Source: Methanosarcina barkeri str. Wiesmoor
Lineage (GTDB): Archaea; Halobacteriota; Methanosarcinia; Methanosarcinales; Methanosarcinaceae
Assembly (NCBI RefSeq): GCF_000969985.1
Contig: NZ_CP009526.1
Location: forward strand, 682,001-746,000
Reading direction: 5' to 3'
Length of the DNA: 64,000 nucleotides
The position numbers were made by a program, and so were the translations under genes. Each line of letters opens with the position of its first letter. Position 1 is the first letter of the stretch. Below, piece after piece: positions 1 through 64,000 of the stretch. The notes under the pieces were generated by a model that searched no databases, was not told the DNA's origin, and saw nothing but the letters and a program-made list of their open reading frames with translations.

Positions 1-1896
1 TGAGCGCGTCAGCCCTCCGAAGCACTCAGGTAAACGGTAGCCTTCGAATGCCTTTGCCGCTTCATACATGCCCGTGAACAATAAAGACATCTCATTGATG
101 AACCCATACTTTCTTAATCCCATGGCAATTATCGCGTTTTCATGAGGCCAGACCGTGCCGTTGTGGTACCCTAGAGGATTATACCGTTTCTCTTTCGAGG
201 ATAGCGTGCGAATGCCCCATTCGGTGAACATGTCTTCTCTGAAGATCCTGTTTACCAGGTACTTTACATATTTTTGATCAATGATTCCTGTCCACAGGCA
301 CTGCGCTGGGTTTGACGATATCACGTCGCACAAGCCTTCTGCGTCAAGTGCCTGGGCGAAAAACTGCCTATCTTTCATCCAGAACTGCCGGTTAAACCTC
401 TCTTTCAGTTCCTTTGCTTCCTTTTCCAACCTGGCTGCGTCGTTTTCCCGGCCAAGCTGCCTGAACAATGGTGCAAGGCATATTTTCGCCATGTAAACGT
501 ACCCCTGTACTTCAGCCACAGCAACTGGTTGTTTCGCAAGTGAACCATCGGAGCGGCTGATTGAGTCGGGCGAGTCTTTCCAGCCCTGGTTGTAAATGCC
601 CATTGGGGATTTCACCGCATAGTAGGCAAAGCCATTTCTTTCCATATTGGCATAGACGTCGATCCATTTCAGGGCTCGGTCCACGTTGCCTTCCAGCTTC
701 TTGACCAATTCGATGTCTCCTGTCCAGTTCACGTATTCGGTCAGGAGGATCAGAAATAAGGGTGTGGAGTCTACAGTGCCGTAGTACGGAGTTTGCGGAA
801 TCAGGTTCAGGTTAGCCAGCTCACCTAGCCTTAGTTCATGAAGCATTTTACCGGGCTCCTGATCCCTCCAGTCATCTGATCTGTCGCTTTGGAATTTTGC
901 GTTCACTATCAGCGTGCTTTTTGCCAGCTTCTCCTCGAATGGCAATAGCTGGAGCGCTGAGATAATGCTGTCCCTCCCAAACAGCGTGTCGTACCAGGGC
1001 ACCCCAGCCGAATGGAACATGTCTCCGTTGAGGCTCATGCGCATCATGTTCAGGTCGGCAAGCGAGCGCACCATGATATTGTTGAAAATGTTGTTGTTTG
1101 TCGGTATTTTCTCGCAGCAATCAAGAGCCGTGATGTAGGATTTCATGATCTGGTTCATTCGATCATCGGGATTTTTCACTGGCTGCTCTGGTTTCTTACC
1201 AGGCTTTACCTCCTCGACAGAGATTTCCACGTTAACTGTCTGTGACCCATGGGGGCCTATCGTCAGCTCGAAGGTGCATGTTTTTCCTTCTATTCTCGTG
1301 GGCGATGGATCAAATGCAATAATCGTGTTGCGCCGATTCTTGTCCTCTCCTTCGTAGGATAAGTAAAGGTTTTTACCATCGAACCTGGCAGGCAACACTT
1401 CTCCAGATGTCGGAGGGGCGATGCCCATGATGGTGAACATGTCTGCGAAATCTGCGTCGAATTCAAAAGTCAGGTTCAAGGTCACGGGGAAATTGTTGAA
1501 GTTCCGGATAGTATGGGTATGCCGTACGCATCCAGGTATGACCGTGGCCAGGGTTCCGAGGAGCGTTTCTTTGGGAACGGTGGTGCCTGTGCAATCTTTT
1601 AGGTTCGGGTTGGTAACCATAAGTGTAGATTTGAAACCTCTTTCGTCGCTGGATAGAACCCGCGTCGGAGGCGTGTCCATGAGTCTTATGAGAAAACCGC
1701 TCAGGTACCTGCAATCATGGTAATAGAGGCCATACCCGTAATTTTCTGTAATCGGTATTTCTCCATCTTGCTGCGTTACGAGCGTTAGCTCGTTGTCCCG
1801 TATGACCATATCGTTGGTAATGTTGCTGGCCAGGGTATGTTTCTTGTATATGTCCCATGCTTCGCGGATTTCCCCTCGTTCGGAAGGCTCGAGCAT
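1..1896 (-). CDS. Glycogen debranching-type amylo-alpha-1,6-glucosidase (3' end outside window)
   Basis: A continuous reading frame of 632 codons runs from ATG at 1896 to the window edge without a stop, so the C-terminus is missing. The N-terminal third looks like the beta-rich domain of bacterial/archaeal debranching enzymes. Around residues 296-310 comes the PWYDTLFGRDSI signature of the (alpha/alpha)6 hydrolase domain, and further on DGSLAKQPVAVAEVQGY, typical of MGH1-like glucosidases. It probably hydrolyses alpha-1,6 or related glucosidic bonds in glycogen in the cytoplasm. The start is supported by GAGG about 7 bases upstream and an in-frame stop at 1906-1908. It lies 28 bp behind the LLM oxidoreductase gene, so the two are probably co-transcribed. 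Codon use is GC-richer than most of the window. The family call is firm, the exact substrate is not. Confidence 0.85.
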   Translation of the reverse strand, partial: MLEPSERGEIREAWDIYKKHTLASNITNDMVIRDNELTLVTQQDGEIPITENYGYGLYYHDCRYLSGFLIRLMDTPPTRVLSSDERGFKSTLMVTNPNLKDCTGTTVPKETLLGTLATVIPGCVRHTHTIRNFNNFPVTLNLTFEFDADFADMFTIMGIAPPTSGEVLPARFDGKNLYLSYEGEDKNRRNTIIAFDPSPTRIEGKTCTFELTIGPHGSQTVNVEISVEEVKPGKKPEQPVKNPDDRMNQIMKSYITALDCCEKIPTNNNIFNNIMVRSLADLNMMRMSLNGDMFHSAGVPWYDTLFGRDSIISALQLLPFEEKLAKSTLIVNAKFQSDRSDDWRDQEPGKMLHELRLGELANLNLIPQTPYYGTVDSTPLFLILLTEYVNWTGDIELVKKLEGNVDRALKWIDVYANMERNGFAYYAVKSPMGIYNQGWKDSPDSISRSDGSLAKQPVAVAEVQGYVYMAKICLAPLFRQLGRENDAARLEKEAKELKERFNRQFWMKDRQFFAQALDAEGLCDVISSNPAQCLWTGIIDQKYVKYLVNRIFREDMFTEWGIRTLSSKEKRYNPLGYHNGTVWPHENAIIAMGLRKYGFINEMSLLFTGMYEAAKAFEGYRLPECFGGLTRS

Positions 1897-1924
1897 GCAA
1901 ATTCCTCATAGTCCAGTATCTGTT

Positions 1925-2953
1925 TTATACAGTGGCTGCAGCCCTTGGACTGGCCCTCAGACGGTTCTTTTCCCGGATGAGCGGAAGTACGTCCCGCCCG
2001 TAGCCCTCAATGAACTCATACTGGTTTGGGCCAGCGGAATGAAAGTAAAGCCGGTTAAAGCCCTCATCGATGAACCTTTGCGCAAACTTTGCGTGCACGT
2101 CGGGGTCACTGGAAATGCATAGCCGGCTTTTGATCACGTCATTCCCTACGACAGCTCCATTTGTTGCCACCATTTCCGGCGTATAGATGTTCTGGAGATG
2201 TGTCGCAAATATCATTGTGCCAGCCCAGTACTGCTTAAATGTCTTTACAGCGGCATCCACATCATCAGTGTAAGCCACCCATATTTCAACATGTTTTGGC
2301 ATCTTCTCAGGGTCTTTTCCAGCCTTCCGGGCACCAGCTTCGAAGTTGGAGACTATCGCTTTCATTACCTCGGGCGGGTTGGCAACGCTTATCAGGCCGT
2401 CACCGTAGTAACCCGCAAAGAACGCGCTGTTTGGGACGAGAGACGAGACATAGATGGGGATGCGCCGCCTGGGCATCGTGTACAGCCTGGCTTTTCTCGT
2501 CACATAATATTCCCCATTGAAGGTTACCTCGTCCCCGCCCCAAAGCAATCGCATGAGCTCGATGGCTTCCCTCATCATGTCCTGACGTTTTTCGTATCCT
2601 GGCCATAGCCCAGTCGTCGGGTACTCATTCATTGCTTCCCCGGTGCCGACGCCGAGATAAAAATTTCCTTTGTTCATCCTTTCAACAGTTGCTGCCGACT
2701 GGGCGAGGACCACCGGGTTATAGCGCAAGATGGGGCAGGTGACACCTGTTCCGATTTCAATGCCATTCAGCCTCGCAGCAGCCGCTCCCAGCCACGTCCA
2801 AATATTGCACGATTCTCCCGAAGGATCCCAGGGATGAAAGTGATCACTTGCGGAGATCGATTCAAATCCCGCCTTTTCAGCCGCGACCGCCTGTTCGAGC
2901 ATGTCGAGCGGGTCATACTGTTCCGAAGCCGCATTCCATCCTAATATTACCAT
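1925..2953 (-). CDS. F420-dependent LLM-class oxidoreductase (glucose-6-phosphate dehydrogenase-like)
   Basis: The 342-residue protein has the luciferase-like monooxygenase TIM-barrel pattern of F420-dependent enzymes: the SDHFHPW segment near residue 37, the IGTGVTCPILRYNP strand, and LGVGTGEAMNE near residue 100, all as in Fgd-type proteins (TIGR03557-like). Such enzymes oxidise a sugar phosphate or alcohol with coenzyme F420 in the cytoplasm; the substrate cannot be read from sequence. ATG at 2953 is preceded by AGGTGAT. It is the first gene of a two-gene minus-strand unit with the debranching enzyme, which suggests carbohydrate metabolism. GC content is clearly above the window average, so the pair may have been acquired by transfer, though a conserved Methanosarcina origin is not excluded. 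Confidence 0.85.
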   Translation of the reverse strand: MVILGWNAASEQYDPLDMLEQAVAAEKAGFESISASDHFHPWDPSGESCNIWTWLGAAAARLNGIEIGTGVTCPILRYNPVVLAQSAATVERMNKGNFYLGVGTGEAMNEYPTTGLWPGYEKRQDMMREAIELMRLLWGGDEVTFNGEYYVTRKARLYTMPRRRIPIYVSSLVPNSAFFAGYYGDGLISVANPPEVMKAIVSNFEAGARKAGKDPEKMPKHVEIWVAYTDDVDAAVKTFKQYWAGTMIFATHLQNIYTPEMVATNGAVVGNDVIKSRLCISSDPDVHAKFAQRFIDEGFNRLYFHSAGPNQYEFIEGYGRDVLPLIREKNRLRASPRAAATV

Positions 2954-3856
2954 TCTTCATCACCTCTGTGCACGTCTGTTTTATGTCTGTTCTATGTCTG
3001 TTTTATATTAGACTCTGAGACTATGCTTATGTTCGGGCATTTCCGGTGACTCAGGGGTGCCCGTGAAAATGGCCTGCTTATGACCTGTTAGTGACCTGTT
3101 AATTGATCTTTCAGCAGTTCATCCTGAAACCGGACAAAGCCGGTAATCATAAATCGCGACTTTTAGGGGAGGTCGTTTAATTATTCGATTTCTGGATTCT
3201 CCTCTCCCCTCTCCTCTCATGGCGGCATTTTGTCTGGTATTTTATCTTTGCTATCTGCATTTTTGTCTTTGCCATCTGTATAAGCCTGCAAAATCAGTAG
3301 CTATCTTTTTAGCTGGATTCTTAGAATCTCATTGATCTATTCAATGCTCCCGCAATCATTGAATTGGTTCTGGTTATTGTCTCAGTGCTTGGCACCATCC
3401 CCCATTGTGCGACGCTTACAATTTTACCTTAAATAACTAAATACGAGCTCTGGGTAATGACTTATAAGGTAATTATAAGGTAATTATTATAGCATTTTTA
3501 TTTAAATATTCGTAACTTACCTGATGTTCTCGGGTATTTAAACCACCAAATCTCATTCTGAAAGTCAAAAATACGCTTTGTAAAAGTCGTAGTGTACTGT
3601 GTAGTTTATGGGGGCCGAGTATTCTTTCCAGCTGTGGGAAAGCTTATAAAGTGTCCACCCTTGTGAGACTATACACCCTTATTCTATTATTTTGTCAGAT
3701 CTCAGTTGTCAGATATCAACCAAAAACATCTGGCTGCCATAAACCGACAAGTTCTAAAAATTAAGAGCCAATCATCAATTTTAACCATTAAAACAAGAAA
3801 ATATTCATTGCATACAGGATGTATACTACTTACGTTTTGATGGACTGAGTCTGCTT
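2954..3856. other. Intergenic region with upstream signals of two divergent genes
   Basis: No gene is supported in these 900 bases. A short tandem repeat of about 10 bp (TATGTCTGTT-like, 2972-3004) sits directly upstream of the LLM gene. A TATA-like GCTTATAAAG at about 3648-3658 points toward the TPR gene at 3857 and would imply a leader of roughly 170 bases, long but not unusual for Methanosarcina. The rest is AT-rich and featureless to the eye. Confidence 0.5.
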
Positions 3857-4225
3857 ATGAAAGAAAGAGATCGAAAAGAAGAGACCGAAAAGCGGTATAA
3901 GCTTGCTCTGGAAGCTGATCCAGGTGATGCTGGTTCTCATTTTAATTATGGATTTCTCCTTTCAGAAATGGGACGATTTGAAGACGCTGAAAAGCAGTAT
4001 CAGCTATCTCTTGAAAACGATCCTAACAGTGTAGATGCACACTATAATTACGGGCTTCTCCTGCACAATATGAATCGTATGGAGGAAGCTGAGATACAGT
4101 ATAAACTTGCTCTAGAAGCTGACCCAGAAGATATAGATATACACTGGAATTATGGAGTTCTCCTAGAAGAATTGGGTCGTAAGAAAGAAGCTGCAATGCA
4201 GTATTTTCTTGCTTTGGAGTTCTGA
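3857..4225 (+). CDS. Small tetratricopeptide repeat protein
   Basis: The 122 residues are almost entirely three consecutive 34-residue TPR units, each with the A.HFNYGFLL...GR.EDAEKQY...L..DP pattern (about residues 10-43, 44-77, 78-111). TPR arrays mediate protein-protein contacts; no catalytic domain is present. The protein is soluble, has no signal peptide, and is short for this family, so it may be a free-standing adaptor or a fragment of a longer TPR protein. No convincing ribosome binding site precedes the ATG. It is followed 83 bp downstream by another small gene on the same strand. Assignment to the repeat family is firm, the role is unknown. Confidence 0.7.
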   Translation: MKERDRKEETEKRYKLALEADPGDAGSHFNYGFLLSEMGRFEDAEKQYQLSLENDPNSVDAHYNYGLLLHNMNRMEEAEIQYKLALEADPEDIDIHWNYGVLLEELGRKKEAAMQYFLALEF

Positions 4226-4308
4226 CAATGTAGAATATTTATTAAACATATTTATTAAACGGTTCTGTGTAGTCTGCGGGTTTAGGATAATTTTCAGGAC
4301 TGATTACA

Positions 4309-4533
4309 ATGCAAAAGACCTTCAGAAAATTTAATGGCAAAACCTACATGCTTGACGAATTCAGCTATTCAGGTATTTGTAAATCAGATGCAGAAAAGCG
4401 CAAATCGATGTGGAAGAAGAATGGTTTTGGATCCAGGTGCATAAAAAAGACAAACGGCAAGTATGTAGTTTATCGGGAATATCATGGGGACCCGAGTGAT
4501 GTAGAAGGCTCATCACTGTTTCCTGTGGACTGA
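4309..4533 (+). CDS. Small basic protein of unknown function
   Basis: The 74-residue product is lysine-rich and resembles, in length and layout, the small basic proteins common in Methanosarcina in which an AEKRKSMWKKNGF helix is followed by a short beta hairpin (KTNGKYVVYRE). A nucleic-acid-binding role is possible but not shown. Its last eleven residues, DVEGSSLFPVD, are encoded a second time at 8262-8295, so the 3' end belongs to a duplicated segment that continues downstream at both loci. No strong ribosome binding site is visible. I do not recognise a named family. Confidence 0.5.
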   Translation: MQKTFRKFNGKTYMLDEFSYSGICKSDAEKRKSMWKKNGFGSRCIKKTNGKYVVYREYHGDPSDVEGSSLFPVD

Positions 4534-4597
4534 AAAACTAAGCAAGCACAAAGATCAGTGATATTCTGAAGTGAAATCTAGAAAATCCTGCGTGATT

Positions 4598-4702
4598 ATG
4601 AAGAAAGAAATCTTACGTATATTCTTCTTTGCAGCTTTCGTGCCTGCAACCTCAATAAGTAGAGATAAATATATGAGTCGGGGCATATACCCAAATAAAT
4701 AA
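4598..4702 (+). CDS. Possible 34-residue secreted peptide or gene relic
   Basis: A short frame with ATG at 4598 begins with a signal-peptide-like N-terminus (MKKEILRIFFFAAFVPATS) and stops after 34 residues. The part reading FAAFVPATSI is repeated at 8302-8345 downstream of the second DVEGSSLFPVD copy. It may be the decayed 5' end of an exported-protein gene and not a functional peptide. GTGAT upstream of the ATG is a weak ribosome binding site. Confidence 0.25.
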   Translation: MKKEILRIFFFAAFVPATSISRDKYMSRGIYPNK

Positions 4703-4990
4703 CTTATCACCAAATCGTCAAACAGTAAAAATGTTAGAAAGTAATCTGGACTTAAAATCCGCTTGAAAATCGCATTGTTAGAGAACCTGGGCACAAAAGT
4801 TATAAAGAATTAATAGAAAGGAATTTATGAAGATGCCTTCAAAGGCATCTATTTCTTTACTACTATTTTTCCTGTGTGTGTTGGATTCAAAAAACGACAA
4901 TCAATGAATAGATGAATTCTTTAATTCAATTGCAAAACTGTAATAGATGAACTAGATATTAATATAGATCAAGTGCAAATGGTGATCTAA

Positions 4991-5770
4991 GTGGATTTTA
5001 TTAGCCATTTCATTTTAAAAGTTAAGAAGAAGATGCCTCTCGAGGCTCTTCTTTTCATTCTGCAACATATATGGCTTGCTATTTTTGTTTTGACATTGGG
5101 CATATCGATAGGAACAGGAATTACCTTTGGTCTAGATATAGTCGCCTTGGTGATAACGCTAGGATTGTTTGTTCTGTTTTTTGTACCTCTAGTCTCTATT
5201 GGACAGAACATTTTTCAGAGCAGGAAGGATATTAGAAAGGTTTTGTGCTGCGTACCTTTACTAATAGCTGGCGTGAACCAGACTATGACAGCTGTGATTG
5301 GATACACTGGAGTTATGATTTATGAATCTCATCCTGATTCGTTGCTTTATACCTTGCTATTTCCGATACAAAGACTAGCAGAAACTACAATCTATCCTAT
5401 AACTTACAAACTATTTTACATGGGTTTTCCGTATAACCAATTGCCTGACCTCGTATTCTACATTGTCATTCTTCCGGTTAGTCTGCTTATTTACTTATTG
5501 CCTTCGATAGATTACAACAGGATAAAGATCACAAAAGAGATGAAACTAGTTGCTTTGTTACCACTTCTTTGTATTGCTATTCCGATAATCGTGCAGACCG
5601 TTAAGATGAGGCTGGGATTGATCGATGAGCTTATGATTCAGTTTTTCTGGTCTGAGATAATATCAAACATAAAATTAATGGGATTCTTTCTGTTGATGCC
5701 TGCGCTAAGTATCTTGTATATAAGGCACTATCATAGAATGAAAAAAACAGTTGTCGAGAATTTGATATGA
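4991..5770 (+). CDS. Multi-spanning membrane protein of unknown function
   Basis: The 259-residue product starts at GTG 4991, preceded by GGTGAT. It has six to seven hydrophobic stretches (roughly residues 20-45, 48-72, 88-110, 135-170, 188-205, 225-248) separated by short basic loops, so it should be an integral membrane protein. No transporter or enzyme signature is visible. It stands alone between long AT-rich spacers. Its low GC and lack of a recognisable family suggest a lineage-specific gene. Confidence 0.55.
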   Translation: MDFISHFILKVKKKMPLEALLFILQHIWLAIFVLTLGISIGTGITFGLDIVALVITLGLFVLFFVPLVSIGQNIFQSRKDIRKVLCCVPLLIAGVNQTMTAVIGYTGVMIYESHPDSLLYTLLFPIQRLAETTIYPITYKLFYMGFPYNQLPDLVFYIVILPVSLLIYLLPSIDYNRIKITKEMKLVALLPLLCIAIPIIVQTVKMRLGLIDELMIQFFWSEIISNIKLMGFFLLMPALSILYIRHYHRMKKTVVENLI

Positions 5771-6892
5771 ACACAGAAACTTTTTTATTTAGGAAATAGA
5801 AGGGTAATCCTCCGTCAACTTCAACAAAACAATAAATTTAATGTACATTATCTTTGTAAAAGTTAAAACAATGTCACTCCTGGATATGCACAATAACAGT
5901 AAGGTCTTGTCCTTCAAACTCTTTCCCTACTGAAGAAAGTGCCCTCTTGGGTCAAAAAAACAAGTGAATACTCTATCTTTTGGAGTTCTAACAAGGTCAT
6001 TTCTCTCCCTATGACCACTAACTAAGGATAAAGAATGCTTATTTTGGGGAATAGATATGCCTTTAGAACTTCCCAATAAAAGTACACTTTAAAAACTAAT
6101 TTTTTAGATAAATAATCTATAAAAATATTTAAAATCGGTAAATTGGGTAAATAAGGCTTAATAACTCTTAAAAAACGGATCATCTTTTGAGGGGTCTATT
6201 CCAGTCTATACTAATGATTTTGGGCATTGTGAGCTTTTCAAAATCTACGAGTACTTTTTGGCAGCTCTAAATTCATAAAATTATCACTTTCATAAAAAAG
6301 TCGGTGTGCCTTATAACTATTTGTAACTTTTTTTAAATATATCTAAAAACTTCCTCAACGCCCGCATGCTCACGAGGGGAGCAGATATCGGGCGGTATTT
6401 AAAGCTTTTAGGTAATATAGCGACTTTAGTTCACAAATGAACTTTAAATTCTCATCCTTCGAAGATTACAGAGTACCGAAATGTAAGCTAAAAATCCGTG
6501 AATTGCACAGGTTTCATTTGAAATCAGTGCACCAATGAAATAATAATATGTTGTCATTTTTCTCGAAAAATGGATGAAAATCTGCTTACAGTGTAATGTG
6601 AAATTTTCAAAATGCTAACTTTGTAACAATAAAGTTAGTATCTAAGCGTTGATCTTATTATAAACCCTATGTATAAATAAAGTATGCTTTTTTCATTTAT
6701 TAATATCTCTCCATTTATGTCGTACAGCTTGCCATCTCTACGTAATAAATTTTTATAATATTTAAATTTTAATAAATTACATAAAATCTAAATATTTTGT
6801 ATACTTAAGTTTTAAAAGAGAAATATTAATCATATAGTGAAATCTTGGACTATTAATAATTTAATGTGAAATATAAAAGGGGGATCCAATAA
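5771..6892. other. Long AT-rich intergenic region
   Basis: About 1.1 kb without a supportable gene. It contains copy 1 of the CGCCCG hairpin repeat (6311-6395). The last 40 bases before the NHL gene contain a TATA-like AAATATAAAAGG and the GGGGGAT ribosome binding site at about 6879-6885. A frame of only 20 codons near 5871 was not accepted. Confidence 0.5.
6311..6395 (+). repeat. Hairpin repeat family, copy 1
   Basis: The core at 6359-6395 reads CGCCCGCATGCTC, loop, GAGCAGATATCGGGCGG: an outer CGCCCG/CGGGCG stem, an asymmetric CAT/GATAT internal loop, and an inner GCTC/GAGC stem. The 48 bases on its left (AACTATTTGTAACTTTTTTTAA..., then CTAAAAACTTCCTC) match copy 2. See the finding for the comparison of all four copies. 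Confidence 0.75.
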
Positions 6893-7933
6893 ATGAAGTG
6901 TCAAAAAGTTAATATTTTTAGGAAAATATTGTTTTGTTTGGTTTTATTATTTCTTTGTTTGATGAGCGCTTCTGCTACATATGCTGAGACTTATAATTTT
7001 GTTACTAAATGGGGTTCTTATGGCAGTGGCAGTGGACAATTTGCATGTCCAACTGGTGTTGCTGTAGATTCTTCGGGTAACGTTTATGTTACCGATACTG
7101 GCAATCACCGCATTCAGAAGTTTAATAGCACAGGCGGTTACCTCACTCAATGGGGTTCTAATGGAACCGACAACAGACAATTTTTTTTACCATATGGTGT
7201 TGCTGTCGATTCTTCGGGTAATGTTTATGTTGCCGATAAGGGTAATAAATGCATTCAGAAGTTTAACAGCAACGGCGGACACCTCACTCAATGGGGTTCT
7301 TCAGGCAATGGAAACGGACAATTTTATTTCCTAAATGGTGTTGCTGTAGATTCTTCGGGTAATGTTTATGTTGCCGATAGTGGTAATAATCGCATTCAGA
7401 AGTTTAACAGCAACGGCGGATACCTCACTCAATGGGGTTCTTATGGTAGCGGCAACGGACAATTTAATGATCCTGAGGGCGTTGCTGTAGATTCTTCGGG
7501 TAATGTTTATGTTGCCGATAGTGGTAATAATCGCATTCAAAAATTTAACAGCACAGGCGGATACCTCACTCAATGGGGTTCTTATGGTAGCGGCAACGGA
7601 CAATTTGAATTTCCGTTGAGTATTGCTGTAGATTCTTCGGGTAATGTTTATGTTGCCGATAAATATAATCAGCGCATTCAGAAGTTTAACAGCATAGGCA
7701 GATACCTCACTCAATGGGGTTCTAATGGAACCGACAACAGACAAATTTATGACCCAAATGGTATTTATGACCCAAATGGTGTTGCTGTAGATTCTTCGGG
7801 TAATGTTTATGTTGCTGAAACAGGATATTCACGCATTCAGAAGTTTGCTCCAAATTTCGTAGATTTTCCTTCAATTATTGTACCTGTTGCTGCAATGCTT
7901 GTTTTAACAGTAATATTTAGACGTAAAAAATAG
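6893..7933 (+). CDS. Secreted NHL-repeat beta-propeller with PEF-CTERM-like anchor
   Basis: The 346-residue protein has a signal peptide (residues 1-31, cleavage probably after SATYA). It then carries six 47-residue NHL repeats, each with GVAVDSSGNVYVAD, IQKF and LTQWGS, enough for one closed six-bladed propeller. The C-terminus is FPSIIVPVAAMLVLTVIF followed by RRKK, the hydrophobic/basic tail that Methanosarcina PEF-CTERM proteins present to an archaeosortase. The protein is therefore probably exported and tethered to the cell surface, where NHL propellers bind ligands or partner proteins. The repeats are nearly identical at DNA level, and a local IYDPNG duplication in the last blade suggests recent expansion. 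GGGGGAT lies about 8 bases before the ATG. Confidence 0.85.
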   Translation: MKCQKVNIFRKILFCLVLLFLCLMSASATYAETYNFVTKWGSYGSGSGQFACPTGVAVDSSGNVYVTDTGNHRIQKFNSTGGYLTQWGSNGTDNRQFFLPYGVAVDSSGNVYVADKGNKCIQKFNSNGGHLTQWGSSGNGNGQFYFLNGVAVDSSGNVYVADSGNNRIQKFNSNGGYLTQWGSYGSGNGQFNDPEGVAVDSSGNVYVADSGNNRIQKFNSTGGYLTQWGSYGSGNGQFEFPLSIAVDSSGNVYVADKYNQRIQKFNSIGRYLTQWGSNGTDNRQIYDPNGIYDPNGVAVDSSGNVYVAETGYSRIQKFAPNFVDFPSIIVPVAAMLVLTVIFRRKK

Positions 7934-8050
7934 TGAGGTCATCCTCTTTTAAACTTTTTATCAAAACTCCAACATGTATTTTTTCTCGGAGTGCTCTTTT
8001 GAATCAGCACGTACACTCTGGCTACACCGCGAGTTTATCCATATGGTAGG

Positions 8051-8134
8051 AAATAAAGGTGGAAGACTTCAAAATAAAGGTGGAAGATTTCAAAATAAAG
8101 GTGGAAGATTTCAAAATAAAGGTAGAATACTTCA
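8051..8134. repeat. 21-bp tandem repeat, four units
   Basis: Four tandem copies of AAATAAAGGTGGAAGAYTTCA; the last has two changes. Because 21 is a multiple of three, the repeat stays open in more than one frame and can encode VEDFKIK repeats. Confidence 0.85.
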
Positions 8135-8295
8135 CCTTAAGATCGGAAGATGTTGGCAATGCAGAACCATTGGACCTTGGATACAATTTGGCATCTATCA
8201 GTGCGAATCCATCATCAAATAATACAGATACGAGAATTCCAAAAATGAACTCGATAAATGATGTAGAAGGCTCATCACTGTTTCCTGTGGATTGA
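8059..8295 (+). pseudogene. Possible gene remnant ending in the duplicated DVEGSSLFPVD tail
   Basis: A 78-codon frame from GTG 8059 begins inside the 21-bp tandem repeat (VEDFKIK repeats) and ends with NDVEGSSLFPVD, the C-terminus of the protein at 4309-4533. The first two thirds bear no resemblance to that protein and no ribosome binding site precedes the GTG. I read this as the 3' remnant of a related gene fused to repeat sequence. A real short repeat protein cannot be excluded. Confidence 0.3.
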
Positions 8296-8360
8296 CATTC
8301 CTTTTTGCGGCTTTCGTGCCTGCAACCTCAATAAATGGAGATAAATAAAGGGTAACGGTC

Positions 8361-9275
8361 TCACCAGATACTTGGAGTGTAGTTTAATTCCATTTCGTCA
8401 AGTTTCTCGACAGGTAAGCCAACGTTTTCGAACATTTCCCTGAATACTGCTCTGTACTCCTCTTCAGGGATTTCTTTTCCGGCGCTGCCTATGGGCATGT
8501 CAATATCTGTACGTATAAATCCCGAACTACTCACATAGATGTTGTATTTATTGGAATTATGTTTCCGAGTGATGGTAGTTCCGGGGATAACAAATCCTAC
8601 GCACCCAAGTTTTGTATCGTTTCTGTAAAATTTGTCTTCAGATCCTATGAAAGTTGCTGTTTTGCTCTGGTTCAGGTATGCATAGACTGCCGGAAAATCT
8701 ACATTTTCTTTTGTAGTCAGACTCACAACCCCTTTCTGGTTTGATGCCTCATTCTTTAGCTTTTCAAGAAATTCTCCAGAATCAGTTTTATTAAGTCCTA
8801 AACTCATTCCGAGCATCTTAAGCGTCCAGGAGTCTTCCGGAAACATGGAAGGCATCTGCGGCGTAATATCACCGGCGTCATTATGATGAGAATAATTGTA
8901 GAGCGTTACAAGCGTTTGATTATTCTCATCTTTTTTAAATTCGAGATACGTGTTTAAGTTGTAGTAGAGAGCGACTCTTGATACTCTGTAGTCTGTTTTA
9001 AATCTCTCCTCAAGAGATTCGACATTTCCCGGTTCTATTAAATTTGCTTTATCCAGCCTGGTATAGGATCCACTGAGATCATATCCTGCTTTCTCTGCTT
9101 TCGTGACAATGGAATTGTAATCAATGGGTCCGACGTCAACAGTATCTCCATAATAAGAGGCTTGGTCATTAATACTCATTAATATCAAAAATCCAAAGAA
9201 GCCCACATAGAGAAGCACAGCCAAACCTGCAATTGCCAATAGCAAATATTTTAAAATTTTGAGGGATTTACTCAT
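8361..9275 (-). CDS. Membrane-anchored protein of unknown function
   Basis: The 304-residue protein has one N-terminal hydrophobic helix (about residues 9-33) after a short basic start, then a long hydrophilic domain with mixed alpha/beta composition, so it is probably anchored in the membrane with the bulk outside the cell. No catalytic motif or known domain was recognised. Upstream of ATG 9275 the minus-strand sequence contains AGAGGTT, a plausible ribosome binding site. It stands alone; copy 2 of the hairpin repeat lies about 280 bp upstream of its start. Confidence 0.6.
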   Translation of the reverse strand: MSKSLKILKYLLLAIAGLAVLLYVGFFGFLILMSINDQASYYGDTVDVGPIDYNSIVTKAEKAGYDLSGSYTRLDKANLIEPGNVESLEERFKTDYRVSRVALYYNLNTYLEFKKDENNQTLVTLYNYSHHNDAGDITPQMPSMFPEDSWTLKMLGMSLGLNKTDSGEFLEKLKNEASNQKGVVSLTTKENVDFPAVYAYLNQSKTATFIGSEDKFYRNDTKLGCVGFVIPGTTITRKHNSNKYNIYVSSSGFIRTDIDMPIGSAGKEIPEEEYRAVFREMFENVGLPVEKLDEMELNYTPSIW

Positions 9276-9709
9276 TTTAAGAACCTCTAATTTTTCATTA
9301 TTTTGCAGGATATACCCTTATTAAACCCGAAACGCAGAAAAATTACAAAATTTCTTTATTCAAAGATAGCTAAATTTATCATTAAATGATGATTTATTTT
9401 TATTATATAGTAATAATTTTAGTCTTTGTGATCTTTTTAGAACTTATGATTATTTTATGTCACATTTTAACTCCTAAAATTATTACTCTAATAAAAAGTT
9501 TCCAATTCTTAATAAATATTTGTAATCTTTTTTAATAATATCTAAAAACTTCCTCCACGCCCGCATGCTGCAAAGCAGCAGATATCGGGCGGTTACTGGC
9601 AAAAAAAGACGCAAAAGCAGAGAAGCAAAAGTTCTGGATTCAAGAGGGTTTTCATTTTTCAGCAGACACATCAGTTTACTTTCTGAGAAATCTCAGCCGG
9701 ATAAACCTT
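9276..9709. other. Intergenic region with hairpin repeat copy 2
   Basis: AT-rich upstream region of the gene ending at 9275. The only structured part is the hairpin repeat at 9511-9606. A 62-codon minus-strand frame at 9483-9671 runs straight through that repeat and is not believed. Confidence 0.5.
9511..9606 (+). repeat. Hairpin repeat family, copy 2
   Basis: The core at 9558-9592 is CGCCCGCATGCTGC, loop AAA, GCAGCAGATATCGGGCGG. It keeps the outer stem of copy 1 but has a different inner stem (CTGC/GCAG) that still pairs. Left flank ATATTTGTAATCTTTTTTAA...CTAAAAACTTCCTC matches copy 1. Right flank TTACTGGCAAAAA matches copies 3 and 4 read on the other strand. Confidence 0.8.
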
Positions 9710-9905
9710 TTATTTCCTGAGCAAATCGTTTGCATACATCAGACACGCTTGAATATCTTCATGGGTCAAGTTGGGGTAGTTCTAAAGAATCTCAATCTCA
9801 GTCCAATCATGAGTCAGCAGGTCGAGAATGAACTCTACTGCAAGGCGAATCAACCTCGACGATAGCTGATATTCAGGGTATCTCAGTTCGTCGAGTTCAA
9901 CTGAA
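9710..9905 (-). pseudogene. Decayed DUF433-type antitoxin with an in-frame TAG
   Basis: On the minus strand the translation reads RLAVEFILDLLTHDWTEIEIL, then TAG, then NYPNLTHEDIQACLMYANDL and a final stop at 9710-9712. This is the C-terminal half of a DUF433 protein, the usual antitoxin partner of DUF5615/PIN-like toxins. The TAG is where relatives tend to have a polar residue such as Gln. The 5' end has no start codon and meets a TAA a few codons upstream of the recognisable part, and no toxin gene follows. It is therefore most likely a remnant. UAG can be read as pyrrolysine in Methanosarcina, but the missing start argues against expression. Confidence 0.65.
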
Positions 9906-9937
9906 GCTTAAGGAAATGGTTGCTGGAAGTTTTCAAT

Positions 9938-10179
9938 CCCACTTTCTGCAGTAAATTTTCGTAAATTCATATTTTTCTCGCTGTCGGTTTTCAACTAAAT
10001 GTGAATTTATTTGACTTTTACGCAATAGGCAAAAGCACCTATGTAGTGTATTTAAAGACCAGAAAATGATATCAATCAATTTTCACAGCTTTCTGCAAAT
10101 AATCTCAATTAATCATATCTGTTGTAAAAACACTGCCAGAAAAATTGTTGATTTTCGAAAAAATACTGCGGAATGTGGG
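9938..10179. mobile_element. MITE copy A with 6-bp target duplication
   Basis: A 242-bp non-coding element beginning CCCACTTTCTGCAGTA and ending TACTGCGGAATGTGGG, imperfect terminal inverted repeats. It is flanked on both sides by TTCAAT (9932-9937 and 10180-10185), a target-site duplication. It aligns end to end with the element at 14636-14878 in the same orientation at perhaps 60-65 percent identity by eye. No transposase is encoded, so it would be mobilised in trans. It lies 190 bp beyond the 3' end of the TPR gene. Confidence 0.85.
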
Positions 10180-10185
10180 TTCAAT

Positions 10186-10310
10186 GAAGGCAAAAGGCTA
10201 TAAATTTGGGAAAACTTCAAAAATACATGTTTAAGTAATCAGAGAGGTTTTCAGAAAAAACGATAGCAGGAAAAATTGTAGAAATTGAGAGGACATCTGC
10301 GGAAAGTGGG
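10186..10310. mobile_element. Truncated third MITE copy (right end only)
   Basis: The stretch ends in CTGCGGAAAGTGGG at 10297-10310, the same right terminus as MITE copies A and B. Its inside AAAACGATAGCAGGAAAAATTGT resembles the matching part of copies A and B. No left terminus is visible, so this looks like an old truncated copy directly beside copy A. Confidence 0.5.
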
Positions 10311-10369
10311 CTAAAAATAGCCGATAAATATAAAATGTACTGATAGAATGACGAAAAGATAAAATAATC

Positions 10370-11842
10370 CTAAATATTATCTGGTGGGACATAACCAAAC
10401 TCTTTACATGCTTTATTAAATTGTTCGTTTCCCATTTTGTCTCTTAAGTCAGTTATAAGCTTCGAAACATCTTTACTGTATGGAGAATTAAGTTCCTTGT
10501 AGATTGAAGAAGCTTCTAGATAATTCAAAAGAGCAAAAGTGTATTCTTTCTTCACTTCATGAGTCACTCCAAGTGCATGAAGTGAGTGTGCAATTCCATA
10601 TTTATCCCCTAACAATTCTTTTATTTTTAACGATCGCTTTTGCACTTCAATTGATTCTCCATAATTGTCCTGTATAAGATAAACCTTTCCAAGCTCGTAC
10701 AATGTACCTGCAATTCCGCTTTGATCTCCAAGTTTTTCAGCAATCATCAGAGACTGATTATACAACTTGATAGCTTCATCGTAGTTGCCCTGATGTAAAA
10801 GAACAATTCCTAACTCACCCAGTAATTTTGCAATTCCGCTTTGATCTCCAAGTTTTTCAGCAATCATCAGAGACTGATTATACAGCTTGACAGCATCATC
10901 GTAGTTGCCTTTGTCATATTCAATCCTTCCTAAAAAGCGCAGTGACATCGATATTCGATGTCTTTCTCCCAGCTCTTCATCAATCTTCAGTGACTGGTTA
11001 TATTTATTCATTGCTTCTTCGTAGTTGCCCTGAAGATGAAGGATAATTCCGAGGTTATGCAATGATGTAGCGATTCCTATTTTGTCTCCATTATTTTTAA
11101 ATATCTCATTAGCTCTTTCCATGCATATTCTAGCTTCATATAACTTTGATATATCCCCCAAGAATATGCCTAAAGCTTGAAGATCAATTCCATCATCCAG
11201 AATCCCATAATCAGTCCAAAATTCTCCAATTGCTGCTGTAACAAGGTTTAAGTTTCCAAATCCATAATAAACTACTATCCCTGCTCTTATTCTTCTTTTC
11301 TTTTGTTCATTATCAGATTCGAGACAATTTAACATTTCCAGAAGTTTCTCTGTGGCTTCACGATATATCTCTCTGTCGTCCTTGACTTTCAACAAAGAGT
11401 TAAGTATATCTAAGATATGAACTCCATTATCTGCTTTAGCCAGTTCTTCAATGTTATGCTTTAAAAAAGTATTATCAAAGAAAACATCGTTTATTAGATA
11501 TTCCGATAAAATGTCGGGGGTTAGGTGGTATCCAGATTTCTTATGTATAATGTGCCCACTTCGTTCCATGACTCCCATTTTGTTTTCATATATAGGTAAG
11601 ATATTTGTGATTCCACCAATAAGCTCTCCACCTGCAAGATATTCAATGAAATCTTCTCCAAATTCAGTTTGAAAATCTCTAATGATTTTGCTAAAGAACT
11701 CTTTACGTGTTCTTATACCATGAAAGATATCTTTTGCATTTGTGGTGGCTCTGTTCCAAAATCTAGTGATTTTTGCATTTCTTGATTGAAAATATGAATT
11801 AACAAGAAGAATCCGGTATTTATCAAAATCAATATTCGACAT
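10370..11842 (-). CDS. TPR protein, likely effector or sensor part of a split STAND system
   Basis: The 490-residue protein has an N-terminal alpha-helical region of about 200 residues without a recognised domain. It is followed by about six 40-residue TPR repeats of the NB-ARC/kinesin-light-chain type (LHNLGIILHLQGNYEEAMNKYNQSL pattern, residues 250-450). Two neighbouring repeats are almost identical at DNA level (10723-10790 and 10843-10910), pointing to recent expansion. In STAND proteins such arrays recognise the trigger and are fused to the NTPase. Here the NTPase is the separate upstream gene 54 bp away, in the same reading frame. It is the third gene of the minus-strand nuclease-like/NTPase/TPR cluster. 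Repeat family is certain; the defence role is inferred. Confidence 0.75.
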   Translation of the reverse strand: MSNIDFDKYRILLVNSYFQSRNAKITRFWNRATTNAKDIFHGIRTRKEFFSKIIRDFQTEFGEDFIEYLAGGELIGGITNILPIYENKMGVMERSGHIIHKKSGYHLTPDILSEYLINDVFFDNTFLKHNIEELAKADNGVHILDILNSLLKVKDDREIYREATEKLLEMLNCLESDNEQKKRRIRAGIVVYYGFGNLNLVTAAIGEFWTDYGILDDGIDLQALGIFLGDISKLYEARICMERANEIFKNNGDKIGIATSLHNLGIILHLQGNYEEAMNKYNQSLKIDEELGERHRISMSLRFLGRIEYDKGNYDDAVKLYNQSLMIAEKLGDQSGIAKLLGELGIVLLHQGNYDEAIKLYNQSLMIAEKLGDQSGIAGTLYELGKVYLIQDNYGESIEVQKRSLKIKELLGDKYGIAHSLHALGVTHEVKKEYTFALLNYLEASSIYKELNSPYSKDVSKLITDLRDKMGNEQFNKACKEFGYVPPDNI

Positions 11843-11890
11843 CTTAAGACTTCAACATCTGAGTTATATCACATGAACTGTGGTCAATTA

Positions 11891-11934
11891 CAAAATCTAG
11901 TGATTTTGAATTTTACATTTATCACTAGATTTTG
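11891..11934. repeat. Perfect 14-bp inverted repeat at the NTPase/TPR gene junction
   Basis: CAAAATCTAGTGAT (11891-11904) and ATCACTAGATTTTG (11921-11934) pair perfectly around a 16-base loop. The NTPase stop codon TAG lies inside the left arm. A third copy (GTTCCAAAATCTAGTGAT) lies in the TPR gene at about 11753-11770, in opposite orientation to the right arm extended to 11938. Confidence 0.85.
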
Positions 11935-12775
11935 GAACTGAGTCATTTGTGGTAGAGTGTTTATTTATGTAGTCAATAGCTAAGAGAGTTATAGCAGGGT
12001 TTCCTTCCGATATTTTCTCAATTGCATACTTTAAAGATCCGTCCACATTTTCTGGAAGGATACCTTTTATGTCCATTCTTCCCAAATGAAGTTCCCTGAC
12101 TGAAGCTAGTTCTAGTCTGTCATTTAAAGCCTTAGCGAATATCGGTCTTGTAGTGATAATTAGTTTGGAGTTTCGTTTGAATGCATTATTTCTTACTTCG
12201 CTAAATACTTCCATATTATACTGGTAGTCATCTAAGATAAGCACTGTCTTTTCCAAAAGTTTGGCGTTTAACTTCTCTTCAACATCTTTCGGACTTTGAT
12301 AACGCCTTAAATTTACAAATAGACATCTTCTTTTGAACCTAAAGACTCTCGCAAATATATCTGATCCTTTAATTCTTTTGGAGATTTCAATTGTAAGTCT
12401 TGTCTTACCTACACCGCTCTCGCCATATATTATAAGAACTTGCTCTGAACTCTTTAAAAATTCAGTCGTTTCTTTGAATACATCACGTTCAATATTATTT
12501 TCTATTCTTTGAATGTATGGAATATTAAGCTTCTCAAGCTCTTTTTCTGTAAAGTATTTATCGTATTCTACTAGTATGTCGGCATCTTTTGGAGTTGAAA
12601 CTTTGCGAATGTACTCCCTAATTGGCTTGAACATATAGCCCAATAAACCTAATACTGATACACCAAGTATAGTAGTAACTACAGAGATACTTTCCAAATG
12701 TGTATTAATATAAGTTTCAATCTCCGATAAGTTCATCATATTCGAAATAAGAATCAGATAGTACATCAGAACCAT
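11897..12775 (-). CDS. Membrane-anchored STAND/NB-ARC-like NTPase
   Basis: The 292-residue product carries an N-terminal hydrophobic helix (about residues 32-50) and then a P-loop domain: Walker A GESGVGKT near residues 118-125, Walker B VLILDDYQ near 177-184, and the KLIITTRP sensor strand near 203-210 typical of NB-ARC and other STAND NTPases. It ends shortly after the NTPase core, with no winged-helix or repeat region. The missing TPR part is supplied by the next gene, which is in frame after a TAG stop. Translation may begin at one of the internal Met-Met codons at 12736-12739, since the first 12 residues add nothing recognisable. By analogy STAND proteins switch from ADP- to ATP-bound oligomers on a signal. 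Family call is good; function is inferred. Confidence 0.75.
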   Translation of the reverse strand: MVLMYYLILISNMMNLSEIETYINTHLESISVVTTILGVSVLGLLGYMFKPIREYIRKVSTPKDADILVEYDKYFTEKELEKLNIPYIQRIENNIERDVFKETTEFLKSSEQVLIIYGESGVGKTRLTIEISKRIKGSDIFARVFRFKRRCLFVNLRRYQSPKDVEEKLNAKLLEKTVLILDDYQYNMEVFSEVRNNAFKRNSKLIITTRPIFAKALNDRLELASVRELHLGRMDIKGILPENVDGSLKYAIEKISEGNPAITLLAIDYINKHSTTNDSVPKSSDKCKIQNH

Positions 12776-12988
12776 TAAAAGTCAGAACATGTACTATTAA
12801 TGATTTTTGATTTTTTATTCTTTGAAGTTTTCGCCAGCTATAAGAATTATAATCTTTTAATCTTTTCTCCATTAATGAAAATAAGGTTAAATAAGCTGGA
12901 CAACGATAAAAAAAGATGATTAATGCACAATTTTTAGTTAAACTACATAATTATAAACTAATTCACGCAAAAACATGAAGAAAAGACA

Positions 12989-14521
12989 TCATAAGGTGCT
13001 AATGTCTTCAATGCTCAGTATTTTTACACCTTTATATTCCGATATAGGGGGGTAGCTTCGAGTAATTATCAATCCTTCAACGCTGGTTATTCTTTCGTGA
13101 TCTTGGTAGATTGTTTTAAGATTTGTCTTTACATAATCTATTTTAGTAAGTAAACTTGGTTCTTCCCTTACTATAATGATTCCATTTTTCATTCTATATT
13201 TATATCCATTTATAACTCCTTTCAAGTCCCGTTCTCTAAGATGATTAGTTTTCTGACGCACGAAAAGTTTACCTATATCCCACCGCTTTGTTTCTACGAC
13301 ATACACCTTATTTCCTTTTCGTGCAATAGAGTCTATTTGTAACGTCGAGTTTTTTCGATCCTTAATATCATTTTTTACTTCAAATCCATTATCTTTTAAT
13401 TTATAAGGAACATCTATGCTTTCAAATTGAAGAGACCTTTCTTGCACTTCAGCATCAAAAAGTTTGTAATGATATATAGGAGTGTAATAAAGCTTCATTA
13501 AATTCATAAAGTCCGGAGAAATATACACGTTTCCTTCAATTTCTTCCAGAAATGGAAAGATATTATAGTTCTTCTCACTACAAACTAAGCTGTTGTAAAT
13601 GTCTTCTGCACTGACATCTTTATGTTTCTCAGCTATATATCCTATAAATTCAGTTCTGCTCATGTACAATAACATCTCATCTTGACGTAAGGGACAGTCT
13701 GCTATTGTAGAAAAGACTTCTATTGGAATATTTTTTTCTTTTAGATAACGAATATCAAAAAACTCTGCAAACAGAGTAGTCAAAGTCAAAATATCACGTA
13801 AAGATTTAAGTGTAAAATAGTTATTATGTATCATCTGTTCTATCGTATATACAATAGTTTCTCTTGGATTATTATTTATGTTGTCATACTCTTCTTTGTG
13901 TTCATTAAGATATGTTTTGGTATCTTCATTCGACAATATCATATTTAATTCTAAACTTTTTTGTAAATTAATATAATCAATATCGAGATAATAGCTAAAA
14001 CTTGAAATTAAATCATTTATAAACGACTCTGACTGCTTAATATTTTGCAGATCAATAGGTTTTTTTAGAACACAATGTGCATACCCTTCTTCTATTAAGT
14101 AACGTCTAATTTCAACTTGATCAATAACTGATGAATACTGATCAATTAATTGCATTGCTTTTTCAAAATCTGCTTTCTCATTTCCTTTAACATTATAAGC
14201 TTTGAATGCTCTTTTCAATAAATCGTTAAGTGTGAATAATCTGGTAAGATTAAATGTAGGATATCTATTCCAGAAAAAACCAGCTAATATTACACGCTCT
14301 TCAAGTAGCCAATAAATCAGTCCTTTTTTGTCTAATGAATTAATCATAGTTGTTAATAGTGGATTGAACCAACACGATAATTGTTCATATATATTGAGAG
14401 CTTCATCTTTAGTTATAATATTTAAACCATTACATTTTGGGCATATCGGTTCTTTATCAGCTACTACCTTTTTGCTACCACACTTATCGCAAAATTTCCA
14501 TTTATTATCGTTATCACACAT
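12989..14521 (-). CDS. Zinc-ribbon protein with C-terminal PD-(D/E)XK nuclease-like domain
   Basis: The 510-residue protein opens with a Cys4 zinc ribbon (C11, C14, C27, C30) followed by a 330-residue helical middle region. Near the C-terminus the pattern D397 ... VVETKRW with E410 and K412 fits the D-x(12)-E-x-K core of PD-(D/E)XK nucleases, and it sits in a strand-turn-strand context as expected. If active it would cut nucleic acid; no other nuclease motif is visible. It is the first gene of a three-gene minus-strand cluster with an NTPase and a TPR protein, 213 bp upstream of the NTPase. No clear ribosome binding site precedes the ATG, so the mRNA may be leaderless. Very low GC suggests an acquired gene. 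The fold call should be tested by profile search. Confidence 0.6.
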   Translation of the reverse strand: MCDNDNKWKFCDKCGSKKVVADKEPICPKCNGLNIITKDEALNIYEQLSCWFNPLLTTMINSLDKKGLIYWLLEERVILAGFFWNRYPTFNLTRLFTLNDLLKRAFKAYNVKGNEKADFEKAMQLIDQYSSVIDQVEIRRYLIEEGYAHCVLKKPIDLQNIKQSESFINDLISSFSYYLDIDYINLQKSLELNMILSNEDTKTYLNEHKEEYDNINNNPRETIVYTIEQMIHNNYFTLKSLRDILTLTTLFAEFFDIRYLKEKNIPIEVFSTIADCPLRQDEMLLYMSRTEFIGYIAEKHKDVSAEDIYNSLVCSEKNYNIFPFLEEIEGNVYISPDFMNLMKLYYTPIYHYKLFDAEVQERSLQFESIDVPYKLKDNGFEVKNDIKDRKNSTLQIDSIARKGNKVYVVETKRWDIGKLFVRQKTNHLRERDLKGVINGYKYRMKNGIIIVREEPSLLTKIDYVKTNLKTIYQDHERITSVEGLIITRSYPPISEYKGVKILSIEDISTL

Positions 14522-14635
14522 GTGTTTGTATATTTCGTTAACATGTAATAAAATAACTTTTGTTTATATTGAGACTAAATTTGCTTATGGCAATCTTTCT
14601 TTTGAGTCCATATTTCTAATAAAATATGCTTACTA

Positions 14636-14878
14636 CCCACTTTTCGCAGGAAAATTTCGCATTTTCATAATTTTTACTACTATCGATTTTCCATTTGACG
14701 TAATTTTGATTGCACTTTTGGGCATGAATTAAAGATGGATATAGGTTCATTTAGAAACCAAAAAACGATAGCAATCAATTTCTAACGAGTTCCATTAATA
14801 TTTCAGATTGTTTTAGCGTGTTTTAAAAACGCTATCAGGGGATATGTTGATTTTCAAAAAAATACTGCGGAAAGTGGG
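14636..14878. mobile_element. MITE copy B with 6-bp target duplication
   Basis: A 243-bp element from CCCACTTTTCGCAG to CTGCGGAAAGTGGG, flanked by perfect TTACTA duplications (14630-14635 and 14879-14884). It is the counterpart of copy A at 9938-10179, in the same orientation. Taking the element and one TTACTA out joins ATG at 14626 to the open frame at 14885-15030, so the insertion appears to have split a small gene after its fourth codon. Confidence 0.88.
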
Positions 14879-14884
14879 TTACTA

Positions 14885-15030
14885 ATCTCGGTTATATCAA
14901 GTTGACGGGTGCTGGACAATTTACAGGCTTAACCGTAGCTGGAAAAATTGTAGCTCCCATAGACTTGACAGTACCGGCGGCGAAATTATTGGATCAGACA
15001 TTTTTAATGCGTTTCATCAGAAGATATTGA
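14885..15030 (+). pseudogene. Small gene disrupted by MITE copy B
   Basis: The frame NLGYIKLTGAGQFTGLTVAG... runs to TGA at 15028-15030. With the MITE excised it would start at ATG 14626 and encode 51 residues beginning MLTNLGYIKL. No ribosome binding site is apparent and no family is recognised; a second frame (DSTGGEIIGSDIFNAF from about 14967) also looks coding, so an old frameshift is possible. It is a relic at best. Confidence 0.3.
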
Positions 15031-15120
15031 AGTTAGTGGTCATCTGAATATGAATTGATTGTGTATAATAAGAGATAGAAGATTGAGAATTTAAAAAATA
15101 GACTACTATTAACAATTTGC

Positions 15121-15693
15121 CTAGTTTTCTTTTTGTACATATGGCTGCATGTTAAGGTACATTGGAACAAAATCGGTTTTCTTATTCTTCTCTGCAACTT
15201 TAAATTCGAATTTTTCATAGAAGCCGGTTGACTCTAATTTGGAGTCCACCAGGAGATATCTACAACCTATATTATCACAAGTAGATACCACTTGAGCCAG
15301 AATAATTTTCATTAAAAAAGTTCCTATCCCACATCTTTCGAACCTGGAATCAACCGCCAGTCTTGCAATTTTAACCGCTGGATATTTTCTATATGGGTAA
15401 GATTTGATTCCATCAATTACATTTTTGGTTTCAATTGTGTCGGCTGCTAGAGAATAGAATCCGACCAGAGAACCATTGCAAAAACATAATCGTGTTCGGT
15501 TGACTAAATTATTTTGATCTAACAGGGCATTGGTCTTTAAAAAATCATTTAACTCTTCACTTTCGCAGTTAAAAGAAGAAAGATCGTCAGCTTCATCGAG
15601 AGGCAGTATAATAAGTTCATTGTCGAGATTTTCGTGCTTTAAGTTCTCTGACTTTTCGCTCGTTTTTCTCATATAATTCCCTGCCTTCGGCAA
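15121..15693 (-). CDS. GNAT-family acetyltransferase toxin
   Basis: The product (190 residues from the first ATG) has a GNAT fold with the acetyl-CoA loop R-x-x-x-G-I-G in ARLAVDSRFERCGIGTFL and the C-terminal GFYEKFEF strand. Toxins of this type acetylate aminoacyl-tRNAs or, in other branches, other targets. The gene overlaps the small antitoxin gene by 77 bases, the typical antitoxin-first arrangement. ATG at 15672 or a codon slightly further down is as plausible a start as 15693, because the first 25 residues precede the conserved domain. Cytoplasmic; repression of its own operon by the antitoxin is expected from the family, not visible here. Confidence 0.75.
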   Translation of the reverse strand: MPKAGNYMRKTSEKSENLKHENLDNELIILPLDEADDLSSFNCESEELNDFLKTNALLDQNNLVNRTRLCFCNGSLVGFYSLAADTIETKNVIDGIKSYPYRKYPAVKIARLAVDSRFERCGIGTFLMKIILAQVVSTCDNIGCRYLLVDSKLESTGFYEKFEFKVAEKNKKTDFVPMYLNMQPYVQKEN

Positions 15694-15799
15694 TCATAGC
15701 TAAGACTAAAGGTGATGCTTTTGGATTGTCATCGTATTCGATGAATCGTTTTGCATCCTCTCCTTCAAGGACTAACCCTAACTCAACTGGTTTTGCCAT
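15617..15799 (-). CDS. Antitoxin of the GNAT toxin pair
   Basis: A 60-residue acidic/basic helical protein beginning MAKPVELGLVLEGEDAKRF, matching in size and layout the small antitoxins that precede archaeal GNAT toxins. It carries a charged C-terminal helix (ELYEKNERKVRELKARKS) that probably wraps the toxin. The minus-strand sequence before ATG 15799 contains GAGGTAA about 7 bases upstream, a good ribosome binding site. Its 3' end overlaps the toxin gene by 77 bases. Confidence 0.7.
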   Translation of the reverse strand: MAKPVELGLVLEGEDAKRFIEYDDNPKASPLVLAMIAEGRELYEKNERKVRELKARKSRQ

Positions 15800-15892
15800 T
15801 AATTTTACCTCATTTCATTATTTAGTAGTCAGCTTTATTTATAACTAACTTACAAGGACTTACTAACTTAATTACAAGCATAGATGCTGCTA

Positions 15893-16030
15893 ACAGTGTG
15901 TTATTTATAACACGCTTTTTACAGCAATTGCCAATTCTCCTTTTTCTTTTTTGTCAGTGACCGCCCGATATCTGCTACTTCGCAGCATGCGGGCGTGGAG
16001 AGAAGTTTTAAGATAAATTTAAAAAAGAGA
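15893..16030 (-). repeat. Hairpin repeat family, copy 3 (long form)
   Basis: The core at 15961-15995 reads CCGCCCGATATCTGC, loop, GCAGCATGCGGGCG: the family in inverse orientation to copies 1 and 2. On the left it shares TATAACACGCTTTTTA and the AATTGC...TCAGTGA stretch with copy 4, and on the right GGAGAGAAGTTTTAAGATAAA resembles the flank of copies 1 and 2. It sits in the 3' region of the MtrA-like gene, nine bases beyond its stop. Confidence 0.8.
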
Positions 16031-16038
16031 TTGAAGAA

Positions 16039-16605
16039 TTAAAAGCAACCCTCTGTTCGCCCTTTCTTTATTTTTGACATCACATTATTTTTTACTATAT
16101 GCTCGTATTTTCTCCAGCTGCTTCCATCTATTTCGGGCATTGAGACAATGTAAGCTTCGCTTCTTTTCTGGCCGGTGCAGGAGTCGATTGCTTTCTGGAT
16201 GGCGTCAGGGTCTTTATTTCCGATCAGGTCTATGATTTTTATTTCCTTGATAAAACGGGAGATTGCAGTCATGGGAATTTCATTTAGGTAGGACAGTGGG
16301 GATTTTGAACCGATTATTTTTCTTGAGCCTGCCATTGTGGAAACTCCATTTTCGGCAAGTGAAACCAGGGACTGACCTGCCCAGTGGGCGCTTTCTTTTC
16401 CGCAGACGACCAGGTAGTTTATGTTTGGATTTGCAAGCACATTAGTTATTATCTTTTCAATCCCAAAGTTTGCAGTAAAACAGGTCCCACAGATTGCATA
16501 GTTCTTAAGTCCCCATTCCTTGTAGTCAGAGGCAAGAGTTACTACAGCTACACTCGAATTTGTGTCTCCTACTACGTAGTTTCCGGAAGTTATAGGCCAT
16601 TCCAT
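16039..16605 (-). CDS. Soluble MtrA-like corrinoid protein
   Basis: The 188 residues match the cytoplasmic domain of subunit A of tetrahydromethanopterin:coenzyme M methyltransferase, the corrinoid-carrying subunit. Hallmarks are CGTCFTANFGIEKI and CGKESAHWAGQSLVSLAENGV; the His in the latter corresponds to the cobalamin-ligating position. The C-terminal membrane helix of true MtrA is absent and no other mtr gene is nearby, so this is an orphan, probably soluble, methyl carrier of the MtxA type described from Methanosarcina. It may shuttle methyl groups between unidentified partner methyltransferases. ATG 16605 is preceded by the minus-strand sequence GGAGCAAAACGCT, a workable ribosome binding site. 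A hairpin repeat follows directly after the stop. Confidence 0.8.
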   Translation of the reverse strand: MEWPITSGNYVVGDTNSSVAVVTLASDYKEWGLKNYAICGTCFTANFGIEKIITNVLANPNINYLVVCGKESAHWAGQSLVSLAENGVSTMAGSRKIIGSKSPLSYLNEIPMTAISRFIKEIKIIDLIGNKDPDAIQKAIDSCTGQKRSEAYIVSMPEIDGSSWRKYEHIVKNNVMSKIKKGRTEGCF

Positions 16606-16673
16606 AGCGTTTTGCTCCTATTATCTATAACAGATTTTTTATTGAAATTTATCTTTTAGTTCAAATTAACATA

Positions 16674-16805
16674 GAGCCTATCCCAAAACCTATTTTATTC
16701 TAAATCATCGTGAGTTTTTGGGATTATTTTAGTGATTAGGTATTCAATTGATTGTTCCAAATACAAGATTCAAAAAAATCAAATTCTGAATTTCGGGATA
16801 GGCTC
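16674..16805. mobile_element. 132-bp MITE with GAGCCTATCCC termini
   Basis: The element starts GAGCCTATCCCAAAA and ends TTTCGGGATAGGCTC; the outer 11 bases are perfect inverted repeats. ATA lies on both sides (16671-16673 and 16806-16808), a probable 3-bp target duplication. It has no coding capacity. A related element with TIRs GAGYTCATCYCA is at 35083-35227. Confidence 0.75.
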
Positions 16806-16890
16806 ATAATAATTTTATGGAATACTGTATAATTGAACAAATATATGCCAGCTCTGCAGCAAATTTTTTACTGCAGCAGTGATATCATAA

Positions 16891-17035
16891 TAAACTTAAT
16901 GATTTCTGATATCCTGACCTAAACTCCGTGATTTCTGATATTCTGATCTATACTCCGTGATTTCTGATATCCTGACCTAAACTCAGTAATTTCTGATATT
17001 CTGATCTACACTCAGTAATTTCTGATATTCTTATC
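16891..17035. repeat. 29-bp tandem repeat, five units
   Basis: Five exact-length 29-bp units with consensus TAAACTCMGTRATTTCTGAT followed by ATYCTGAYC; the units vary at a few positions. It lies upstream of the aRF1 gene, between a MITE and hairpin repeat copy 4. There are no spacers, so it is not a CRISPR. Confidence 0.85.
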
Positions 17036-17054
17036 CAGACTGCTCCCATAGATA

Positions 17055-17200
17055 CTTATAACAATGTGCCATCTATAACACGCTTTTTATGTTAATTGCT
17101 GATTTTTTTCTTCTCTTTTGCCAGTGATAGCCCGATATCTGCTCACTTTGTGAGCGTGCAGGCTTGGAGGGGAATTTTGAATTTAAATTCAAAAAAGTGT
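17055..17200 (-). repeat. Hairpin repeat family, copy 4
   Basis: The core at 17129-17164 reads AGCCCGATATCTGCTCAC, TTT, GTGAGCGTGCAGGCT. The inner stem GCTCAC/GTGAGC is longer than in the other copies, while an outer G/C change is less well paired. Left flank TATAACACGCTTTTTA...TTTGCCAGTGA matches copy 3. It ends about 90 bp before the aRF1 start. Confidence 0.75.
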
Positions 17201-17290
17201 TTTTAAAAAGATAAACATAAATGAATATTGTAGTTTTATGTCATTTTTAGGTCTCTCAACTATTTTACATGAGAAAAGGAGGAAGCTGGA

Positions 17291-18538
17291 ATGGCTGAAT
17301 ACTGTACATATGAAAAATATGTATTTAAAAAGAAGCTTGAAACTCTAAGAAATAAAAATGGAAAGAGTACAGAATTAATTTCCCTTTATATTCCTTCTGA
17401 TAAACAGATTTCAGATGTTACAAATCATTTGAGGGAAGAGCATGAGCAGGCTTCAAAAATTAAGTCTAAACTTACCAGCAATAACGTACAGGGAGCACTT
17501 GATTCTTTGTTGGCAAAGTTAAGATCTCTTAACAAAATACCGGAAAATGGGATAGTTTATTTTACAGGAGTTATCGATACTGGAGCTAACAGGACAGGTA
17601 TGGTTACTGAAGTTCTTATTCCTCCGGAACCTGTTGTAGATTACATATATCACTGTGATTCTGTTTTTTATCTTGAGCCTCTTGAGGAAATGCTCAGAGA
17701 GTGCAGTACTTATGGGTTTATACTTCTTGATTTAAGAGAAGCGACTATCGGAATGCTTGTAGGTAGGCATACTGAAGCTATTAAGCATCTCCATTCCACT
17801 GTCCCTGGAAAACAAAGAAAAGGAGGTCAGAGTGCACATCGTTTTGAACAGCTCAGACGCATTGCCATTCATGATTTCTACAAAAGAATAGGGGATGCTG
17901 CAAGTGATGCATTCCTTGAACTAGATCCATCTGATCTTAAAGGCATTCTTATAGGAGGGCATTCTCCAACTAAAGACGAGTTCAATGAAGGTGGATTTCT
18001 ACATTATGAGCTTCAGAATAAGGTTCTTGGGTTGTTTGATACAGAGTATACGGACGAATCAGGTTTTTCTGAGTTAATAAATGCAGCAGAGGATACTCTC
18101 CAGGGTATTGACTTAATTAAACAAAAGAAAGATATTGAAATGTTTTTTAAAGAGCTCACTACCGAGTCTGGTAAAGTATCCTATGGAGAGGACAATGTAC
18201 GGGCGAATCTTGAACTAAAGGCAGTTGATGTGCTTTTACTTTCTGAAGATCTGCGGTCTGAAAGAGTAACTCTTAAATGCAGTGCTTGCGGATATGAGAA
18301 TAAACGGGCAAGAAAATGGAAATCCAATGAAGCTGTTCCTGTTGCAGGAAATTGTCCTGAATGCGGTTCTGCACTTGAAGTCACGGATGTTATTGATGTT
18401 GTTGGTGAATTCTCAGAACTCGCTGATAAAGGCAATGCAAGGATTGCTTTTATATCAACAGATTTCGATGAAGGCTCTCAACTTATGATAGCTTTTGGTG
18501 GAGTTGCTGCAATCCTTAGATATAACACAGGGGTTTAA
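17291..18538 (+). CDS. prf1: Archaeal peptide chain release factor aRF1, divergent paralogue
   Basis: The 415-residue protein has the three eRF1/aRF1 domains. The N domain normally carries NIKS, but residues 56-59 read KIKS (QASKIKSKLTSNN); the YxCxxxF stop-codon motif is intact (Y120, C122, F126). The M domain has the catalytic GGQ at 178-180 within GKQRKGGQSAHRF. The C domain has the archaeal zinc ribbon (CSAC ... CPEC). It should release peptides at stop codons on the ribosome. The Asn-to-Lys change in the codon-reading motif suggests a second, specialised aRF1 copy, as recalled for some Methanosarcina that use UAG for pyrrolysine; no second copy is in this window. AGGAGG sits 8 bases before ATG. 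The spacer upstream is full of repeats. Confidence 0.88.
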   Translation: MAEYCTYEKYVFKKKLETLRNKNGKSTELISLYIPSDKQISDVTNHLREEHEQASKIKSKLTSNNVQGALDSLLAKLRSLNKIPENGIVYFTGVIDTGANRTGMVTEVLIPPEPVVDYIYHCDSVFYLEPLEEMLRECSTYGFILLDLREATIGMLVGRHTEAIKHLHSTVPGKQRKGGQSAHRFEQLRRIAIHDFYKRIGDAASDAFLELDPSDLKGILIGGHSPTKDEFNEGGFLHYELQNKVLGLFDTEYTDESGFSELINAAEDTLQGIDLIKQKKDIEMFFKELTTESGKVSYGEDNVRANLELKAVDVLLLSEDLRSERVTLKCSACGYENKRARKWKSNEAVPVAGNCPECGSALEVTDVIDVVGEFSELADKGNARIAFISTDFDEGSQLMIAFGGVAAILRYNTGV

Positions 18539-18540
18539 TT

Positions 18541-18719
18541 TATTTCAGTTTGCTTTAATTTGTTTTAGTTTGCTTTAATTTATTTTAGTTTGCTTTAATT
18601 TATTTTAGTTTGCTTTAATTTATTTCAGTTTATCTTAGTTTATCTTAGTTTGTCTTAGTTTATTTTAGTTTATTTTAGTTTATCTTGGTTTATCTTGGTT
18701 TATCTTAGTTTGTCTTAGT
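18541..18719. repeat. 10-bp tandem repeat array between convergent genes
   Basis: About 18 units of exactly 10 bp with consensus TARTTTRYYT (TAGTTTATTT, TAATTTATTT, TAGTTTGCTT). It fills the whole space between the 3' ends of the aRF1 gene and the deacetylase gene and touches the latter's stop codon. On the plus strand it is very T-rich, so it could also serve as a terminator for aRF1. Confidence 0.9.
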
Positions 18720-19445
18720 TCATGAGTGCCGTATTACGTGATTTCCAGTCGCCAATAGTTCATCTACTGTTACAAAATTAAATCCCTTTTTCTGTAATTC
18801 CGGGATTGCTCTGTCTAAAGCCGACACAATCCCGAAGTTTGCCTCATGAGTTCCACTGTGTCCATCGTGGCATAAAATAATTGATCCATTTTCAGTATTT
18901 CTCACTATGTTGTTGTAAAGATCTGCTGGTCCATACGTGTAAATGATAGGTCCGTCAAGAATAACAGCAGGTTCGGTGGAACTATCTCCTGAGCGACAGC
19001 TCCATAAAACAGTTTTGAGGTCAAGTGCTTTTGTTATATTACTTACTCTGTCGTCGATGTTGCCGTAGGGAGGACGAAAGTACACAGGAAGTTTTCCTAT
19101 CAAATTAGTGATTATATTTCTGGTTCTGGACAGTTCATTATTAAGAATTTCTTCATCAGTAAGTCTGGAAAGAGCTAGATGATCATAAGAATGAACGGCT
19201 ATGAGATGGCCTTCATCATTTGCACGTTTGACAATTTCGCTGCCCGTTATGTACCTGCCTGTATAGTCCTGAGCAGCAATGTTTTTGTCAATGCAGTAAC
19301 CAAGACAAAAAAATGTGGCTTTAGTTCCATACTTCCGAAGCACATCAAGGATATATGGGGTTATTCTGCCTGGACCATCGTCAAAGGTCAGAGCAATATT
19401 AGGGATTATAGGATTACCTTTTACAATTATCTCTTTTGACATCAT
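18720..19445 (-). CDS. Polysaccharide deacetylase (NodB/CE4 family)
   Basis: The 241-residue protein shows all five NodB motifs: TFDDGP (residues 20-25, metal and catalytic Asp), HSYDH (two metal-binding His), RPPYG (motif 3), a Trp in LWSCRSGDSS (motif 4) and ILCHDGH (catalytic His). CE4 enzymes remove acetyl groups from N-acetylated polysaccharides. There is no signal peptide, so it may act on cytoplasmic or lipid-linked precursors, or be exported by another route. Translation can start at either of two adjacent ATGs at 19445 and 19442; the minus-strand sequence upstream has AGGTATTATG, a modest ribosome binding site. It is divergent from the small regulator at 19759. Confidence 0.85.
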   Translation of the reverse strand: MMSKEIIVKGNPIIPNIALTFDDGPGRITPYILDVLRKYGTKATFFCLGYCIDKNIAAQDYTGRYITGSEIVKRANDEGHLIAVHSYDHLALSRLTDEEILNNELSRTRNIITNLIGKLPVYFRPPYGNIDDRVSNITKALDLKTVLWSCRSGDSSTEPAVILDGPIIYTYGPADLYNNIVRNTENGSIILCHDGHSGTHEANFGIVSALDRAIPELQKKGFNFVTVDELLATGNHVIRHS

Positions 19446-19758
19446 AATACCTATGGAAGTTTTTGCTTGAGTCTACTTTTAAACCTTAACAATAGTATTT
19501 GGAAAGGATAAAGGATTTTTGTCTTGGATTTAATGTAAAAAAATAGAAAAAAATATATGTCTTTTCTAGAGTTTCATTATTGGTTGTTTTCCATTATTGT
19601 TTGTATATGTGTTAATGACTGCTTTCAATCTCTTCTGTTTATACCCCAAAATATCAGTTATTTTATATTAAAGAAAAGAAATAAATATATGATAATATCT
19701 AATATTAGAAACTATAAGTAAATTAAATAGAGAAAAGCCACCTCTGAGATGAAAAACA
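19446..19758. promoter_or_regulatory. Divergent promoter region
   Basis: This 313-bp AT-rich spacer separates the deacetylase and winged-helix genes, which point away from each other. TATA-like stretches occur at about 19680-19690 (AATAAATATATG, toward the regulator). The small regulator may control both sides, but no operator palindrome stands out. Confidence 0.35.
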
Positions 19759-20046
19759 ATGGATAAATTAGAAAAAATATTCGGGAAAACTGCACAGATG
19801 ACAGTCCTTAAGAATCTTATTGAAAGACAAAACGAACCAACTTATCTTTCAGGAATAGCTGAGGAAACTGGATTGTCACATGCAAGCGTATCACGTGTCA
19901 TCACACCTCTGGTTGGATCGGGAGTTGTTACAGAAAAACCCTTCGGAAAACAAACTCGAATTTTCCAGTTGAACTCGGAAAGCGAAGCTGCAAAGTTGAT
20001 AGTAGATTTTTACAATAAAATTAACCAGACAAAGATTGAAGCCTAA
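19759..20046 (+). CDS. Small winged-helix transcriptional regulator
   Basis: The 95 residues form a single winged helix-turn-helix of the ArsR/MarR kind: helix 2-turn-recognition helix at YLSGIAEETGLSHASVSRVITPL (about residues 29-51) and the wing at GVVTEKPFGKQTRIFQL (55-71). It should bind DNA as a dimer; the ligand is unknown and no Cys metal site is present. It is probably a local regulator, perhaps of itself and the divergent deacetylase. Its last codons (TTGAAGCC then TAA) are the first unit of a 26-bp tandem repeat, so the repeat has spread from, or into, the gene end. GAGATGAAAAAC precedes the ATG as a weak ribosome binding site. Confidence 0.75.
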   Translation: MDKLEKIFGKTAQMTVLKNLIERQNEPTYLSGIAEETGLSHASVSRVITPLVGSGVVTEKPFGKQTRIFQLNSESEAAKLIVDFYNKINQTKIEA

Positions 20047-20139
20047 ACAATAATAAGCATGTTGAAGCTTAAACAATAATAAGCATGTTGAAGCTTAAAC
20101 AATAATAAGCATGTTGAAGCTTAAACAATAATAAGTGTG
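20036..20139. repeat. 26-bp tandem repeat, four units, overlapping a gene end
   Basis: Four units of TTGAAGCTTAAACAATAATA plus AGCATG; the first carries the final codons and stop of the winged-helix gene and the last diverges at its end. Directly behind it GGATGCTTTAACTCCCA occurs twice (20147-20180). Confidence 0.88.
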
Positions 20140-20369
20140 GATGCTTTAACTCCCAAGCATGGGATGCTTTAACTCCCATTTTTGTTTTTTTAAATGTTTG
20201 CCTATCATGTTACTATCGTTTCTAAGGCTTCAACAAATAATATTCTAAGACTGAAAGACTAATTTCCTTATGTGAGCCTCTTAACCAGTACTCAGGACCA
20301 AATATTCTTTTATATACTCTTAGAATTTAATTAAAGGTAGTACCTAATATTTAAATGCCTTAATTTAAC

Positions 20370-20450
20370 TCTAATGTGTGAAGTCCCCTTTCTCTACAGC
20401 TTCCGTTGAGAACCGGAAGGTGGCAGGTGGGGGATGAAAACCGTCAAGTT
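20370..20450 (+). ncRNA. Structured IS200/IS605-type end, possible omega-RNA relic
   Basis: GAAGTCCCC ... CTTCCG-loop-CGGAAG ... GGTGGGGGATGAAAACCGTCAAGTTC: a compact hairpin (CTTCCG/CGGAAG) inside a CCCC/GGGG pairing, followed by a sequence resembling the right ends of archaeal TnpB elements. In complete elements this part encodes the omega-RNA guide scaffold and lies behind tnpB. Here it is in front of a tnpB relic, so it would be the end of a neighbouring, lost copy. Identification is from resemblance only. Confidence 0.35.
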
Positions 20451-20506
20451 CAAAGAATATTCTTTCACAAAAATTATTTATTTTTTTTAAAGCCTATTAC
20501 TCTCGG

Positions 20507-20660
20507 ATGTTAAAGGCCTATAAGTACCGAGTCTACCCAACAAAGATCAGAAACGACTTATAAAAGTTCATTTTGGAGCTTGTAGATTTGTCTATAATTG
20601 GGCTTTAGAACAGAAAATAAAAATTTATGAACAATATTTGAGTCAATATACCTGTTCTTT
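20507..20660 (+). pseudogene. TnpB 5' fragment, frameshifted (IS200/IS605 family)
   Basis: From ATG 20507 the frame reads MLKAYKYRVYPTK. After a frameshift near 20548 it continues RLIKVHFGACRFVYNWALEQ, the characteristic N-terminus of TnpB/IS1341-type proteins. Nothing of the RuvC-like catalytic domain follows; the similarity fades after about 50 residues. This is a dead, truncated gene. Confidence 0.75.
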
Positions 20661-20890
20661 TTTACTCTTTTTATACTTCATTGCAGTAAGTTTAGAAAAC
20701 AGATCCATATGAATACAGGGTTAGTATGTATATTGCACAGATTTATAATTTGAATGAAAAATATGATATCTAATAGTCGAATAACACTGTAAATCGTTAA
20801 AAGTTTAACTCTATCGGTTTTTTATTTCAACTGCAAGAACCCAAATATCTCAAAAAGAGATTTATATAGTAGACAATATATAGTGAAGAA

Positions 20891-20966
20891 GGGAATTAAG
20901 GTAGATAAAAGAAATTAAGGCAAATAAAGGGGATTAAAGCAGATAAAGGGGATTAAAGCAGATAAA
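20891..20966. repeat. 19-bp tandem repeat, four units
   Basis: Units of GGGGATTAAAGCAGATAAA; the third and fourth are identical and the first two have two to four differences. Confidence 0.88.
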
Positions 20967-21183
20967 TTGTTTTCATATAAGTTTTCTATAACTTATTGAA
21001 GGTGTCTGCATCTGAAAGCTCAGAGCGGAAAAATGCTTTAGAAAAATGCTTTATGTTGAGAAAATTCAGTTATCCTGATGCGTAGTGTTATTCCTTAGAG
21101 TCCTTTATCTTCGTCATCAGTTTCTCAGCAAAATACTAACTAATTTTGTAAATTAGCTCAAGGATAGAAAGTAAGGCAATACT

Positions 21184-21284
21184 ACCTGAATTTACCTGAA
21201 TTTACTTGAATTTACTTGAATTTACTTGAATTTACTTGAATTTACCTGAATTTACCTGAATTTACCTGAATTTACCTGAATTTA
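21184..21284. repeat. 10-bp tandem repeat, about ten units, just upstream of a gene
   Basis: Ten units of TTTACYTGAA in perfect 10-bp register end 38 bases before the P-type ATPase start. TTTACCTGAA and TTTACTTGAA units are grouped (CC-TTTT-CCCC pattern), as expected from slippage or unequal exchange. Confidence 0.9.
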
Positions 21285-21321
21285 AACTTTCATAGGATAT
21301 GTTAAAGAGGGGTATATAGGC

Positions 21322-24156
21322 ATGATCTTATCAAATCCAGACACTCCTGATGAAGACAGAGAACAACAAAACTCGGAAAAAAGAGGAAATTATAGCATTT
21401 TCCAGAAAAAATCTTCAGAGTCGGATATTACTAAGGATCATGCGAAAGATGTCACTCTGTGGCATTCACTGGGAGCAGAAGAGATATTTAGAAAACTTGC
21501 TTCATCATCGAGGGGCCTGGACACTGAAGAAGCAGCCACAAGGCTGCATGAATATGGAAAAAATATTCTTCCAACACGAAAACCTCCAGGACTTGCAGAA
21601 ATAGTTTTTCATCAATTTAAAAGCCCTTTGATTTATATTCTTCTTATTGCAGGAATTATCTCAGTGCTTCTAAATGACTTGAGAGACGCAGGATTCATTT
21701 TTCTTGTAGTAGTAATAAATGCTGTAATAGGCACTATACAGGAATGGAAGGCTGAAAAGAGCGCATCTCAATTGCAGACCATTTTAAAAATTGTGTCTCG
21801 GGTCAGGAGAAATGGATCTGAGATTCAGATTCCAGCAGAGGAAATCGTTCCTGGTGATATAGTCCTGCTCGAATCAGGGAGCCGAATTCCTGCCGATCTT
21901 CGTATTCTCTATGCCTCCAACCTCACAATCGATGAGTCGCTTCTCACTGGAGAATCTGCTGCTGTAGAGAAAACTGTGGACATCCTCGTAGAGGACACTC
22001 CTGTGAGTGATCGGGGCAATATGGCATATGCAGGAAGTACTGTAATTACAGGGCGTGGTTGTGGAGCTGTAACTGCAACCGGAAGCCGGACAGAAGTCGG
22101 TATGATTGCGCGGGCGGTCACAGAGACCGAATCTGCAAAACCGCCTTTGCTCATTCGCATGGAAGACTTTTCCCATAAAATCGGAATCGCTGTAATTGCA
22201 GCAAGCGTTGTGATGAGTGCAGTTGCCCTCTCGCAGGGGATTGCGCCTGTTGAGGTTTTTTTCCTTGCAATTGCCCTGATAGTATCCGCAATTCCTGAAG
22301 GGCTGCCTGTAGGGGTTACAGTAGCACTTTCAATTGCGTCTACAAGAATGGCTAAAAGAAATGTAATTGTTAGGAGTCTTTCTGCGGTTGAGAGCCTGGG
22401 GAGCTGTACTACAATCGCAACTGATAAGACCGGGACTCTGACTGTCAACCAGCAGACAGCAAAAACGGTAGTATTGCCTTCGGGAGACCTGTTTGAAGTT
22501 TCAGGAGAAGGTTATCTTCCTGTCGGCCAGATCAAAAAAATAGCACAAACAAATGAAGCTTCTCCGTCGGATGACGAAGAGATGGAGAGCTTACGAAGGC
22601 TTGCACTGGCGGCTACAATTTGCAATGAAGGCACTCTATACAAGGAAGGTGAGACATGGGTTCACCATGGAGACGCCATTGACATTGCATTTCTTACGCT
22701 GGCATCCAAGCTGGGAATCGATCAGGATAAGGTCAGAAACGAAGTAAAAATAGTCGCCGAAGTTCCGTTTGAATCAGAGAGTATGTACGCTGCTGTGTAT
22801 TATCGGGAGAATAAAAGTGGACCTATAAAGATAGCTGTCAAGGGAGCTATGGAAGCTATCCTTCCGTACTGTACAAAAATGAATTCTCTGAGAAAAGTTG
22901 TTCCAACTGATCCCGATTTACTTAATAGTGAACTTAATTCCCTGATGGAAAATGGGTATCGTGCGCTTGTAGTAGCTGAGGGTATAGTCTCAGAGGAGAC
23001 AAATGGTGCTTTTGATCTCAAATCTGTAAATCCAGAGCTCACGTTTCTGGGCATCGTTGGGTTTATAGACCCGTTGAGACCTGATGTCAAAGAAGCAGTC
23101 CAGACTTGCAAAAAGGCTGGAATTGATGTTATAATGATTACAGGAGATCATCCGAAGACTGCATTTGCAATAGCAAGAGAACTTGGTATAGCATATTCAA
23201 AAGAAGAGATGATATCTGGAAGAGAGATTGAAGAGCTTGGTGACTCTGAACTTCCAGCCTGTATTAATGCTCTCGATAAGGCACGGGTTTTTGCAAGGGT
23301 AACACCAGTACAAAAGATGCAGATTGTGGATTCTCTTGTCAGGAAGGGACACTTTGTTGCTGTCACCGGGGACGGAGTCAATGATGCCCCTGCACTCAGG
23401 AGGGCAAATATTGGTGTAGCAATGGGATCAGGAACCGATGTAGCTAAAGACACGTCATCGATGATCGTAGCTGACGATACATTTTCTTCGATTGTTGCAG
23501 GGGTTGAAGAGGGAAGAATAGCCTATGATAATATTAGAAAGGTTACCTTTCTGCTTGTCTCAACTGGGCTTGCAGAAGTGGTTCTTTTCATACTCGCGCT
23601 TTTTGCAGGTCTATCTATACCATTAATTGCAGTACAACTCCTGTGGCTTAATCTCGTCACAAACGGAATTCAAGGAGTGGCACTGGCTTTTGAGGCAGGA
23701 GAACCCGGAACCATGCACAGAAAGCCGAGAAAACCTGAAGAAGGAATTTTTAATAGCCTGATGATAAAAGAGGCACTACTCTCAGGAATAACTATTGGTA
23801 TAATAGCTTTTATAGTTTGGTCATGGTTAAATGGGGAAGGGTATGAAGAAAACTGGGCAAGAAATCTTCTTTTGCTTTTAATGGTACTCTTTGAGAATTT
23901 CCATGTATTTAACTGCCGTTCAGAATATCGGTCCGCGTTTCGAGTACCTCTCAGGAATAATTACTTTCTGGTTATAGGTGTCGTTTTGATGCAGGGGCTC
24001 CATATCCTTGCTATGCATATACCTTTTATGCATGATCTTCTAAGTATAAGTCCGGTTTCATTTGAAGACTGGCTACTTTCTTTCGTAATAGCGAGTATGG
24101 TCGTAATTGTGATGGAAATTTTTAAAAGAGTAACTCTGGTGAAAACGAAAATTTGA
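21322..24156 (+). CDS. Cation-transporting P-type ATPase (type II)
   Basis: The 944-residue membrane pump has the full type II layout: an N-terminal cation-ATPase domain, TGES (about 209-212, actuator), PEGLP in TM4, DKTGTLT with phosphorylated D368, the nucleotide-binding domain, TGDHPKT, and GDGVNDAP near 683-690, followed by four C-terminal helices. Type II pumps move Ca2+ or another cation against its gradient using ATP. In TM6 the Ca2+-pump motif NLVTD appears as NLVTNGIQ, so Ca2+ specificity is uncertain and another cation or H+ is possible. ATG 21322 follows GAGGGGTATATAGGC. The gene is monocistronic, preceded by a 10-bp tandem repeat and followed by an MFS gene 210 bp on. Confidence 0.9.
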   Translation: MILSNPDTPDEDREQQNSEKRGNYSIFQKKSSESDITKDHAKDVTLWHSLGAEEIFRKLASSSRGLDTEEAATRLHEYGKNILPTRKPPGLAEIVFHQFKSPLIYILLIAGIISVLLNDLRDAGFIFLVVVINAVIGTIQEWKAEKSASQLQTILKIVSRVRRNGSEIQIPAEEIVPGDIVLLESGSRIPADLRILYASNLTIDESLLTGESAAVEKTVDILVEDTPVSDRGNMAYAGSTVITGRGCGAVTATGSRTEVGMIARAVTETESAKPPLLIRMEDFSHKIGIAVIAASVVMSAVALSQGIAPVEVFFLAIALIVSAIPEGLPVGVTVALSIASTRMAKRNVIVRSLSAVESLGSCTTIATDKTGTLTVNQQTAKTVVLPSGDLFEVSGEGYLPVGQIKKIAQTNEASPSDDEEMESLRRLALAATICNEGTLYKEGETWVHHGDAIDIAFLTLASKLGIDQDKVRNEVKIVAEVPFESESMYAAVYYRENKSGPIKIAVKGAMEAILPYCTKMNSLRKVVPTDPDLLNSELNSLMENGYRALVVAEGIVSEETNGAFDLKSVNPELTFLGIVGFIDPLRPDVKEAVQTCKKAGIDVIMITGDHPKTAFAIARELGIAYSKEEMISGREIEELGDSELPACINALDKARVFARVTPVQKMQIVDSLVRKGHFVAVTGDGVNDAPALRRANIGVAMGSGTDVAKDTSSMIVADDTFSSIVAGVEEGRIAYDNIRKVTFLLVSTGLAEVVLFILALFAGLSIPLIAVQLLWLNLVTNGIQGVALAFEAGEPGTMHRKPRKPEEGIFNSLMIKEALLSGITIGIIAFIVWSWLNGEGYEENWARNLLLLLMVLFENFHVFNCRSEYRSAFRVPLRNNYFLVIGVVLMQGLHILAMHIPFMHDLLSISPVSFEDWLLSFVIASMVVIVMEIFKRVTLVKTKI

Positions 24157-24366
24157 ATCTATTGGGAAAGTCAATAATGGCACATTGAAAGTTATAGTGT
24201 TCCGTCTCTATTATGTATTGCTTACTCAAAAAGTTACAATAGATCCACACATTTGTTGAAATGATAGAAACAGATGTGGATTATCGATGGCATGTCTTTA
24301 GCTACATCGGTTCTTACTATCTGAGTATGCATTGAAACCTCTGACTGAAGGGAAATAGATAATAAG

Positions 24367-25605
24367 GTGCTTGATCGTCGTAAACTGCATTACATGTCGG
24401 AAGAAATAAATTATTATTCGAAAAAGGACACATTCCAGACTGGAAATGTCTCTGAGCCAGGTAAAGGGCTTGTCTTTGCAATGGCCTGTGCATGTGGAAT
24501 TGCAGTGGCGAACATCTATTATAACCAGCCAATGCTTGGGGTTATCACTCGCTCCTTTCCTGGCGAATTGGCTCCCAGCCTCATTCCTACTGCTACTCAA
24601 CTCGGTTACGCAATCGGTTTGCTGCTTCTGGTGCCTCTGGGAGATCTGATAGAACGTCGTCGACTCATCGTATCCCAGTTCCTTGTTTTGGCCTTATCAC
24701 TGCTTTTTGCCGCCGCCGCATCTACTGGTTGGGCCTTGCTGAGTGCTTCACTTTGCATTGGCTTTACCGCTTCTGTCACGCAGCAGATAATACCGGCTGC
24801 CGCATCACTAGCCTCTGATAACCGCCGAGGTGCAATTATAGGTAGCGTTATGAGCGGGCTGTTGAGCGGCATGCTTTTGAGCCGGATTCTTGCCGGTTTT
24901 ATCGCTACTAACTACGGCTGGAGAGCGATGTTCTGGCTTGGCATTCCCCTAGTTCTGGCTGGTGCGGCAGCAATGGCGCTGTTATTGCCGCTCAGCCATC
25001 CCGTGACTTCTATGAACTATGGCTCGCTGCTTCGTTCACTCCTACAACTTTGGCGCGAGGAATCCAGGCTACGTCGCGCCACATTTATACAGGGTTTGCT
25101 TTTTGCCGTGTTCAGTGCCTTCTGGACGATCCTCGCACTTCATCTTGAACAGCCCCCTTTCCACCTCGGCGCCGACGTCGCAGGACTTTTTGGAATTCTT
25201 GGGATGGTTGGAGTGCTTGCTGCTCCCATAGCTGGACGTCTAGCCGACCGCCGGGGACCAGGCCAGGTTGTTTCTACAGGTGCGTTTGCCGCTCTGCTAG
25301 CCTGGCTGATTCTTGCAGGCTGGAATTCTCTTGCTGGCCTGGTTTTCGGTGTCATGCTTCTTGATTTCGGGATGCAGAGTGCCATGGTTGCCAATCAACA
25401 GGTAATTTACGGGCTTAAGCCACAAGCACGCAACCGGGTGAATAGTTTGTTCATGGTAGGGATGTTTATTGGCGGCAGCCTGGGGTCTGGAGGTGCAATG
25501 CTGGCCTGGAAGATAGCAGATTGGAAGGGCGTTGCCGTTTCTGCTATTGCTGTAGCACTTACAGCTTTCCTGGTACCACTTTTGCTCCAACGCAATCATT
25601 CATGA
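24367..25605 (+). CDS. MFS transporter, bacterial-like
   Basis: The protein (412 residues from GTG 24367, 403 from ATG 24394) has twelve predicted transmembrane helices and the MFS loop motifs GDLIERRRLI (after TM2) and GRLADRRGPG (after TM8). The pattern ANIYYNQPMLG near the start is common in bacterial drug- or sugar-efflux members of the YnfM/YdhP type. It should export a small molecule by proton antiport. The GC content is higher than in the neighbouring genes and codon choice includes many GCC and CTG codons, so recent transfer from a bacterium is likely. ATG 24394 is the better protein start because the first nine residues look non-conserved, but neither start has a good ribosome binding site. 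Confidence 0.85.
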   Translation: MLDRRKLHYMSEEINYYSKKDTFQTGNVSEPGKGLVFAMACACGIAVANIYYNQPMLGVITRSFPGELAPSLIPTATQLGYAIGLLLLVPLGDLIERRRLIVSQFLVLALSLLFAAAASTGWALLSASLCIGFTASVTQQIIPAAASLASDNRRGAIIGSVMSGLLSGMLLSRILAGFIATNYGWRAMFWLGIPLVLAGAAAMALLLPLSHPVTSMNYGSLLRSLLQLWREESRLRRATFIQGLLFAVFSAFWTILALHLEQPPFHLGADVAGLFGILGMVGVLAAPIAGRLADRRGPGQVVSTGAFAALLAWLILAGWNSLAGLVFGVMLLDFGMQSAMVANQQVIYGLKPQARNRVNSLFMVGMFIGGSLGSGGAMLAWKIADWKGVAVSAIAVALTAFLVPLLLQRNHS

Positions 25606-26176
25606 AAAATTTTCAGAATTTCAGAATTGCATGGGTTATTGATAGTTGTTTGCTACTCAATAATAAAGTTTAATGAAAAGTATTTTCTTGCAGGAGAAGG
25701 GACAGAAAATACTAGTATATTATAGAAAATGAAATATAAAAATACTACCTAGTAATGAATCACTGTATTTCTAAATCCGTAACTAACAACTTCCCAATTT
25801 TGGGAAAAGCTTCATTATTTAAAAGCTTTAATTTACTTTTGAGAATTATTTAAGTTTCAATATTTAATTTATTACAATTTTAGGTAAAATTAAGTGTACA
25901 TAAGAGGATCAAATAGCATGTTTTATAAGTTTAAAAGTATTATCTCTAGGTTATAAATTGTTATGGAACCTAAAAGACGGAAGGTCTAATATAATAATAT
26001 AGATCAAGGGATGGCACTATTGAATTATTTTAACGTTAAAAATTATTTTCTTAAATCACTACAAACTTTTTATATATTTTAAGTATTAAAAAATAGTACG
26101 ATAGTTACAAATAACTTGTAAATAATTATTGAAAGTTAACTGTTTTGTTGCCTAAGAGAGGGAGACTAAGGGGATA
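25606..26176. other. Intergenic region upstream of the sensor kinase
   Basis: No gene is supported. The stretch is AT-rich with several TATA-like sites (for instance TTTTTATATATTTTAAG at about 26067-26083, roughly 95 bases before the kinase start). The ribosome binding site GAGGGAGACTAAGGGG lies just before ATG 26177. Confidence 0.4.
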
Positions 26177-29100
26177 ATGACAGCTAAAATGGAGCAATAT
26201 CCAGCAATGAACTCGAATCCTGTGCTCGGTGTGGCAAAGGATGGTGTTATTCTTTACTCTAATAAGGCAGGGGAATCCTTATTGTATGAATGGGGTGTGA
26301 GAGTCGGAGAAAAATTACCTCCGAATCTCGAAATTTTTGTCCAAAGGGCAATTTCCCGGAAAGGTATTGAAAAAATAGAAGTCACTATGGGTAAAAAAGT
26401 ATACTTTATCGTTTTTGATCCCTCGCCTGAACAAGAATGTGTAAACATTTACGGATTTGACATAAGTAGCCGTAAAAAGCTTGAGGGACAACTTCAGGGA
26501 AGTGAAACTCAAGAAAAGGCAAACCTGGAGCTTGCCAGGATTATTGATGCTAAAGCGGTCCAGTCCCTTATGAGTGACTTCTATACGCTTGCTCATGTCC
26601 CTATGGGCCTAACCGATTTGGAAGGCAATGTTCTGGTGAGTGTTGGATGGCAGGATATCTGCATGAAATTCCATAGGGTTAGTACTGAAGCTTGCAAGAA
26701 TTGTGTAGAAAGTGACATAAATCTAACTGCTGGAGTTGCTCCGAGAGGATATAAGCTGTACAAATGTAAAAACAATATGTGGGAAGTAGTAACTCCAGTT
26801 ATGGTAGAAGGTCAACACGTTGGCAATATCTTCTCTGGACAGTTCTTTTTTGATGACGAGCCTCTGAACTATGAACTTTTTCGGTCTCAAGCTAGGAAAT
26901 ATGGCTTCAATGAGGAAGAATATATAAAGGCTCTTGAAACAGTTCCTCGGCTTAGTAAGAAAGCTGTGGACGCAGGCATGGCTTTCTTCATGGCCTTTGC
27001 TAACATGATATCACAACTAAGCTATAGCAATATCAAGTTATCTCAGTCACTGGCCGAACGTAATTCGGTTGTAGACGCGTTGCGAAAGAGCGAAAAGCGT
27101 GAACGAGCTCGTTCGGATGAACTTGCAGTAGTATTGGATGCCGTGCCTGTAGCCGTGTATATAGCACGTGATCCCAAGGTGCTTCAGATAACTGGTAATC
27201 GTCTATCCTATGAATGGCTCCGGACTCAGGTGGGTATAAACTTATCCAAGTCAGCTCCAGAGGGAGAGAAGCCAGAGATGTTTAAATTATTCAAGGATGG
27301 GTTAGAGATCCCGCCTTCAAAAATGCCGTCACAGTTAGCGGCTACGGGCATAGAAATAGACGACTGCGAGCTAGATATCGTATCTGCTGACGGCCAGATA
27401 CGACATGTACTGGGTAATGCCAGACCTCTACATGACGAGCAAGGAAATCTACGTGGATCAGTTTCTGCGTTTATAGACATCACAGCGCGAAAAAGAGCAG
27501 AAGATGCTATCAGGTTATCAAACGTTTATAATCGAAGCCTAATTGAAGCAAGTCTGGACCCTCTGGTAACTATTGGGCGTGACGGTAAGATTACCGATGT
27601 AAACAATGCTACAGAACAGATTACTGGATATTCTAGAAATGAGTTGATTGGAACTGATTTTTCAGATTACTTTACCGAACCTGAAAAAGCACGTGCAGGC
27701 TATCAGCAGGTATTCATGCAGGGTGAGGTTCGGGATTATACCCTGGAAATCCAACATAAGGACGGACATATAACTCCTGTTTTGTATAATGCTTCAGTTT
27801 ATAAAGATGAGAATGGCAAGGTTATGGGTGTCTTTGCTGCTGCACGTGATATCACAGAGCGAAAGAGAGCTGAGGAGGCACTTCTGGAAAGTGAATCACG
27901 TTTGAGGCTGGCCCAGGTTTCTGCAGGCGCAGGCATATGGGATTGGAATATGTCTGCCGGCAAGATTGAGTGGTCTGAAGACCTATTCCGCCTCTTTGGT
28001 TTAGATCCCAGGAAATCTGATGCTAGCTTTGACTTATGGAGAAGTCTGGTCTATCCTGACGACAGGCTGGTTGCGGAAAGACGGATTGAAACAGCAATCG
28101 ACAACCATACCTCCCTCGCGAGCGAATACCGGATCGTGCTTCCATCGGGAGAAGTACGGTGGATCAATGCCCTCGGCAATACGACCTACTACAGCAATGG
28201 GAAGCCTCAGCGTATGTCCGGTATTTGCATTGACATTACCGAGCGCAAATGGGTTGAAGAGGCGCTGCGGGAAAGTGAAGAGCGCTTCCGTGCTCTGGTG
28301 ACTGCCAGTTCAGAAATGGTATATCGTGTGAACCCTGATTGGACTGAGATGCGCTATTTCTATGGTCGAGGTTTTCTTGCCAATACAGAAAGCCCAAGCA
28401 ACACATGGATTCATGAATACGTTCCTCCGGAAGATCAGCCGCATGTGATGGCAGTCATCAATGAAGCTATCCGGACGAAGAGTACTTACGAACTGGAACA
28501 TAGGGTCCGTCTAGCAGACGGCAATTTAGGATGGATTTTCTCGCGTGCGGTTCCGATGCTGGATGCAAATGGCGAAATCGTTGAATGGTTTGGAGCTGCC
28601 AGTGACATCACAGAACGCAAAGAAGCAGAATTTAAGTTAAAAAAAGCACATGAAAATTTAGAAAAAATGGTTGAAGAGCGTACCGCAGAACTTGAAAAAG
28701 CTTACAACTCGCTGAAAGAAAGTGAAAAAGGTCTTGCAGAAGCTCAAAAAATGTCTCATATTGGAAATTGGGAGTGGGATATGGTAACGGACAAAGCATA
28801 CTGGTCCGAGGAAATGTATCGTATTTTCAGACGTGATTCTCAAGAATCAGCACCACCTTACAACGAGTTTTTAAATTACATACATCCAGATGATCGAGAC
28901 TATGTGGATAGTGCCCTTGCCATTAAGAACGCGGTAAAAGGGCAAACTTACAGTATTGAATATAGGGTTGTCCTGGATAATGGGAAAGAGCGCATAGTTC
29001 ACATGCAATCTGAAGTTATTTTTGATGAAAAAAACAACCCTCTTAGAGCTAAAGGAATTATTCAGGATATTACAGAACGTAAAGAAGCAGAAGAAGCCTT

Positions 29101-29755
29101 AGCAAATGTTGAGATTGCCCGTAAAAAGGAAATTCACCATCGGATTAAGAATAATCTGCAGGTAATATCTTCACTTCTTGACCTTCAGGCTGATAAGTTC
29201 AATAATCCGAGAGTTATTGAGGCTTTCAGGGAAAGCCAGAACCGGGTTATATCTATGGCTCTCATCCACGAAGAACTTTATAAAGGAGAAGGAACTGATA
29301 CGCTGGACTTTTCGACATACATCAGAGAGCTAGCTGAAAATCTTTTCCAGACTTACAGCCTTAAAAGCAAAAATATCCACCTTTCAATGGATCTGGAAGA
29401 AAATATATTTCTTAATATGGACACTGGTGTCCCATTAGGAATAATTGTCAATGAGCTCATTTCCAACTCTCTCAAACATGCATTTCCCGACAAAGGCAGG
29501 GGAGAAATCCAAATTAAACTACATAGAGACAAAAAAGGCAAGTCTAAAAAGGAAGGCGATAAGGATACCAGTTTTATTCTGATTGTTTCAGACAATGGTA
29601 TAGGCATTCCTGAAAATCTCAATATTAAAGATGTTGATAGTCTTGGTATACAGCTGATAACTGCTCTCGTAGATCAGTTAGATGGGAAGTTTGAATTGAG
29701 AAGGAACAATGGCACAGAGTTTACTATGAGATTTAAAGTGATAGAAAAAATATAA
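26177..29755 (+). CDS. PocR/multi-PAS sensor histidine kinase
   Basis: The 1192-residue protein has no transmembrane helix and should be cytoplasmic. In order: a short PAS-like domain (1-90), a PocR ligand-binding domain (about 115-290, Cys-rich RVSTEACKNCVESD and CKNNMWEVVTPV), then PAS/PAC domains at about 310-440, 450-570, 575-700, 705-830 and 875-985 with a coiled-coil linker at 830-870. Four of the PAC ends read DITERK-like. The C-terminal kinase is of the HisKA_2/HWE-like type, with H987/H988 in EIHHRIKNNLQ, then N-box NELISNSLKHA and G-box SDNGIGIPE. It senses one or more ligands and autophosphorylates; no response regulator is adjacent, so the partner is elsewhere. PocR domains often bind small hydrocarbon-type ligands; the ligand here is unknown. 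Confidence 0.9.
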   Translation: MTAKMEQYPAMNSNPVLGVAKDGVILYSNKAGESLLYEWGVRVGEKLPPNLEIFVQRAISRKGIEKIEVTMGKKVYFIVFDPSPEQECVNIYGFDISSRKKLEGQLQGSETQEKANLELARIIDAKAVQSLMSDFYTLAHVPMGLTDLEGNVLVSVGWQDICMKFHRVSTEACKNCVESDINLTAGVAPRGYKLYKCKNNMWEVVTPVMVEGQHVGNIFSGQFFFDDEPLNYELFRSQARKYGFNEEEYIKALETVPRLSKKAVDAGMAFFMAFANMISQLSYSNIKLSQSLAERNSVVDALRKSEKRERARSDELAVVLDAVPVAVYIARDPKVLQITGNRLSYEWLRTQVGINLSKSAPEGEKPEMFKLFKDGLEIPPSKMPSQLAATGIEIDDCELDIVSADGQIRHVLGNARPLHDEQGNLRGSVSAFIDITARKRAEDAIRLSNVYNRSLIEASLDPLVTIGRDGKITDVNNATEQITGYSRNELIGTDFSDYFTEPEKARAGYQQVFMQGEVRDYTLEIQHKDGHITPVLYNASVYKDENGKVMGVFAAARDITERKRAEEALLESESRLRLAQVSAGAGIWDWNMSAGKIEWSEDLFRLFGLDPRKSDASFDLWRSLVYPDDRLVAERRIETAIDNHTSLASEYRIVLPSGEVRWINALGNTTYYSNGKPQRMSGICIDITERKWVEEALRESEERFRALVTASSEMVYRVNPDWTEMRYFYGRGFLANTESPSNTWIHEYVPPEDQPHVMAVINEAIRTKSTYELEHRVRLADGNLGWIFSRAVPMLDANGEIVEWFGAASDITERKEAEFKLKKAHENLEKMVEERTAELEKAYNSLKESEKGLAEAQKMSHIGNWEWDMVTDKAYWSEEMYRIFRRDSQESAPPYNEFLNYIHPDDRDYVDSALAIKNAVKGQTYSIEYRVVLDNGKERIVHMQSEVIFDEKNNPLRAKGIIQDITERKEAEEALANVEIARKKEIHHRIKNNLQVISSLLDLQADKFNNPRVIEAFRESQNRVISMALIHEELYKGEGTDTLDFSTYIRELAENLFQTYSLKSKNIHLSMDLEENIFLNMDTGVPLGIIVNELISNSLKHAFPDKGRGEIQIKLHRDKKGKSKKEGDKDTSFILIVSDNGIGIPENLNIKDVDSLGIQLITALVDQLDGKFELRRNNGTEFTMRFKVIEKI

Positions 29756-29820
29756 TCTTACTCAAGTAGGCTCAAAATCGCAGGAAAAAGAATAAAAAAT
29801 TTTGTAATATTTAGGGTTAT

Positions 29821-29935
29821 AATTTGGTAATGATTGGGGTTGTAATTTGGTAATAGTTAAGGTTGTAATTTGGTAATGATTGGGGTTGTAATTTGGTAAT
29901 AGTTAAAGTTGTAATTTTGTAACGATTAGGGTTGT
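29821..29935. repeat. 23-bp tandem repeat with alternating unit types
   Basis: Five 23-bp units between the convergent kinase and purA genes. The units alternate between AATTTGGTAATGATTGGGGT and AATTTGGTAATAGTTAAGGT types (A-B-A-B-A'), so the expansion unit was probably the 46-bp dimer. Confidence 0.88.
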
Positions 29936-30020
29936 AAATACAATTGGATATGTGTATTATTACATACCCGCAATAGTTAACATTTTTAGATAATTGGCCT
30001 TTCAAGTCCACTAAATAGAA

Positions 30021-31295
30021 TCACTCTTTTTTAAAGGTTTGCGCCCTGCCCGGACCTACTGAAATGTAATTAATCGGTACTTCCATCAGTTCTTCCAATC
30101 TTTTTACATAGTTTCTTGCGTTTTCCGGAAGTTCCTCGAAGGCTTTTACTTCAGTAAGGTCAGTTTCCCAGCCAGGAAGGTCTTCGTAAACAGGCATGCA
30201 CTCGGCAAGATCAGCAGTAAGTTCTGGAGGATAATCAAGATTTTCCCCCTTGAAGGTATAGCCGGTACAGATCCTGATTGGATTAAGGCCTGTGAGTACA
30301 TCCAGTTTGGTCAGGGAAATTTCGGTATATCCATTAAGAGCAATAGCTTTCTTCAGTAGAGGTAAATCAAACCATCCACATCTTCTGCCTCTCCCAGTAG
30401 TAGTCCCAAATTCTCCTCCGGCTTTTTGTAGTCTTTCCCCGAGTTCTCCTGTTAGTTCCGTTGGAAGTGGGCCTTCACCGACTCTTGTGATATAAGCTTT
30501 TACTATAGCAATTACATTATTTACTCTTGTAGGGCCAACTCCGAGGTTGGCACAGGCAGAGCCTGCAATTGTAGAAGAAGAAGTTACGAATTTCTGCGTT
30601 CCGTGTATAACATCGAGATGTGTACCCTGAGCAGCTTCAGCCATCACGTGTTTTCCTTCATCAAGAGCTTTATTGATTTCTCTGGAGACATCTGTTATAT
30701 AAGTGGCAAACTGCTTTCCCAGCTCAAGATATCGTTCAATTAGTGCAGGGTCTCTAACGATTTTAGGATCTCCTCCCAGTGTTGCTATTTCCTTTTCTTT
30801 CTGGGGAGCAAGTTCCTCAAGTCTTGCAAGAAAACGTTCCTGGTCTACAAGCTCAGCCATGCGGAATTCGTCTCTTGCTACTTTATCGATATACGCGTAA
30901 CCTATTCCGCGTTTTGTAGTCCCAATTTTCTTTTCCCTTGATTCTTCCCTTAGTCCATCCATTTCGATGTGGTAAGGCATGATTATGCTTGTCTTCGCAT
31001 CGACTCCGAGTTTTTCGGCATTTACCTGTATGCCATGCTTTTCAAACATTGCGATTTCTTTGGCAAGAACCTCAGGATTCAGGACAACCCCAGGCCCTAT
31101 TAGAACTCTAGCATTAAGTAAAATACCCGAAGGAATCAGGTGTAATTTGTAAACCTCATTTCCTACTCTGACTGTATGGCCTGCGTTGTTTCCTCCTTGG
31201 AAACGGGCAACAATGTCGTAATCTTTTGCAAGAAGGTCAACAATTTTGCCTTTTCCCTCGTCGCCGAACTGCGCGCCTGTGATTATCGTAAACAT
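30021..31295 (-). CDS. purA: Adenylosuccinate synthetase
   Basis: The 424-residue enzyme makes adenylosuccinate from IMP, aspartate and GTP, the first committed step to AMP. GDEGKGK near residues 11-17 is the GTP-binding P-loop, NAGHTV carries the catalytic His, and TTKRGIGYAYIDK and the TTTGRGRRCGW segment bind IMP and Asp. Length and motifs are normal for the family. ATG 31295 is preceded by AGGACTTT (minus strand). It is monocistronic and convergent with the sensor kinase, with the 23-bp repeat between them. Confidence 0.97.
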   Translation of the reverse strand: MFTIITGAQFGDEGKGKIVDLLAKDYDIVARFQGGNNAGHTVRVGNEVYKLHLIPSGILLNARVLIGPGVVLNPEVLAKEIAMFEKHGIQVNAEKLGVDAKTSIIMPYHIEMDGLREESREKKIGTTKRGIGYAYIDKVARDEFRMAELVDQERFLARLEELAPQKEKEIATLGGDPKIVRDPALIERYLELGKQFATYITDVSREINKALDEGKHVMAEAAQGTHLDVIHGTQKFVTSSSTIAGSACANLGVGPTRVNNVIAIVKAYITRVGEGPLPTELTGELGERLQKAGGEFGTTTGRGRRCGWFDLPLLKKAIALNGYTEISLTKLDVLTGLNPIRICTGYTFKGENLDYPPELTADLAECMPVYEDLPGWETDLTEVKAFEELPENARNYVKRLEELMEVPINYISVGPGRAQTFKKE

Positions 31296-31436
31296 AAAGT
31301 CCTGATTCGGGCTTAACTATTAATAACTTTTTGTTTCACCTCCCGAGTCCAGTCTCGGTAAGACGACTCACATTCCGCTTTAGGAGGGCGATGCCCTTTT
31401 TGTGCCTGAGTCCCGTCTTGGAAGGATGATGCCCTT

Positions 31437-31472
31437 TTCGCTACACTACGCTTCGCTCAAGAGGTCTGAACT
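31437..31472. repeat. Dispersed repeat CGCTTCGCTCAAGAGG, copy 1
   Basis: CTTTTCGCTACACTACGCTT followed by CGCTCAAGAGGTCTGAACTA recurs as CTTTTCGCTATGCTTCGCTC-AAGAGGGCTGAATTA at 42318-42353. In both places a CCCGAGT...GGAGGATG segment lies just upstream, so the repeated module is over 60 bases. It occupies the spacer upstream of purA. Confidence 0.65.
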
Positions 31473-31577
31473 ATGGGCAAGATAAGTTGTTTTTCAACTT
31501 GCTCAAGAAGGATAATTTATCAACAAACTTATCAAAAATATTTGATTGCAATCTGGCAGGAAGGACAGGGACGGGAT

Positions 31578-31958
31578 TTAGATTAAGGAGGATCTGAGGA
31601 TCAGCAGGCTGAGAAGCATGAGTATTATTGCGAGGATTGCGGCGGTTTTTGTACTTTCTTTATCGCTTCCGAAGATGATTGGGATCGGGCCGAGCATGAT
31701 TACGCCTCCAGCTTTGATTTCGGATTCGCCTTTTCTTTCGGAGGTTTTTTCATGGAGAGGGCTCTCAGAGTTTGAAGTGCTCTCAAAGCGTGAGTCTCTT
31801 TCGAGTGTGTCTGTTCTGTTTGAGTAGCTCTGCGTTGATCTGTATTCCTGGTACAGGCTTAAGGCTACGCCGATCATAATTAGCAAAAATCCGATAAGTA
31901 TCGTGAGAATTCCAATCGAAAAAAGCATGCTTACATCAGTCAATGTTTCGTTTTCCAT
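31578..31958 (-). CDS. DUF131/TIGR00304-type small membrane protein
   Basis: The 126-residue protein has hydrophobic segments at about 12-35 and 104-124 around a hydrophilic loop. It contains the family signature GGVIMLGPIPIIFGSD near residues 84-99. DUF131 proteins are archaeal two- to three-helix membrane proteins of unknown role. Its start overlaps the end of the neighbouring DUF131 gene by 19 bases, so the two are translated together. Compared with the partner it has a long Ser/Glu-rich insert before the signature. Confidence 0.75.
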   Translation of the reverse strand: MENETLTDVSMLFSIGILTILIGFLLIMIGVALSLYQEYRSTQSYSNRTDTLERDSRFESTSNSESPLHEKTSERKGESEIKAGGVIMLGPIPIIFGSDKESTKTAAILAIILMLLSLLILRSSLI

Positions 31959-32185
31959 AGGAATAAATAGAGGATTGAGATTATTAATCCAAGTCCCAGC
32001 ATATTTGTTGTTATTTCAGGAGATGAGCCAAAAACTATCGGGATTGGGCCGATCATTATCAGTCCGCCCGTCTGGCTGTTTGAAGGGTGCTCTATAATAG
32101 TAAGAACTGTACCTAAAAATAATATAATGATACCAACAAATATGACCGTTGTGCCTACTCTTAGAAAATCCTGAGATGTACGCAT
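31940..32185 (-). CDS. DUF131/TIGR00304-type small membrane protein, first of a pair
   Basis: The 81-residue protein has two hydrophobic segments (about 12-31 and 60-77) and the GGLIMIGPIPIVFGSSP signature. It is the upstream member of a tandem pair that arose by duplication; its 3' end overlaps the next gene by 19 bases. The function of the family is not known. The minus-strand sequence before ATG 32185 has no strong ribosome binding site. Confidence 0.75.
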   Translation of the reverse strand: MRTSQDFLRVGTTVIFVGIIILFLGTVLTIIEHPSNSQTGGLIMIGPIPIVFGSSPEITTNMLGLGLIISILYLFLWKTKH

Positions 32186-32394
32186 GTGGAATGATATAAT
32201 GCTTTTACTATTAAATCTATCTTTCTAATTTTTTGCATCCGTAGCTTGTCCTGTTTTAATGGTTTACAAAAAGGGGCACAATTTTTCTGCAGTTTTTTCT
32301 TTAAAGTCGGAAAATGGTTATATTCTTTGTCCTTTCCAGTCAGGATTAGAACTAGTGCATTGATTCCAAAGTATGTCCGAAATGAATTTTTGAA

Positions 32395-32472
32395 AACCAC
32401 GGAAAACACGGAAGATACGGAAATAAGTAGTAAGGGCGTGGTTCTTCCGTGCTTTCTGTGTTTTCCGTGGTT
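32395..32472. repeat. Long imperfect inverted repeat of CCACGGAAAACACGG type
   Basis: AACCACGGAAAACACGGAAG (32395-32414) pairs with CTTCCGTG ... TGTGTTTTCCGTGGTT ending at 32472; the right arm carries nine extra bases, another CACGGAAAG unit. Each arm is built of short ACGGAAA units. Similar REP-like intergenic palindromes are known from several prokaryotes; no gene function is implied. Confidence 0.75.
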
Positions 32473-32630
32473 GTACTATCAAGATCGAGTAACTCTGCAA
32501 CTGACTGCGTTTTCTGTGTTACAGAATTCCATCTGACTTTAAACTAATATTTGCATCATAAGCTGTAATTATTTTCTTATTATGTATATATTTGAAAATC
32601 GATGCACTAATTATAGATCCAACGTAACGA

Positions 32631-32682
32631 TCTAACTTAAAGCTCTAACTTAAAGCTCTAACTTAAAGCTCTAACTTAAAGC
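32631..32682. repeat. 13-bp tandem repeat, four units
   Basis: Four perfect copies of TCTAACTTAAAGC; further degenerate TTAAAG copies continue to about 32760. Confidence 0.85.
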
Positions 32683-33454
32683 TCTACGATAAATAAATAC
32701 GTGTAATTGTTAAAGAGTTAACTTAAAGAGTTTGATCGAAAAGTTAAGTTAAAAGCTCAGTTTTTTCTAAGTTTTCTGTCTAGTTTCTTTCCTGAATAAT
32801 TTGCTGAAATCTGGAGAATACAACAGCATGTATAATATAGAAAAAGGAATATGATGACTGAACGGAATACAAATGTTGACAAATTCCAAGCGAGTGTCCG
32901 AAAGCAATTTAATCAAAGAACTGAATAGATCCTTAATTGGGATATTATACAGGCAGTCGGGATATAAAAATGATCACAAGCGTGGCAGGAACTTATATAT
33001 ACTCTTTTTATATTTATGTATATATTTAATTCCGAACATTTTAACATTCACTGTGAAAAGTAAGAGTACCTTTTAAAGGTCATTTTACTCTTTGATCTTT
33101 GTGATTCATACTACAACTGGGGATTTTATGAAGAGGATTCTTGATTTCCCCTTTCTCAGGCTTTACTTCTTGCTTTACTTCTTGTAAAAGCCAGGACAAA
33201 AGGACAAAATGTGATCATCCTGAGATAAACTATATAGGCGAATAATCTCTCCGGAAAATAACGCTTAAAGCTTAAATGGGTAAACTGGACTGGATAACTG
33301 GTCATTACTGGTTACGGACTGCACTATGGGTCCCGCAGGCCAGTTGGCCTTCAAATCAACTTATTATAAATCAATAATTCCTGAGTGAACTAATCTTTAG
33401 ATTATGTATAGACTGTATAAACTCAATTTCACGCGATAAAAAAGGTGGTTTTAA

Positions 33455-34696
33455 GTGTCAGAAGACAGTTCAATAGGATCTTCTCTGGAAGATATCAAAA
33501 CAAGGGTAGAGTTCCAGCTTGAGAGCGGGAAGATCAATGCTGAAGATGTGAAATCTCTCTTAACCGAAATAGAAATCATGAGGGTCCAGAATGAGAACAT
33601 GAAGGCCCGGCTCCTTGAAGCAAGTGTAGCAACGGGCAGGCACCTTCAGGAAATCAACAAATTGAAAGCTCATCTGGAACAGCTTACTGAGCCTCCTCTC
33701 TTTATTGCAACTATTCTTGAGGTAAACGGAGAAATTGCACTTATAAGGCAGCATGGGAATAATCAGGAGGTTCTTACCCAGATCCCTGAAGAGTGTATTG
33801 GAAAGATTGAGCCTGGCATGAGAGTTGCAGTAAATGGGGCCTACTCAATTATTTCCGTAGTCAGCAGAGCTGCCGATGTGCGGGCTCAGGTAATGGAACT
33901 CATTAACTCTCCTGGTGTGGACTACAGCATGATTGGCGGGCTGGATGACGTGCTTCAGGAAGTCCGGGAAAGCGTTGAATTGCCACTTACCGAACCCCAA
34001 CTTTTCGAGGAAATCGGAATCGAACCTCCTTCAGGTGTCCTGCTCCACGGGGCTCCAGGTACGGGCAAGACTCTTATTGCAAAGGCTATAGCTTCTCATG
34101 CAAAAGCAACCTTTATCCGGATGTCGGGATCTGATCTGGTCCAGAAATTTGTAGGTGAAGGCTCAAGGCTTGTCAAAGACATTTTCCAGCTTGCTAGAGA
34201 TAAGTCTCCAAGCATTCTCTTTATAGATGAAATCGATGCTGTTGGCAGCATGAGGACCTATGACGGAACCAGTGGCTCGGCCGAGGTCAACAGGACAATG
34301 CTTCAGCTCCTTGCGGAGATGGACGGTTTTGATCCTAAAGGCAATGTAAAGATCGTTGCTGCAACCAACAGGATTGATCTGCTCGATCCTGCTCTCCTCA
34401 GGCCTGGCAGGTTTGACAGATCTATCGAAGTTCCACTTCCTGACGAGAAAGGAAGGGCTGAAATTCTTAAAATTCACACTCGCAAGATGAACCTTGCAGA
34501 TGATGTGGATTTCGAAAAACTGGCAAGAGTCATGACCGGTATGAGCGGGGCAGAAATCAGTGTTATCGTCAAAGAAGCCGGAATTTTTGTGCTGCGTAGG
34601 CGCGGTAAACAGATTACCATGGCAGATTTCCTGAAGGCACACGAAAAGGTCGTAAGCACTGAAGAACCTAAAATTCCTCAGGCTATGTTCGTATAA
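33455..34696 (+). CDS. pan: Proteasome-activating nucleotidase (PAN), variant C-terminus
   Basis: The 413-residue AAA ATPase unfolds substrates and feeds them to the 20S proteasome. An N-terminal coiled coil (about 15-75) is followed by an OB domain (80-150) and the AAA module with Walker A GAPGTGKT at 199-206, Walker B ILFIDEID, sensor 1 AATNR and the arginine finger region LLRPGRFDR. PAN normally ends in a hydrophobic-Tyr-X tripeptide that opens the proteasome gate. Here the end is Met-Phe-Val, with Phe for Tyr, so docking may be altered. Methanosarcina are recalled to have two PAN paralogues; this may be the second. Start is GTG 33455 with AGGTGG upstream. Confidence 0.9.
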   Translation: MSEDSSIGSSLEDIKTRVEFQLESGKINAEDVKSLLTEIEIMRVQNENMKARLLEASVATGRHLQEINKLKAHLEQLTEPPLFIATILEVNGEIALIRQHGNNQEVLTQIPEECIGKIEPGMRVAVNGAYSIISVVSRAADVRAQVMELINSPGVDYSMIGGLDDVLQEVRESVELPLTEPQLFEEIGIEPPSGVLLHGAPGTGKTLIAKAIASHAKATFIRMSGSDLVQKFVGEGSRLVKDIFQLARDKSPSILFIDEIDAVGSMRTYDGTSGSAEVNRTMLQLLAEMDGFDPKGNVKIVAATNRIDLLDPALLRPGRFDRSIEVPLPDEKGRAEILKIHTRKMNLADDVDFEKLARVMTGMSGAEISVIVKEAGIFVLRRRGKQITMADFLKAHEKVVSTEEPKIPQAMFV

Positions 34697-34866
34697 AGCT
34701 GTCCCGACAGCCAAACCGATAGGCAAAGCATGAGAAAATGTAACCGGATTACTCTTCAAGTTTAAATACAAGGTTAATGGAAAAAAGAAAATGTTTGTGA
34801 ATATTTTCTTAAACTTGCCGGGTGGGATACTACTTTCCCGGCAGTTCCTCTATTTTTTTAAAACTC

Positions 34867-34885
34867 AGACGAAAGATTTATATTT
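34867..34885 (+). promoter_or_regulatory. TATA-like element upstream of tRNA-Glu
   Basis: GATTTATATTTTATAAATT lies about 60 bases before the tRNA-Glu gene, in a spacer otherwise free of signals. A short leader is implied. Position and sequence only. Confidence 0.35.
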
Positions 34886-34942
34886 TATAAATTACTTGAA
34901 GATATGCTGCCTGATAGGCAAAGCATAACAAGATAACAAGTT

Positions 34943-35017
34943 GCTCCGATAGTGTAGCTCGGCCAATCATTCAGGACTCTCACTCCTGCGACTGGGGTTC
35001 AAATCCCCATCGGAGCA
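34943..35017 (+). tRNA. tRNA-Glu (CTC)
   Basis: A cloverleaf can be folded: acceptor GCTCCGA/TCGGAGC, D arm with AGTGTAGCTCGGCCAATCAT, anticodon stem CAGGA/TCCTG with loop CTCTCAC (anticodon CTC), and T arm CTGGGGTTCAAATCCCCAT. Discriminator A at 35017; CCA is not encoded. A T-rich stretch follows as terminator. Confidence 0.95.
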
Positions 35018-35082
35018 CTTTTCTATATTATACCACTTTTCTATATTTACAATTTTTCTATAGCTTTTTATATCTTTTTAAT

Positions 35083-35227
35083 GAGTTCATCTCATAAATA
35101 AAAATTACGTCTGATAGCATCGAATTTGGAATTCTCACTCGACTTTCAGATAATTAAATATAATTTTTGGAATGTAATTTTGAAACTCTTTATGATGCAG
35201 GAGTAAAACTGGTTTTGGGATGAGCTC
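35083..35227. mobile_element. 145-bp MITE with GAGYTCATCYCA termini
   Basis: Left end GAGTTCATCTCATAAA and right end TTTTGGGATGAGCTC are imperfect inverted repeats. AAT lies on each side (35080-35082 and 35228-35230), a probable 3-bp target duplication. No coding capacity. It is related in its ends to the element at 16674-16805 and to degenerate ends near 36196 and 38172. Confidence 0.65.
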
Positions 35228-35315
35228 AATGTTATTCTAAGTTTTGCAGTTGAACTCAAAGCAGAGCAAATCATTGAATTGATTATCCTAAGATAGTAGA
35301 GTTTAAGGGTATCAA

Positions 35316-35885
35316 TTAATCTGTTTTTAATATTTTTATGAAAATAGTCTTTACAGAAACTATGCTCTCTACCTTGATTCCATGGTTTTTAAACATATTG
35401 TCAATCCATATTGAAAGTAGTTTGGCAAAAGTAAAGCCAAAATCATGGGTTATTATCAGCTTATAATAGCTGTTGCAATCTTTGTAATCTATAGTATCAA
35501 CCCAGTTAGTTATCTTGAGATTGACTACTAGCCCATTTATAATTTCTTTTAAATTACATTCCTCAAGAGACTTCTGAAAGTAGAGTTCTATTGTATATTC
35601 TATTATTTTATTCCGGATAAAAAGTTCACTTAGCAGTTCTATATCGGCGTTCTCTATCAGCATTTTAAAGGTAGTTTTTTCAATAATAACTAATGATCTT
35701 GCTCTTTTAAGGCGCATCCAATATTTCTCTTCCAGAGTTAATTCTGGAATCTGTCTTGAGCTATTATCCAGATTTTCCAGTGCAAGTTCTAAGGCTTTTT
35801 GCTGCGTTTCAAATTTTTCTGCGTACTTTTTCAATAATTCCCAATGTCTCTGCGAGATTGTTGTAGAAATTCGGTGTGTTTTCAA
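35316..35885 (-). CDS. Protein of unknown function with ribbon-helix-helix-like N-terminus
   Basis: The first 45 of 189 residues (HRISTTISQRHWELLKKYAE, then a second helix with KALELALENL) fit a beta strand plus two helices as in ribbon-helix-helix DNA-binding proteins. The remaining 140 residues form an unrecognised alpha/beta domain rich in Ile. It could be a transcriptional regulator with a sensor domain. The upstream spacer holds two ATGCGCAT palindromes 20 bp apart that could be its operator. Preceding sequence before ATG 35885 (minus strand) has GGGGTGAATT, a good ribosome binding site. No family name can be given. Confidence 0.55.
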   Translation of the reverse strand: MKTHRISTTISQRHWELLKKYAEKFETQQKALELALENLDNSSRQIPELTLEEKYWMRLKRARSLVIIEKTTFKMLIENADIELLSELFIRNKIIEYTIELYFQKSLEECNLKEIINGLVVNLKITNWVDTIDYKDCNSYYKLIITHDFGFTFAKLLSIWIDNMFKNHGIKVESIVSVKTIFIKILKTD

Positions 35886-36071
35886 AATAATTCACCCCAA
35901 ATTTCAGACATTTTTCAGAATTTATAGAACTTCTGAAGTTAAACTAAGAGTTAAACTAAGTAGTTAGTATGTTTTAAACCTTCAACTATCTAAAACACAT
36001 CTAGCTACAGAGTCTATTGTACCTGATTTTAGTCTACAAATGCATACAGTCCGAATTCACTAATTTTTCCA

Positions 36072-36099
36072 ATGCGCATATCATACGAATTATGCGCAT
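36072..36099. promoter_or_regulatory. Paired ATGCGCAT palindromes
   Basis: Two perfect ATGCGCAT palindromes start exactly 20 bp apart, two helical turns, in the spacer between the divergent genes at 35885 and 36311. The arrangement suits a dimeric regulator binding one face of the DNA. No experimental support. Confidence 0.35.
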
Positions 36100-36195
36100 A
36101 CTATACTTACGTTATCTGGGTAGGCTATTTTTACCTGCGTATTTTATGTTATCTTTGTTCACAGCAAAAATGGTGCTCATAGCAATAATTGCTTA

Positions 36196-36240
36196 GAGTC
36201 TGTCTCAAAATTAATTGGTTCTACATTTGAGATCGGCTTA
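36196..36240. mobile_element. Degenerate MITE remnant (45-bp inverted repeat)
   Basis: GAGTCTGTCTCAAAA (36196-36210) and TTTGAGATCGGCTT (36225-36238) are imperfect inverted repeats resembling the termini of the 132- and 145-bp MITEs, closely spaced as in a deletion derivative. The 36215 start candidate of the next gene lies inside it, which is one reason to prefer a later start. Confidence 0.35.
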
Positions 36241-36310
36241 CGCATCAGAACTAAAAACAGTAGCATTGAAATTATTCAACACTAAACAAAAAAATGAGAT
36301 ATGTTTAAAT

Positions 36311-37498
36311 ATGGGTGTGAGTTCTATGACTACAGAAGACGATATTATGGCCACTCTAAACAATCAGTGGTACAATGCGGTTGTAATGGGGTTGAATTTG
36401 GACCCTGCCCAGTTTCAACTAGCTCAGGGAGCAGTTAGTCTGGGTTATAACAACGAAGAAATTTGGGAGTTCTTTGATGCCATTCCACCGGAATCAACAA
36501 GTAACTTTTGGGGGATATCAAAACACAATAACCTTTCAGCTGGCTATGGGTCAGTAATCAACAATCTTGTAACTCAAGACTCTGGTGACTTTAGGAAAAA
36601 GCTAGGTAACAACTATAATGACTGGCTTAAATACAAGGTAACTAATGACGCCTGGAAAGATATTACAGCAGATGAAATTAATAAAGACCCAGTAGAGGCA
36701 CTGAAGAAAGTATTCCGAAATTGGGCTGTAAGACATCTTGACTCGGATACTACGAAAGCAGCTCTTACGTATATGGATCAGGTAGATATCGTATCAGTAG
36801 CTGTAGGCAAGTGGGTAGCAGCGAAAGGAAATTATGCATACACTGCTGGGGTAACTCAACTAAAAGACAAGGTTGAGGAAGGACAGAAAAAGACGTTTGT
36901 ATTAGATAGTAATCAGACAAATACCGACACATCCAAATCTTGGGCAAAAGGGAATCTAATTGGAGTGGTTAGTTTCTTTATTGGAGACGCTAACGCAAAA
37001 TGGGATAACTTTATCCAAACTATTAAGACGAAGGGAGTTAATATGCAGGTCACCTTCAAAAAAGTTGCTACTCTTGAAGGTGGTCCATATTGTCTTCAGA
37101 CAAATCTTAATCCAGATCTAAATGACTATATGCCTTGGTGGGACTCAGCTGTTATCCAGGCGGCAAAAGCGGATAAAAGCAATAATATGTGGAAACATGA
37201 ATCTCCAACTTGGGAGGATGCTTTTGGAGAAACTGGTTTCTTTCTTAGAGCTGTCGACGCTTTAATCGTTGTTGATGGTATCGATACGGTCATGACTGTG
37301 AAAGCTACGGTAGACACAGACAAGCGTAAAGCTTTCGAGGATTCGGTATCTGCTGGATATTGGCCTTTCTTAGAGGGAGAGGTTAAAGGTGGTTGGAAGC
37401 ACGATGTTAAATACAGCGATAGTGGAACTGTAACAATCACATCATCATGCCCAGAAGGAAATCCTAACGTCATAGGGGTGCTTGTCAGTTCCATTTAA
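36311..37498 (+). CDS. Orphan protein of unknown function, about 395 residues
   Basis: The frame is open from 36215, but the first 32 codons overlap a MITE remnant. ATG 36311 (MGVSSMTTEDD) or ATG 36326, which has GTGAG just upstream, are better starts. The protein is hydrophilic, rich in Asn, Asp and Trp, has no signal peptide or membrane helix, and ends in a beta-rich region closing NPNVIGVLVSSI. No catalytic motif is recognised. The middle region (VRHLDSD...AALTYMDQVD, WAAKGN) looks helical. It is followed by a second orphan gene on the same strand after a hairpin. Composition and the mobile-element remnants on both sides suggest an acquired gene pair. Confidence 0.55.
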   Translation: MGVSSMTTEDDIMATLNNQWYNAVVMGLNLDPAQFQLAQGAVSLGYNNEEIWEFFDAIPPESTSNFWGISKHNNLSAGYGSVINNLVTQDSGDFRKKLGNNYNDWLKYKVTNDAWKDITADEINKDPVEALKKVFRNWAVRHLDSDTTKAALTYMDQVDIVSVAVGKWVAAKGNYAYTAGVTQLKDKVEEGQKKTFVLDSNQTNTDTSKSWAKGNLIGVVSFFIGDANAKWDNFIQTIKTKGVNMQVTFKKVATLEGGPYCLQTNLNPDLNDYMPWWDSAVIQAAKADKSNNMWKHESPTWEDAFGETGFFLRAVDALIVVDGIDTVMTVKATVDTDKRKAFEDSVSAGYWPFLEGEVKGGWKHDVKYSDSGTVTITSSCPEGNPNVIGVLVSSI

Positions 37499-37545
37499 AG
37501 ATTTTTTGTTACTTCTTAGCCATTCAGCGAACAAACTTTACCTAT

Positions 37546-37578
37546 GTATGGTTTCCATTGAGTTCCTGAAAACCATAC
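37546..37578 (+). terminator. Hairpin between the two orphan genes
   Basis: GTATGGTTT (37546-37554) and AAACCATAC (37570-37578) form a perfect 9-bp stem with a 15-base loop, about 50 bases after the stop of the first orphan gene. No T-run follows directly, so it may be an mRNA-processing or regulatory hairpin instead of a terminator. Confidence 0.5.
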
Positions 37579-37645
37579 CACATTTATAGCATAATGTTTG
37601 CAATTTATAAATGTTATATAGTCAATCTATAAGGAGTTTTTAACT

Positions 37646-37975
37646 ATGGTAAATGCTACTATCGAGATTATACGACAAATGATTGCCCAACCATTTAACT
37701 GTAATAATCCAGTTATACGGAGAACTAGTGAACAAGGTAATGAGACGTGGTATTATTTAGTAAATACTACATTTCAATACATAAATTATGACTTTGCAAT
37801 ACATTTCCATCCTACTCTTCAAGGTAATTGGCTTCATGCAAATGAAGCTCAATCTGCTAACCCAAATCAGAATGTACAAATTAATCGTCATAACACCTGG
37901 TTTCAAAGAATGTGTGATGCCTCCAGAAATTGGACCCCTCAAGGTCAATTTCACATTATTGCCCAGTGCCCATGA
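37646..37975 (+). CDS. Small orphan protein of unknown function
   Basis: The 109-residue protein begins MVNATIEIIRQMIAQPF and contains several aromatic and His residues (TWYYLVNTTFQYINYDFAIH, HNTWFQRMCDASRNW) but no known motif, signal peptide or membrane helix. A compact, possibly secreted-by-other-means or ligand-binding fold is conceivable. AAGGAG lies about 8 bases before ATG 37646, a strong ribosome binding site, which supports a real gene. It follows the 395-residue orphan and shares its unusual composition, so the two probably act together. Confidence 0.55.
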   Translation: MVNATIEIIRQMIAQPFNCNNPVIRRTSEQGNETWYYLVNTTFQYINYDFAIHFHPTLQGNWLHANEAQSANPNQNVQINRHNTWFQRMCDASRNWTPQGQFHIIAQCP

Positions 37976-38513
37976 AGAACCTTTAGCGTAGAAGAAAATG
38001 GTTTCAATTGATATGTAGTGCTTCTCCAAACTTTCCTTTTTATATTTATTATCTTTCTAGCTGATTCCAAATCTCTAAACTACTCATCTGAAGCGCTAAT
38101 ATGAAATAGTTAATCGAGTCTCCTATCATAAAAATGATTCAGAAACTCGTATTGAGATGGGAGCGAAATCGGTTTGAGATGAGCTCCTTAATATAAAGTA
38201 CGTTCCTTGCTGTCCTTTTATGATCTCCTCAAAAAATCACAACTATCACAACTATTTATCTTCAATCATTTTTTTAATTTTTATAACGTTTTTCAAGTAA
38301 GAGTAAGCCTGAAAATTGATGTAAGCAAGTCTAGTGCATTTAAGCAGATTTACTTCACACAATTATATTATTTTTCTAATTTATTTCTATTATACATTAA
38401 AAATGTTTTAATATGATTTACAGAAAAATGCTTCAACCGAGTAAGTCCTAATAGGTGTAAGGAGAAATTGAGAGAGAAACGATATTAAATGATGAGTACA
38501 GGAAATATACAAG
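37976..38513. other. Intergenic region with a degenerate MITE end
   Basis: No gene is accepted (a 69-codon frame at 38207-38416 is AT-driven). TTTGAGATGAGCTC at 38173-38186 matches the right terminus of the 145-bp MITE, and GAGTCTCCTATCATAAA at 38117-38133 could be a degenerate left end. AGGAGAAATTGAGAGAG lies about 50 bases before the next gene. Confidence 0.4.
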
Positions 38514-39461
38514 ATGTTCAAGCTATTGAAAAAAAAACTCCGTGGCTACCTTTTCGGCACAGCTTGCGCAGATGCCCTCGGCCGCCCTGTAGAACACCTG
38601 ACCCTTAAACAGATAAGGGAGACATACGGAGAACAGGGAATTCTTGAGTTAGCCCCAGAGTCACCCTGGACTGATGATACCCAGTTGATGCTCGTACTTG
38701 CAAGAAGCCTGCTTCGAGGAGCAGAACTTGAACTTCCCGAGCTTATGAACAAAATCGCAGAAGAACTTATATTCTGGCTGGACGAACCTGACCTCGGTGC
38801 AGGAGCAACCACAAAAGGTGCAGCCCTGAACCTGAGAGACGGAATTCACTGGAGCAATTCGGGATTAAATTCAAAAACATGTGGAAGCCTCATGCGGGTT
38901 GGAATCCTTGGCTTTATTTTCCGGAACGACCCTGAAAAACTGATTAAAGCAGCTTCAATTTCCGGCAGAATAACTCACACCCATCCAGCTGCAGATGCTG
39001 CCTCGGTTGCAGGAGCATACGCTGTAAAATTAGCTCTTGATGGGGTGGAACCCGAGGAAATGTTTGAACCGCTTCTTGAGGTAACTCAGGGAATCTCTCA
39101 GGAATTCACCCAGGCACTGGAAAGTTCCTATAAAACTGCTTATAGTAGCATCGGAGATGAAGAAGGTTTGAAGAAACTCGGGCAGGGCTGGTATGCGGAC
39201 GAAACTTTTGCACTGGCATACTTCTGCATATTACGTTACCCTAACGATTACAAAAAAGCGGTACAGACCGCAGTGAACATCACCGGAGATTCGGATTCGG
39301 TTGCTAGTGTGGCAGGAGGTATTCTTGGGTCCAGGCTGGGAATTGAAGGCATACCAGTTTCCTGGATTGAGGCACTTAAAGAGAACGAAAAAATGGAGGA
39401 AATGGTGGGGCCTCTGCTTGAAAAGTATTTTCAGCTTTCAGGAAGTAAATTGAGATCTTGA
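38514..39461 (+). CDS. ADP-ribosylglycohydrolase family protein
   Basis: The 315-residue all-helical protein has the DraG/ARH metal site: T53-D54-D55-T56 in WTDDTQLML and D259-S260-D261 in ITGDSDSVASVAG, which bind two Mg2+ ions. Such enzymes remove ADP-ribose from modified proteins or cleave related ADP-ribosyl compounds; some members act on other substrates. Cytoplasmic. A run of nine A at 38529-38537 near the start is a potential slippage point: frames opening at ATG 38489 and at ATG 38514 both run through it, and only the second gives the conserved protein. It is followed by a 19-bp tandem repeat leading into the GIY-YIG gene. Confidence 0.88.
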   Translation: MFKLLKKKLRGYLFGTACADALGRPVEHLTLKQIRETYGEQGILELAPESPWTDDTQLMLVLARSLLRGAELELPELMNKIAEELIFWLDEPDLGAGATTKGAALNLRDGIHWSNSGLNSKTCGSLMRVGILGFIFRNDPEKLIKAASISGRITHTHPAADAASVAGAYAVKLALDGVEPEEMFEPLLEVTQGISQEFTQALESSYKTAYSSIGDEEGLKKLGQGWYADETFALAYFCILRYPNDYKKAVQTAVNITGDSDSVASVAGGILGSRLGIEGIPVSWIEALKENEKMEEMVGPLLEKYFQLSGSKLRS

Positions 39462-39489
39462 AATTCGATTGAACTATTGAGTTATATTT

Positions 39490-39595
39490 GAGGTTTTGAA
39501 GTTAAATTGAGGTTTTGAAGTTAAATTGAGGTTTTGAAGTTAAATTGAGGTTTTGAAGTTAAATTGAGGTTTTGAAGTTAAATTGAGGTTTTGAA
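39490..39595 (+). repeat. 19-bp tandem repeat carrying GAGG, abutting a start codon
   Basis: Five full units of GAGGTTTTGAAGTTAAATT and a final partial unit GAGGTTTTGAA run directly into ATG 39596. The GAGG of the last unit is at the right distance to be the ribosome binding site, and each earlier unit repeats it. Confidence 0.92.
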
Positions 39596-40120
39596 ATGGA
39601 TTTTTCCGAAAAAAATGGTTCTCTGGGAAGAAACGTTTACTCTGAAAAAAATGACTGTTCTGAAAAAGATTCTCCTGAAAAAAATCTTTTTTCCGGAAAA
39701 GGCGTCTACTGCTTGATATTCGAAAACCGGGCCTGTAAGATTGAGGTCGGTAAAAAGGGAGAGTTCTCTTTCAGTCCAGGGTTTCATATCTATGTGGGGT
39801 CAGCTCTGGGGCCAGGAGGACTTAAAAGATTACAGAGGCACATCAACCTTTCCAGAAATCGTGACCGAAATCCCAAATGGCATGTTGATTATCTTCATCT
39901 GAACCCTGCTTTCAGGTTAGTTTCAGCGGTTTATGCTTTTACTTCTGAGCGGCTTGAATGTGCACTTGCCAACAGGGTAGGAAGGGATTCAGTTTCTGGT
40001 TTCGGGTGTACCGATTGTAAGTGCAGTTCTCATCTTTTTTATAGAAACAAAAATCCTCTTCCAGAGATTACTGAAGCTTTTGAAGCTCTTGGACTTTCTG
40101 CCCTTGTGCTGGAACTTTAA
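39596..40120 (+). CDS. DUF123-type GIY-YIG nuclease domain protein
   Basis: The 174-residue protein has a low-complexity Ser/Glu/Lys N-terminal tail (residues 1-38, EKN and EKD repeats). The DUF123 domain follows: GVYCLIF and FHIYVGSA (the GIY-YIG halves), then GGLKRLQRHI with the catalytic-type Arg, KWHVDYL, and a Cys/His cluster FGCTDCKCSSHLFY. GIY-YIG folds cut DNA, though the activity of DUF123 members is largely untested. The gene starts flush against the tandem repeat that supplies its ribosome binding site. The tail is probably variable, as its codons show the same kind of repeat expansion. Confidence 0.82.
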   Translation: MDFSEKNGSLGRNVYSEKNDCSEKDSPEKNLFSGKGVYCLIFENRACKIEVGKKGEFSFSPGFHIYVGSALGPGGLKRLQRHINLSRNRDRNPKWHVDYLHLNPAFRLVSAVYAFTSERLECALANRVGRDSVSGFGCTDCKCSSHLFYRNKNPLPEITEAFEALGLSALVLEL

Positions 40121-40220
40121 CCTAAGGTCTTTTTTTCTCTATACTGGCAGGAAAGCTTAAGGTAGAGCAGGATTTATTATATTATCAAAAAGATAGAGTT
40201 GTTTAATCGGGGGATGTCCA

Positions 40221-41768
40221 ATGGAACAATTCTCTTTTATTGCCTGCATGCCTGATATACCCGGGGCATTGCACAGGGCAGCCGAAATTATCACACGGTA
40301 CGAGGGAAATATTAACAGGATACAGTATGATCGCAGGATAGATTTACATACTGTTTTCTTTGAAGTGACTGCTCTTCCGCAGGCTTATGAAAAGATTCGT
40401 GAAGAACTGGAAAAAATAGGCTATCTCCAGACTTCCCTTCAGCCTGTAGCTTTCGTGAAGTTCCATGTCTATCTCCCGAACTGCCCTGGCGCTTTATTTG
40501 ACCTCCTGAACTATATCACTTCATCGAAATCAAGCATTACTTTTCTTGATTTTGATGATCGGGGACAGCATCCTGAAAGGCTTGTTGTAGGTCTTCACAT
40601 TGAGGACCCTAATATGATAGATGCTCTTCTGAACCAGCTCAAGTCCAGATACAGGCTAGATATTTTAGAGTATGATACAACCGGGGAGAAACTTGATGAT
40701 ACGGTATTTTATCTCAGGCTGGCCCAGAAGCTCAGGTCGTTTATCGGGAGTGCTGAAGATGATTTTTTGATGAGGTTTCTGCAGGACATTAATCATATTA
40801 CCCAGGAACTCTCAAACCTTCAGAAAGATCCGATTGAGGTTTTTGAGAACATTCTGAAAGTTGGGGATTACCTTAATCGGACGTCAGGAGACAATTTTTA
40901 TGCCGATGTACAGAGGGTCAGGATAAAGGACGATATCGAACTTTTCTGTTTTCAACCTCCATGCGGGGGAAATATCTATCTTTTTGATACCTCTTCTGAA
41001 AGGGTCATGATCGACACAGGGTATGGTATTTATTTCCAGGACATCGTGAACATGCTCCAGTACTACGGGCTTGGAGATCTGAGCCGGCTTAAAAGGATTT
41101 ATATTACTCATGCTGATGCCGACCATTGTGGGGCTGCTGGTTGTTTTCCGGCACCCTCCTATCTTAATCGCGAGACTTTTCTGATTACGCGGGAAACCAG
41201 CAGAGCCTATGGATCAAGCAACCAGGATTGTATTTTAGAAGAGGTTTACACGAAGATAATTAACCTTTTTTCCAGATTTACTCCCCCTTCAAATACGGTT
41301 CTCTTTCCCGAAGTCTCCCTCTCGGACAAAATAATCGAAAAACGGGGCGTATTCCCTATTATCGCTCGATTCCGGATCGGCGACCTGAAGTTCGAAGTTC
41401 TTGAAGGAATGGGAGGGCATATGCATGGAGAAGTTTTCTACTTCTGCCCTGAAGAGGGGCTGCTCTTTCCTGAAGATGCGGTGATCAATTTCAAAAGCTT
41501 GAGCCCTGATAGAACTGCATATAATGTTCTGGCTGATTATCTTATGACATCGGTGAACGTTGACAGCAAACTTGCGCGAGAAGAAAGGCAGTCCCTTCTT
41601 TCCCTAATTTCCGAGATTGATGAACAGCTCGCCAGGAAAAACAAAAAATGCCTTATCTGCTGTGGTCACGGTTCAATGTCCTTATTGGATAATGGAAAAC
41701 TTATCGAGTACAAAGGTTCGGAGAGATATGTTGCAGGGCAAAAATGTATCTCTCAAGAAAATTTATAA
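40221..41768 (+). CDS. ACT-domain and metallo-beta-lactamase-fold hydrolase
   Basis: The 515-residue protein starts with two ACT-like ligand-binding domains (about 1-75 and 80-155; CMPDIPGALHRAAEII and LPNCPGALFDLLNYI), a helical linker, and a metallo-beta-lactamase domain from about 235 with THADADHCG (H297-H302), GGHMHGE and FPEDAVIN as metal-binding motifs. ACT domains usually bind amino acids, so this is probably a regulated hydrolase whose substrate is unknown. GGGGGATGTCC precedes the ATG closely, with an AATCGGGGG ribosome binding site. It stands between the GIY-YIG gene and two tRNA genes. Confidence 0.85.
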   Translation: MEQFSFIACMPDIPGALHRAAEIITRYEGNINRIQYDRRIDLHTVFFEVTALPQAYEKIREELEKIGYLQTSLQPVAFVKFHVYLPNCPGALFDLLNYITSSKSSITFLDFDDRGQHPERLVVGLHIEDPNMIDALLNQLKSRYRLDILEYDTTGEKLDDTVFYLRLAQKLRSFIGSAEDDFLMRFLQDINHITQELSNLQKDPIEVFENILKVGDYLNRTSGDNFYADVQRVRIKDDIELFCFQPPCGGNIYLFDTSSERVMIDTGYGIYFQDIVNMLQYYGLGDLSRLKRIYITHADADHCGAAGCFPAPSYLNRETFLITRETSRAYGSSNQDCILEEVYTKIINLFSRFTPPSNTVLFPEVSLSDKIIEKRGVFPIIARFRIGDLKFEVLEGMGGHMHGEVFYFCPEEGLLFPEDAVINFKSLSPDRTAYNVLADYLMTSVNVDSKLAREERQSLLSLISEIDEQLARKNKKCLICCGHGSMSLLDNGKLIEYKGSERYVAGQKCISQENL

Positions 41769-41989
41769 AAGCTTGAATAAAAAGAGTTCGAAAAAATCTA
41801 AAACTCAAACAGTTAAACTCAAACAGTTAAACTCAAAAGAACCAAAGATTTACAGACCAATGATCCACAGACCTAAGATCCGTATTTCCGTTGTTTTCTA
41901 TCCAGGGCCCATTTTAATTTTTTTAGCTTTATAAACTCAGTCACAAAAATCCGGCATGAAGAGTTTCGGAAAACGTTGAGTAAAATAGA

Positions 41990-42074
41990 TGCGAGGGGTG
42001 CGATTCGAACGCACGAATTCCTACGAAAATGGGTCCTAAGCCCATCGCCTTTGACCTAGCTGGGCAACCCTCGC
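41990..42074 (-). tRNA. tRNA-Leu (TAG)
   Basis: On the minus strand: acceptor GCGAGGG/CCCTCGC, D arm GCCCAGCTAGGTCAAAGGC, anticodon stem ATGGG/CCCAT with loop CTTAGGA (anticodon TAG), a long class II variable arm TTTCGTAGGAATTC, and T arm GTGCGTTCGAATCGCAC. Discriminator A; CCA not encoded. Confidence 0.95.
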
Positions 42075-42168
42075 ACTAATGTTTGATTTAATTATCTCCT
42101 TTAATGTGTTAATCAATATAAAATCGGAAAAAGAGCAGTTAAGATTTCCTTGTTAAAGAATTATTTAA

Positions 42169-42240
42169 TGCGCCGACCGGGATTTGAACCCGGGTTTTGG
42201 GCTTGGAAGGCCCAAGTCATAGCCGCTAGACCATCAACGC
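42169..42240 (-). tRNA. tRNA-Gly (TCC)
   Basis: On the minus strand: acceptor GCGTTGA/TCGGCGC (two G-T pairs), anticodon stem TGGGC/GCCCA with loop CTTCCAA (anticodon TCC), T arm CCCGGGTTCAAATCCCGG. Discriminator A; CCA not encoded. It lies 94 bp upstream of tRNA-Leu on the same strand, so both may form one transcript. Confidence 0.95.
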
Positions 42241-42317
42241 AAACTGCAACACATCTAGAGGTATTTGTTATATATATTCTTTTCGCTGCCCGAGTTCCAT
42301 TTCGGGAGGATGGATCT

Positions 42318-42353
42318 CTTTTCGCTATGCTTCGCTCAAGAGGGCTGAATTAT
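42318..42353. repeat. Dispersed repeat CGCTTCGCTCAAGAGG, copy 2
   Basis: CTTTTCGCTATGCTTCGCTC then AAGAGGGCTGAATTA; counterpart of 31437-31472, again with a CCCGAGT...GGAGGATG segment before it. A weaker third version (TTTCGCTCGAG...GGAAGAACG) begins at about 42402. Confidence 0.65.
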
Positions 42354-42621
42354 AATGAAGATGATTAACCGAGTCGATCTGGTTGAACTATTCTAATTTT
42401 GTTTCGCTCGAGTTTTCCCTTTTGGAAGAACGAAATCCTTTTTGAAATGGCTCGCCCGCAAGCCTTTCTAAAAAAGACTTGACCGAAAACGACGTGATCG
42501 ATGTGATTAACCGGCTCAACTGTTGTGCTCAAGGGGTTGAACTTTAATTATGATACTGAGCTAGGTGGACTGATTTAGGGATAATAGAAATTTCTTTTTC
42601 TATTCACTGGAGGGGGTGATT

Positions 42622-42705
42622 TTGGATAAACAACGTAACTTTCTATCCACTCTAGCGGAGTTGCTTCAAAAAATACATTTTTTTCATGCTTCTTCGGTTA
42701 AGTGA
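42622..42705 (+). CDS. Possible 27-residue small protein with strong ribosome binding site
   Basis: TTG 42622 follows GGAGGGGGTGAT closely, and the frame encodes MDKQRNFLSTLAELLQKIHF... to TGA at 42703-42705. The ribosome binding site is among the best in the window, but the frame is short and has no recognised relatives. It may be a leader peptide, a small protein or the start of a decayed gene. Confidence 0.3.
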   Translation: MDKQRNFLSTLAELLQKIHFFHASSVK

Positions 42706-43681
42706 AGAATCGTGATAATTGCGTCAACTTTCTCAATATTTACCGAATAGTCTCATAAATTATGAGCTGAAACAGGGTATCGATTTTATGTAAATGTGCC
42801 TAAATATAAGGCCGGCTTCTAATGCAAAATCGATAGCTTTCAGGCAAGAAAATTCCTTAACCGATGTCCAATGACATTTCCTTTACTTATCTTCTTCACT
42901 ATATTTTTAGTGGTACCTTCCGTTGAAGAATCTCTAATACGCTTCTCTGCACATGTATTTTTTGTGATACAGCAACTGGACAGTTAAAAGTACAGGTGTT
43001 CGTTTGAAATTGTCAGGTAGGGTTAAAACTGGATATGAATATATAATCTACCATTAATGGGTGTAAAAATTTTCCATTTATGCCGTTGATCAGTTATATA
43101 TCTTAATTTTATATGGTTAGTCTTATCTTATTGTCAACCTTTGATTTTCGAAGAAAGTATTTTTCTAACACATATATTTAAGAGTATATTGTAAAAAATA
43201 TACTCTCAATAATGATATTTTATTACTCTGTTTAAACCAGATTTTTTTGTTAAACTCCCTATTTTTTATTAATTTTTTAATAAAAATATCCTCTTTCTGT
43301 TCCTATCTCTCAAAATATTATTATTTGAAATTCTAAGTGATGTAATTTCTTGAGTGTGGTAATAATTTTATCCTGATAATGCACTAACAAATACTATTTC
43401 TTTATACTGTAATAAGTAAATCTCTAATATTCCTGACTTCTTGTCCTCTTAATATCTTATTTTCTTGATCTCTTATTTTAATCTCTTATCTTCTTAGTCT
43501 CTTCCTGTTTTCTATCGGGGTATCTCTATGATATAGAATAAGTGCCTCTTCTATAGGCCTGAATATAAATTTCAAAAGAGACTTTTACTTTCTGAAACTT
43601 TTACTTTCTATGCGATCTGGTTCCAGGGCTTGACCTGTAAGTTGTTCTATTCTGGAATATGGCTTACTTTGAGTTTTTGTT

Positions 43682-43771
43682 CCTCAGTTCTTTATCTCCA
43701 AGTTTTTTATTTCCAAGTTTTTTATTTCCAAGTTTTTTATTCCTGAGTTCCTTATTCCTAAGTTCCTTATT
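43682..43771. repeat. 15-bp tandem repeat, six units
   Basis: Six 15-bp units of TCCAAGTTTTTTATT; the two outer types read CCTGAGTTCCTTATT. Three central units are identical. Confidence 0.85.
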
Positions 43772-44345
43772 CAGGATTTTCTGTTAAGCTGTTTTGTATA
43801 AATTGCATATCCTTTTGTATAACTGACAAAATATTCAGAGCTTAACAAAAAGTTAATGTAATGATCGTGTTATACGGAGTTTAAACGAACACAAAAGATA
43901 ATACTGCTCGCACTTTTTCATACTGCTGGTCTGTTCTGGCGTGTGCGCTCTGGAGTGTTCTATTATACAGCTGCACGATATCGAGTCTTCAGATAGTCGT
44001 TTTGTGATAGCTAGGTCATATCTGATCTCTCAGCTCATATCGGGCAAAAGGTGAAATTCCATAAATAATTATAAAATCCCAGAAAATAATGGTAAATTCT
44101 AGAGGATTATTCAATATAGAAATCTTGAGATGACCCCCAATATGACAGTTTTTGAACTAAGGGACGAAAATAATGAGAACCTGAAGGTTCATCTAGAATA
44201 TATAGGCAGCTCTCCTTCTCCCGCTTGCTGAAGGAAAAAATAAGTATTATACGAAACGGTGTTTATAAAACTGTGTTTCTGAACTTAAGTTTAAGGCGAA
44301 TAAGATCGTTACCGGATGCCCGTCCAAGTACACGGAGTAATATTG

Positions 44346-45203
44346 ATGAATATTGAAGAGTGGGAAGAATACAGATATGTCGAATCAGGAATAAATAGCT
44401 TCATTGATCAAATGGACGAATCCAGCTTAAAAAAAATGGCAGAACATGTCTGTAATACCGGAGGAAAGCGAATTAGACCAATCATCCTCCTTCTCTCCAG
44501 TGAGATCTGTTCAGGTTCGTACCAACAGAGCCTCAATGCAGCTCTTGCTATTGAATTGATGCACTCGGCTTCCCTCATCCATGATGACCTGCTGGATCAG
44601 GGGCTTGTTAGAAGAAATCTGCCTTCAGCCCCTGAAAAATTTGGCCCTTCTAGGGCTCTTCTTTGTGGCGATTACCTGATTGCAAAATGCTTTGAGTTTA
44701 TTTCTCCATATGGGGAGAAAGTAGTCCGAGACTTCGGAAAAGCCGGGATGGATATGGCTGAAGGAGAAGTTCTTGATCTGAGACTCGATAAGGACAATTT
44801 CGGAGAAAATAACTATTTCGAATGCATTTACAAGAAAACGGCCTCTTTATTTGCCATTAGCGCTTCCATAGGGGCATACACTGGAGGTGCTGATGAAGTT
44901 CTGGCCGAGCGTTTTAATTTCTTTGGAAATTGCCTGGGAACTGCATACCAGATTGTTGACGACATTCTTGAGTTTCTTGAAGTGGTCGAAGGCAAGGAAT
45001 CGAAATTCACATCTGAAACTCTGCCGCATGTTTACATGAAGAATATGTCAAAGGAAGAAGCAATAGAAAAATCTACAGATGCTGTAAAGCTGCGTGTTAA
45101 TGCCGCAAAAGATGCCCTGTTGACATTTAATGAATGTCCGGCAAGGGAAAAACTCTTTCAGATTACTGATTATATAACTGTTGATATGCTTGAGATTATT
45201 TAA
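44346..45203 (+). CDS. Geranylgeranyl/farnesyl diphosphate synthase family protein
   Basis: From ATG 44346 (MNIEEWEEYRYVESG) the product has 285 residues; GGAG lies about 10 bases upstream, which favours it over ATG 44316. It has GGKRIRP, the first Asp-rich motif DDLLD (residues 80-84), a KTASLF segment and the second motif reading DDILE in place of DDxxD. It condenses isopentenyl diphosphate with allylic diphosphates for archaeal lipids or the methanophenazine side chain. The altered second motif and presence of other synthases in the genus leave product length open. A radical SAM gene follows on the same strand after 150 bp. Confidence 0.88.
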   Translation: MNIEEWEEYRYVESGINSFIDQMDESSLKKMAEHVCNTGGKRIRPIILLLSSEICSGSYQQSLNAALAIELMHSASLIHDDLLDQGLVRRNLPSAPEKFGPSRALLCGDYLIAKCFEFISPYGEKVVRDFGKAGMDMAEGEVLDLRLDKDNFGENNYFECIYKKTASLFAISASIGAYTGGADEVLAERFNFFGNCLGTAYQIVDDILEFLEVVEGKESKFTSETLPHVYMKNMSKEEAIEKSTDAVKLRVNAAKDALLTFNECPAREKLFQITDYITVDMLEII

Positions 45204-45354
45204 TCGCTCAGCTTTTCCTGAAAATGAACTGCGACACTGTCAAATTTCCGGTATGTAATATGGAAAAATAATATTATTTAATTTATTTAATCTAATAAGT
45301 TTTCTAACTTAATAAGTCTTCCAACTTTTGCCAACAACTTTACCAGGTGTATCC

Positions 45355-46536
45355 ATGCGAGTATATGATAGTCCGGTACTTAAGGTAAATGCCAGTACAG
45401 AAAACGAAAAAATTGTGCTTGATACAGAAGGTCCTCTTTCCCAGCTTGCAAAACCTTTCCTCAAACGCGTAAACAACATTTTTGCGGAAGAAAAACCCAT
45501 TTCAGTGGATGAAAACGAGATAATTTTCTCTACATGGATCCCACCTATTCCGGGGCCTGTTTTCAGTCGGGTGATAGGTGCTGAGATCGCAGCTATCCGG
45601 AAAAAAAGGGTCCCTGATCAGTTTTCAATAGGAATTACGGCTCGTTGTCCTAACCGCTGTATCCACTGTGGAGCAGCTGGTATCAAGCCAGAAAAAGAAC
45701 TTACCCTGGATGAAATTTCCGGAGCTATAGACCAGAGCCTGGATCTTGGGTCTTATCTTATTTCTTTCGATGGCGGGGAGACCATGCTTCGGGATGATCT
45801 TGTAGAGATGGTAGCTAGAGTAGATAAATCCAGGGCAATTGCTACCTGTCTCACCTCAGGTTTCAAGCTTTCCGAAGAAAGGGCAAAGGAGCTTAAAGCC
45901 GCAGGGTTATATGCCTCAAGAATTAGTCTGGACAGCCCAGTTGAAGCCGAACATGACCGCATTAGGGGCCGAGAAGGTGCATATAGAGATTCAATTGCCG
46001 GAATCAAAAATTCAATAGCTGCCGGGATCCTTACTGATATGTTTGTGGTTGTTTCCCCTCACAATATCGATGACCTTGAAGAATTTTACAACCTTGCATT
46101 TAACCTTGGAATGCATGAGCTTTCTATCTATGAAATTATTGCCGTCGGGCGCTGGCTTGAACATGAGGATGAAGTAATAGGGGAAAAAGATGTCTCAAGG
46201 CTTGAGAAATTCCAGAAAAAAATGAACTCTAAACCTGAAGGTCCCAGAGTCACCGCGTTCCCGTATTTTTTGGGGCCGAGTCTTTTTGGGTGTTTTGCAG
46301 GAAGACGATGGATGCATGTCGCTTCGGATGGGGAAGTAATGCCGTGTGCCTACACTCCTCTATCTTTTGGAAATATCTGTGAAGAACCTCTGGAAGCTAT
46401 CTGGAAGCGTATGGGTAAGCACAAAGCTTACAAAAAAGATAATGCCGTATATTGCATGATGCGCAACCCCGATTTCCGGAAGGAATATATTCATACAATA
46501 CCTCAGGGCGCAAAGATTCCTTACAGAGTTAAATAA
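45355..46536 (+). CDS. Radical SAM protein with SPASM-like C-terminus
   Basis: Starting at ATG 45355 (MRVYDSPVLKV, 393 residues), the protein has the radical SAM cluster C98-x3-C102-x2-C105 in CPNRCIHC, then GGE in FDGGETMLRDD and SRISLDSP. A C-terminal Cys-rich region (CFAGRRWMHVASDGEVMPCAY, CMM) may bind a second Fe-S cluster. It generates a 5'-deoxyadenosyl radical; the substrate is unknown. Its N-terminal 70 residues are unlike the core and may bind a partner. Location behind a prenyl synthase gene hints at lipid or quinone-like side-chain chemistry, but this is only context. The frame is open from 45328, but those nine codons look non-conserved. Confidence 0.85.
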   Translation: MRVYDSPVLKVNASTENEKIVLDTEGPLSQLAKPFLKRVNNIFAEEKPISVDENEIIFSTWIPPIPGPVFSRVIGAEIAAIRKKRVPDQFSIGITARCPNRCIHCGAAGIKPEKELTLDEISGAIDQSLDLGSYLISFDGGETMLRDDLVEMVARVDKSRAIATCLTSGFKLSEERAKELKAAGLYASRISLDSPVEAEHDRIRGREGAYRDSIAGIKNSIAAGILTDMFVVVSPHNIDDLEEFYNLAFNLGMHELSIYEIIAVGRWLEHEDEVIGEKDVSRLEKFQKKMNSKPEGPRVTAFPYFLGPSLFGCFAGRRWMHVASDGEVMPCAYTPLSFGNICEEPLEAIWKRMGKHKAYKKDNAVYCMMRNPDFRKEYIHTIPQGAKIPYRVK

Positions 46537-47290
46537 TATTTTTTATGTTATTTTTTAATTTTGTTTTTTTAATTGTCTATAAGGAAAATAAAAAATCTCA
46601 GAGGTTTTTTCTTAAAATACTCCTCTTTTATTTGAGAATATTCTGACCTTCTAATTTAAATTTTGAATACTGATTTCTGCATACCAGATCCATATGTCTT
46701 CGGAACCCTGATAGGAGTCTATTTTAAAAAGTTAGCTTTTGAATGGTTTGATTTTCTCGAAACTGAACTTATTTATAAAAAATCTCTTACAGTTTTGGTC
46801 AAATAAAGCAACGTATATTTTTTGCTTAAAAAAGCCTTCAAAAGTTTTTATTTAGGAAAAAAGATGCTAAAATTCCTTATATAAATTGATTCATTTATAA
46901 TTTTTTATCTGATTTTAATATAGTTTTGAATATATTCTCCAGATTTTACTTAACTTATTCAGGTTACTCTTCACATTTTATTTTCGGCACTTTCTTTGAT
47001 ATTTTTCGGTACTTAATTATATTTCACTGTCAGTGTTCAATTATTTTTTACTGTTATATTTAATCTTTTTCATTTTAACCGGATATTTTGCTATTTATAT
47101 TTTTAATTTTCTTAAAAATTTCTTATACATTGAATATATAATGATTTTTCATTATAGTTCTCCCACTCTTCTTTGATAAAACCGAAGCTGTTATATAGTT
47201 CTTTCGCGAAGGATTTGTTAACTACCTCCATTGGAGTAGGGATTTTTAATTATTAATTTATATATTAAATTTTGAGAGACGGAGATTCAC
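46537..47290. promoter_or_regulatory. Upstream region of the ATP synthase operon
   Basis: A 750-bp AT-rich spacer. TTGAATATATAATG at about 47129-47142 is a good TATA-like box for the operon, giving a leader of roughly 125 bases. A second, TTTATATATTAAA at about 47258-47270, is too near the ATG unless transcripts are leaderless. ACGGAGATTCAC is the ribosome binding site of ahaH. Confidence 0.45.
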
Positions 47291-47620
47291 ATGGCTAAAA
47301 ATGAAATCTTATCTGAAATAAAAAAAGCAGAGGAAAGCGCTAAATCAGTGGTTGATGAAGCCATTGAAGCGAAAAACAGGCGTATCTCCGAAGCTCGGGC
47401 TGAAGCCAGGGAAATCCTGAAGCAGGCCGAAATCGATGCACATAAAGCTGCACAAGACTCTTTTAAAGAGGGTGAAAAAAAGATCCTGGAGGAAAGAGAT
47501 AAGATCATAACCGATGGTGAAAAAAACGCATTAGCCATGTCCCAAAAAGCTCAAGCTAACATCGACAAATCCGTCAATTACCTTGTACAGGAGTTTGAGA
47601 GGGCGGTCCTTAATGAGTAG
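47291..47620 (+). CDS. ahaH: A-type ATP synthase subunit H
   Basis: The 109-residue subunit is an unbroken, Lys/Glu/Ala-rich amphipathic helix that pairs with subunit E to form the peripheral stalk of the A1Ao ATP synthase, linking the membrane subunit to the catalytic head. Composition and length fit family members, and position as first gene of the operon agrees with other Methanosarcina. Its stop codon overlaps the start of ahaI (ATGAGTAG at 47613-47620), so translation is coupled. Confidence 0.93.
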
Positions 47621-49547
47621 ACCTAAACAGATGACAAGGGCCGTTATTGTCGGGCACAAAAGCATTCTAAAAGAAACCATCGATGCACTACATGATACAA
47701 ATCTTTTTCACGTCGAAGACTTTGTTGAAGACGAGTCTGGTTTTAAGATCAGCAAGCCATTCAAAAACGCAGAAGAAGTCTCTAAAAAGCTTGTGAAGAT
47801 CCGATCTATCGCCAATTATTTGGGGATTGAAAGCAAAAAACCGGTAGTTCAGAAATCTGACGCTGTTCTGCGTGAACTTGACTCTAAGTTAAATGAACTG
47901 GACAGGACAATTTCAGCTAAAACGGAATCAATTTCTCAGCTTGAAAATGAATTAAAAGACATGGATTCTCAGAAAAGGGAAGTCCTGCCTTATCTGTCCA
48001 TCGATCTTGACTTCGATTATTTCCGTGGCTACGAAAGCCTCAAGGTTTTCGCAGGCACTTTAAAAAATAACCTGGAAGCAAGTCAGATTTCTAGTATCAC
48101 CCAAGCTTACGAACTGTACTTTGATCCTCAATCAAAAGCAGTTGTACTGTTTGTAGCTAATAATGATGCCGACAAAGTTTACGAATTACTTCAGGGTCTT
48201 GGATTCAAAGAGCTTAGAGTTCCGGAAAGAGGTGGTGTTCCAAGCGAACTTTTAAGATCCATTGAACAGAAAGAAGCCGACGTCACCAGAAGGATCGAAT
48301 CCTTAAAGGGTGAGATCGAGTCCTTGAAAACAAAGTACGCCGATTTTATCCTTGCAAGCGACGAAGTCCTGAGTATCGAGAGTCAGAAAGCAGAGCTGCC
48401 TCTTAGAATAGCTACATCTGAAAATGCATTCATAATTGATGGATGGACCCCCACCGAAAGTTATGACAGGCTTGTCAGTGTAGTTAACAACGCCACTAAC
48501 GGCAAGGCATACATTACCAGCCTCGAAGTTCGCGAGGAGGAAGAAGAAGATGCCCCCGTCGAGTATAATAACTCAAAATCAGTGGCACCGATGCAGCAGA
48601 TTATGGATCTGTATTCAAGACCTAAATATTTTGAAATTGATCCATCTTCAGCGATTTTCATTACCTTCCCGCTGATCTATGGAATGATTCTCGGAGACAT
48701 CGGATATGCACTGATATTGGGATCAATTGCACTGGCTATTAAAAAGGCAATAAAGTCAGATGCAGTATCTGATATGATGAATATTCTTATTTATTGTCAG
48801 ATTTGGACGATTTTCTTTGGACTTATTTATGGTGAGTTTCTGGGATTCCCTCTGGCGAGTACGCATGAAGAACAAGGTTTACTCCCGTTCTGGCATACAG
48901 TAACCCTGTTCCATTCAATTGGAGGAGAGGAATTTACTTTCCCAATTCACAGGGCTCACATGGTAATGAGTATGATTGTACTAAGCGTCGTCGTCGGACT
49001 GATTCACTTAAATCTCGGGTACCTGTTCGGATTTTCAAATATTGCAAGGGAACACGGGATGAAACACGCTCTTCTTGAAAAAGGCAGTTGGATGATTATT
49101 GAGCTTGGTGTACTTATTGCAGCTGTTGGTTATTTTGGCGGTTCAGCATTGATGTATGTCGGTGCTGTTGTTCTTGTTCTTGGAATTGTGATGCTCGCCA
49201 TGGGTGAGGGTATCGCTGGTATAGTCGAACTGCCATCTCTTATGGGTAACGCTCTTTCGTATGCCCGTATTATTGCAGTCGGTTTATCTTCGATTTATAT
49301 CGCAAGTACAGTCAATGACATCGCTTTTGGAATGGTCTGGCCTGATCATTCTAAGATCGGTTTCGCGGCAATAGCTGCAATTATCGTATTTATACTCGGA
49401 CACGCTCTTAACACCGTTCTGAGTATCATCGCTCCCGGACTACATGCACTCAGGTTGCAGTACGTAGAATTCTTTGGAAAATTCTATGAAGGCGGGGGCA
49501 GAAAATTCAACCCATTCGGATATATAAGAAAATACACGGAGGAATAA
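47613..49547 (+). CDS. ahaI: A-type ATP synthase subunit I (membrane stator)
   Basis: ATG 47613 overlaps the ahaH stop and starts the conserved sequence [14 protein letters not shown]; an earlier in-frame TTG 47583 lies within ahaH. The 644 residues comprise a cytoplasmic coiled-coil arm (1-330) and a membrane part with seven or eight helices from about 350. R552 in [15 protein letters not shown] is the conserved Arg that faces the rotor ring and is essential for ion transfer. With ahaK it forms the ion channel, driven by Na+ or H+ gradient. The end of the gene holds the ribosome binding site of ahaK (CGGAGGAATAAAAAC). Its last 240 bases are duplicated, in decayed form, at 60868-61083. Confidence 0.96.
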
Positions 49548-49551
49548 AAAC

Positions 49552-49797
49552 ATGGTAGATGGAGCAACAGCAAACTTATTTCTGGACGCAGCAGGAGCAA
49601 AAGCAATCGGTGCATCAATTGCAATCGCATTAACCGGGATTGCGTCCGCAATAGCTGAAAAAGATATCGGTACAGCAGCAATCGGCGCAATGGCAGAAAA
49701 CGAAGGATTATTTGGTAAGGGCCTGATCCTTACTGTCATTCCAGAAACCATTGTTATCTTCGGTCTCGTCGTCGCACTGCTTATCAATTCTGCTTAA
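49552..49797 (+). CDS. ahaK: A-type ATP synthase rotor-ring subunit K (c subunit)
   Basis: The 81-residue proteolipid has two membrane helices (about residues 17-38 and 57-79). E65 in IPETIVIFG is the ion-binding carboxylate; the short inter-helix loop carries ENEGLFGKG. Many copies form the rotor ring that turns as Na+ or H+ passes. It starts four bases after ahaI, with GGAGGAATAAAAAC as ribosome binding site, and is followed by a 190-bp spacer with three strong hairpins, probably to set its high expression. A second copy with one amino-acid difference is at 61109-61354. Confidence 0.96.
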   Translation: MVDGATANLFLDAAGAKAIGASIAIALTGIASAIAEKDIGTAAIGAMAENEGLFGKGLILTVIPETIVIFGLVVALLINSA

Positions 49798-49822
49798 ATT
49801 TAAGAGCCTTACTCTTAAATTT

Positions 49823-49955
49823 CTTAGAGCATTGCTTTAGGCTTGCCTGGGCTTTTTTCCTTGCCAGGCAGGCCTGGAGCTATATGATGCTCTAAGTTTT
49901 CTTAGGTATCGTTGCACTCTAAGCAGCTTAGAGTTTTTGCTCTAGGCTTTAGAGC
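49823..49955 (+). ncRNA. Three consecutive mRNA hairpins between ahaK and ahaE
   Basis: Hairpin 1: a perfect 10-bp stem CTTAGAGCAT/ATGCTCTAAG (49823-49832 with 49887-49896) enclosing an inner GCCTGG/CCAGGC stem (49845-49850, 49864-49869). Hairpin 2: ACTCTAAG-CAG-CTTAGAGT (49916-49934) followed by TTTT. Hairpin 3: GCTCTA-GGCTT-TAGAGC (49939-49955) followed by a T-rich stretch. They probably act as attenuator or 3' end stabiliser so that ahaK is made in excess over the downstream subunits. They also share CTCTAAG/CTTAGAG and could refold into alternatives. Confidence 0.75.
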
Positions 49956-49990
49956 ACTTTTTTGCTCTAAATTTATTTGGAGGTGTAAGC

Positions 49991-50542
49991 ATGGGACTAG
50001 AGATTGTTGTAAAAGACATCCAAGAGGGTGCAAGTGCTGAGGTTTCCCGTATAAAAGCCGAAGGCGATGCAAAGGCCTCCGAGATCATAAATGAAGCTAA
50101 GGAAGTACAGAAAAAGACGCTCGGAGACAGCCTTGCCAAGGCAGAAGAGGACCTCCAAAATCTGCACCAGCAGGTCATATCAAGTGCAAATCTGGAAGTG
50201 AAAAGAATTACGCTTAATAAGCGTAAGGATCTTCTAGACAAAGTTTATGTCCAGACAGTTGAAAAAATTAAGTCAATGCCGGCATCCAAAAAAGAAGAGC
50301 TGTTGAAAAATATTCTCAGCAAGTACGAAGCTAGCGGTGCTAGAGTTTACTCTTCTAAAGATTCTGAAGATATTGTCAAGAAGTTAACTTCTCTATCTTA
50401 CGCTGGTAATCTTGATGCTATTGGTGGAATTGTTCTGGAAAACGAGGATGGGACGGTCAGGTTAGATTTCACATATGATTCAATCCTGAAAAACGTGTAT
50501 GAGCGTTCATTGAAGCAGATATCTGATCTATTATACGGGTGA
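49991..50542 (+). CDS. ahaE: A-type ATP synthase subunit E
   Basis: The 183-residue subunit has a long N-terminal helix (1-90) rich in Glu, Lys and Ala that pairs with AhaH and a C-terminal globular domain that binds the A/B head, forming the peripheral stalk. GGAGGTG precedes ATG 49991 at good distance. ahaC follows after six bases. Sequence features and operon position fit the family. Confidence 0.95.
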   Translation: MGLEIVVKDIQEGASAEVSRIKAEGDAKASEIINEAKEVQKKTLGDSLAKAEEDLQNLHQQVISSANLEVKRITLNKRKDLLDKVYVQTVEKIKSMPASKKEELLKNILSKYEASGARVYSSKDSEDIVKKLTSLSYAGNLDAIGGIVLENEDGTVRLDFTYDSILKNVYERSLKQISDLLYG

Positions 50543-50548
50543 TGTTCG

Positions 50549-51631
50549 ATGCGGCTTTTGGAGAAACTCTGGGGGCAAAAACCCTCACGAAAATCCGATA
50601 AGAAGAAAAATGGCACTTCTAACTATCCCTATGCCGTAACCCGTGTCCGAGCTATGAAGAGCAAGCTGCTCCCTAAAGAATCATACCCCCGGCTTCTTAA
50701 CATGGGAATTGATGGGATTACCCGCTTTATCCAAGAGTCTGAATACAAAAACGACGTTAACGAACTGGCAATGAAATATAGTGGTGGCGATCTGGCAGAA
50801 CACGCATTGAACAGAAATCTTGCGCTCACATATGATAAGTTGGTAAGAATTACCGGAGGAGAATTGAATTACCTGGTTGTTGCATACCTCAAAAGATACG
50901 ACATCTGGAACATAAAAACACTTCTTCGTGGTAAAATCTACAATGCATCTGCTGAAGATATCATGGAATCACTGATTGCTGCCGGGGAGTTTACCTATAC
51001 TTCTATGTCAGAACTTGCAGCCAAGGCTACATATAAAGAAATAATTGAAGCCCTGAAATATTCTGAGTACTACCCCCTGCTGCAGAAGTTTGACGGAACT
51101 AACCTGGCATACATAGAGAATGAACTTGACAAAATGTATTACACAGGCTTGTTTGGAGCAATAGGAAAACCAAGATCTAAGGACCGCAAGCTCTTTCTTA
51201 AAGTTGTCAGATTAGAAGTAGACGTCAAGAACTTAATAAATCTTTTCAGACTGAAAAAAGCAGGAGTTATGCAGCTTGATGAAATCATGCCTCTCATGAT
51301 TGAAGGCGGTCTTGAGTTAAAACCCGAGAAACTGGCGACTCTCCCATATGACGAGTTTGTCAATGAGCTTCAAAGAACTCAGTACTGGGACGTAATTTCA
51401 GGCGTTACGAGTTCAGATATGACTTCTTTGACTACTCTTGAAAGCAGGCTCACAAGATATTATCTTGAATCTTCAACCGTTCTCTCGCATGTATCCCCGA
51501 TCTCAGTTGCACCTATTCTGGATTATATCATTCATAAACATAATGAGGCTACTAATCTCAGGATCATCTTCAGGGGTAAGGAGACTGGCCTCAGTGATGA
51601 GTTAATCAAAGACCAGTTGGTGGTTATATAA
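50549..51631 (+). CDS. ahaC: A-type ATP synthase subunit C
   Basis: The 360-residue all-helical protein (V-ATPase subunit d/C family) caps the rotor ring and connects it to the central stalk. Typical pattern: repeated [19 protein letters not shown]-like helical segments and [17 protein letters not shown] around residue 210. GGTGAT lies 8 bases before ATG 50549, six bases after ahaE. The ahaF start codon overlaps its stop (TAATGG). Confidence 0.95.
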
Positions 51632-51933
51632 TGGAATTAGCGGTGATCGGTAAGAGCGAATTTGTTACAGGATTCAGACTGGCTGGTGTCAGGAAGGTTT
51701 ATGAAACCGCAGATATCGCAGCCACTGAGTCCGTTGTAAAATCGGTGCTTGAAGACAAAAGTGTCGGGATTCTTGTAATGCATAATGATGACATTGGTAA
51801 TCTGCCGGAAATGCTAAGGAAAAACTTGAATGAGTCTGTCCAGCCTACAGTAGTAGCCCTTGGAGGCAGTGGATCAGGCTCGAATTTAAGAGATAAGATA
51901 AAACAAGCGGTAGGTGTTGATCTGTGGAAGTAA
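51631..51933 (+). CDS. ahaF: A-type ATP synthase subunit F
   Basis: The 100-residue subunit has the small Rossmann-like fold of the central stalk ([38 protein letters not shown]). It joins subunits C and D in the rotor shaft and can affect ATP hydrolysis. Its ATG overlaps the ahaC stop by one base and its last ten bases overlap the GTG start of ahaA. Confidence 0.95.
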
Positions 51934-53660
51934 AAGGTGAAATTTATCGTGTGTCTGGGCCTGTCGTCACCGTTACCGGCTTGCAGGCAAAAATGTATGA
52001 CCTGGTCAAAGTCGGTGATGAAGGTCTTATGGGTGAAGTCATCCAGATATTAGGGCCCAAGACCATCATCCAGGTATACGAAGAGACCGCAGGTATCAAG
52101 CCAGGGGAACCCTGTTATTCTACAGGTTCGTCTCTGTCCGTGGAACTTGGTCCGGGTCTTCTTTCAAGTATTTATGATGGGGTTCAGAGACCACTGCATG
52201 TCCTGCTCGAAAGGACGGGCGGTTTCATTGGCAGAGGTGTCACTGCAGATGGGCTTGACCACAAGAAACTCTGGGAGTTCAAACCCGTTGCCAAGAAAGG
52301 CGATTCCGTAAAAGGCGGAGATGTAATTGGTGTTGTACAGGAAACCGTGAATATTGAACATAAGATCATGGTGCCTCCTGATATCTCAGGTACAATTTCC
52401 GACATAAAGAGCGGAAACTTTACGGTAGTAGACACAATCTGTACTCTGACTGATGGGACCGAATTGCAGATGATGCAAAAATGGCCTGTCAGGAGACCCA
52501 GACCTGTTAGGACAAAACTTACTCCAACCAGGCCTCTTGTTACAGGAATGAGAATCCTTGATGGGCTTTTCCCTGTGGCAAAAGGTGGGACGGCTGCAAT
52601 TCCCGGACCTTTCGGATCGGGAAAGACTGTTACTCAGCAGTCTCTTGCAAAGTGGAGTGACACCGAAATTGTGGTCTACATCGGTTGTGGTGAACGCGGA
52701 AACGAAATGGCAGACGTTCTGAGCGAATTCCCTGAACTTGAAGACCCGCAGACAGGGCGCCCACTGATGGAGCGTACTGTTCTTATCGCTAACACTTCAA
52801 ACATGCCTGTGGCCGCAAGAGAAGCATCTGTGTACACAGGGATCACCATTGCAGAATATTTCCGTGACATGGGATTAGACGTGTCCCTTATGGCAGACTC
52901 CACCTCAAGGTGGGCAGAAGCCATGAGAGAAATCTCCTCCCGTCTGGAAGAAATGCCTGGTGAAGAAGGTTATCCAGCGTACCTATCTGCAAGGCTGGCC
53001 GAATTCTACGAGCGTGCCGGGGTTGCGGAGAGTCTTTGCGGTGAGACAGGTTCCATTACTGTTATTGGAGCAGTATCTCCACCTGGTGGTGACTTCTCAG
53101 AGCCTGTTACACAGAATACCCTGCGTATCGTAAAAGTGTTCTGGGCTCTCGATGCCAAACTCTCTCAGAGGCGTCACTTCCCGGCCATCAACTGGCTGAA
53201 CAGTTACAGTCTGTACAAGGACAGTCTTAATGACTGGTTTGCAGATAACGTGGCTCCTGATTATGTGCCTTTGAGGGAAAGGGCAATGGAAATGCTCCAG
53301 ACAGAATCTGAACTGCAGGAAATCGTACAGCTTGTAGGTTCCGATGCTCTGCCAGATGACCAGCAGCTTCTGCTTGAAATCACCCGTATGCTCAGGGAAA
53401 TTTTCCTGCAGCAGAATGCATTCCACCCAGTAGATGCCTACAGCCCGTTCGCTCAGCAGTACAGGATCCTTAAGGCAATCATGAAATGGGGAGACGCTGC
53501 AATGGAAGCCTTGAAATCAGGTGTTCCTGTTCCTGAAATTCTCAAACTTGAATCCAAAAATGTGCTTGCTAAGGTCAAGTATGAGGAGAAGTTTGATGAG
53601 TCTATGAACGCTGTCCTGACACAGATGGATAAAGAGTTTGCATCCCTGAGAGGTAGGTAA
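51924..53660 (+). CDS. ahaA: A-type ATP synthase catalytic subunit A
   Basis: The 578-residue catalytic subunit has an N-terminal beta barrel, the non-homologous region (about 110-190) typical of A/V-type A subunits, and the nucleotide-binding domain with P-loop GPFGSGKT near residues 228-235 and the catalytic GERGNEM (about 253-259). The C-terminal helical domain is normal in length. It synthesises ATP in alternation with subunit B. GTG 51924 overlaps ahaF and GGTGTTGAT is the ribosome binding site. No intein is present. Confidence 0.97.
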
Positions 53661-53662
53661 AT

Positions 53663-55045
53663 ATGGTAAAAGAGTATAAGACAATCACTCAGATTGCAGG
53701 ACCGCTTGTCTTTGTTGAGAAAACAGAGCCTGTAGGCTATAAAGAAATTGTCACTATCAACATGCCTGACGGGACCACCCGCAGAGGCGAGGTGCTGGAC
53801 TCATCTTCAGACATAGTGGTTATCCAGATTTTTGAAGGTACTACTGGTCTGGACAAGGAGTGTGGTGTAGTCTTTACAGGGGAAACCCTGAAGCTCCCTG
53901 CATCCATTGACCTTCTCGGAAGGATCCTTTCAGGTTCAGGAGAACCACTTGACGGTGGACCCAGGATTGTGCCTGACCAGCTTCTGGACATCAACGGAGC
54001 TGCAATGAACCCATATGCCAGGCTGCCTCCAAAGGATTTCATCCAGACAGGTATCTCCACAATAGACGGAACAAACACCCTTGTCCGTGGACAGAAACTG
54101 CCTATTTTCTCAGCTTCAGGTCTTCCACACAACGAGATTGCTTTGCAGATCGCAAGGCAGGCTGCGGTGCCGGGATCTGAATCTGCTTTCGCAGTAGTTT
54201 TTGCAGCAATGGGTATTACCAATGAAGAAGCCCAGTACTTCATGAGCGACTTCGAAAAGACCGGGGCTCTTGAAAGGGCTGTTGTGTTCCTCAATCTTGC
54301 AGATGACCCGGCTGTCGAACGTATAGTCACTCCGCGTATGGCTTTGACTGCAGCTGAATATCTGGCATACGAACACGGCATGCACGTACTTGTCATTCTG
54401 ACCGATATTACCAACTATGCAGAAGCTCTTCGTCAGATGGGTGCCGCCCGTAACGAAATTCCTGGTCGCCGTGGGTATCCTGGTTACATGTACACTGACC
54501 TTGCAACTCTCTATGAGCGCGCAGGTATTGTTAAGGGTGCAAAGGGATCAGTTACTCAGATTCCAATTCTCTCGATGCCTGGTGACGATATTACCCACCC
54601 GATTCCTGACCTGTCCGGGTATATTACCGAAGGGCAGATTGTGGTTTCAAGAGAACTGCACAGGAAAGGTATCTACCCGCCAATTAATGTGCTGCCATCC
54701 CTGTCAAGGCTGATGAACTCCGGTATCGGAGCAGACAAGACAAGGGAAGATCACAAGGCGGTTTCTGACCAGATGTATGCAGGTTATGCAGAAGGGCGTG
54801 ACCTGAGAGGTCTCGTGGCTATCGTCGGTAAAGAAGCTCTGTCTGAGAGAGACGTCAAGTTCCTTGAGTTTGCTGACCTTTTTGAGGACCAGTTTGTCCG
54901 TCAGGGCAGAAACGAAAACAGGACAATTGCAGACACTCTGGACATTGGATGGAAGATCCTTGCACACCTGCCTGAAAACCAGCTGGGTAGGATTGACAAC
55001 AAATACATCCAGAAATACCATCCTGCACACAGAAAGGGTCAGTGA
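53663..55045 (+). CDS. ahaB: A-type ATP synthase regulatory subunit B
   Basis: The 460-residue subunit is homologous to A but lacks the P-loop: the matching position reads [10 protein letters not shown]. It binds nucleotides at the non-catalytic interface. Conserved [26 protein letters not shown] and the [10 protein letters not shown] stretch support the call. ATG 53663 is two bases after the ahaA stop, with GAGGTAGGT as ribosome binding site. Confidence 0.97.
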
Positions 55046-55050
55046 TTACC

Positions 55051-55674
55051 ATGGCTCAAGACGTAAAACCAACTCGGTCGGAGCTGATTGAGCTCAAGAA
55101 GAAAATCAAGCTCTCTGAAAGTGGGCACAAGCTCCTTAAGATGAAGAGAGATGGTCTTATTCTTGAGTTCTTTAAGATTCTTAACGAGGCAAGGAACGTC
55201 AGAACCGAACTGGACGCTGCCTATCTAAACGCTGCAGAAAAAATCAATCTTGCCTCTGCTGTAAATGGAATGGTTACAGTCAAGTCAACTGCCTTTACAG
55301 CAAAGGAATCTCCCGAAATTCAGCTTTCAGGACACAACATTATGGGTGTTGTGGTGCCACAAATCAGCTCTACAGGTGTCCACAAATCTCTTGTTGAGAG
55401 AGGTTACGGTATTGTTGGGACAAATTCGTATATTGATGAGTCCGCAGATGCCTATGAGATCCTGGTAGAAAAGATTATCACGGCAGCAGAGCTGGAAACA
55501 ACGATGAAAAGGCTTCTTGATGAAATCGAGAAGACTAAGAGGCGTGTAAACGCTCTTGAATTCAAAGTTATTCCGGACCTCATTGCAACCATGAAGTACA
55601 TTCGTTTTACCCTCGAAGAGATGGAAAGAGAAGGTACTTCCAGGCTGAAGAGAGTCAAGGAGAGAATGAAATAA
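55051..55674 (+). CDS. ahaD: A-type ATP synthase subunit D (central shaft)
   Basis: The 207-residue subunit forms the antiparallel coiled-coil shaft inside the A3B3 head (N-terminal helix TRSELIELKKKIKLSESGHKLL, C-terminal helix ending LKRVKERMK). ATG 55051 is preferred because GGGTCAGTGAT stands in front; GTG 55042, which overlaps the ahaB end, would add three residues. Confidence 0.95.
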   Translation: MAQDVKPTRSELIELKKKIKLSESGHKLLKMKRDGLILEFFKILNEARNVRTELDAAYLNAAEKINLASAVNGMVTVKSTAFTAKESPEIQLSGHNIMGVVVPQISSTGVHKSLVERGYGIVGTNSYIDESADAYEILVEKIITAAELETTMKRLLDEIEKTKRRVNALEFKVIPDLIATMKYIRFTLEEMEREGTSRLKRVKERMK

Positions 55675-55690
55675 TCAAGCTTGATTTGAA

Positions 55691-55855
55691 ATGGCTGCGT
55701 GTGACGATCAACCAAATTTGGTTGAAAGAGCAGTATTTAAGTTAGGTGAACCCAAAAACCAGGCCCGCCTTTTGCAGGTGGCCTGGAGGATTTCCCTTTT
55801 GATGATGATTTTGGGTTTCATCATTATGATACGAACAATTTCTCCGTATATGTGA
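55691..55855 (+). CDS. ahaG: Small hydrophobic protein AhaG at the end of the ATP synthase operon
   Basis: A 54-codon frame starting MAACDDQPNLVERAVF follows ahaD by 16 bases. It has a hydrophilic N-terminus and one hydrophobic helix (about residues 33-48, ISLLMMILGFIIMI). Methanosarcina ATP synthase operons are known to end with a small hydrophobic gene called ahaG, and size, order and topology fit. A role in assembly or regulation is suspected but not established. The ribosome binding site is weak. Confidence 0.8.
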   Translation: MAACDDQPNLVERAVFKLGEPKNQARLLQVAWRISLLMMILGFIIMIRTISPYM

Positions 55856-55991
55856 CCTGAATTCGGGATAATTCTGATCCTTAATTCAGCCACAGATTTT
55901 TGCTTCTATCTGGATTTATTTCATTTCAGTGTATAATTTTTATTCTTGTCTTAAAAAAATGTTATCACTTACCCTGGTCTTACCGGATTGA

Positions 55992-56044
55992 AATCTGTAC
56001 TTTTCTTGCTTACAATCTGTACTTTTCTTGCTTACAATCTGTAT
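55992..56044. repeat. 22-bp tandem repeat, two and a half units
   Basis: Two perfect copies of AATCTGTACTTTTCTTGCTT plus AC and a partial third (AATCTGTAT), in the spacer between ahaG and hypF. Confidence 0.8.
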
Positions 56045-56134
56045 ATTTGAAATTTGAATCTAATTTACGATGCTGCCAGGTACTTTTATTATTTAGAAAG
56101 CTATTTTAACGACAAACAGTAATCTCTACTTTAT

Positions 56135-58438
56135 ATGCAAAACGAAGCAAGGCTTCTTCATATTACCGGTACTGTTCAGGGGGTAGGTTTTCGCCCTTTT
56201 ATATCTCAGCTTGCAAAAGTCCATGGGCTTTTCGGATACGTGAAAAATCTTGGAAACTACGTGGAAATCCTTGTAGAGGGAAATAAGGAAAGCCTTGATA
56301 ATTTCATTAAAGAAATCCCTGAAAAGAAACCTCCTCTGGCTAAAGTTAAAGAAATCAAAACAAAAAATACCCCCTTTTTTGGGTATTCGAAGTTTATTAT
56401 CGTGCCCAGCGAATCCGGAGTTTTTGAAAATTCCATAATTCCTCCTGATACGGCTATTTGCGAACAGTGCAGGTCTGAGATTTTTGATCCTTCTTCCAGG
56501 TATTTTCATTATCCTTTTACGGTCTGCACAAATTGCGGGCCCAGATATACAACCGTCCGAACCCTTCCTTATGACCGGGAAAATACCACTATGGCAGATT
56601 TTCCTCTTTGCCCGGAATGTGAAACCGAATATACCGATCCTCTCAACCGAAGATATCATGCCCAGCCTGTCTGCTGCCCAAAGTGCGGGCCAGAAATCTG
56701 GCTCTCGGACTCCGAAGGAAATGTCCTGGTAAAAGGTTATGAAGCAATTATACATGCTTCTGATCTCCTTCAACAGGGCTCAATTCTTGCTATAAAAGGA
56801 TTTGGGGGTTTTCATATAGCCTGCGATGCGCGAAAGGAGATGCCTGTAAATGAGCTTCGAAGACGGTTAAGGCGTCCAGAACAACCTTTTGCAGTCATGG
56901 CAAAAAATGCCGAAGTTGCGGAAACCTTTGCAGAACTTGAAGGTGTGGGAAGGGAATATTTAACTTCTTACCGCCGGCCTATTACCGTGCTTCCCAGCTC
57001 AAGGGAATCCGGCCTGGCAGAATCGGTTACTTCTGGCCTTCACAATATAGGGGTTATGCTTCCCTATACAGGTACACAGAATCTACTTTTTGATCGCGTA
57101 CCTGATGCGGTATATGTTATGACCTCGGCAAATCTTCCAGGAAGGCCCATGGTTGTTGAGAATAAAGAGGCGCTTGAGAAACTTAAAGGGATTGTCGATT
57201 ATTACCTGCTGCACAACAGGGTTATTGCAAACCGGAACGATGATACGGTTATAAGGGTTGTGAATGGAAAGGCTGCCTTTATTCGTCGTTCCCGCGGTTT
57301 TGTACCTGAACCCGTAGAGCTGCCTTTCGAAGTTAAAGCTTCTATAGGCGTTGGGGCTGAAATGAATTCTACGGTTACTGTGGCAAAAGGAAAGCTTGCC
57401 TATGTTTCTCAGTATATAGGAAATACCAGTCATGTAGAAACCTTCAGATACCATTCCGAGGTTGTCAGGCATCTAATCCAACTTACCGGAATCGAGCCCC
57501 TCTACTGGGGTTGTGACTTGCACCCTGCATTTAACACAACACGTTTTGCGCTAAAGATGGGAGGGGAGGATACTCTTCAGGTTCAACATCATCAAGCTCA
57601 CATGTTAGCGCTTATGGCTGATAACTCTCTCCCACTGGATTCCCGAATTCTCGGAATTGCCCTTGATGGAGTGGGATATGGCACTGACGGTACAGTCTGG
57701 GGAGGGGAACTCTTTGAATCTTCTTACTTTGGATACGAACGTATTGGGCACTTATTCCCTCAGCCGATGCCAGGTGGCGACCTTGCCTCGCGGATACCTT
57801 CAAGAATGGTTTTGGGAATTCTTTTTGAGAAACTTGGGAGAGCAGAATTGGAAAAACTTCCCCTTTCTTTTCCGAAAGGAGCTATGGAGTTTTCAACTGT
57901 GATGAAACAGCTTGAAACCGGGGTAAATGTTATCCGAAGCAGCAGTACAGGACGGGTACTGGATGCTGCGGCTGCCCTGCTTGGAATCTGCGAGATTAGA
58001 ACTTATGAAGGAGAGCCGGCAATGAAACTCGAATCTGCCGCAACGAAGAGTACCCATTCAGTAGATCTTCCTATCATTTTCACGAATGATAACGACTCCG
58101 GAGTTCCTCTACTTGACACCACTGAGCTTCTCCTGGGGGCATATGAGCTTTCCGGAAAGTATCCCCCTGTTGATCTTGCTTTTGCGGTTGAGGAAAGCTT
58201 TGCAACGGGAATTTCAGAACTTGCCATTTCTCTTGCCGCAAAAAGGGGGCTTGAAAAGATAGGCCTTAGCGGAGGAGTTGCTTATAACAATCACATCACT
58301 TCGTGCATTGCAAGAACTGTTACAGAAGCGGGTTTTGAATTCCTGGTTCATCGCCAGGTTCCCTGTGGAGACGGATGTATTTCATTTGGGCAAGCTCTTG
58401 CGGCAGGGTTGAGCACAAAACCTGAGAATAAGTTTTAA
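56135..58438 (+). CDS. hypF: Carbamoyltransferase HypF, [NiFe]-hydrogenase maturation
   Basis: The 767-residue enzyme makes the thiocarbamate precursor of the CN ligands of [NiFe]-hydrogenase from carbamoyl phosphate and ATP, handing it to HypE. Domains in order: acylphosphatase (1-90, VQGVGFRPF), two zinc fingers (C109/C112, C131/C134, C159/C162, C181/C184), a YrdC-like domain (about 200-385) and a Kae1-like domain (390-760) with HHQAH near residues 484-488. Length is standard. No other hyp gene is adjacent. ATG 56135 has no ribosome binding site in the preceding 20 bases, so the mRNA may be leaderless. It indicates that the organism matures [NiFe]-hydrogenases. Confidence 0.95.
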   Translation: MQNEARLLHITGTVQGVGFRPFISQLAKVHGLFGYVKNLGNYVEILVEGNKESLDNFIKEIPEKKPPLAKVKEIKTKNTPFFGYSKFIIVPSESGVFENSIIPPDTAICEQCRSEIFDPSSRYFHYPFTVCTNCGPRYTTVRTLPYDRENTTMADFPLCPECETEYTDPLNRRYHAQPVCCPKCGPEIWLSDSEGNVLVKGYEAIIHASDLLQQGSILAIKGFGGFHIACDARKEMPVNELRRRLRRPEQPFAVMAKNAEVAETFAELEGVGREYLTSYRRPITVLPSSRESGLAESVTSGLHNIGVMLPYTGTQNLLFDRVPDAVYVMTSANLPGRPMVVENKEALEKLKGIVDYYLLHNRVIANRNDDTVIRVVNGKAAFIRRSRGFVPEPVELPFEVKASIGVGAEMNSTVTVAKGKLAYVSQYIGNTSHVETFRYHSEVVRHLIQLTGIEPLYWGCDLHPAFNTTRFALKMGGEDTLQVQHHQAHMLALMADNSLPLDSRILGIALDGVGYGTDGTVWGGELFESSYFGYERIGHLFPQPMPGGDLASRIPSRMVLGILFEKLGRAELEKLPLSFPKGAMEFSTVMKQLETGVNVIRSSSTGRVLDAAAALLGICEIRTYEGEPAMKLESAATKSTHSVDLPIIFTNDNDSGVPLLDTTELLLGAYELSGKYPPVDLAFAVEESFATGISELAISLAAKRGLEKIGLSGGVAYNNHITSCIARTVTEAGFEFLVHRQVPCGDGCISFGQALAAGLSTKPENKF

Positions 58439-58655
58439 AAACTTTTCTGTCCGTCTGGTCTGCGATTTCTTAGTAAATATCTTTATAGTTGTTCTTAAAT
58501 GTTTAAATTTAGTACCTTTTCGGTATTCCTCAACCCATTTATCTCTTTTTCGGAAAACTTGAACATTTATGATACTATTGTACTGAAATTTGATTAGAAA
58601 GACTAAAATACAAAATTAAATAAATGATACATACTTAGTAGAAAAGGGAGCATAA

Positions 58656-59111
58656 ATGGGGCTAGGTAGTGTACGCATCAGAGTTGTAACAAGCAGGGAT
58701 GAGATTTCCGGCCTGGAAGCAGAAGAGAAAGCAGTACATCTTGCTTTTAGACCTTCGGATCGAGATCTTTTTAGTCTGGTCAAGACGTGTCCTGAAATCG
58801 AATTACTCCAGCTTCCCGCATCTTCCTATGAAGGACTCTCTAAATTTATCAAGATGTACCTCGCTTCTTCAGGTATTCATCTGGTAAAGGGGGATGTAAG
58901 CGGGCACTGGCATGATCTTAACAATTACTTTGTAATACCCGCTTACGTAATTGAAAAAATAAACGAACTGAATGTCCAGGGAAGAACCGAAGAAGAAATA
59001 ATATGCGAGATTACACATATAAGAAAAATTAGCCCTGATATGATTCTTCACTTACTTCACAGCTCTTTTCTGACATCAGGCCCGGAGCGGCCGCGAATGA
59101 GCAAAGTATAA
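58656..59111 (+). CDS. DUF1699-like protein, copy 1
   Basis: The 151-residue soluble protein shares its whole length with the protein at 62906-63313: both have VVTSRDEI/VVSSREEI, VHLAFRPSDRD/FRPSNKD, EIELLQLPASS, IHLVKGDVSGH and a C-terminal helical part. I recognise the family as DUF1699, restricted to Methanosarcinales as far as I recall; the function is unknown. No metal or catalytic motif is obvious. GGGAG precedes ATG 58656. It is convergent with the coiled-coil gene, only 31 bp apart. Confidence 0.75.
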   Translation: MGLGSVRIRVVTSRDEISGLEAEEKAVHLAFRPSDRDLFSLVKTCPEIELLQLPASSYEGLSKFIKMYLASSGIHLVKGDVSGHWHDLNNYFVIPAYVIEKINELNVQGRTEEEIICEITHIRKISPDMILHLLHSSFLTSGPERPRMSKV

Positions 59112-59142
59112 ATAGTAAATTTCTGGCTTTCTTCAGGTGGGT

Positions 59143-60396
59143 TTACAGGCGCTTCCACCATTTTTTTGAGGCTTTCTTTTCTTCGATTTGCCTTAGTCCC
59201 TCGGATGCCAGTTTTTGCTGCATTTTATATTTCCGATTTTCCTCACTAACCCTTGAAAAAGCTTCCTCTTTACTTGCGAGGGTCCCTTTTAACTGTTTTA
59301 TAAACTCTTCTTTTTCTCGAAGCTGAACTGCCAGTTTTTCTTCTTCTTCAAAGGCTGAAAGTTGTTTTTCAAGTTTTTTTACATTTTCTTCGGCTGTAGT
59401 AAGCATAGTTTCCATAGTGTTTATTTTTTTTTCTTTCAAGGTGAGCTTCTCTTCAATTTTTTTCATCTCCCCTGCCCTTGTAATAACCTCTTCAGCCAGG
59501 GTCTTAAGATCTTTATCTTTCATGGAAATACTTTCCTCAAGCCCTTCTATCTCTTTTTCTTTTGCTGAAAGTTCCTCTTTAAGGGTCTTTATGTTTTCCA
59601 CTTTCTCCCTGAGTTCCTCTTTAACACTCTCAATCTCGTCTTCTTTTTCTATGATTTTGGACTCAAGGCATTTTGCTTCTTCACTTTTTTCCGTAAACTT
59701 TTCCTGAAGGGCTTGTAGTTCTGTATTTTTCTCAAGGAGAAGTTTTTCATGTGCTCCAAGTTCTGTTTTCATCCTGCCTATTTCTTTTTCCCTGCCTGCA
59801 GTCTGTTGGTTAAGTTCTTTTATTTTCTGGATTTTTTCTTCAAGCTCAGCTTCCAGTTTTCTCATTTCTGTTGGCTTGTTGTCAGGATGGATATAAACAG
59901 AGTCCACTGTAGAGCCTTCTTTCTTCTCTTCAACGGTAAATGCCTGAGAAGTTTCTTTTTTGCTTTCAGAAGTATGCACCTCTTTTTCCTCGGAAAGGAG
60001 TCCGATCTGTCCTCGGGTGTTTTTACAAATTTCAGCCCAGGCAAGAATGGAAGTTACAGGGGTAACTCTCTTAAGTACGGGATCGCCTATCTTGCAGCCG
60101 TAAACTTTACTGGCAATATAACCTTCCAGGGTATCAAGGCCAAGATTTGGATCTCCCAACCTCGAGTTTGTTGCGTTTCCTTTCTTTACCTTCCCGCCAT
60201 TTTCCTTTATACAATTGACAGCTTCGGTAAAGATTTCCCAGGGAAGAAATGGTTCTTTTTTCAGGTTGTCAACATAGACTCCATCCATTTCGGATCGGGC
60301 TTCAAAAAATTTTTTCCCGCTCATCAGCGGAATCTTTGACGGATTTCCTTTCTTATCAAATTGACTCTTTATTTTTGAGATAACAGGATCTTCCAT
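59143..60396 (-). CDS. Coiled-coil protein with N-terminal helical domain
   Basis: The 417-residue protein has an N-terminal, possibly DNA- or protein-binding domain (1-140) with no known relatives by eye. A long, nearly uninterrupted coiled coil runs from about 175 to 395, rich in Glu and Lys with heptad Leu, Ile and Met (for instance EEKIQKIKELNQQ, KEEELSAKEKEIEGLEESI). It ends in a basic KKWWKRL. Such proteins act as scaffolds or tethers; the C-terminal basic aromatic tail could contact membrane or nucleic acid. GAGG precedes ATG 60396 (minus strand). Function unknown. Confidence 0.65.
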   Translation of the reverse strand: MEDPVISKIKSQFDKKGNPSKIPLMSGKKFFEARSEMDGVYVDNLKKEPFLPWEIFTEAVNCIKENGGKVKKGNATNSRLGDPNLGLDTLEGYIASKVYGCKIGDPVLKRVTPVTSILAWAEICKNTRGQIGLLSEEKEVHTSESKKETSQAFTVEEKKEGSTVDSVYIHPDNKPTEMRKLEAELEEKIQKIKELNQQTAGREKEIGRMKTELGAHEKLLLEKNTELQALQEKFTEKSEEAKCLESKIIEKEDEIESVKEELREKVENIKTLKEELSAKEKEIEGLEESISMKDKDLKTLAEEVITRAGEMKKIEEKLTLKEKKINTMETMLTTAEENVKKLEKQLSAFEEEEKLAVQLREKEEFIKQLKGTLASKEEAFSRVSEENRKYKMQQKLASEGLRQIEEKKASKKWWKRL

Positions 60397-60867
60397 GCAT
60401 GAGCCTCTTCAAGATGATATTGAAGGTATATTAAGCATGACATTTTATAAAAGTTGTGTGATTTTTGATATCTCTTAAGGCTAACACTGTCTTTTTGGAA
60501 AGAACAGGCTTGGCTTTCTTCAGAACAAAATTCCTTTTGGTCAGGGGACAGTTCTGACGACATATGGAAAGTATATAATTTCTGGGGTCATGATATCGAG
60601 TTTTTAAACCTTTCCAAACTGTTGGAAAGATTTATATCAGTTAAAATACAATCTATATCTATTATCTTATTAAGATAATATGCAAAGATATATGCCTTGC
60701 ATTACAATCAAACACTTGCTGTCGGGGAGAAATTTCGTTTACGACAAATTTATGCCTTTCGATAACAGGTGCATGTCTATGTTCTTGGCTGGTCGGTTAG
60801 CAATAGTGCGAAAACGGATTAACAGTCTTTCGAACAGCAGGAACATCTGAGACTATTACCCCCACTT
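60397..60867. other. Spacer before the duplicated ahaI'-ahaK segment
   Basis: No gene is seen. TCCAAACTGTTGGA (about 60613-60626) is an inverted repeat followed by AAGATTTATATCAG, a TATA-like element. It could be the promoter that drives the second ahaK from about 480 bases away. The boundary to the duplicated sequence is abrupt at about 60868. Confidence 0.4.
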
Positions 60868-61083
60868 TACAGTCAATGACATCGCCTTCGGAATGGTCTG
60901 GTCTGATCATTCTAAGATTGGTTTTGCGGCAATGGCTGCAATTCTCGTATTTATACTCGGACACGCTCTTAACACCGTTCTGGGTATTATGGCTCCCGGA
61001 CTGCATGCACTCAGGTTTCAATATGTAGAATTGGATAATTCTATGAAAGAGGGTGCAGAAAATTCAACCCATTCGGATATATA
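60868..61083 (+). pseudogene. Duplicated 3' fragment of ahaI, decayed
   Basis: About 215 bases copy 49307-49530 (end of ahaI). The frame reads [19 protein letters not shown]... but has a deletion and frameshift where ahaI has [11 protein letters not shown], and a premature TAA close to the old stop codon. There is no start of ahaI here, so it cannot give a functional stator. What has been kept is the region that carries the ribosome binding site of the following ahaK copy. Confidence 0.92.
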
Positions 61084-61108
61084 AGAAAATAAACGGAGGA
61101 ATAAAAAC

Positions 61109-61354
61109 TTGGTAGATGGTGCAACAGCAAATCTATTCCTGGACGCAGCAGGAGCAAAAGCAGTCGGTGCATCAATTGCAATCGCATTAACCGGGATTGC
61201 GTCCGCAATAGCTGAAAAAGATATCGGTACAGCAGCAATTGGTGCAATGGCAGAAAACGAAGGATTATTCGGTAAGGGCTTGATCCTTACTGTCATTCCA
61301 GAAACCATTGTTATCTTCGGTCTTGTCGTCGCACTGCTTATCAATTCTGCTTAA
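61109..61354 (+). CDS. ahaK2: Second rotor-ring subunit K gene (TTG start)
   Basis: The 81-residue product differs from AhaK (49552-49797) only at residue 19 (Ile to Val); E65 and both membrane helices are intact. At DNA level there are 11 changes: 9 silent, one conservative replacement, and ATG to TTG at the start. The ribosome binding site CGGAGGAATAAAAAC is kept. The high share of silent change argues that the copy is under selection and thus expressed, perhaps at lower level because of TTG. It would build the same ring or an exchangeable version. It follows a decayed ahaI fragment and precedes two small membrane-protein genes. Confidence 0.9.
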   Translation: MVDGATANLFLDAAGAKAVGASIAIALTGIASAIAEKDIGTAAIGAMAENEGLFGKGLILTVIPETIVIFGLVVALLINSA

Positions 61355-61451
61355 GTTTGATAAGGACTAGATGATGTCTTTGTGTGTTTACCGTGCCTGC
61401 AACTCTATGATATTTTTTAGAACATCACGGTTTTGCACATGGAAGAACTCA

Positions 61452-61598
61452 ATGATTGTAAGTAGTCTTCAGGGGGCGAATCTAGCGAAATTCAGAGTAA
61501 AGTCTTGGTATGTGGACATGGTCTTTATGCATATCATGTTTGTGGTAATCTTTTATGTCATTTACACATACATAGTGCCGACCATAGTCCCCGTTTGA
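61452..61598 (+). CDS. Small single-helix membrane protein A
   Basis: ATG 61452 (MIVSSLQGANLAKFRV) gives 48 residues; GGAAG stands nearby upstream. The frame is open from 61371, but the part before 61452 looks non-coding. Residues 18-46 form one hydrophobic helix (YVDMVFMHIMFVVIFYVIYT). Its C-terminal half resembles that of the next gene (YLDVIFVQIILLLLLYGV), so the two are probably distant paralogues. Position about 100 bases behind ahaK2 suggests a link with the rotor ring or its assembly, but there is no direct evidence. Confidence 0.45.
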   Translation: MIVSSLQGANLAKFRVKSWYVDMVFMHIMFVVIFYVIYTYIVPTIVPV

Positions 61599-61825
61599 TT
61601 GGTAAAACATCCCAGTTTATAGTATGTCGAGGAGTAAAAGAATTTTAGGAGCAAGAATGAAATTGTAGATAATATAGGAAAACCAGAGTTCTTGATTGGA
61701 ACAAAATTCTATAAATCTCCTAAAAATTCTATCATTCTGGGAAATTAAAAAGCATTCTGCTTTAAAAAGTAAGGAAACACCTTAAAACCCTTGTTCAAAA
61801 ACACAGGTTTGAGGAGGTGACTGAC

Positions 61826-62056
61826 TTGGAAGAAGTGATAAACGCTCATATGGAACAGAATAAAAAGATAAGTGAAGGAATAAAATCTCAGATCGAACCC
61901 ACTCATAAAAATAGGGGATTTGACAGTCCTGAAGACAATTCTCAAGGGAGAGGAATCAGGTCCAGGGCCTATTATCTGGATGTTATTTTCGTTCAGATTA
62001 TACTCTTACTGTTGCTATATGGGGTCTCTGTAGTGGTGGTCCATACACTGGTCTGA
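61826..62056 (+). CDS. Small single-helix membrane protein B
   Basis: TTG 61826 follows GAGGAGGTGA at ideal distance, a very strong ribosome binding site; an earlier GTG 61817 would lie inside that site. The 76-residue product has a charged N-terminal part (1-48, Glu, Lys, Asn-rich) and a C-terminal hydrophobic helix (about 50-76, YYLDVIFVQIILLLLLYGVS), so it is tail-anchored with the N-terminus in the cytoplasm. It parallels protein A in layout. I do not know the family. The strong ribosome binding site supports expression. Confidence 0.6.
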   Translation: MEEVINAHMEQNKKISEGIKSQIEPTHKNRGFDSPEDNSQGRGIRSRAYYLDVIFVQIILLLLLYGVSVVVVHTLV

Positions 62057-62905
62057 ATGCCTTATTCCAATTTTGAAGTAAATTTAATTTCTCTTCGGTG
62101 GAGTGATTTTTCTTCTGCCGAACACTTTATATATTTTATGTATGTTCTTCCTTTTTTACTATATTGGGAGCGTTTCTTTTTGTTTTTCTTTAATTGCTAA
62201 ATCACTGCTTATTTTTATAGGAAGAAGCGTGAAACTTCTATCTTTAGCTTAGGGGCAGTTCACGTCAATCAGAATACCAATAAATAGAGGTCACCGGTAC
62301 AATATTACAAAGGCGAATATGTTTTTACCAGTTAGTTTTTAAATTTTGATCAACAACTTTTGGATTTTTATAATAATGTTTTCACGCCTTTATAGTTAAT
62401 AATGTTACTGATTTTTGTATTTAGTAAATGAGTAAAGAAGTATGTAACTATGCTGAAACTTTAATTCTTTTAGAAACTCTTCTGAAAATTAAAAATAAAA
62501 CAGCCCATCAATAACCCATCAATAACCCATCAATAACCCATCAATAAATTAGAAACTCTTTTAATTTTTCTTAATATCTGTAAATTTATCGTCTTATCTT
62601 TTAATGTCTTAATTCTTAAAATTGCCCTGACTTGATGAAAACGGAATTATTTCAAACAAAATTCTGGATTTTTTATGAATTTTGTTCTTGACGCGGCTGC
62701 AAAATCTCTCAAATATTTCTTTAAGTTTTTCTATAAACACTGTTATACATACTGATTTTTATTATTTAGATGGGGGTCTCGTAAAAATACCTGAAAAAAC
62801 GTAAATCTAAATTCTTTTTAAATGATTTCGTTAATTATAGAAAAATATTTAATGAAGAATTTTTTACTATCAGGTGAAAAAATAAATAAATCTGGAGGTT
62901 GAACT
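62057..62905. other. Intergenic region with an 11-bp tandem repeat
   Basis: About 850 AT-rich bases with no gene seen. Contains the tandem repeat at 62504-62547. TCTGGAGGTTGAAC at 62892-62905 is the ribosome binding site for the next gene. Confidence 0.5.
62504..62547. repeat. 11-bp tandem repeat, four units
   Basis: Four perfect copies of CCCATCAATAA. Confidence 0.9.
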
Positions 62906-63313
62906 TTGAAAATAAGGGTTGTGAGTTCAAGAGAAGAAATCTTTACACTGAATCCAAATGAGAGAATAGTGCATCTGGCTTTTAGGCCTTCAAACAAGGA
63001 TATTTTTTCACTGGTTGAGAACTGTCCGAAGATTGAAGTTATACAGCTTCCTAAATCTTACAGACGTACAGTCTCGAAATCCATAGAAATGTTCCTTGAA
63101 ATGCAGCGTATCCAGCTTATCGAAGGCGATGTCTGGGGCCACAGAAAGGACATAAATGAGTATTATCGTATTCCTTCATCAATAATCGAAGAAATAAGAG
63201 AGCTGAAGACTGAGGGTAAATCTACTGAAGCCATTGAGGAAAAGGTTTCAAGAGAAAGCAAACTTAATCCTGAAATGGTCGCTTACATCCTTAGAAAGGA
63301 TGTAGCAGCCTGA
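62906..63313 (+). CDS. DUF1699-like protein, copy 2
   Basis: The 135-residue paralogue of 58656-59111 starts at TTG 62906 after GGAGG. It keeps VVSSREEI, VHLAFRPSNKD, IEVIQLPKSY, IQLIEGDVWGH and IPSSIIEEIRELKTEGKS. The C-terminal extension of copy 1 is absent. The two copies bracket the coiled-coil gene and the ahaK2 region. Function unknown; presence in the same few kilobases suggests duplication in place followed by insertion of other genes, or independent clustering. Confidence 0.75.
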   Translation: MKIRVVSSREEIFTLNPNERIVHLAFRPSNKDIFSLVENCPKIEVIQLPKSYRRTVSKSIEMFLEMQRIQLIEGDVWGHRKDINEYYRIPSSIIEEIRELKTEGKSTEAIEEKVSRESKLNPEMVAYILRKDVAA

Positions 63314-64000
63314 GAGGCTTAAGCAGTAGCTTTGACTTCTCTTCATTTTTCTTTCTTTTTTATATTTTATTTACTATTGTTTTAAGATTCATCTTCTTTT
63401 TATAAGCTCATTATTTCTTTGAAATCTGCTCTTTTTAAAATTTGAGTCTCTTATAATTATAATCTTCTTTATTTTTTTACTTCCTTATCGTTTTAAATTT
63501 TATTATTTTATAACGTTTAATACTTACAAAATTTTATTTTCTTTTTATTTGTTATACTCTTCTATTTTCTCTAACAGTGCTTTCGAATCTTTTGTAGACA
63601 TTGATTGTATAAACTAAAAAATGATAAAATATAGCTTCAAATTTTCAGTTAAGGAATTGGTCCATAGTTTTATTATCCAAAATAATGATTCTTGGCAACA
63701 AATTCCTTGATATTATATTTGAATCATTCCTAATTTAAATTAAATGAAAAAAGCGTAATCTTCTGATGAATCAGCAGGGTTCTCGTTGATGTTTCAGGTT
63801 AATGCAAGTAGTTCCAGAGCCGAGATGAACTAAATTTCTTCTGGTTGGTAAAAATAAAAATTCGTATCATCTTCAAATTGTATGGATAAAAGTAAATTTC
63901 ATGATATTTGCTGAATATTTAAAAATTTAACGGAGTCTGCGAAACAACTTCAAGCGATGCATTCAACTTGATAACTGTATACTAAAATTGTTGTACATTT
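63314..64000. other. AT-rich end of the window
   Basis: No gene, RNA or clear repeat is seen in these 690 bases. The first 200 bases after the DUF1699-like gene are T-rich, which would end transcription on the plus strand. Confidence 0.5.

Follow-up and report, generated by a model that had tools for sequence, protein, structure and literature searches.

The locus and its features

The window, a 64,000-nucleotide stretch of the Methanosarcina barkeri str. Wiesmoor genome, contains the second gene for an archaeal class-1 release factor (aRF1-2) of this genome. The gene is intact from ATG to TAA and encodes 415 amino acids (Table 1). All three Pfam domains of the a/eRF1 class (eRF1_1, eRF1_2 and eRF1_3) scored above cut-off on its product, GGQ is present in domain M and YxCxxxF reads YHCDSVF, but the NIKS motif of this class is replaced by KIKS. 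A preliminary description of the locus, made from the sequence alone, had reported lysine at residue 56 and intact YxCxxxF and GGQ motifs, and we confirmed all three in the open reading frame. The description had also supposed that this is a second aRF1. The genome (completeness 99.95%) indeed encodes a complete housekeeping factor with NIKS, aRF1-1, which adjoins argS (arginyl-tRNA synthetase) at G000:C2:4832650-4833894. In every other single-copy aRF1 read from the order, the motif was NIKS and never KIKS. A third, degraded copy, a remnant of an aRF1-2, lies at G000:C2:1054020-1054377 (L049 8007-8410).

The neighbors of aRF1-2 in the window are an MtrA-like gene (methyltransferase subunit A family) and a polysaccharide deacetylase gene, with a GNAT acetyltransferase also nearby. 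A dispersed repeat of ~120 bp, found at 14 places in the genome, lies just upstream, and 10-bp tandem repeats begin at the stop codon; the earlier placement of the gene among mobile repeats was therefore fair. The two copies of the dispersed repeat in the window contain a possible hairpin (GCCCGATATCTGCT...GCGGGC), and several copies cluster near C2:3.15 Mb and 0.65-0.70 Mb. We searched this repeat and the region upstream of aRF1-2 against Rfam and found no match to a known RNA element.

Table 1. Positions of aRF1-2, its motifs and nearby elements in the window
Feature	Position	Strand	Basis or remark
aRF1-2 gene, second archaeal class-1 release factor	17291..18538	+	Pfam; one clade with 14 orthologues, SH-aLRT 100
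KIKS, residues 56-59, codons AAA ATT AAG TCT	17456..17467	+	NIKS in aRF1-1; equivalent to human N61-S64
YHCDSVF (YxCxxxF), residues 120-126, intact in window copy	17648..17668	+	Orthologue comparison
GGQ, catalytic, residues 178-180	17822..17830	+	Identical in 15/15 orthologues
Zinc-ribbon minidomain of C domain, Cys 330, 333, 355, 358	18278..18364	+	Kept in every orthologue
GGAGG ribosome-binding site, 8 bases 5' of ATG	17278..17282	+	Sequence
Upstream stretch common to aRF1-2 copies in unrelated surroundings; part of travelling unit	17106..17290	+	Sequence comparison
MtrA-like gene	16039..16605
GNAT acetyltransferase gene	15121..15693
~120-bp dispersed repeat, two copies	15907..16030; 17075..17200
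Tandem array, 10-bp units	18535..18733
Tandem array, 29-bp units	16891..17041
Tandem array, 26-bp units	20036..20135

Distribution and phylogeny

Complete aRF1-2 orthologues were present in 12 of the 31 Methanosarcina genomes and in three of four genomes of a sister genus (g5); our search of further genera of the order found none. Two incomplete copies were also present, one frameshifted (G027) and one a fragment of 81 residues (G022). In the tree, the 15 complete sequences, with the window gene among them, group together with a duplicate record (L066) in a single clade (SH-aLRT 100) on a long stem beside the aRF1-1 of Methanosarcina. Among archaeal release factors, aRF1-2 is an old paralogue restricted to Methanosarcina and one sister genus. 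Like canonical aRF1-1, to which the window copy is 69% identical within the same genome, it has all three eRF1 domains, GGQ and the zinc ribbon. Unlike aRF1-2, aRF1-1 combines an invariant NIKS with a dN/dS of ~0.05 in every domain, a position beside argS and vertical inheritance.

A second aRF1 is already known as the Methanosarcina paralogue “aRF1-2,” and the window gene belongs to the same orthologous group as the second aRF1 of M. acetivorans and M. mazei. The copy in G001, which we take to be M. acetivorans, lies beside cydAB (the MA1006/MA1007 neighborhood). This copy carries NIIS at a different genome location, whereas the window copy carries KIKS. Citing Alkalaeva et al. 2009, a 2010 review describes one of the two M. 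acetivorans factors as without activity and its function as open (PMC2933860), as it has been called in the literature since about that time. The summary of the same study in PMC2943090 states that only one of two factors was active. The two accounts disagree as to whether the factors tested were those of M. barkeri or M. acetivorans and whether M. barkeri has two.

Horizontal movement

Over the same genome pairs, median dS was 0.28 for aRF1-2 compared to 1.24 for aRF1-1, with aRF1-2 lower in 104 of 105 pairs. Between the window genome and the sister genus, dS was 0.17-0.19 for aRF1-2 and >2 for aRF1-1. Because these values across genera are far below those of aRF1-1, aRF1-2 moves horizontally and is a horizontally spread mobile paralogue. 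The closest other genome bearing aRF1-2 to that of the window is G003 (aRF1-1 dS 0.22). For the small second contig of the window genome, the best plasmid matches fall in the M. barkeri group. Similarity between aRF1-2 loci covers the gene, about 100-230 bases on its 5' side and ~10 bases on its 3' side (slightly more in some pairs), and then ends.

No aRF1-2 was found in the viral contigs, phages and plasmid collections that we searched. Carriage by a virus, phage or known plasmid was rejected, as the only matches were distant aRF1s on haloarchaeal plasmids. These plasmid-borne proteins (prf1, 358 aa) are likewise second, movable archaeal aRF1s, but identity is about 31%, and they have no zinc ribbon and keep NIKS intact. 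Several of the haloarchaeal plasmid loci (L171-L176) are near toxin genes (PemK/MazF, Doc, VapC and a nucleotidyltransferase-DUF86 pair).

Variation in the codon-reading motifs

In a/eRF1 proteins, GGQ works in the peptidyl-transferase center and NIKS and YxCxxxF in codon reading, and NIK was present in all a/eRF1 examined in that work except those of ciliates (PMC2613156). All 32 aRF1-1 that we examined (29 from Methanosarcina and 3 from the sister genus) carry NIKS. Among the 15 complete aRF1-2, the tetrapeptide takes eight forms: KIKS in the window, NIES in four, NIKS in three, DIKS and NIKP in two each, and GIKS, NIIS and NIQP in one each. YxCxxxF is broken in G006 (YHSDSIF) and G023 (YHCDSVY). 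On the tree, the four NIKS sites underwent nine amino-acid changes; the GGQ loop (residues 173-184) underwent one within the clade over 12 sites, and GGQ itself is constant in all aRF1-2. Glu50, Ile57 and Tyr120 are also constant throughout the orthologues. Since the tetrapeptide differs among species, KIKS is one of many substitutions rather than a defined new motif.

We compared the rate of change at NIKS to that at other sites invariant in aRF1-1 by permutation (p = 0.07 within the N domain and 0.03 over all such sites). A special hot spot at NIKS was not supported, as it changes no faster than such sites elsewhere in the N domain, which indicates that the whole N domain is relaxed. The aRF1-2 of G011 (Methanosarcina sp. 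Ant1; L060 990-2237) is 80% identical to the window copy and in parts looks closer to aRF1-1, with YKYHCNSTF as in the aRF1-1 of its own genome; it is possibly recombinant.

Selection by domain

Pairwise counting with a codon bootstrap gave aRF1-2 dN/dS values of 0.42 (0.30-0.57) in the N domain, 0.10 (0.07-0.15) in the M domain and 0.23 (0.16-0.31) in the C domain. For aRF1-1, counted within the M. barkeri group, where dS is unsaturated, the respective values were 0.04, 0.04 and 0.05. Maximum likelihood under a codon model gave 0.48, 0.11 and 0.21 for aRF1-2 and 0.043, 0.055 and 0.071 for aRF1-1. The dS of aRF1-2 is 0.21 in N and 0.35 in M, which inflates the N ratio, yet dN by itself is 2.4-fold higher in N. 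Thus, the N domain has lost most of its constraint, though its dN/dS is still below 1, and the GGQ-bearing M domain is under purifying selection.

On the stem of the clade, nonsynonymous and synonymous changes were distributed alike in the two domains (29:39 in N and 37:47 in M). Within the crown they differed, both on internal branches (47:24 in N versus 24:55 in M, p = 1.7 × 10−5) and at the tips (122:75 versus 54:109, p = 5.7 × 10−8). The loss of constraint on codon reading therefore dates to the current spread of the gene and not to the duplication.

Genomic neighborhood, start codons and stop codons

In seven genomes (G001, G002, G003, G004, G006, G028 and G030), aRF1-2 adjoins or is near genes for a Fur-family regulator, CydA and CydB. 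The aRF1-2 remnant in the window genome immediately precedes a Fur-family regulator gene and cydA-cydB, an arrangement that is intact in related species. Across the genus, cydA is present in 9 of the 12 genomes that have aRF1-2 and in 5 of the 19 that do not (one-sided Fisher p ~0.01, kinship ignored). The M. acetivorans cydAB genes (MA1006/MA1007) are reported to rise on O2 exposure (PMC11619418); we regard an oxygen link of aRF1-2 as a lead only.

ACG replaces the ATG start in G003, G004, G028 and G030 (L053, L054, L055 and L056), with the ribosome-binding site retained and no alternative in-frame start before Met 104. Residues 2-103 in this group have a dN/dS of 0.33 (0.19-0.61), and we rejected translation from Met 104 only, as these residues still evolve below neutrality; judging from this rate, they are probably translated. 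The ACG starts may be the reason for an earlier statement that M. barkeri has only one aRF1. Seven of the 15 aRF1-2 genes end in TAG (L051, L052, L053, L054, L056, L057 and L058), though UAG is read as pyrrolysine in this lineage. In the same loci, 10 of 92 long open reading frames terminate with TAG, and the TAG stops of aRF1-2 are probably of few origins.

Possible functions of aRF1-2

As the M domain with its GGQ is conserved and the codon-reading domain is not, we infer that the selected activity is peptide release and that stop recognition is minor. A rescue factor would be expected to need exactly this combination. Our leading but tentative reading is that aRF1-2 may be a backup release or rescue factor that acts on stalled ribosomes without depending on stop-codon recognition. 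Ordinary termination would be done by aRF1-1, and aRF1-2 would still enter the ribosomal A site and release the nascent peptide from stalled ribosomes, possibly in stressed cells, for example on exposure to oxygen. With slightly more reserve, we suggest that it could be an archaeal, aRF1-derived and horizontally transmitted rescue factor, midway through losing its codon-reading domain and hydrolyzing peptidyl-tRNA without a stop codon.

Several observations point toward rescue: the domain-specific dN/dS, the kept GGQ loop and zinc cysteines, the reported inactivity of one factor at stop codons, and the Fur-cydA-cydB linkage in seven genomes together with the remnant in the window genome. The NIIS of the presumed M. 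acetivorans copy, which is without the conserved lysine, is a possible explanation of that inactivity, and some orthologues still have NIKS. Other observations count against rescue. Three orthologues keep NIKS, and Glu50, Tyr120 and Ile57 are constant, so some capacity to read codons may persist. The dN/dS of the N domain is also below neutrality, decaying copies occur (the second copy in the window genome, the G022 fragment and the G027 frameshift), no gene for RNA repair is linked, and the cydAB link is absent at the window copy and moderate as an association across genomes.

Other paralogues of release factors that have taken on rescue roles tend to show a patchy distribution and lateral spread (PMC6514570, PMC9223846). 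PrfH, a bacterial RF2-like rescue factor that occurs with RtcB2, resembles aRF1-2 in its kept catalytic motif, altered codon-reading part and sporadic presence (PMC9223846, PMC6514570). It differs in being a non-homologous bacterial class-1 factor, whereas the N domain of aRF1-2 is degenerate rather than remodelled and neither an RNA-repair gene nor RtcB is linked at aRF1-2 loci. If the rescue reading is true, archaea arrived with an eRF1-type protein at the same solution that bacteria reached with PrfH and ArfB. A kept catalytic domain, a released codon-reading domain and movement between genera together offer a concrete test of function.

The main rival reading, almost as probable as rescue, is a mobile gene that is slowly decaying. 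Here aRF1-2 would be a horizontally spreading paralogue with no required cellular role, its M-domain signal reflecting past or intermittent selection; we consider this possible, if somewhat doubtful. Such decay is consistent with the patchy presence of the gene in the genus, the pseudogene in the window genome, the G022 fragment, the G027 frameshift, the change from ATG to ACG in four genomes and a dN/dS above that of aRF1-1 in all three domains. What speaks most against it is that uniform decay should relax the domains alike, whereas M remains at ~0.1 on terminal branches and at 0.06 in the ACG-start group. The 15 complete reading frames also argue against decay, as does the window genome, in which one copy was lost and another kept intact.

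The preliminary description had proposed that a second aRF1 with altered codon reading could adjust termination at UAG in a lineage that translates it as pyrrolysine. The second aRF1, the altered decoding motif and the intact catalytic motif all stand; the role at UAG does not. Both the two-factor idea for UAG and the argument that it could not be general were already recorded in a 2010 review (PMC2933860). Altered NIKS beside intact GGQ would suit a factor with changed stop-codon preference that tunes UAG termination against pyrrolysine insertion, and the same genome encodes PylS (G000:C2:176701-177417). However, the presence of aRF1-2 does not follow pylS. Of the 112 genomes of the family, 100 carry pylS above the family cut-off, and almost all have a single aRF1. 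pylS is also present in most of the Methanosarcina genomes that have no aRF1-2; 17 or more genomes of the genus are without aRF1-2, which itself occurs only in part of two genera. As pylS is found throughout the family, also in genera with one aRF1, a role in UAG or pyrrolysine decoding is unsupported. The many motifs within one orthologous group, plain NIKS included, agree with relaxed constraint, not with a single new codon specificity, and the lack of stop-codon activity described for one M. acetivorans factor in the review (PMC2933860) further opposes a stop-codon role. We therefore rejected this role on distribution and motif variety, and consider it improbable.

Least probable of all, aRF1-2 could act without hydrolysis, as an A-site competitor or a recycling helper through its C domain, which has intermediate constraint (0.2) and keeps its zinc ribbon, but the best-kept part of the protein is the GGQ loop, which a non-catalytic role would not need.
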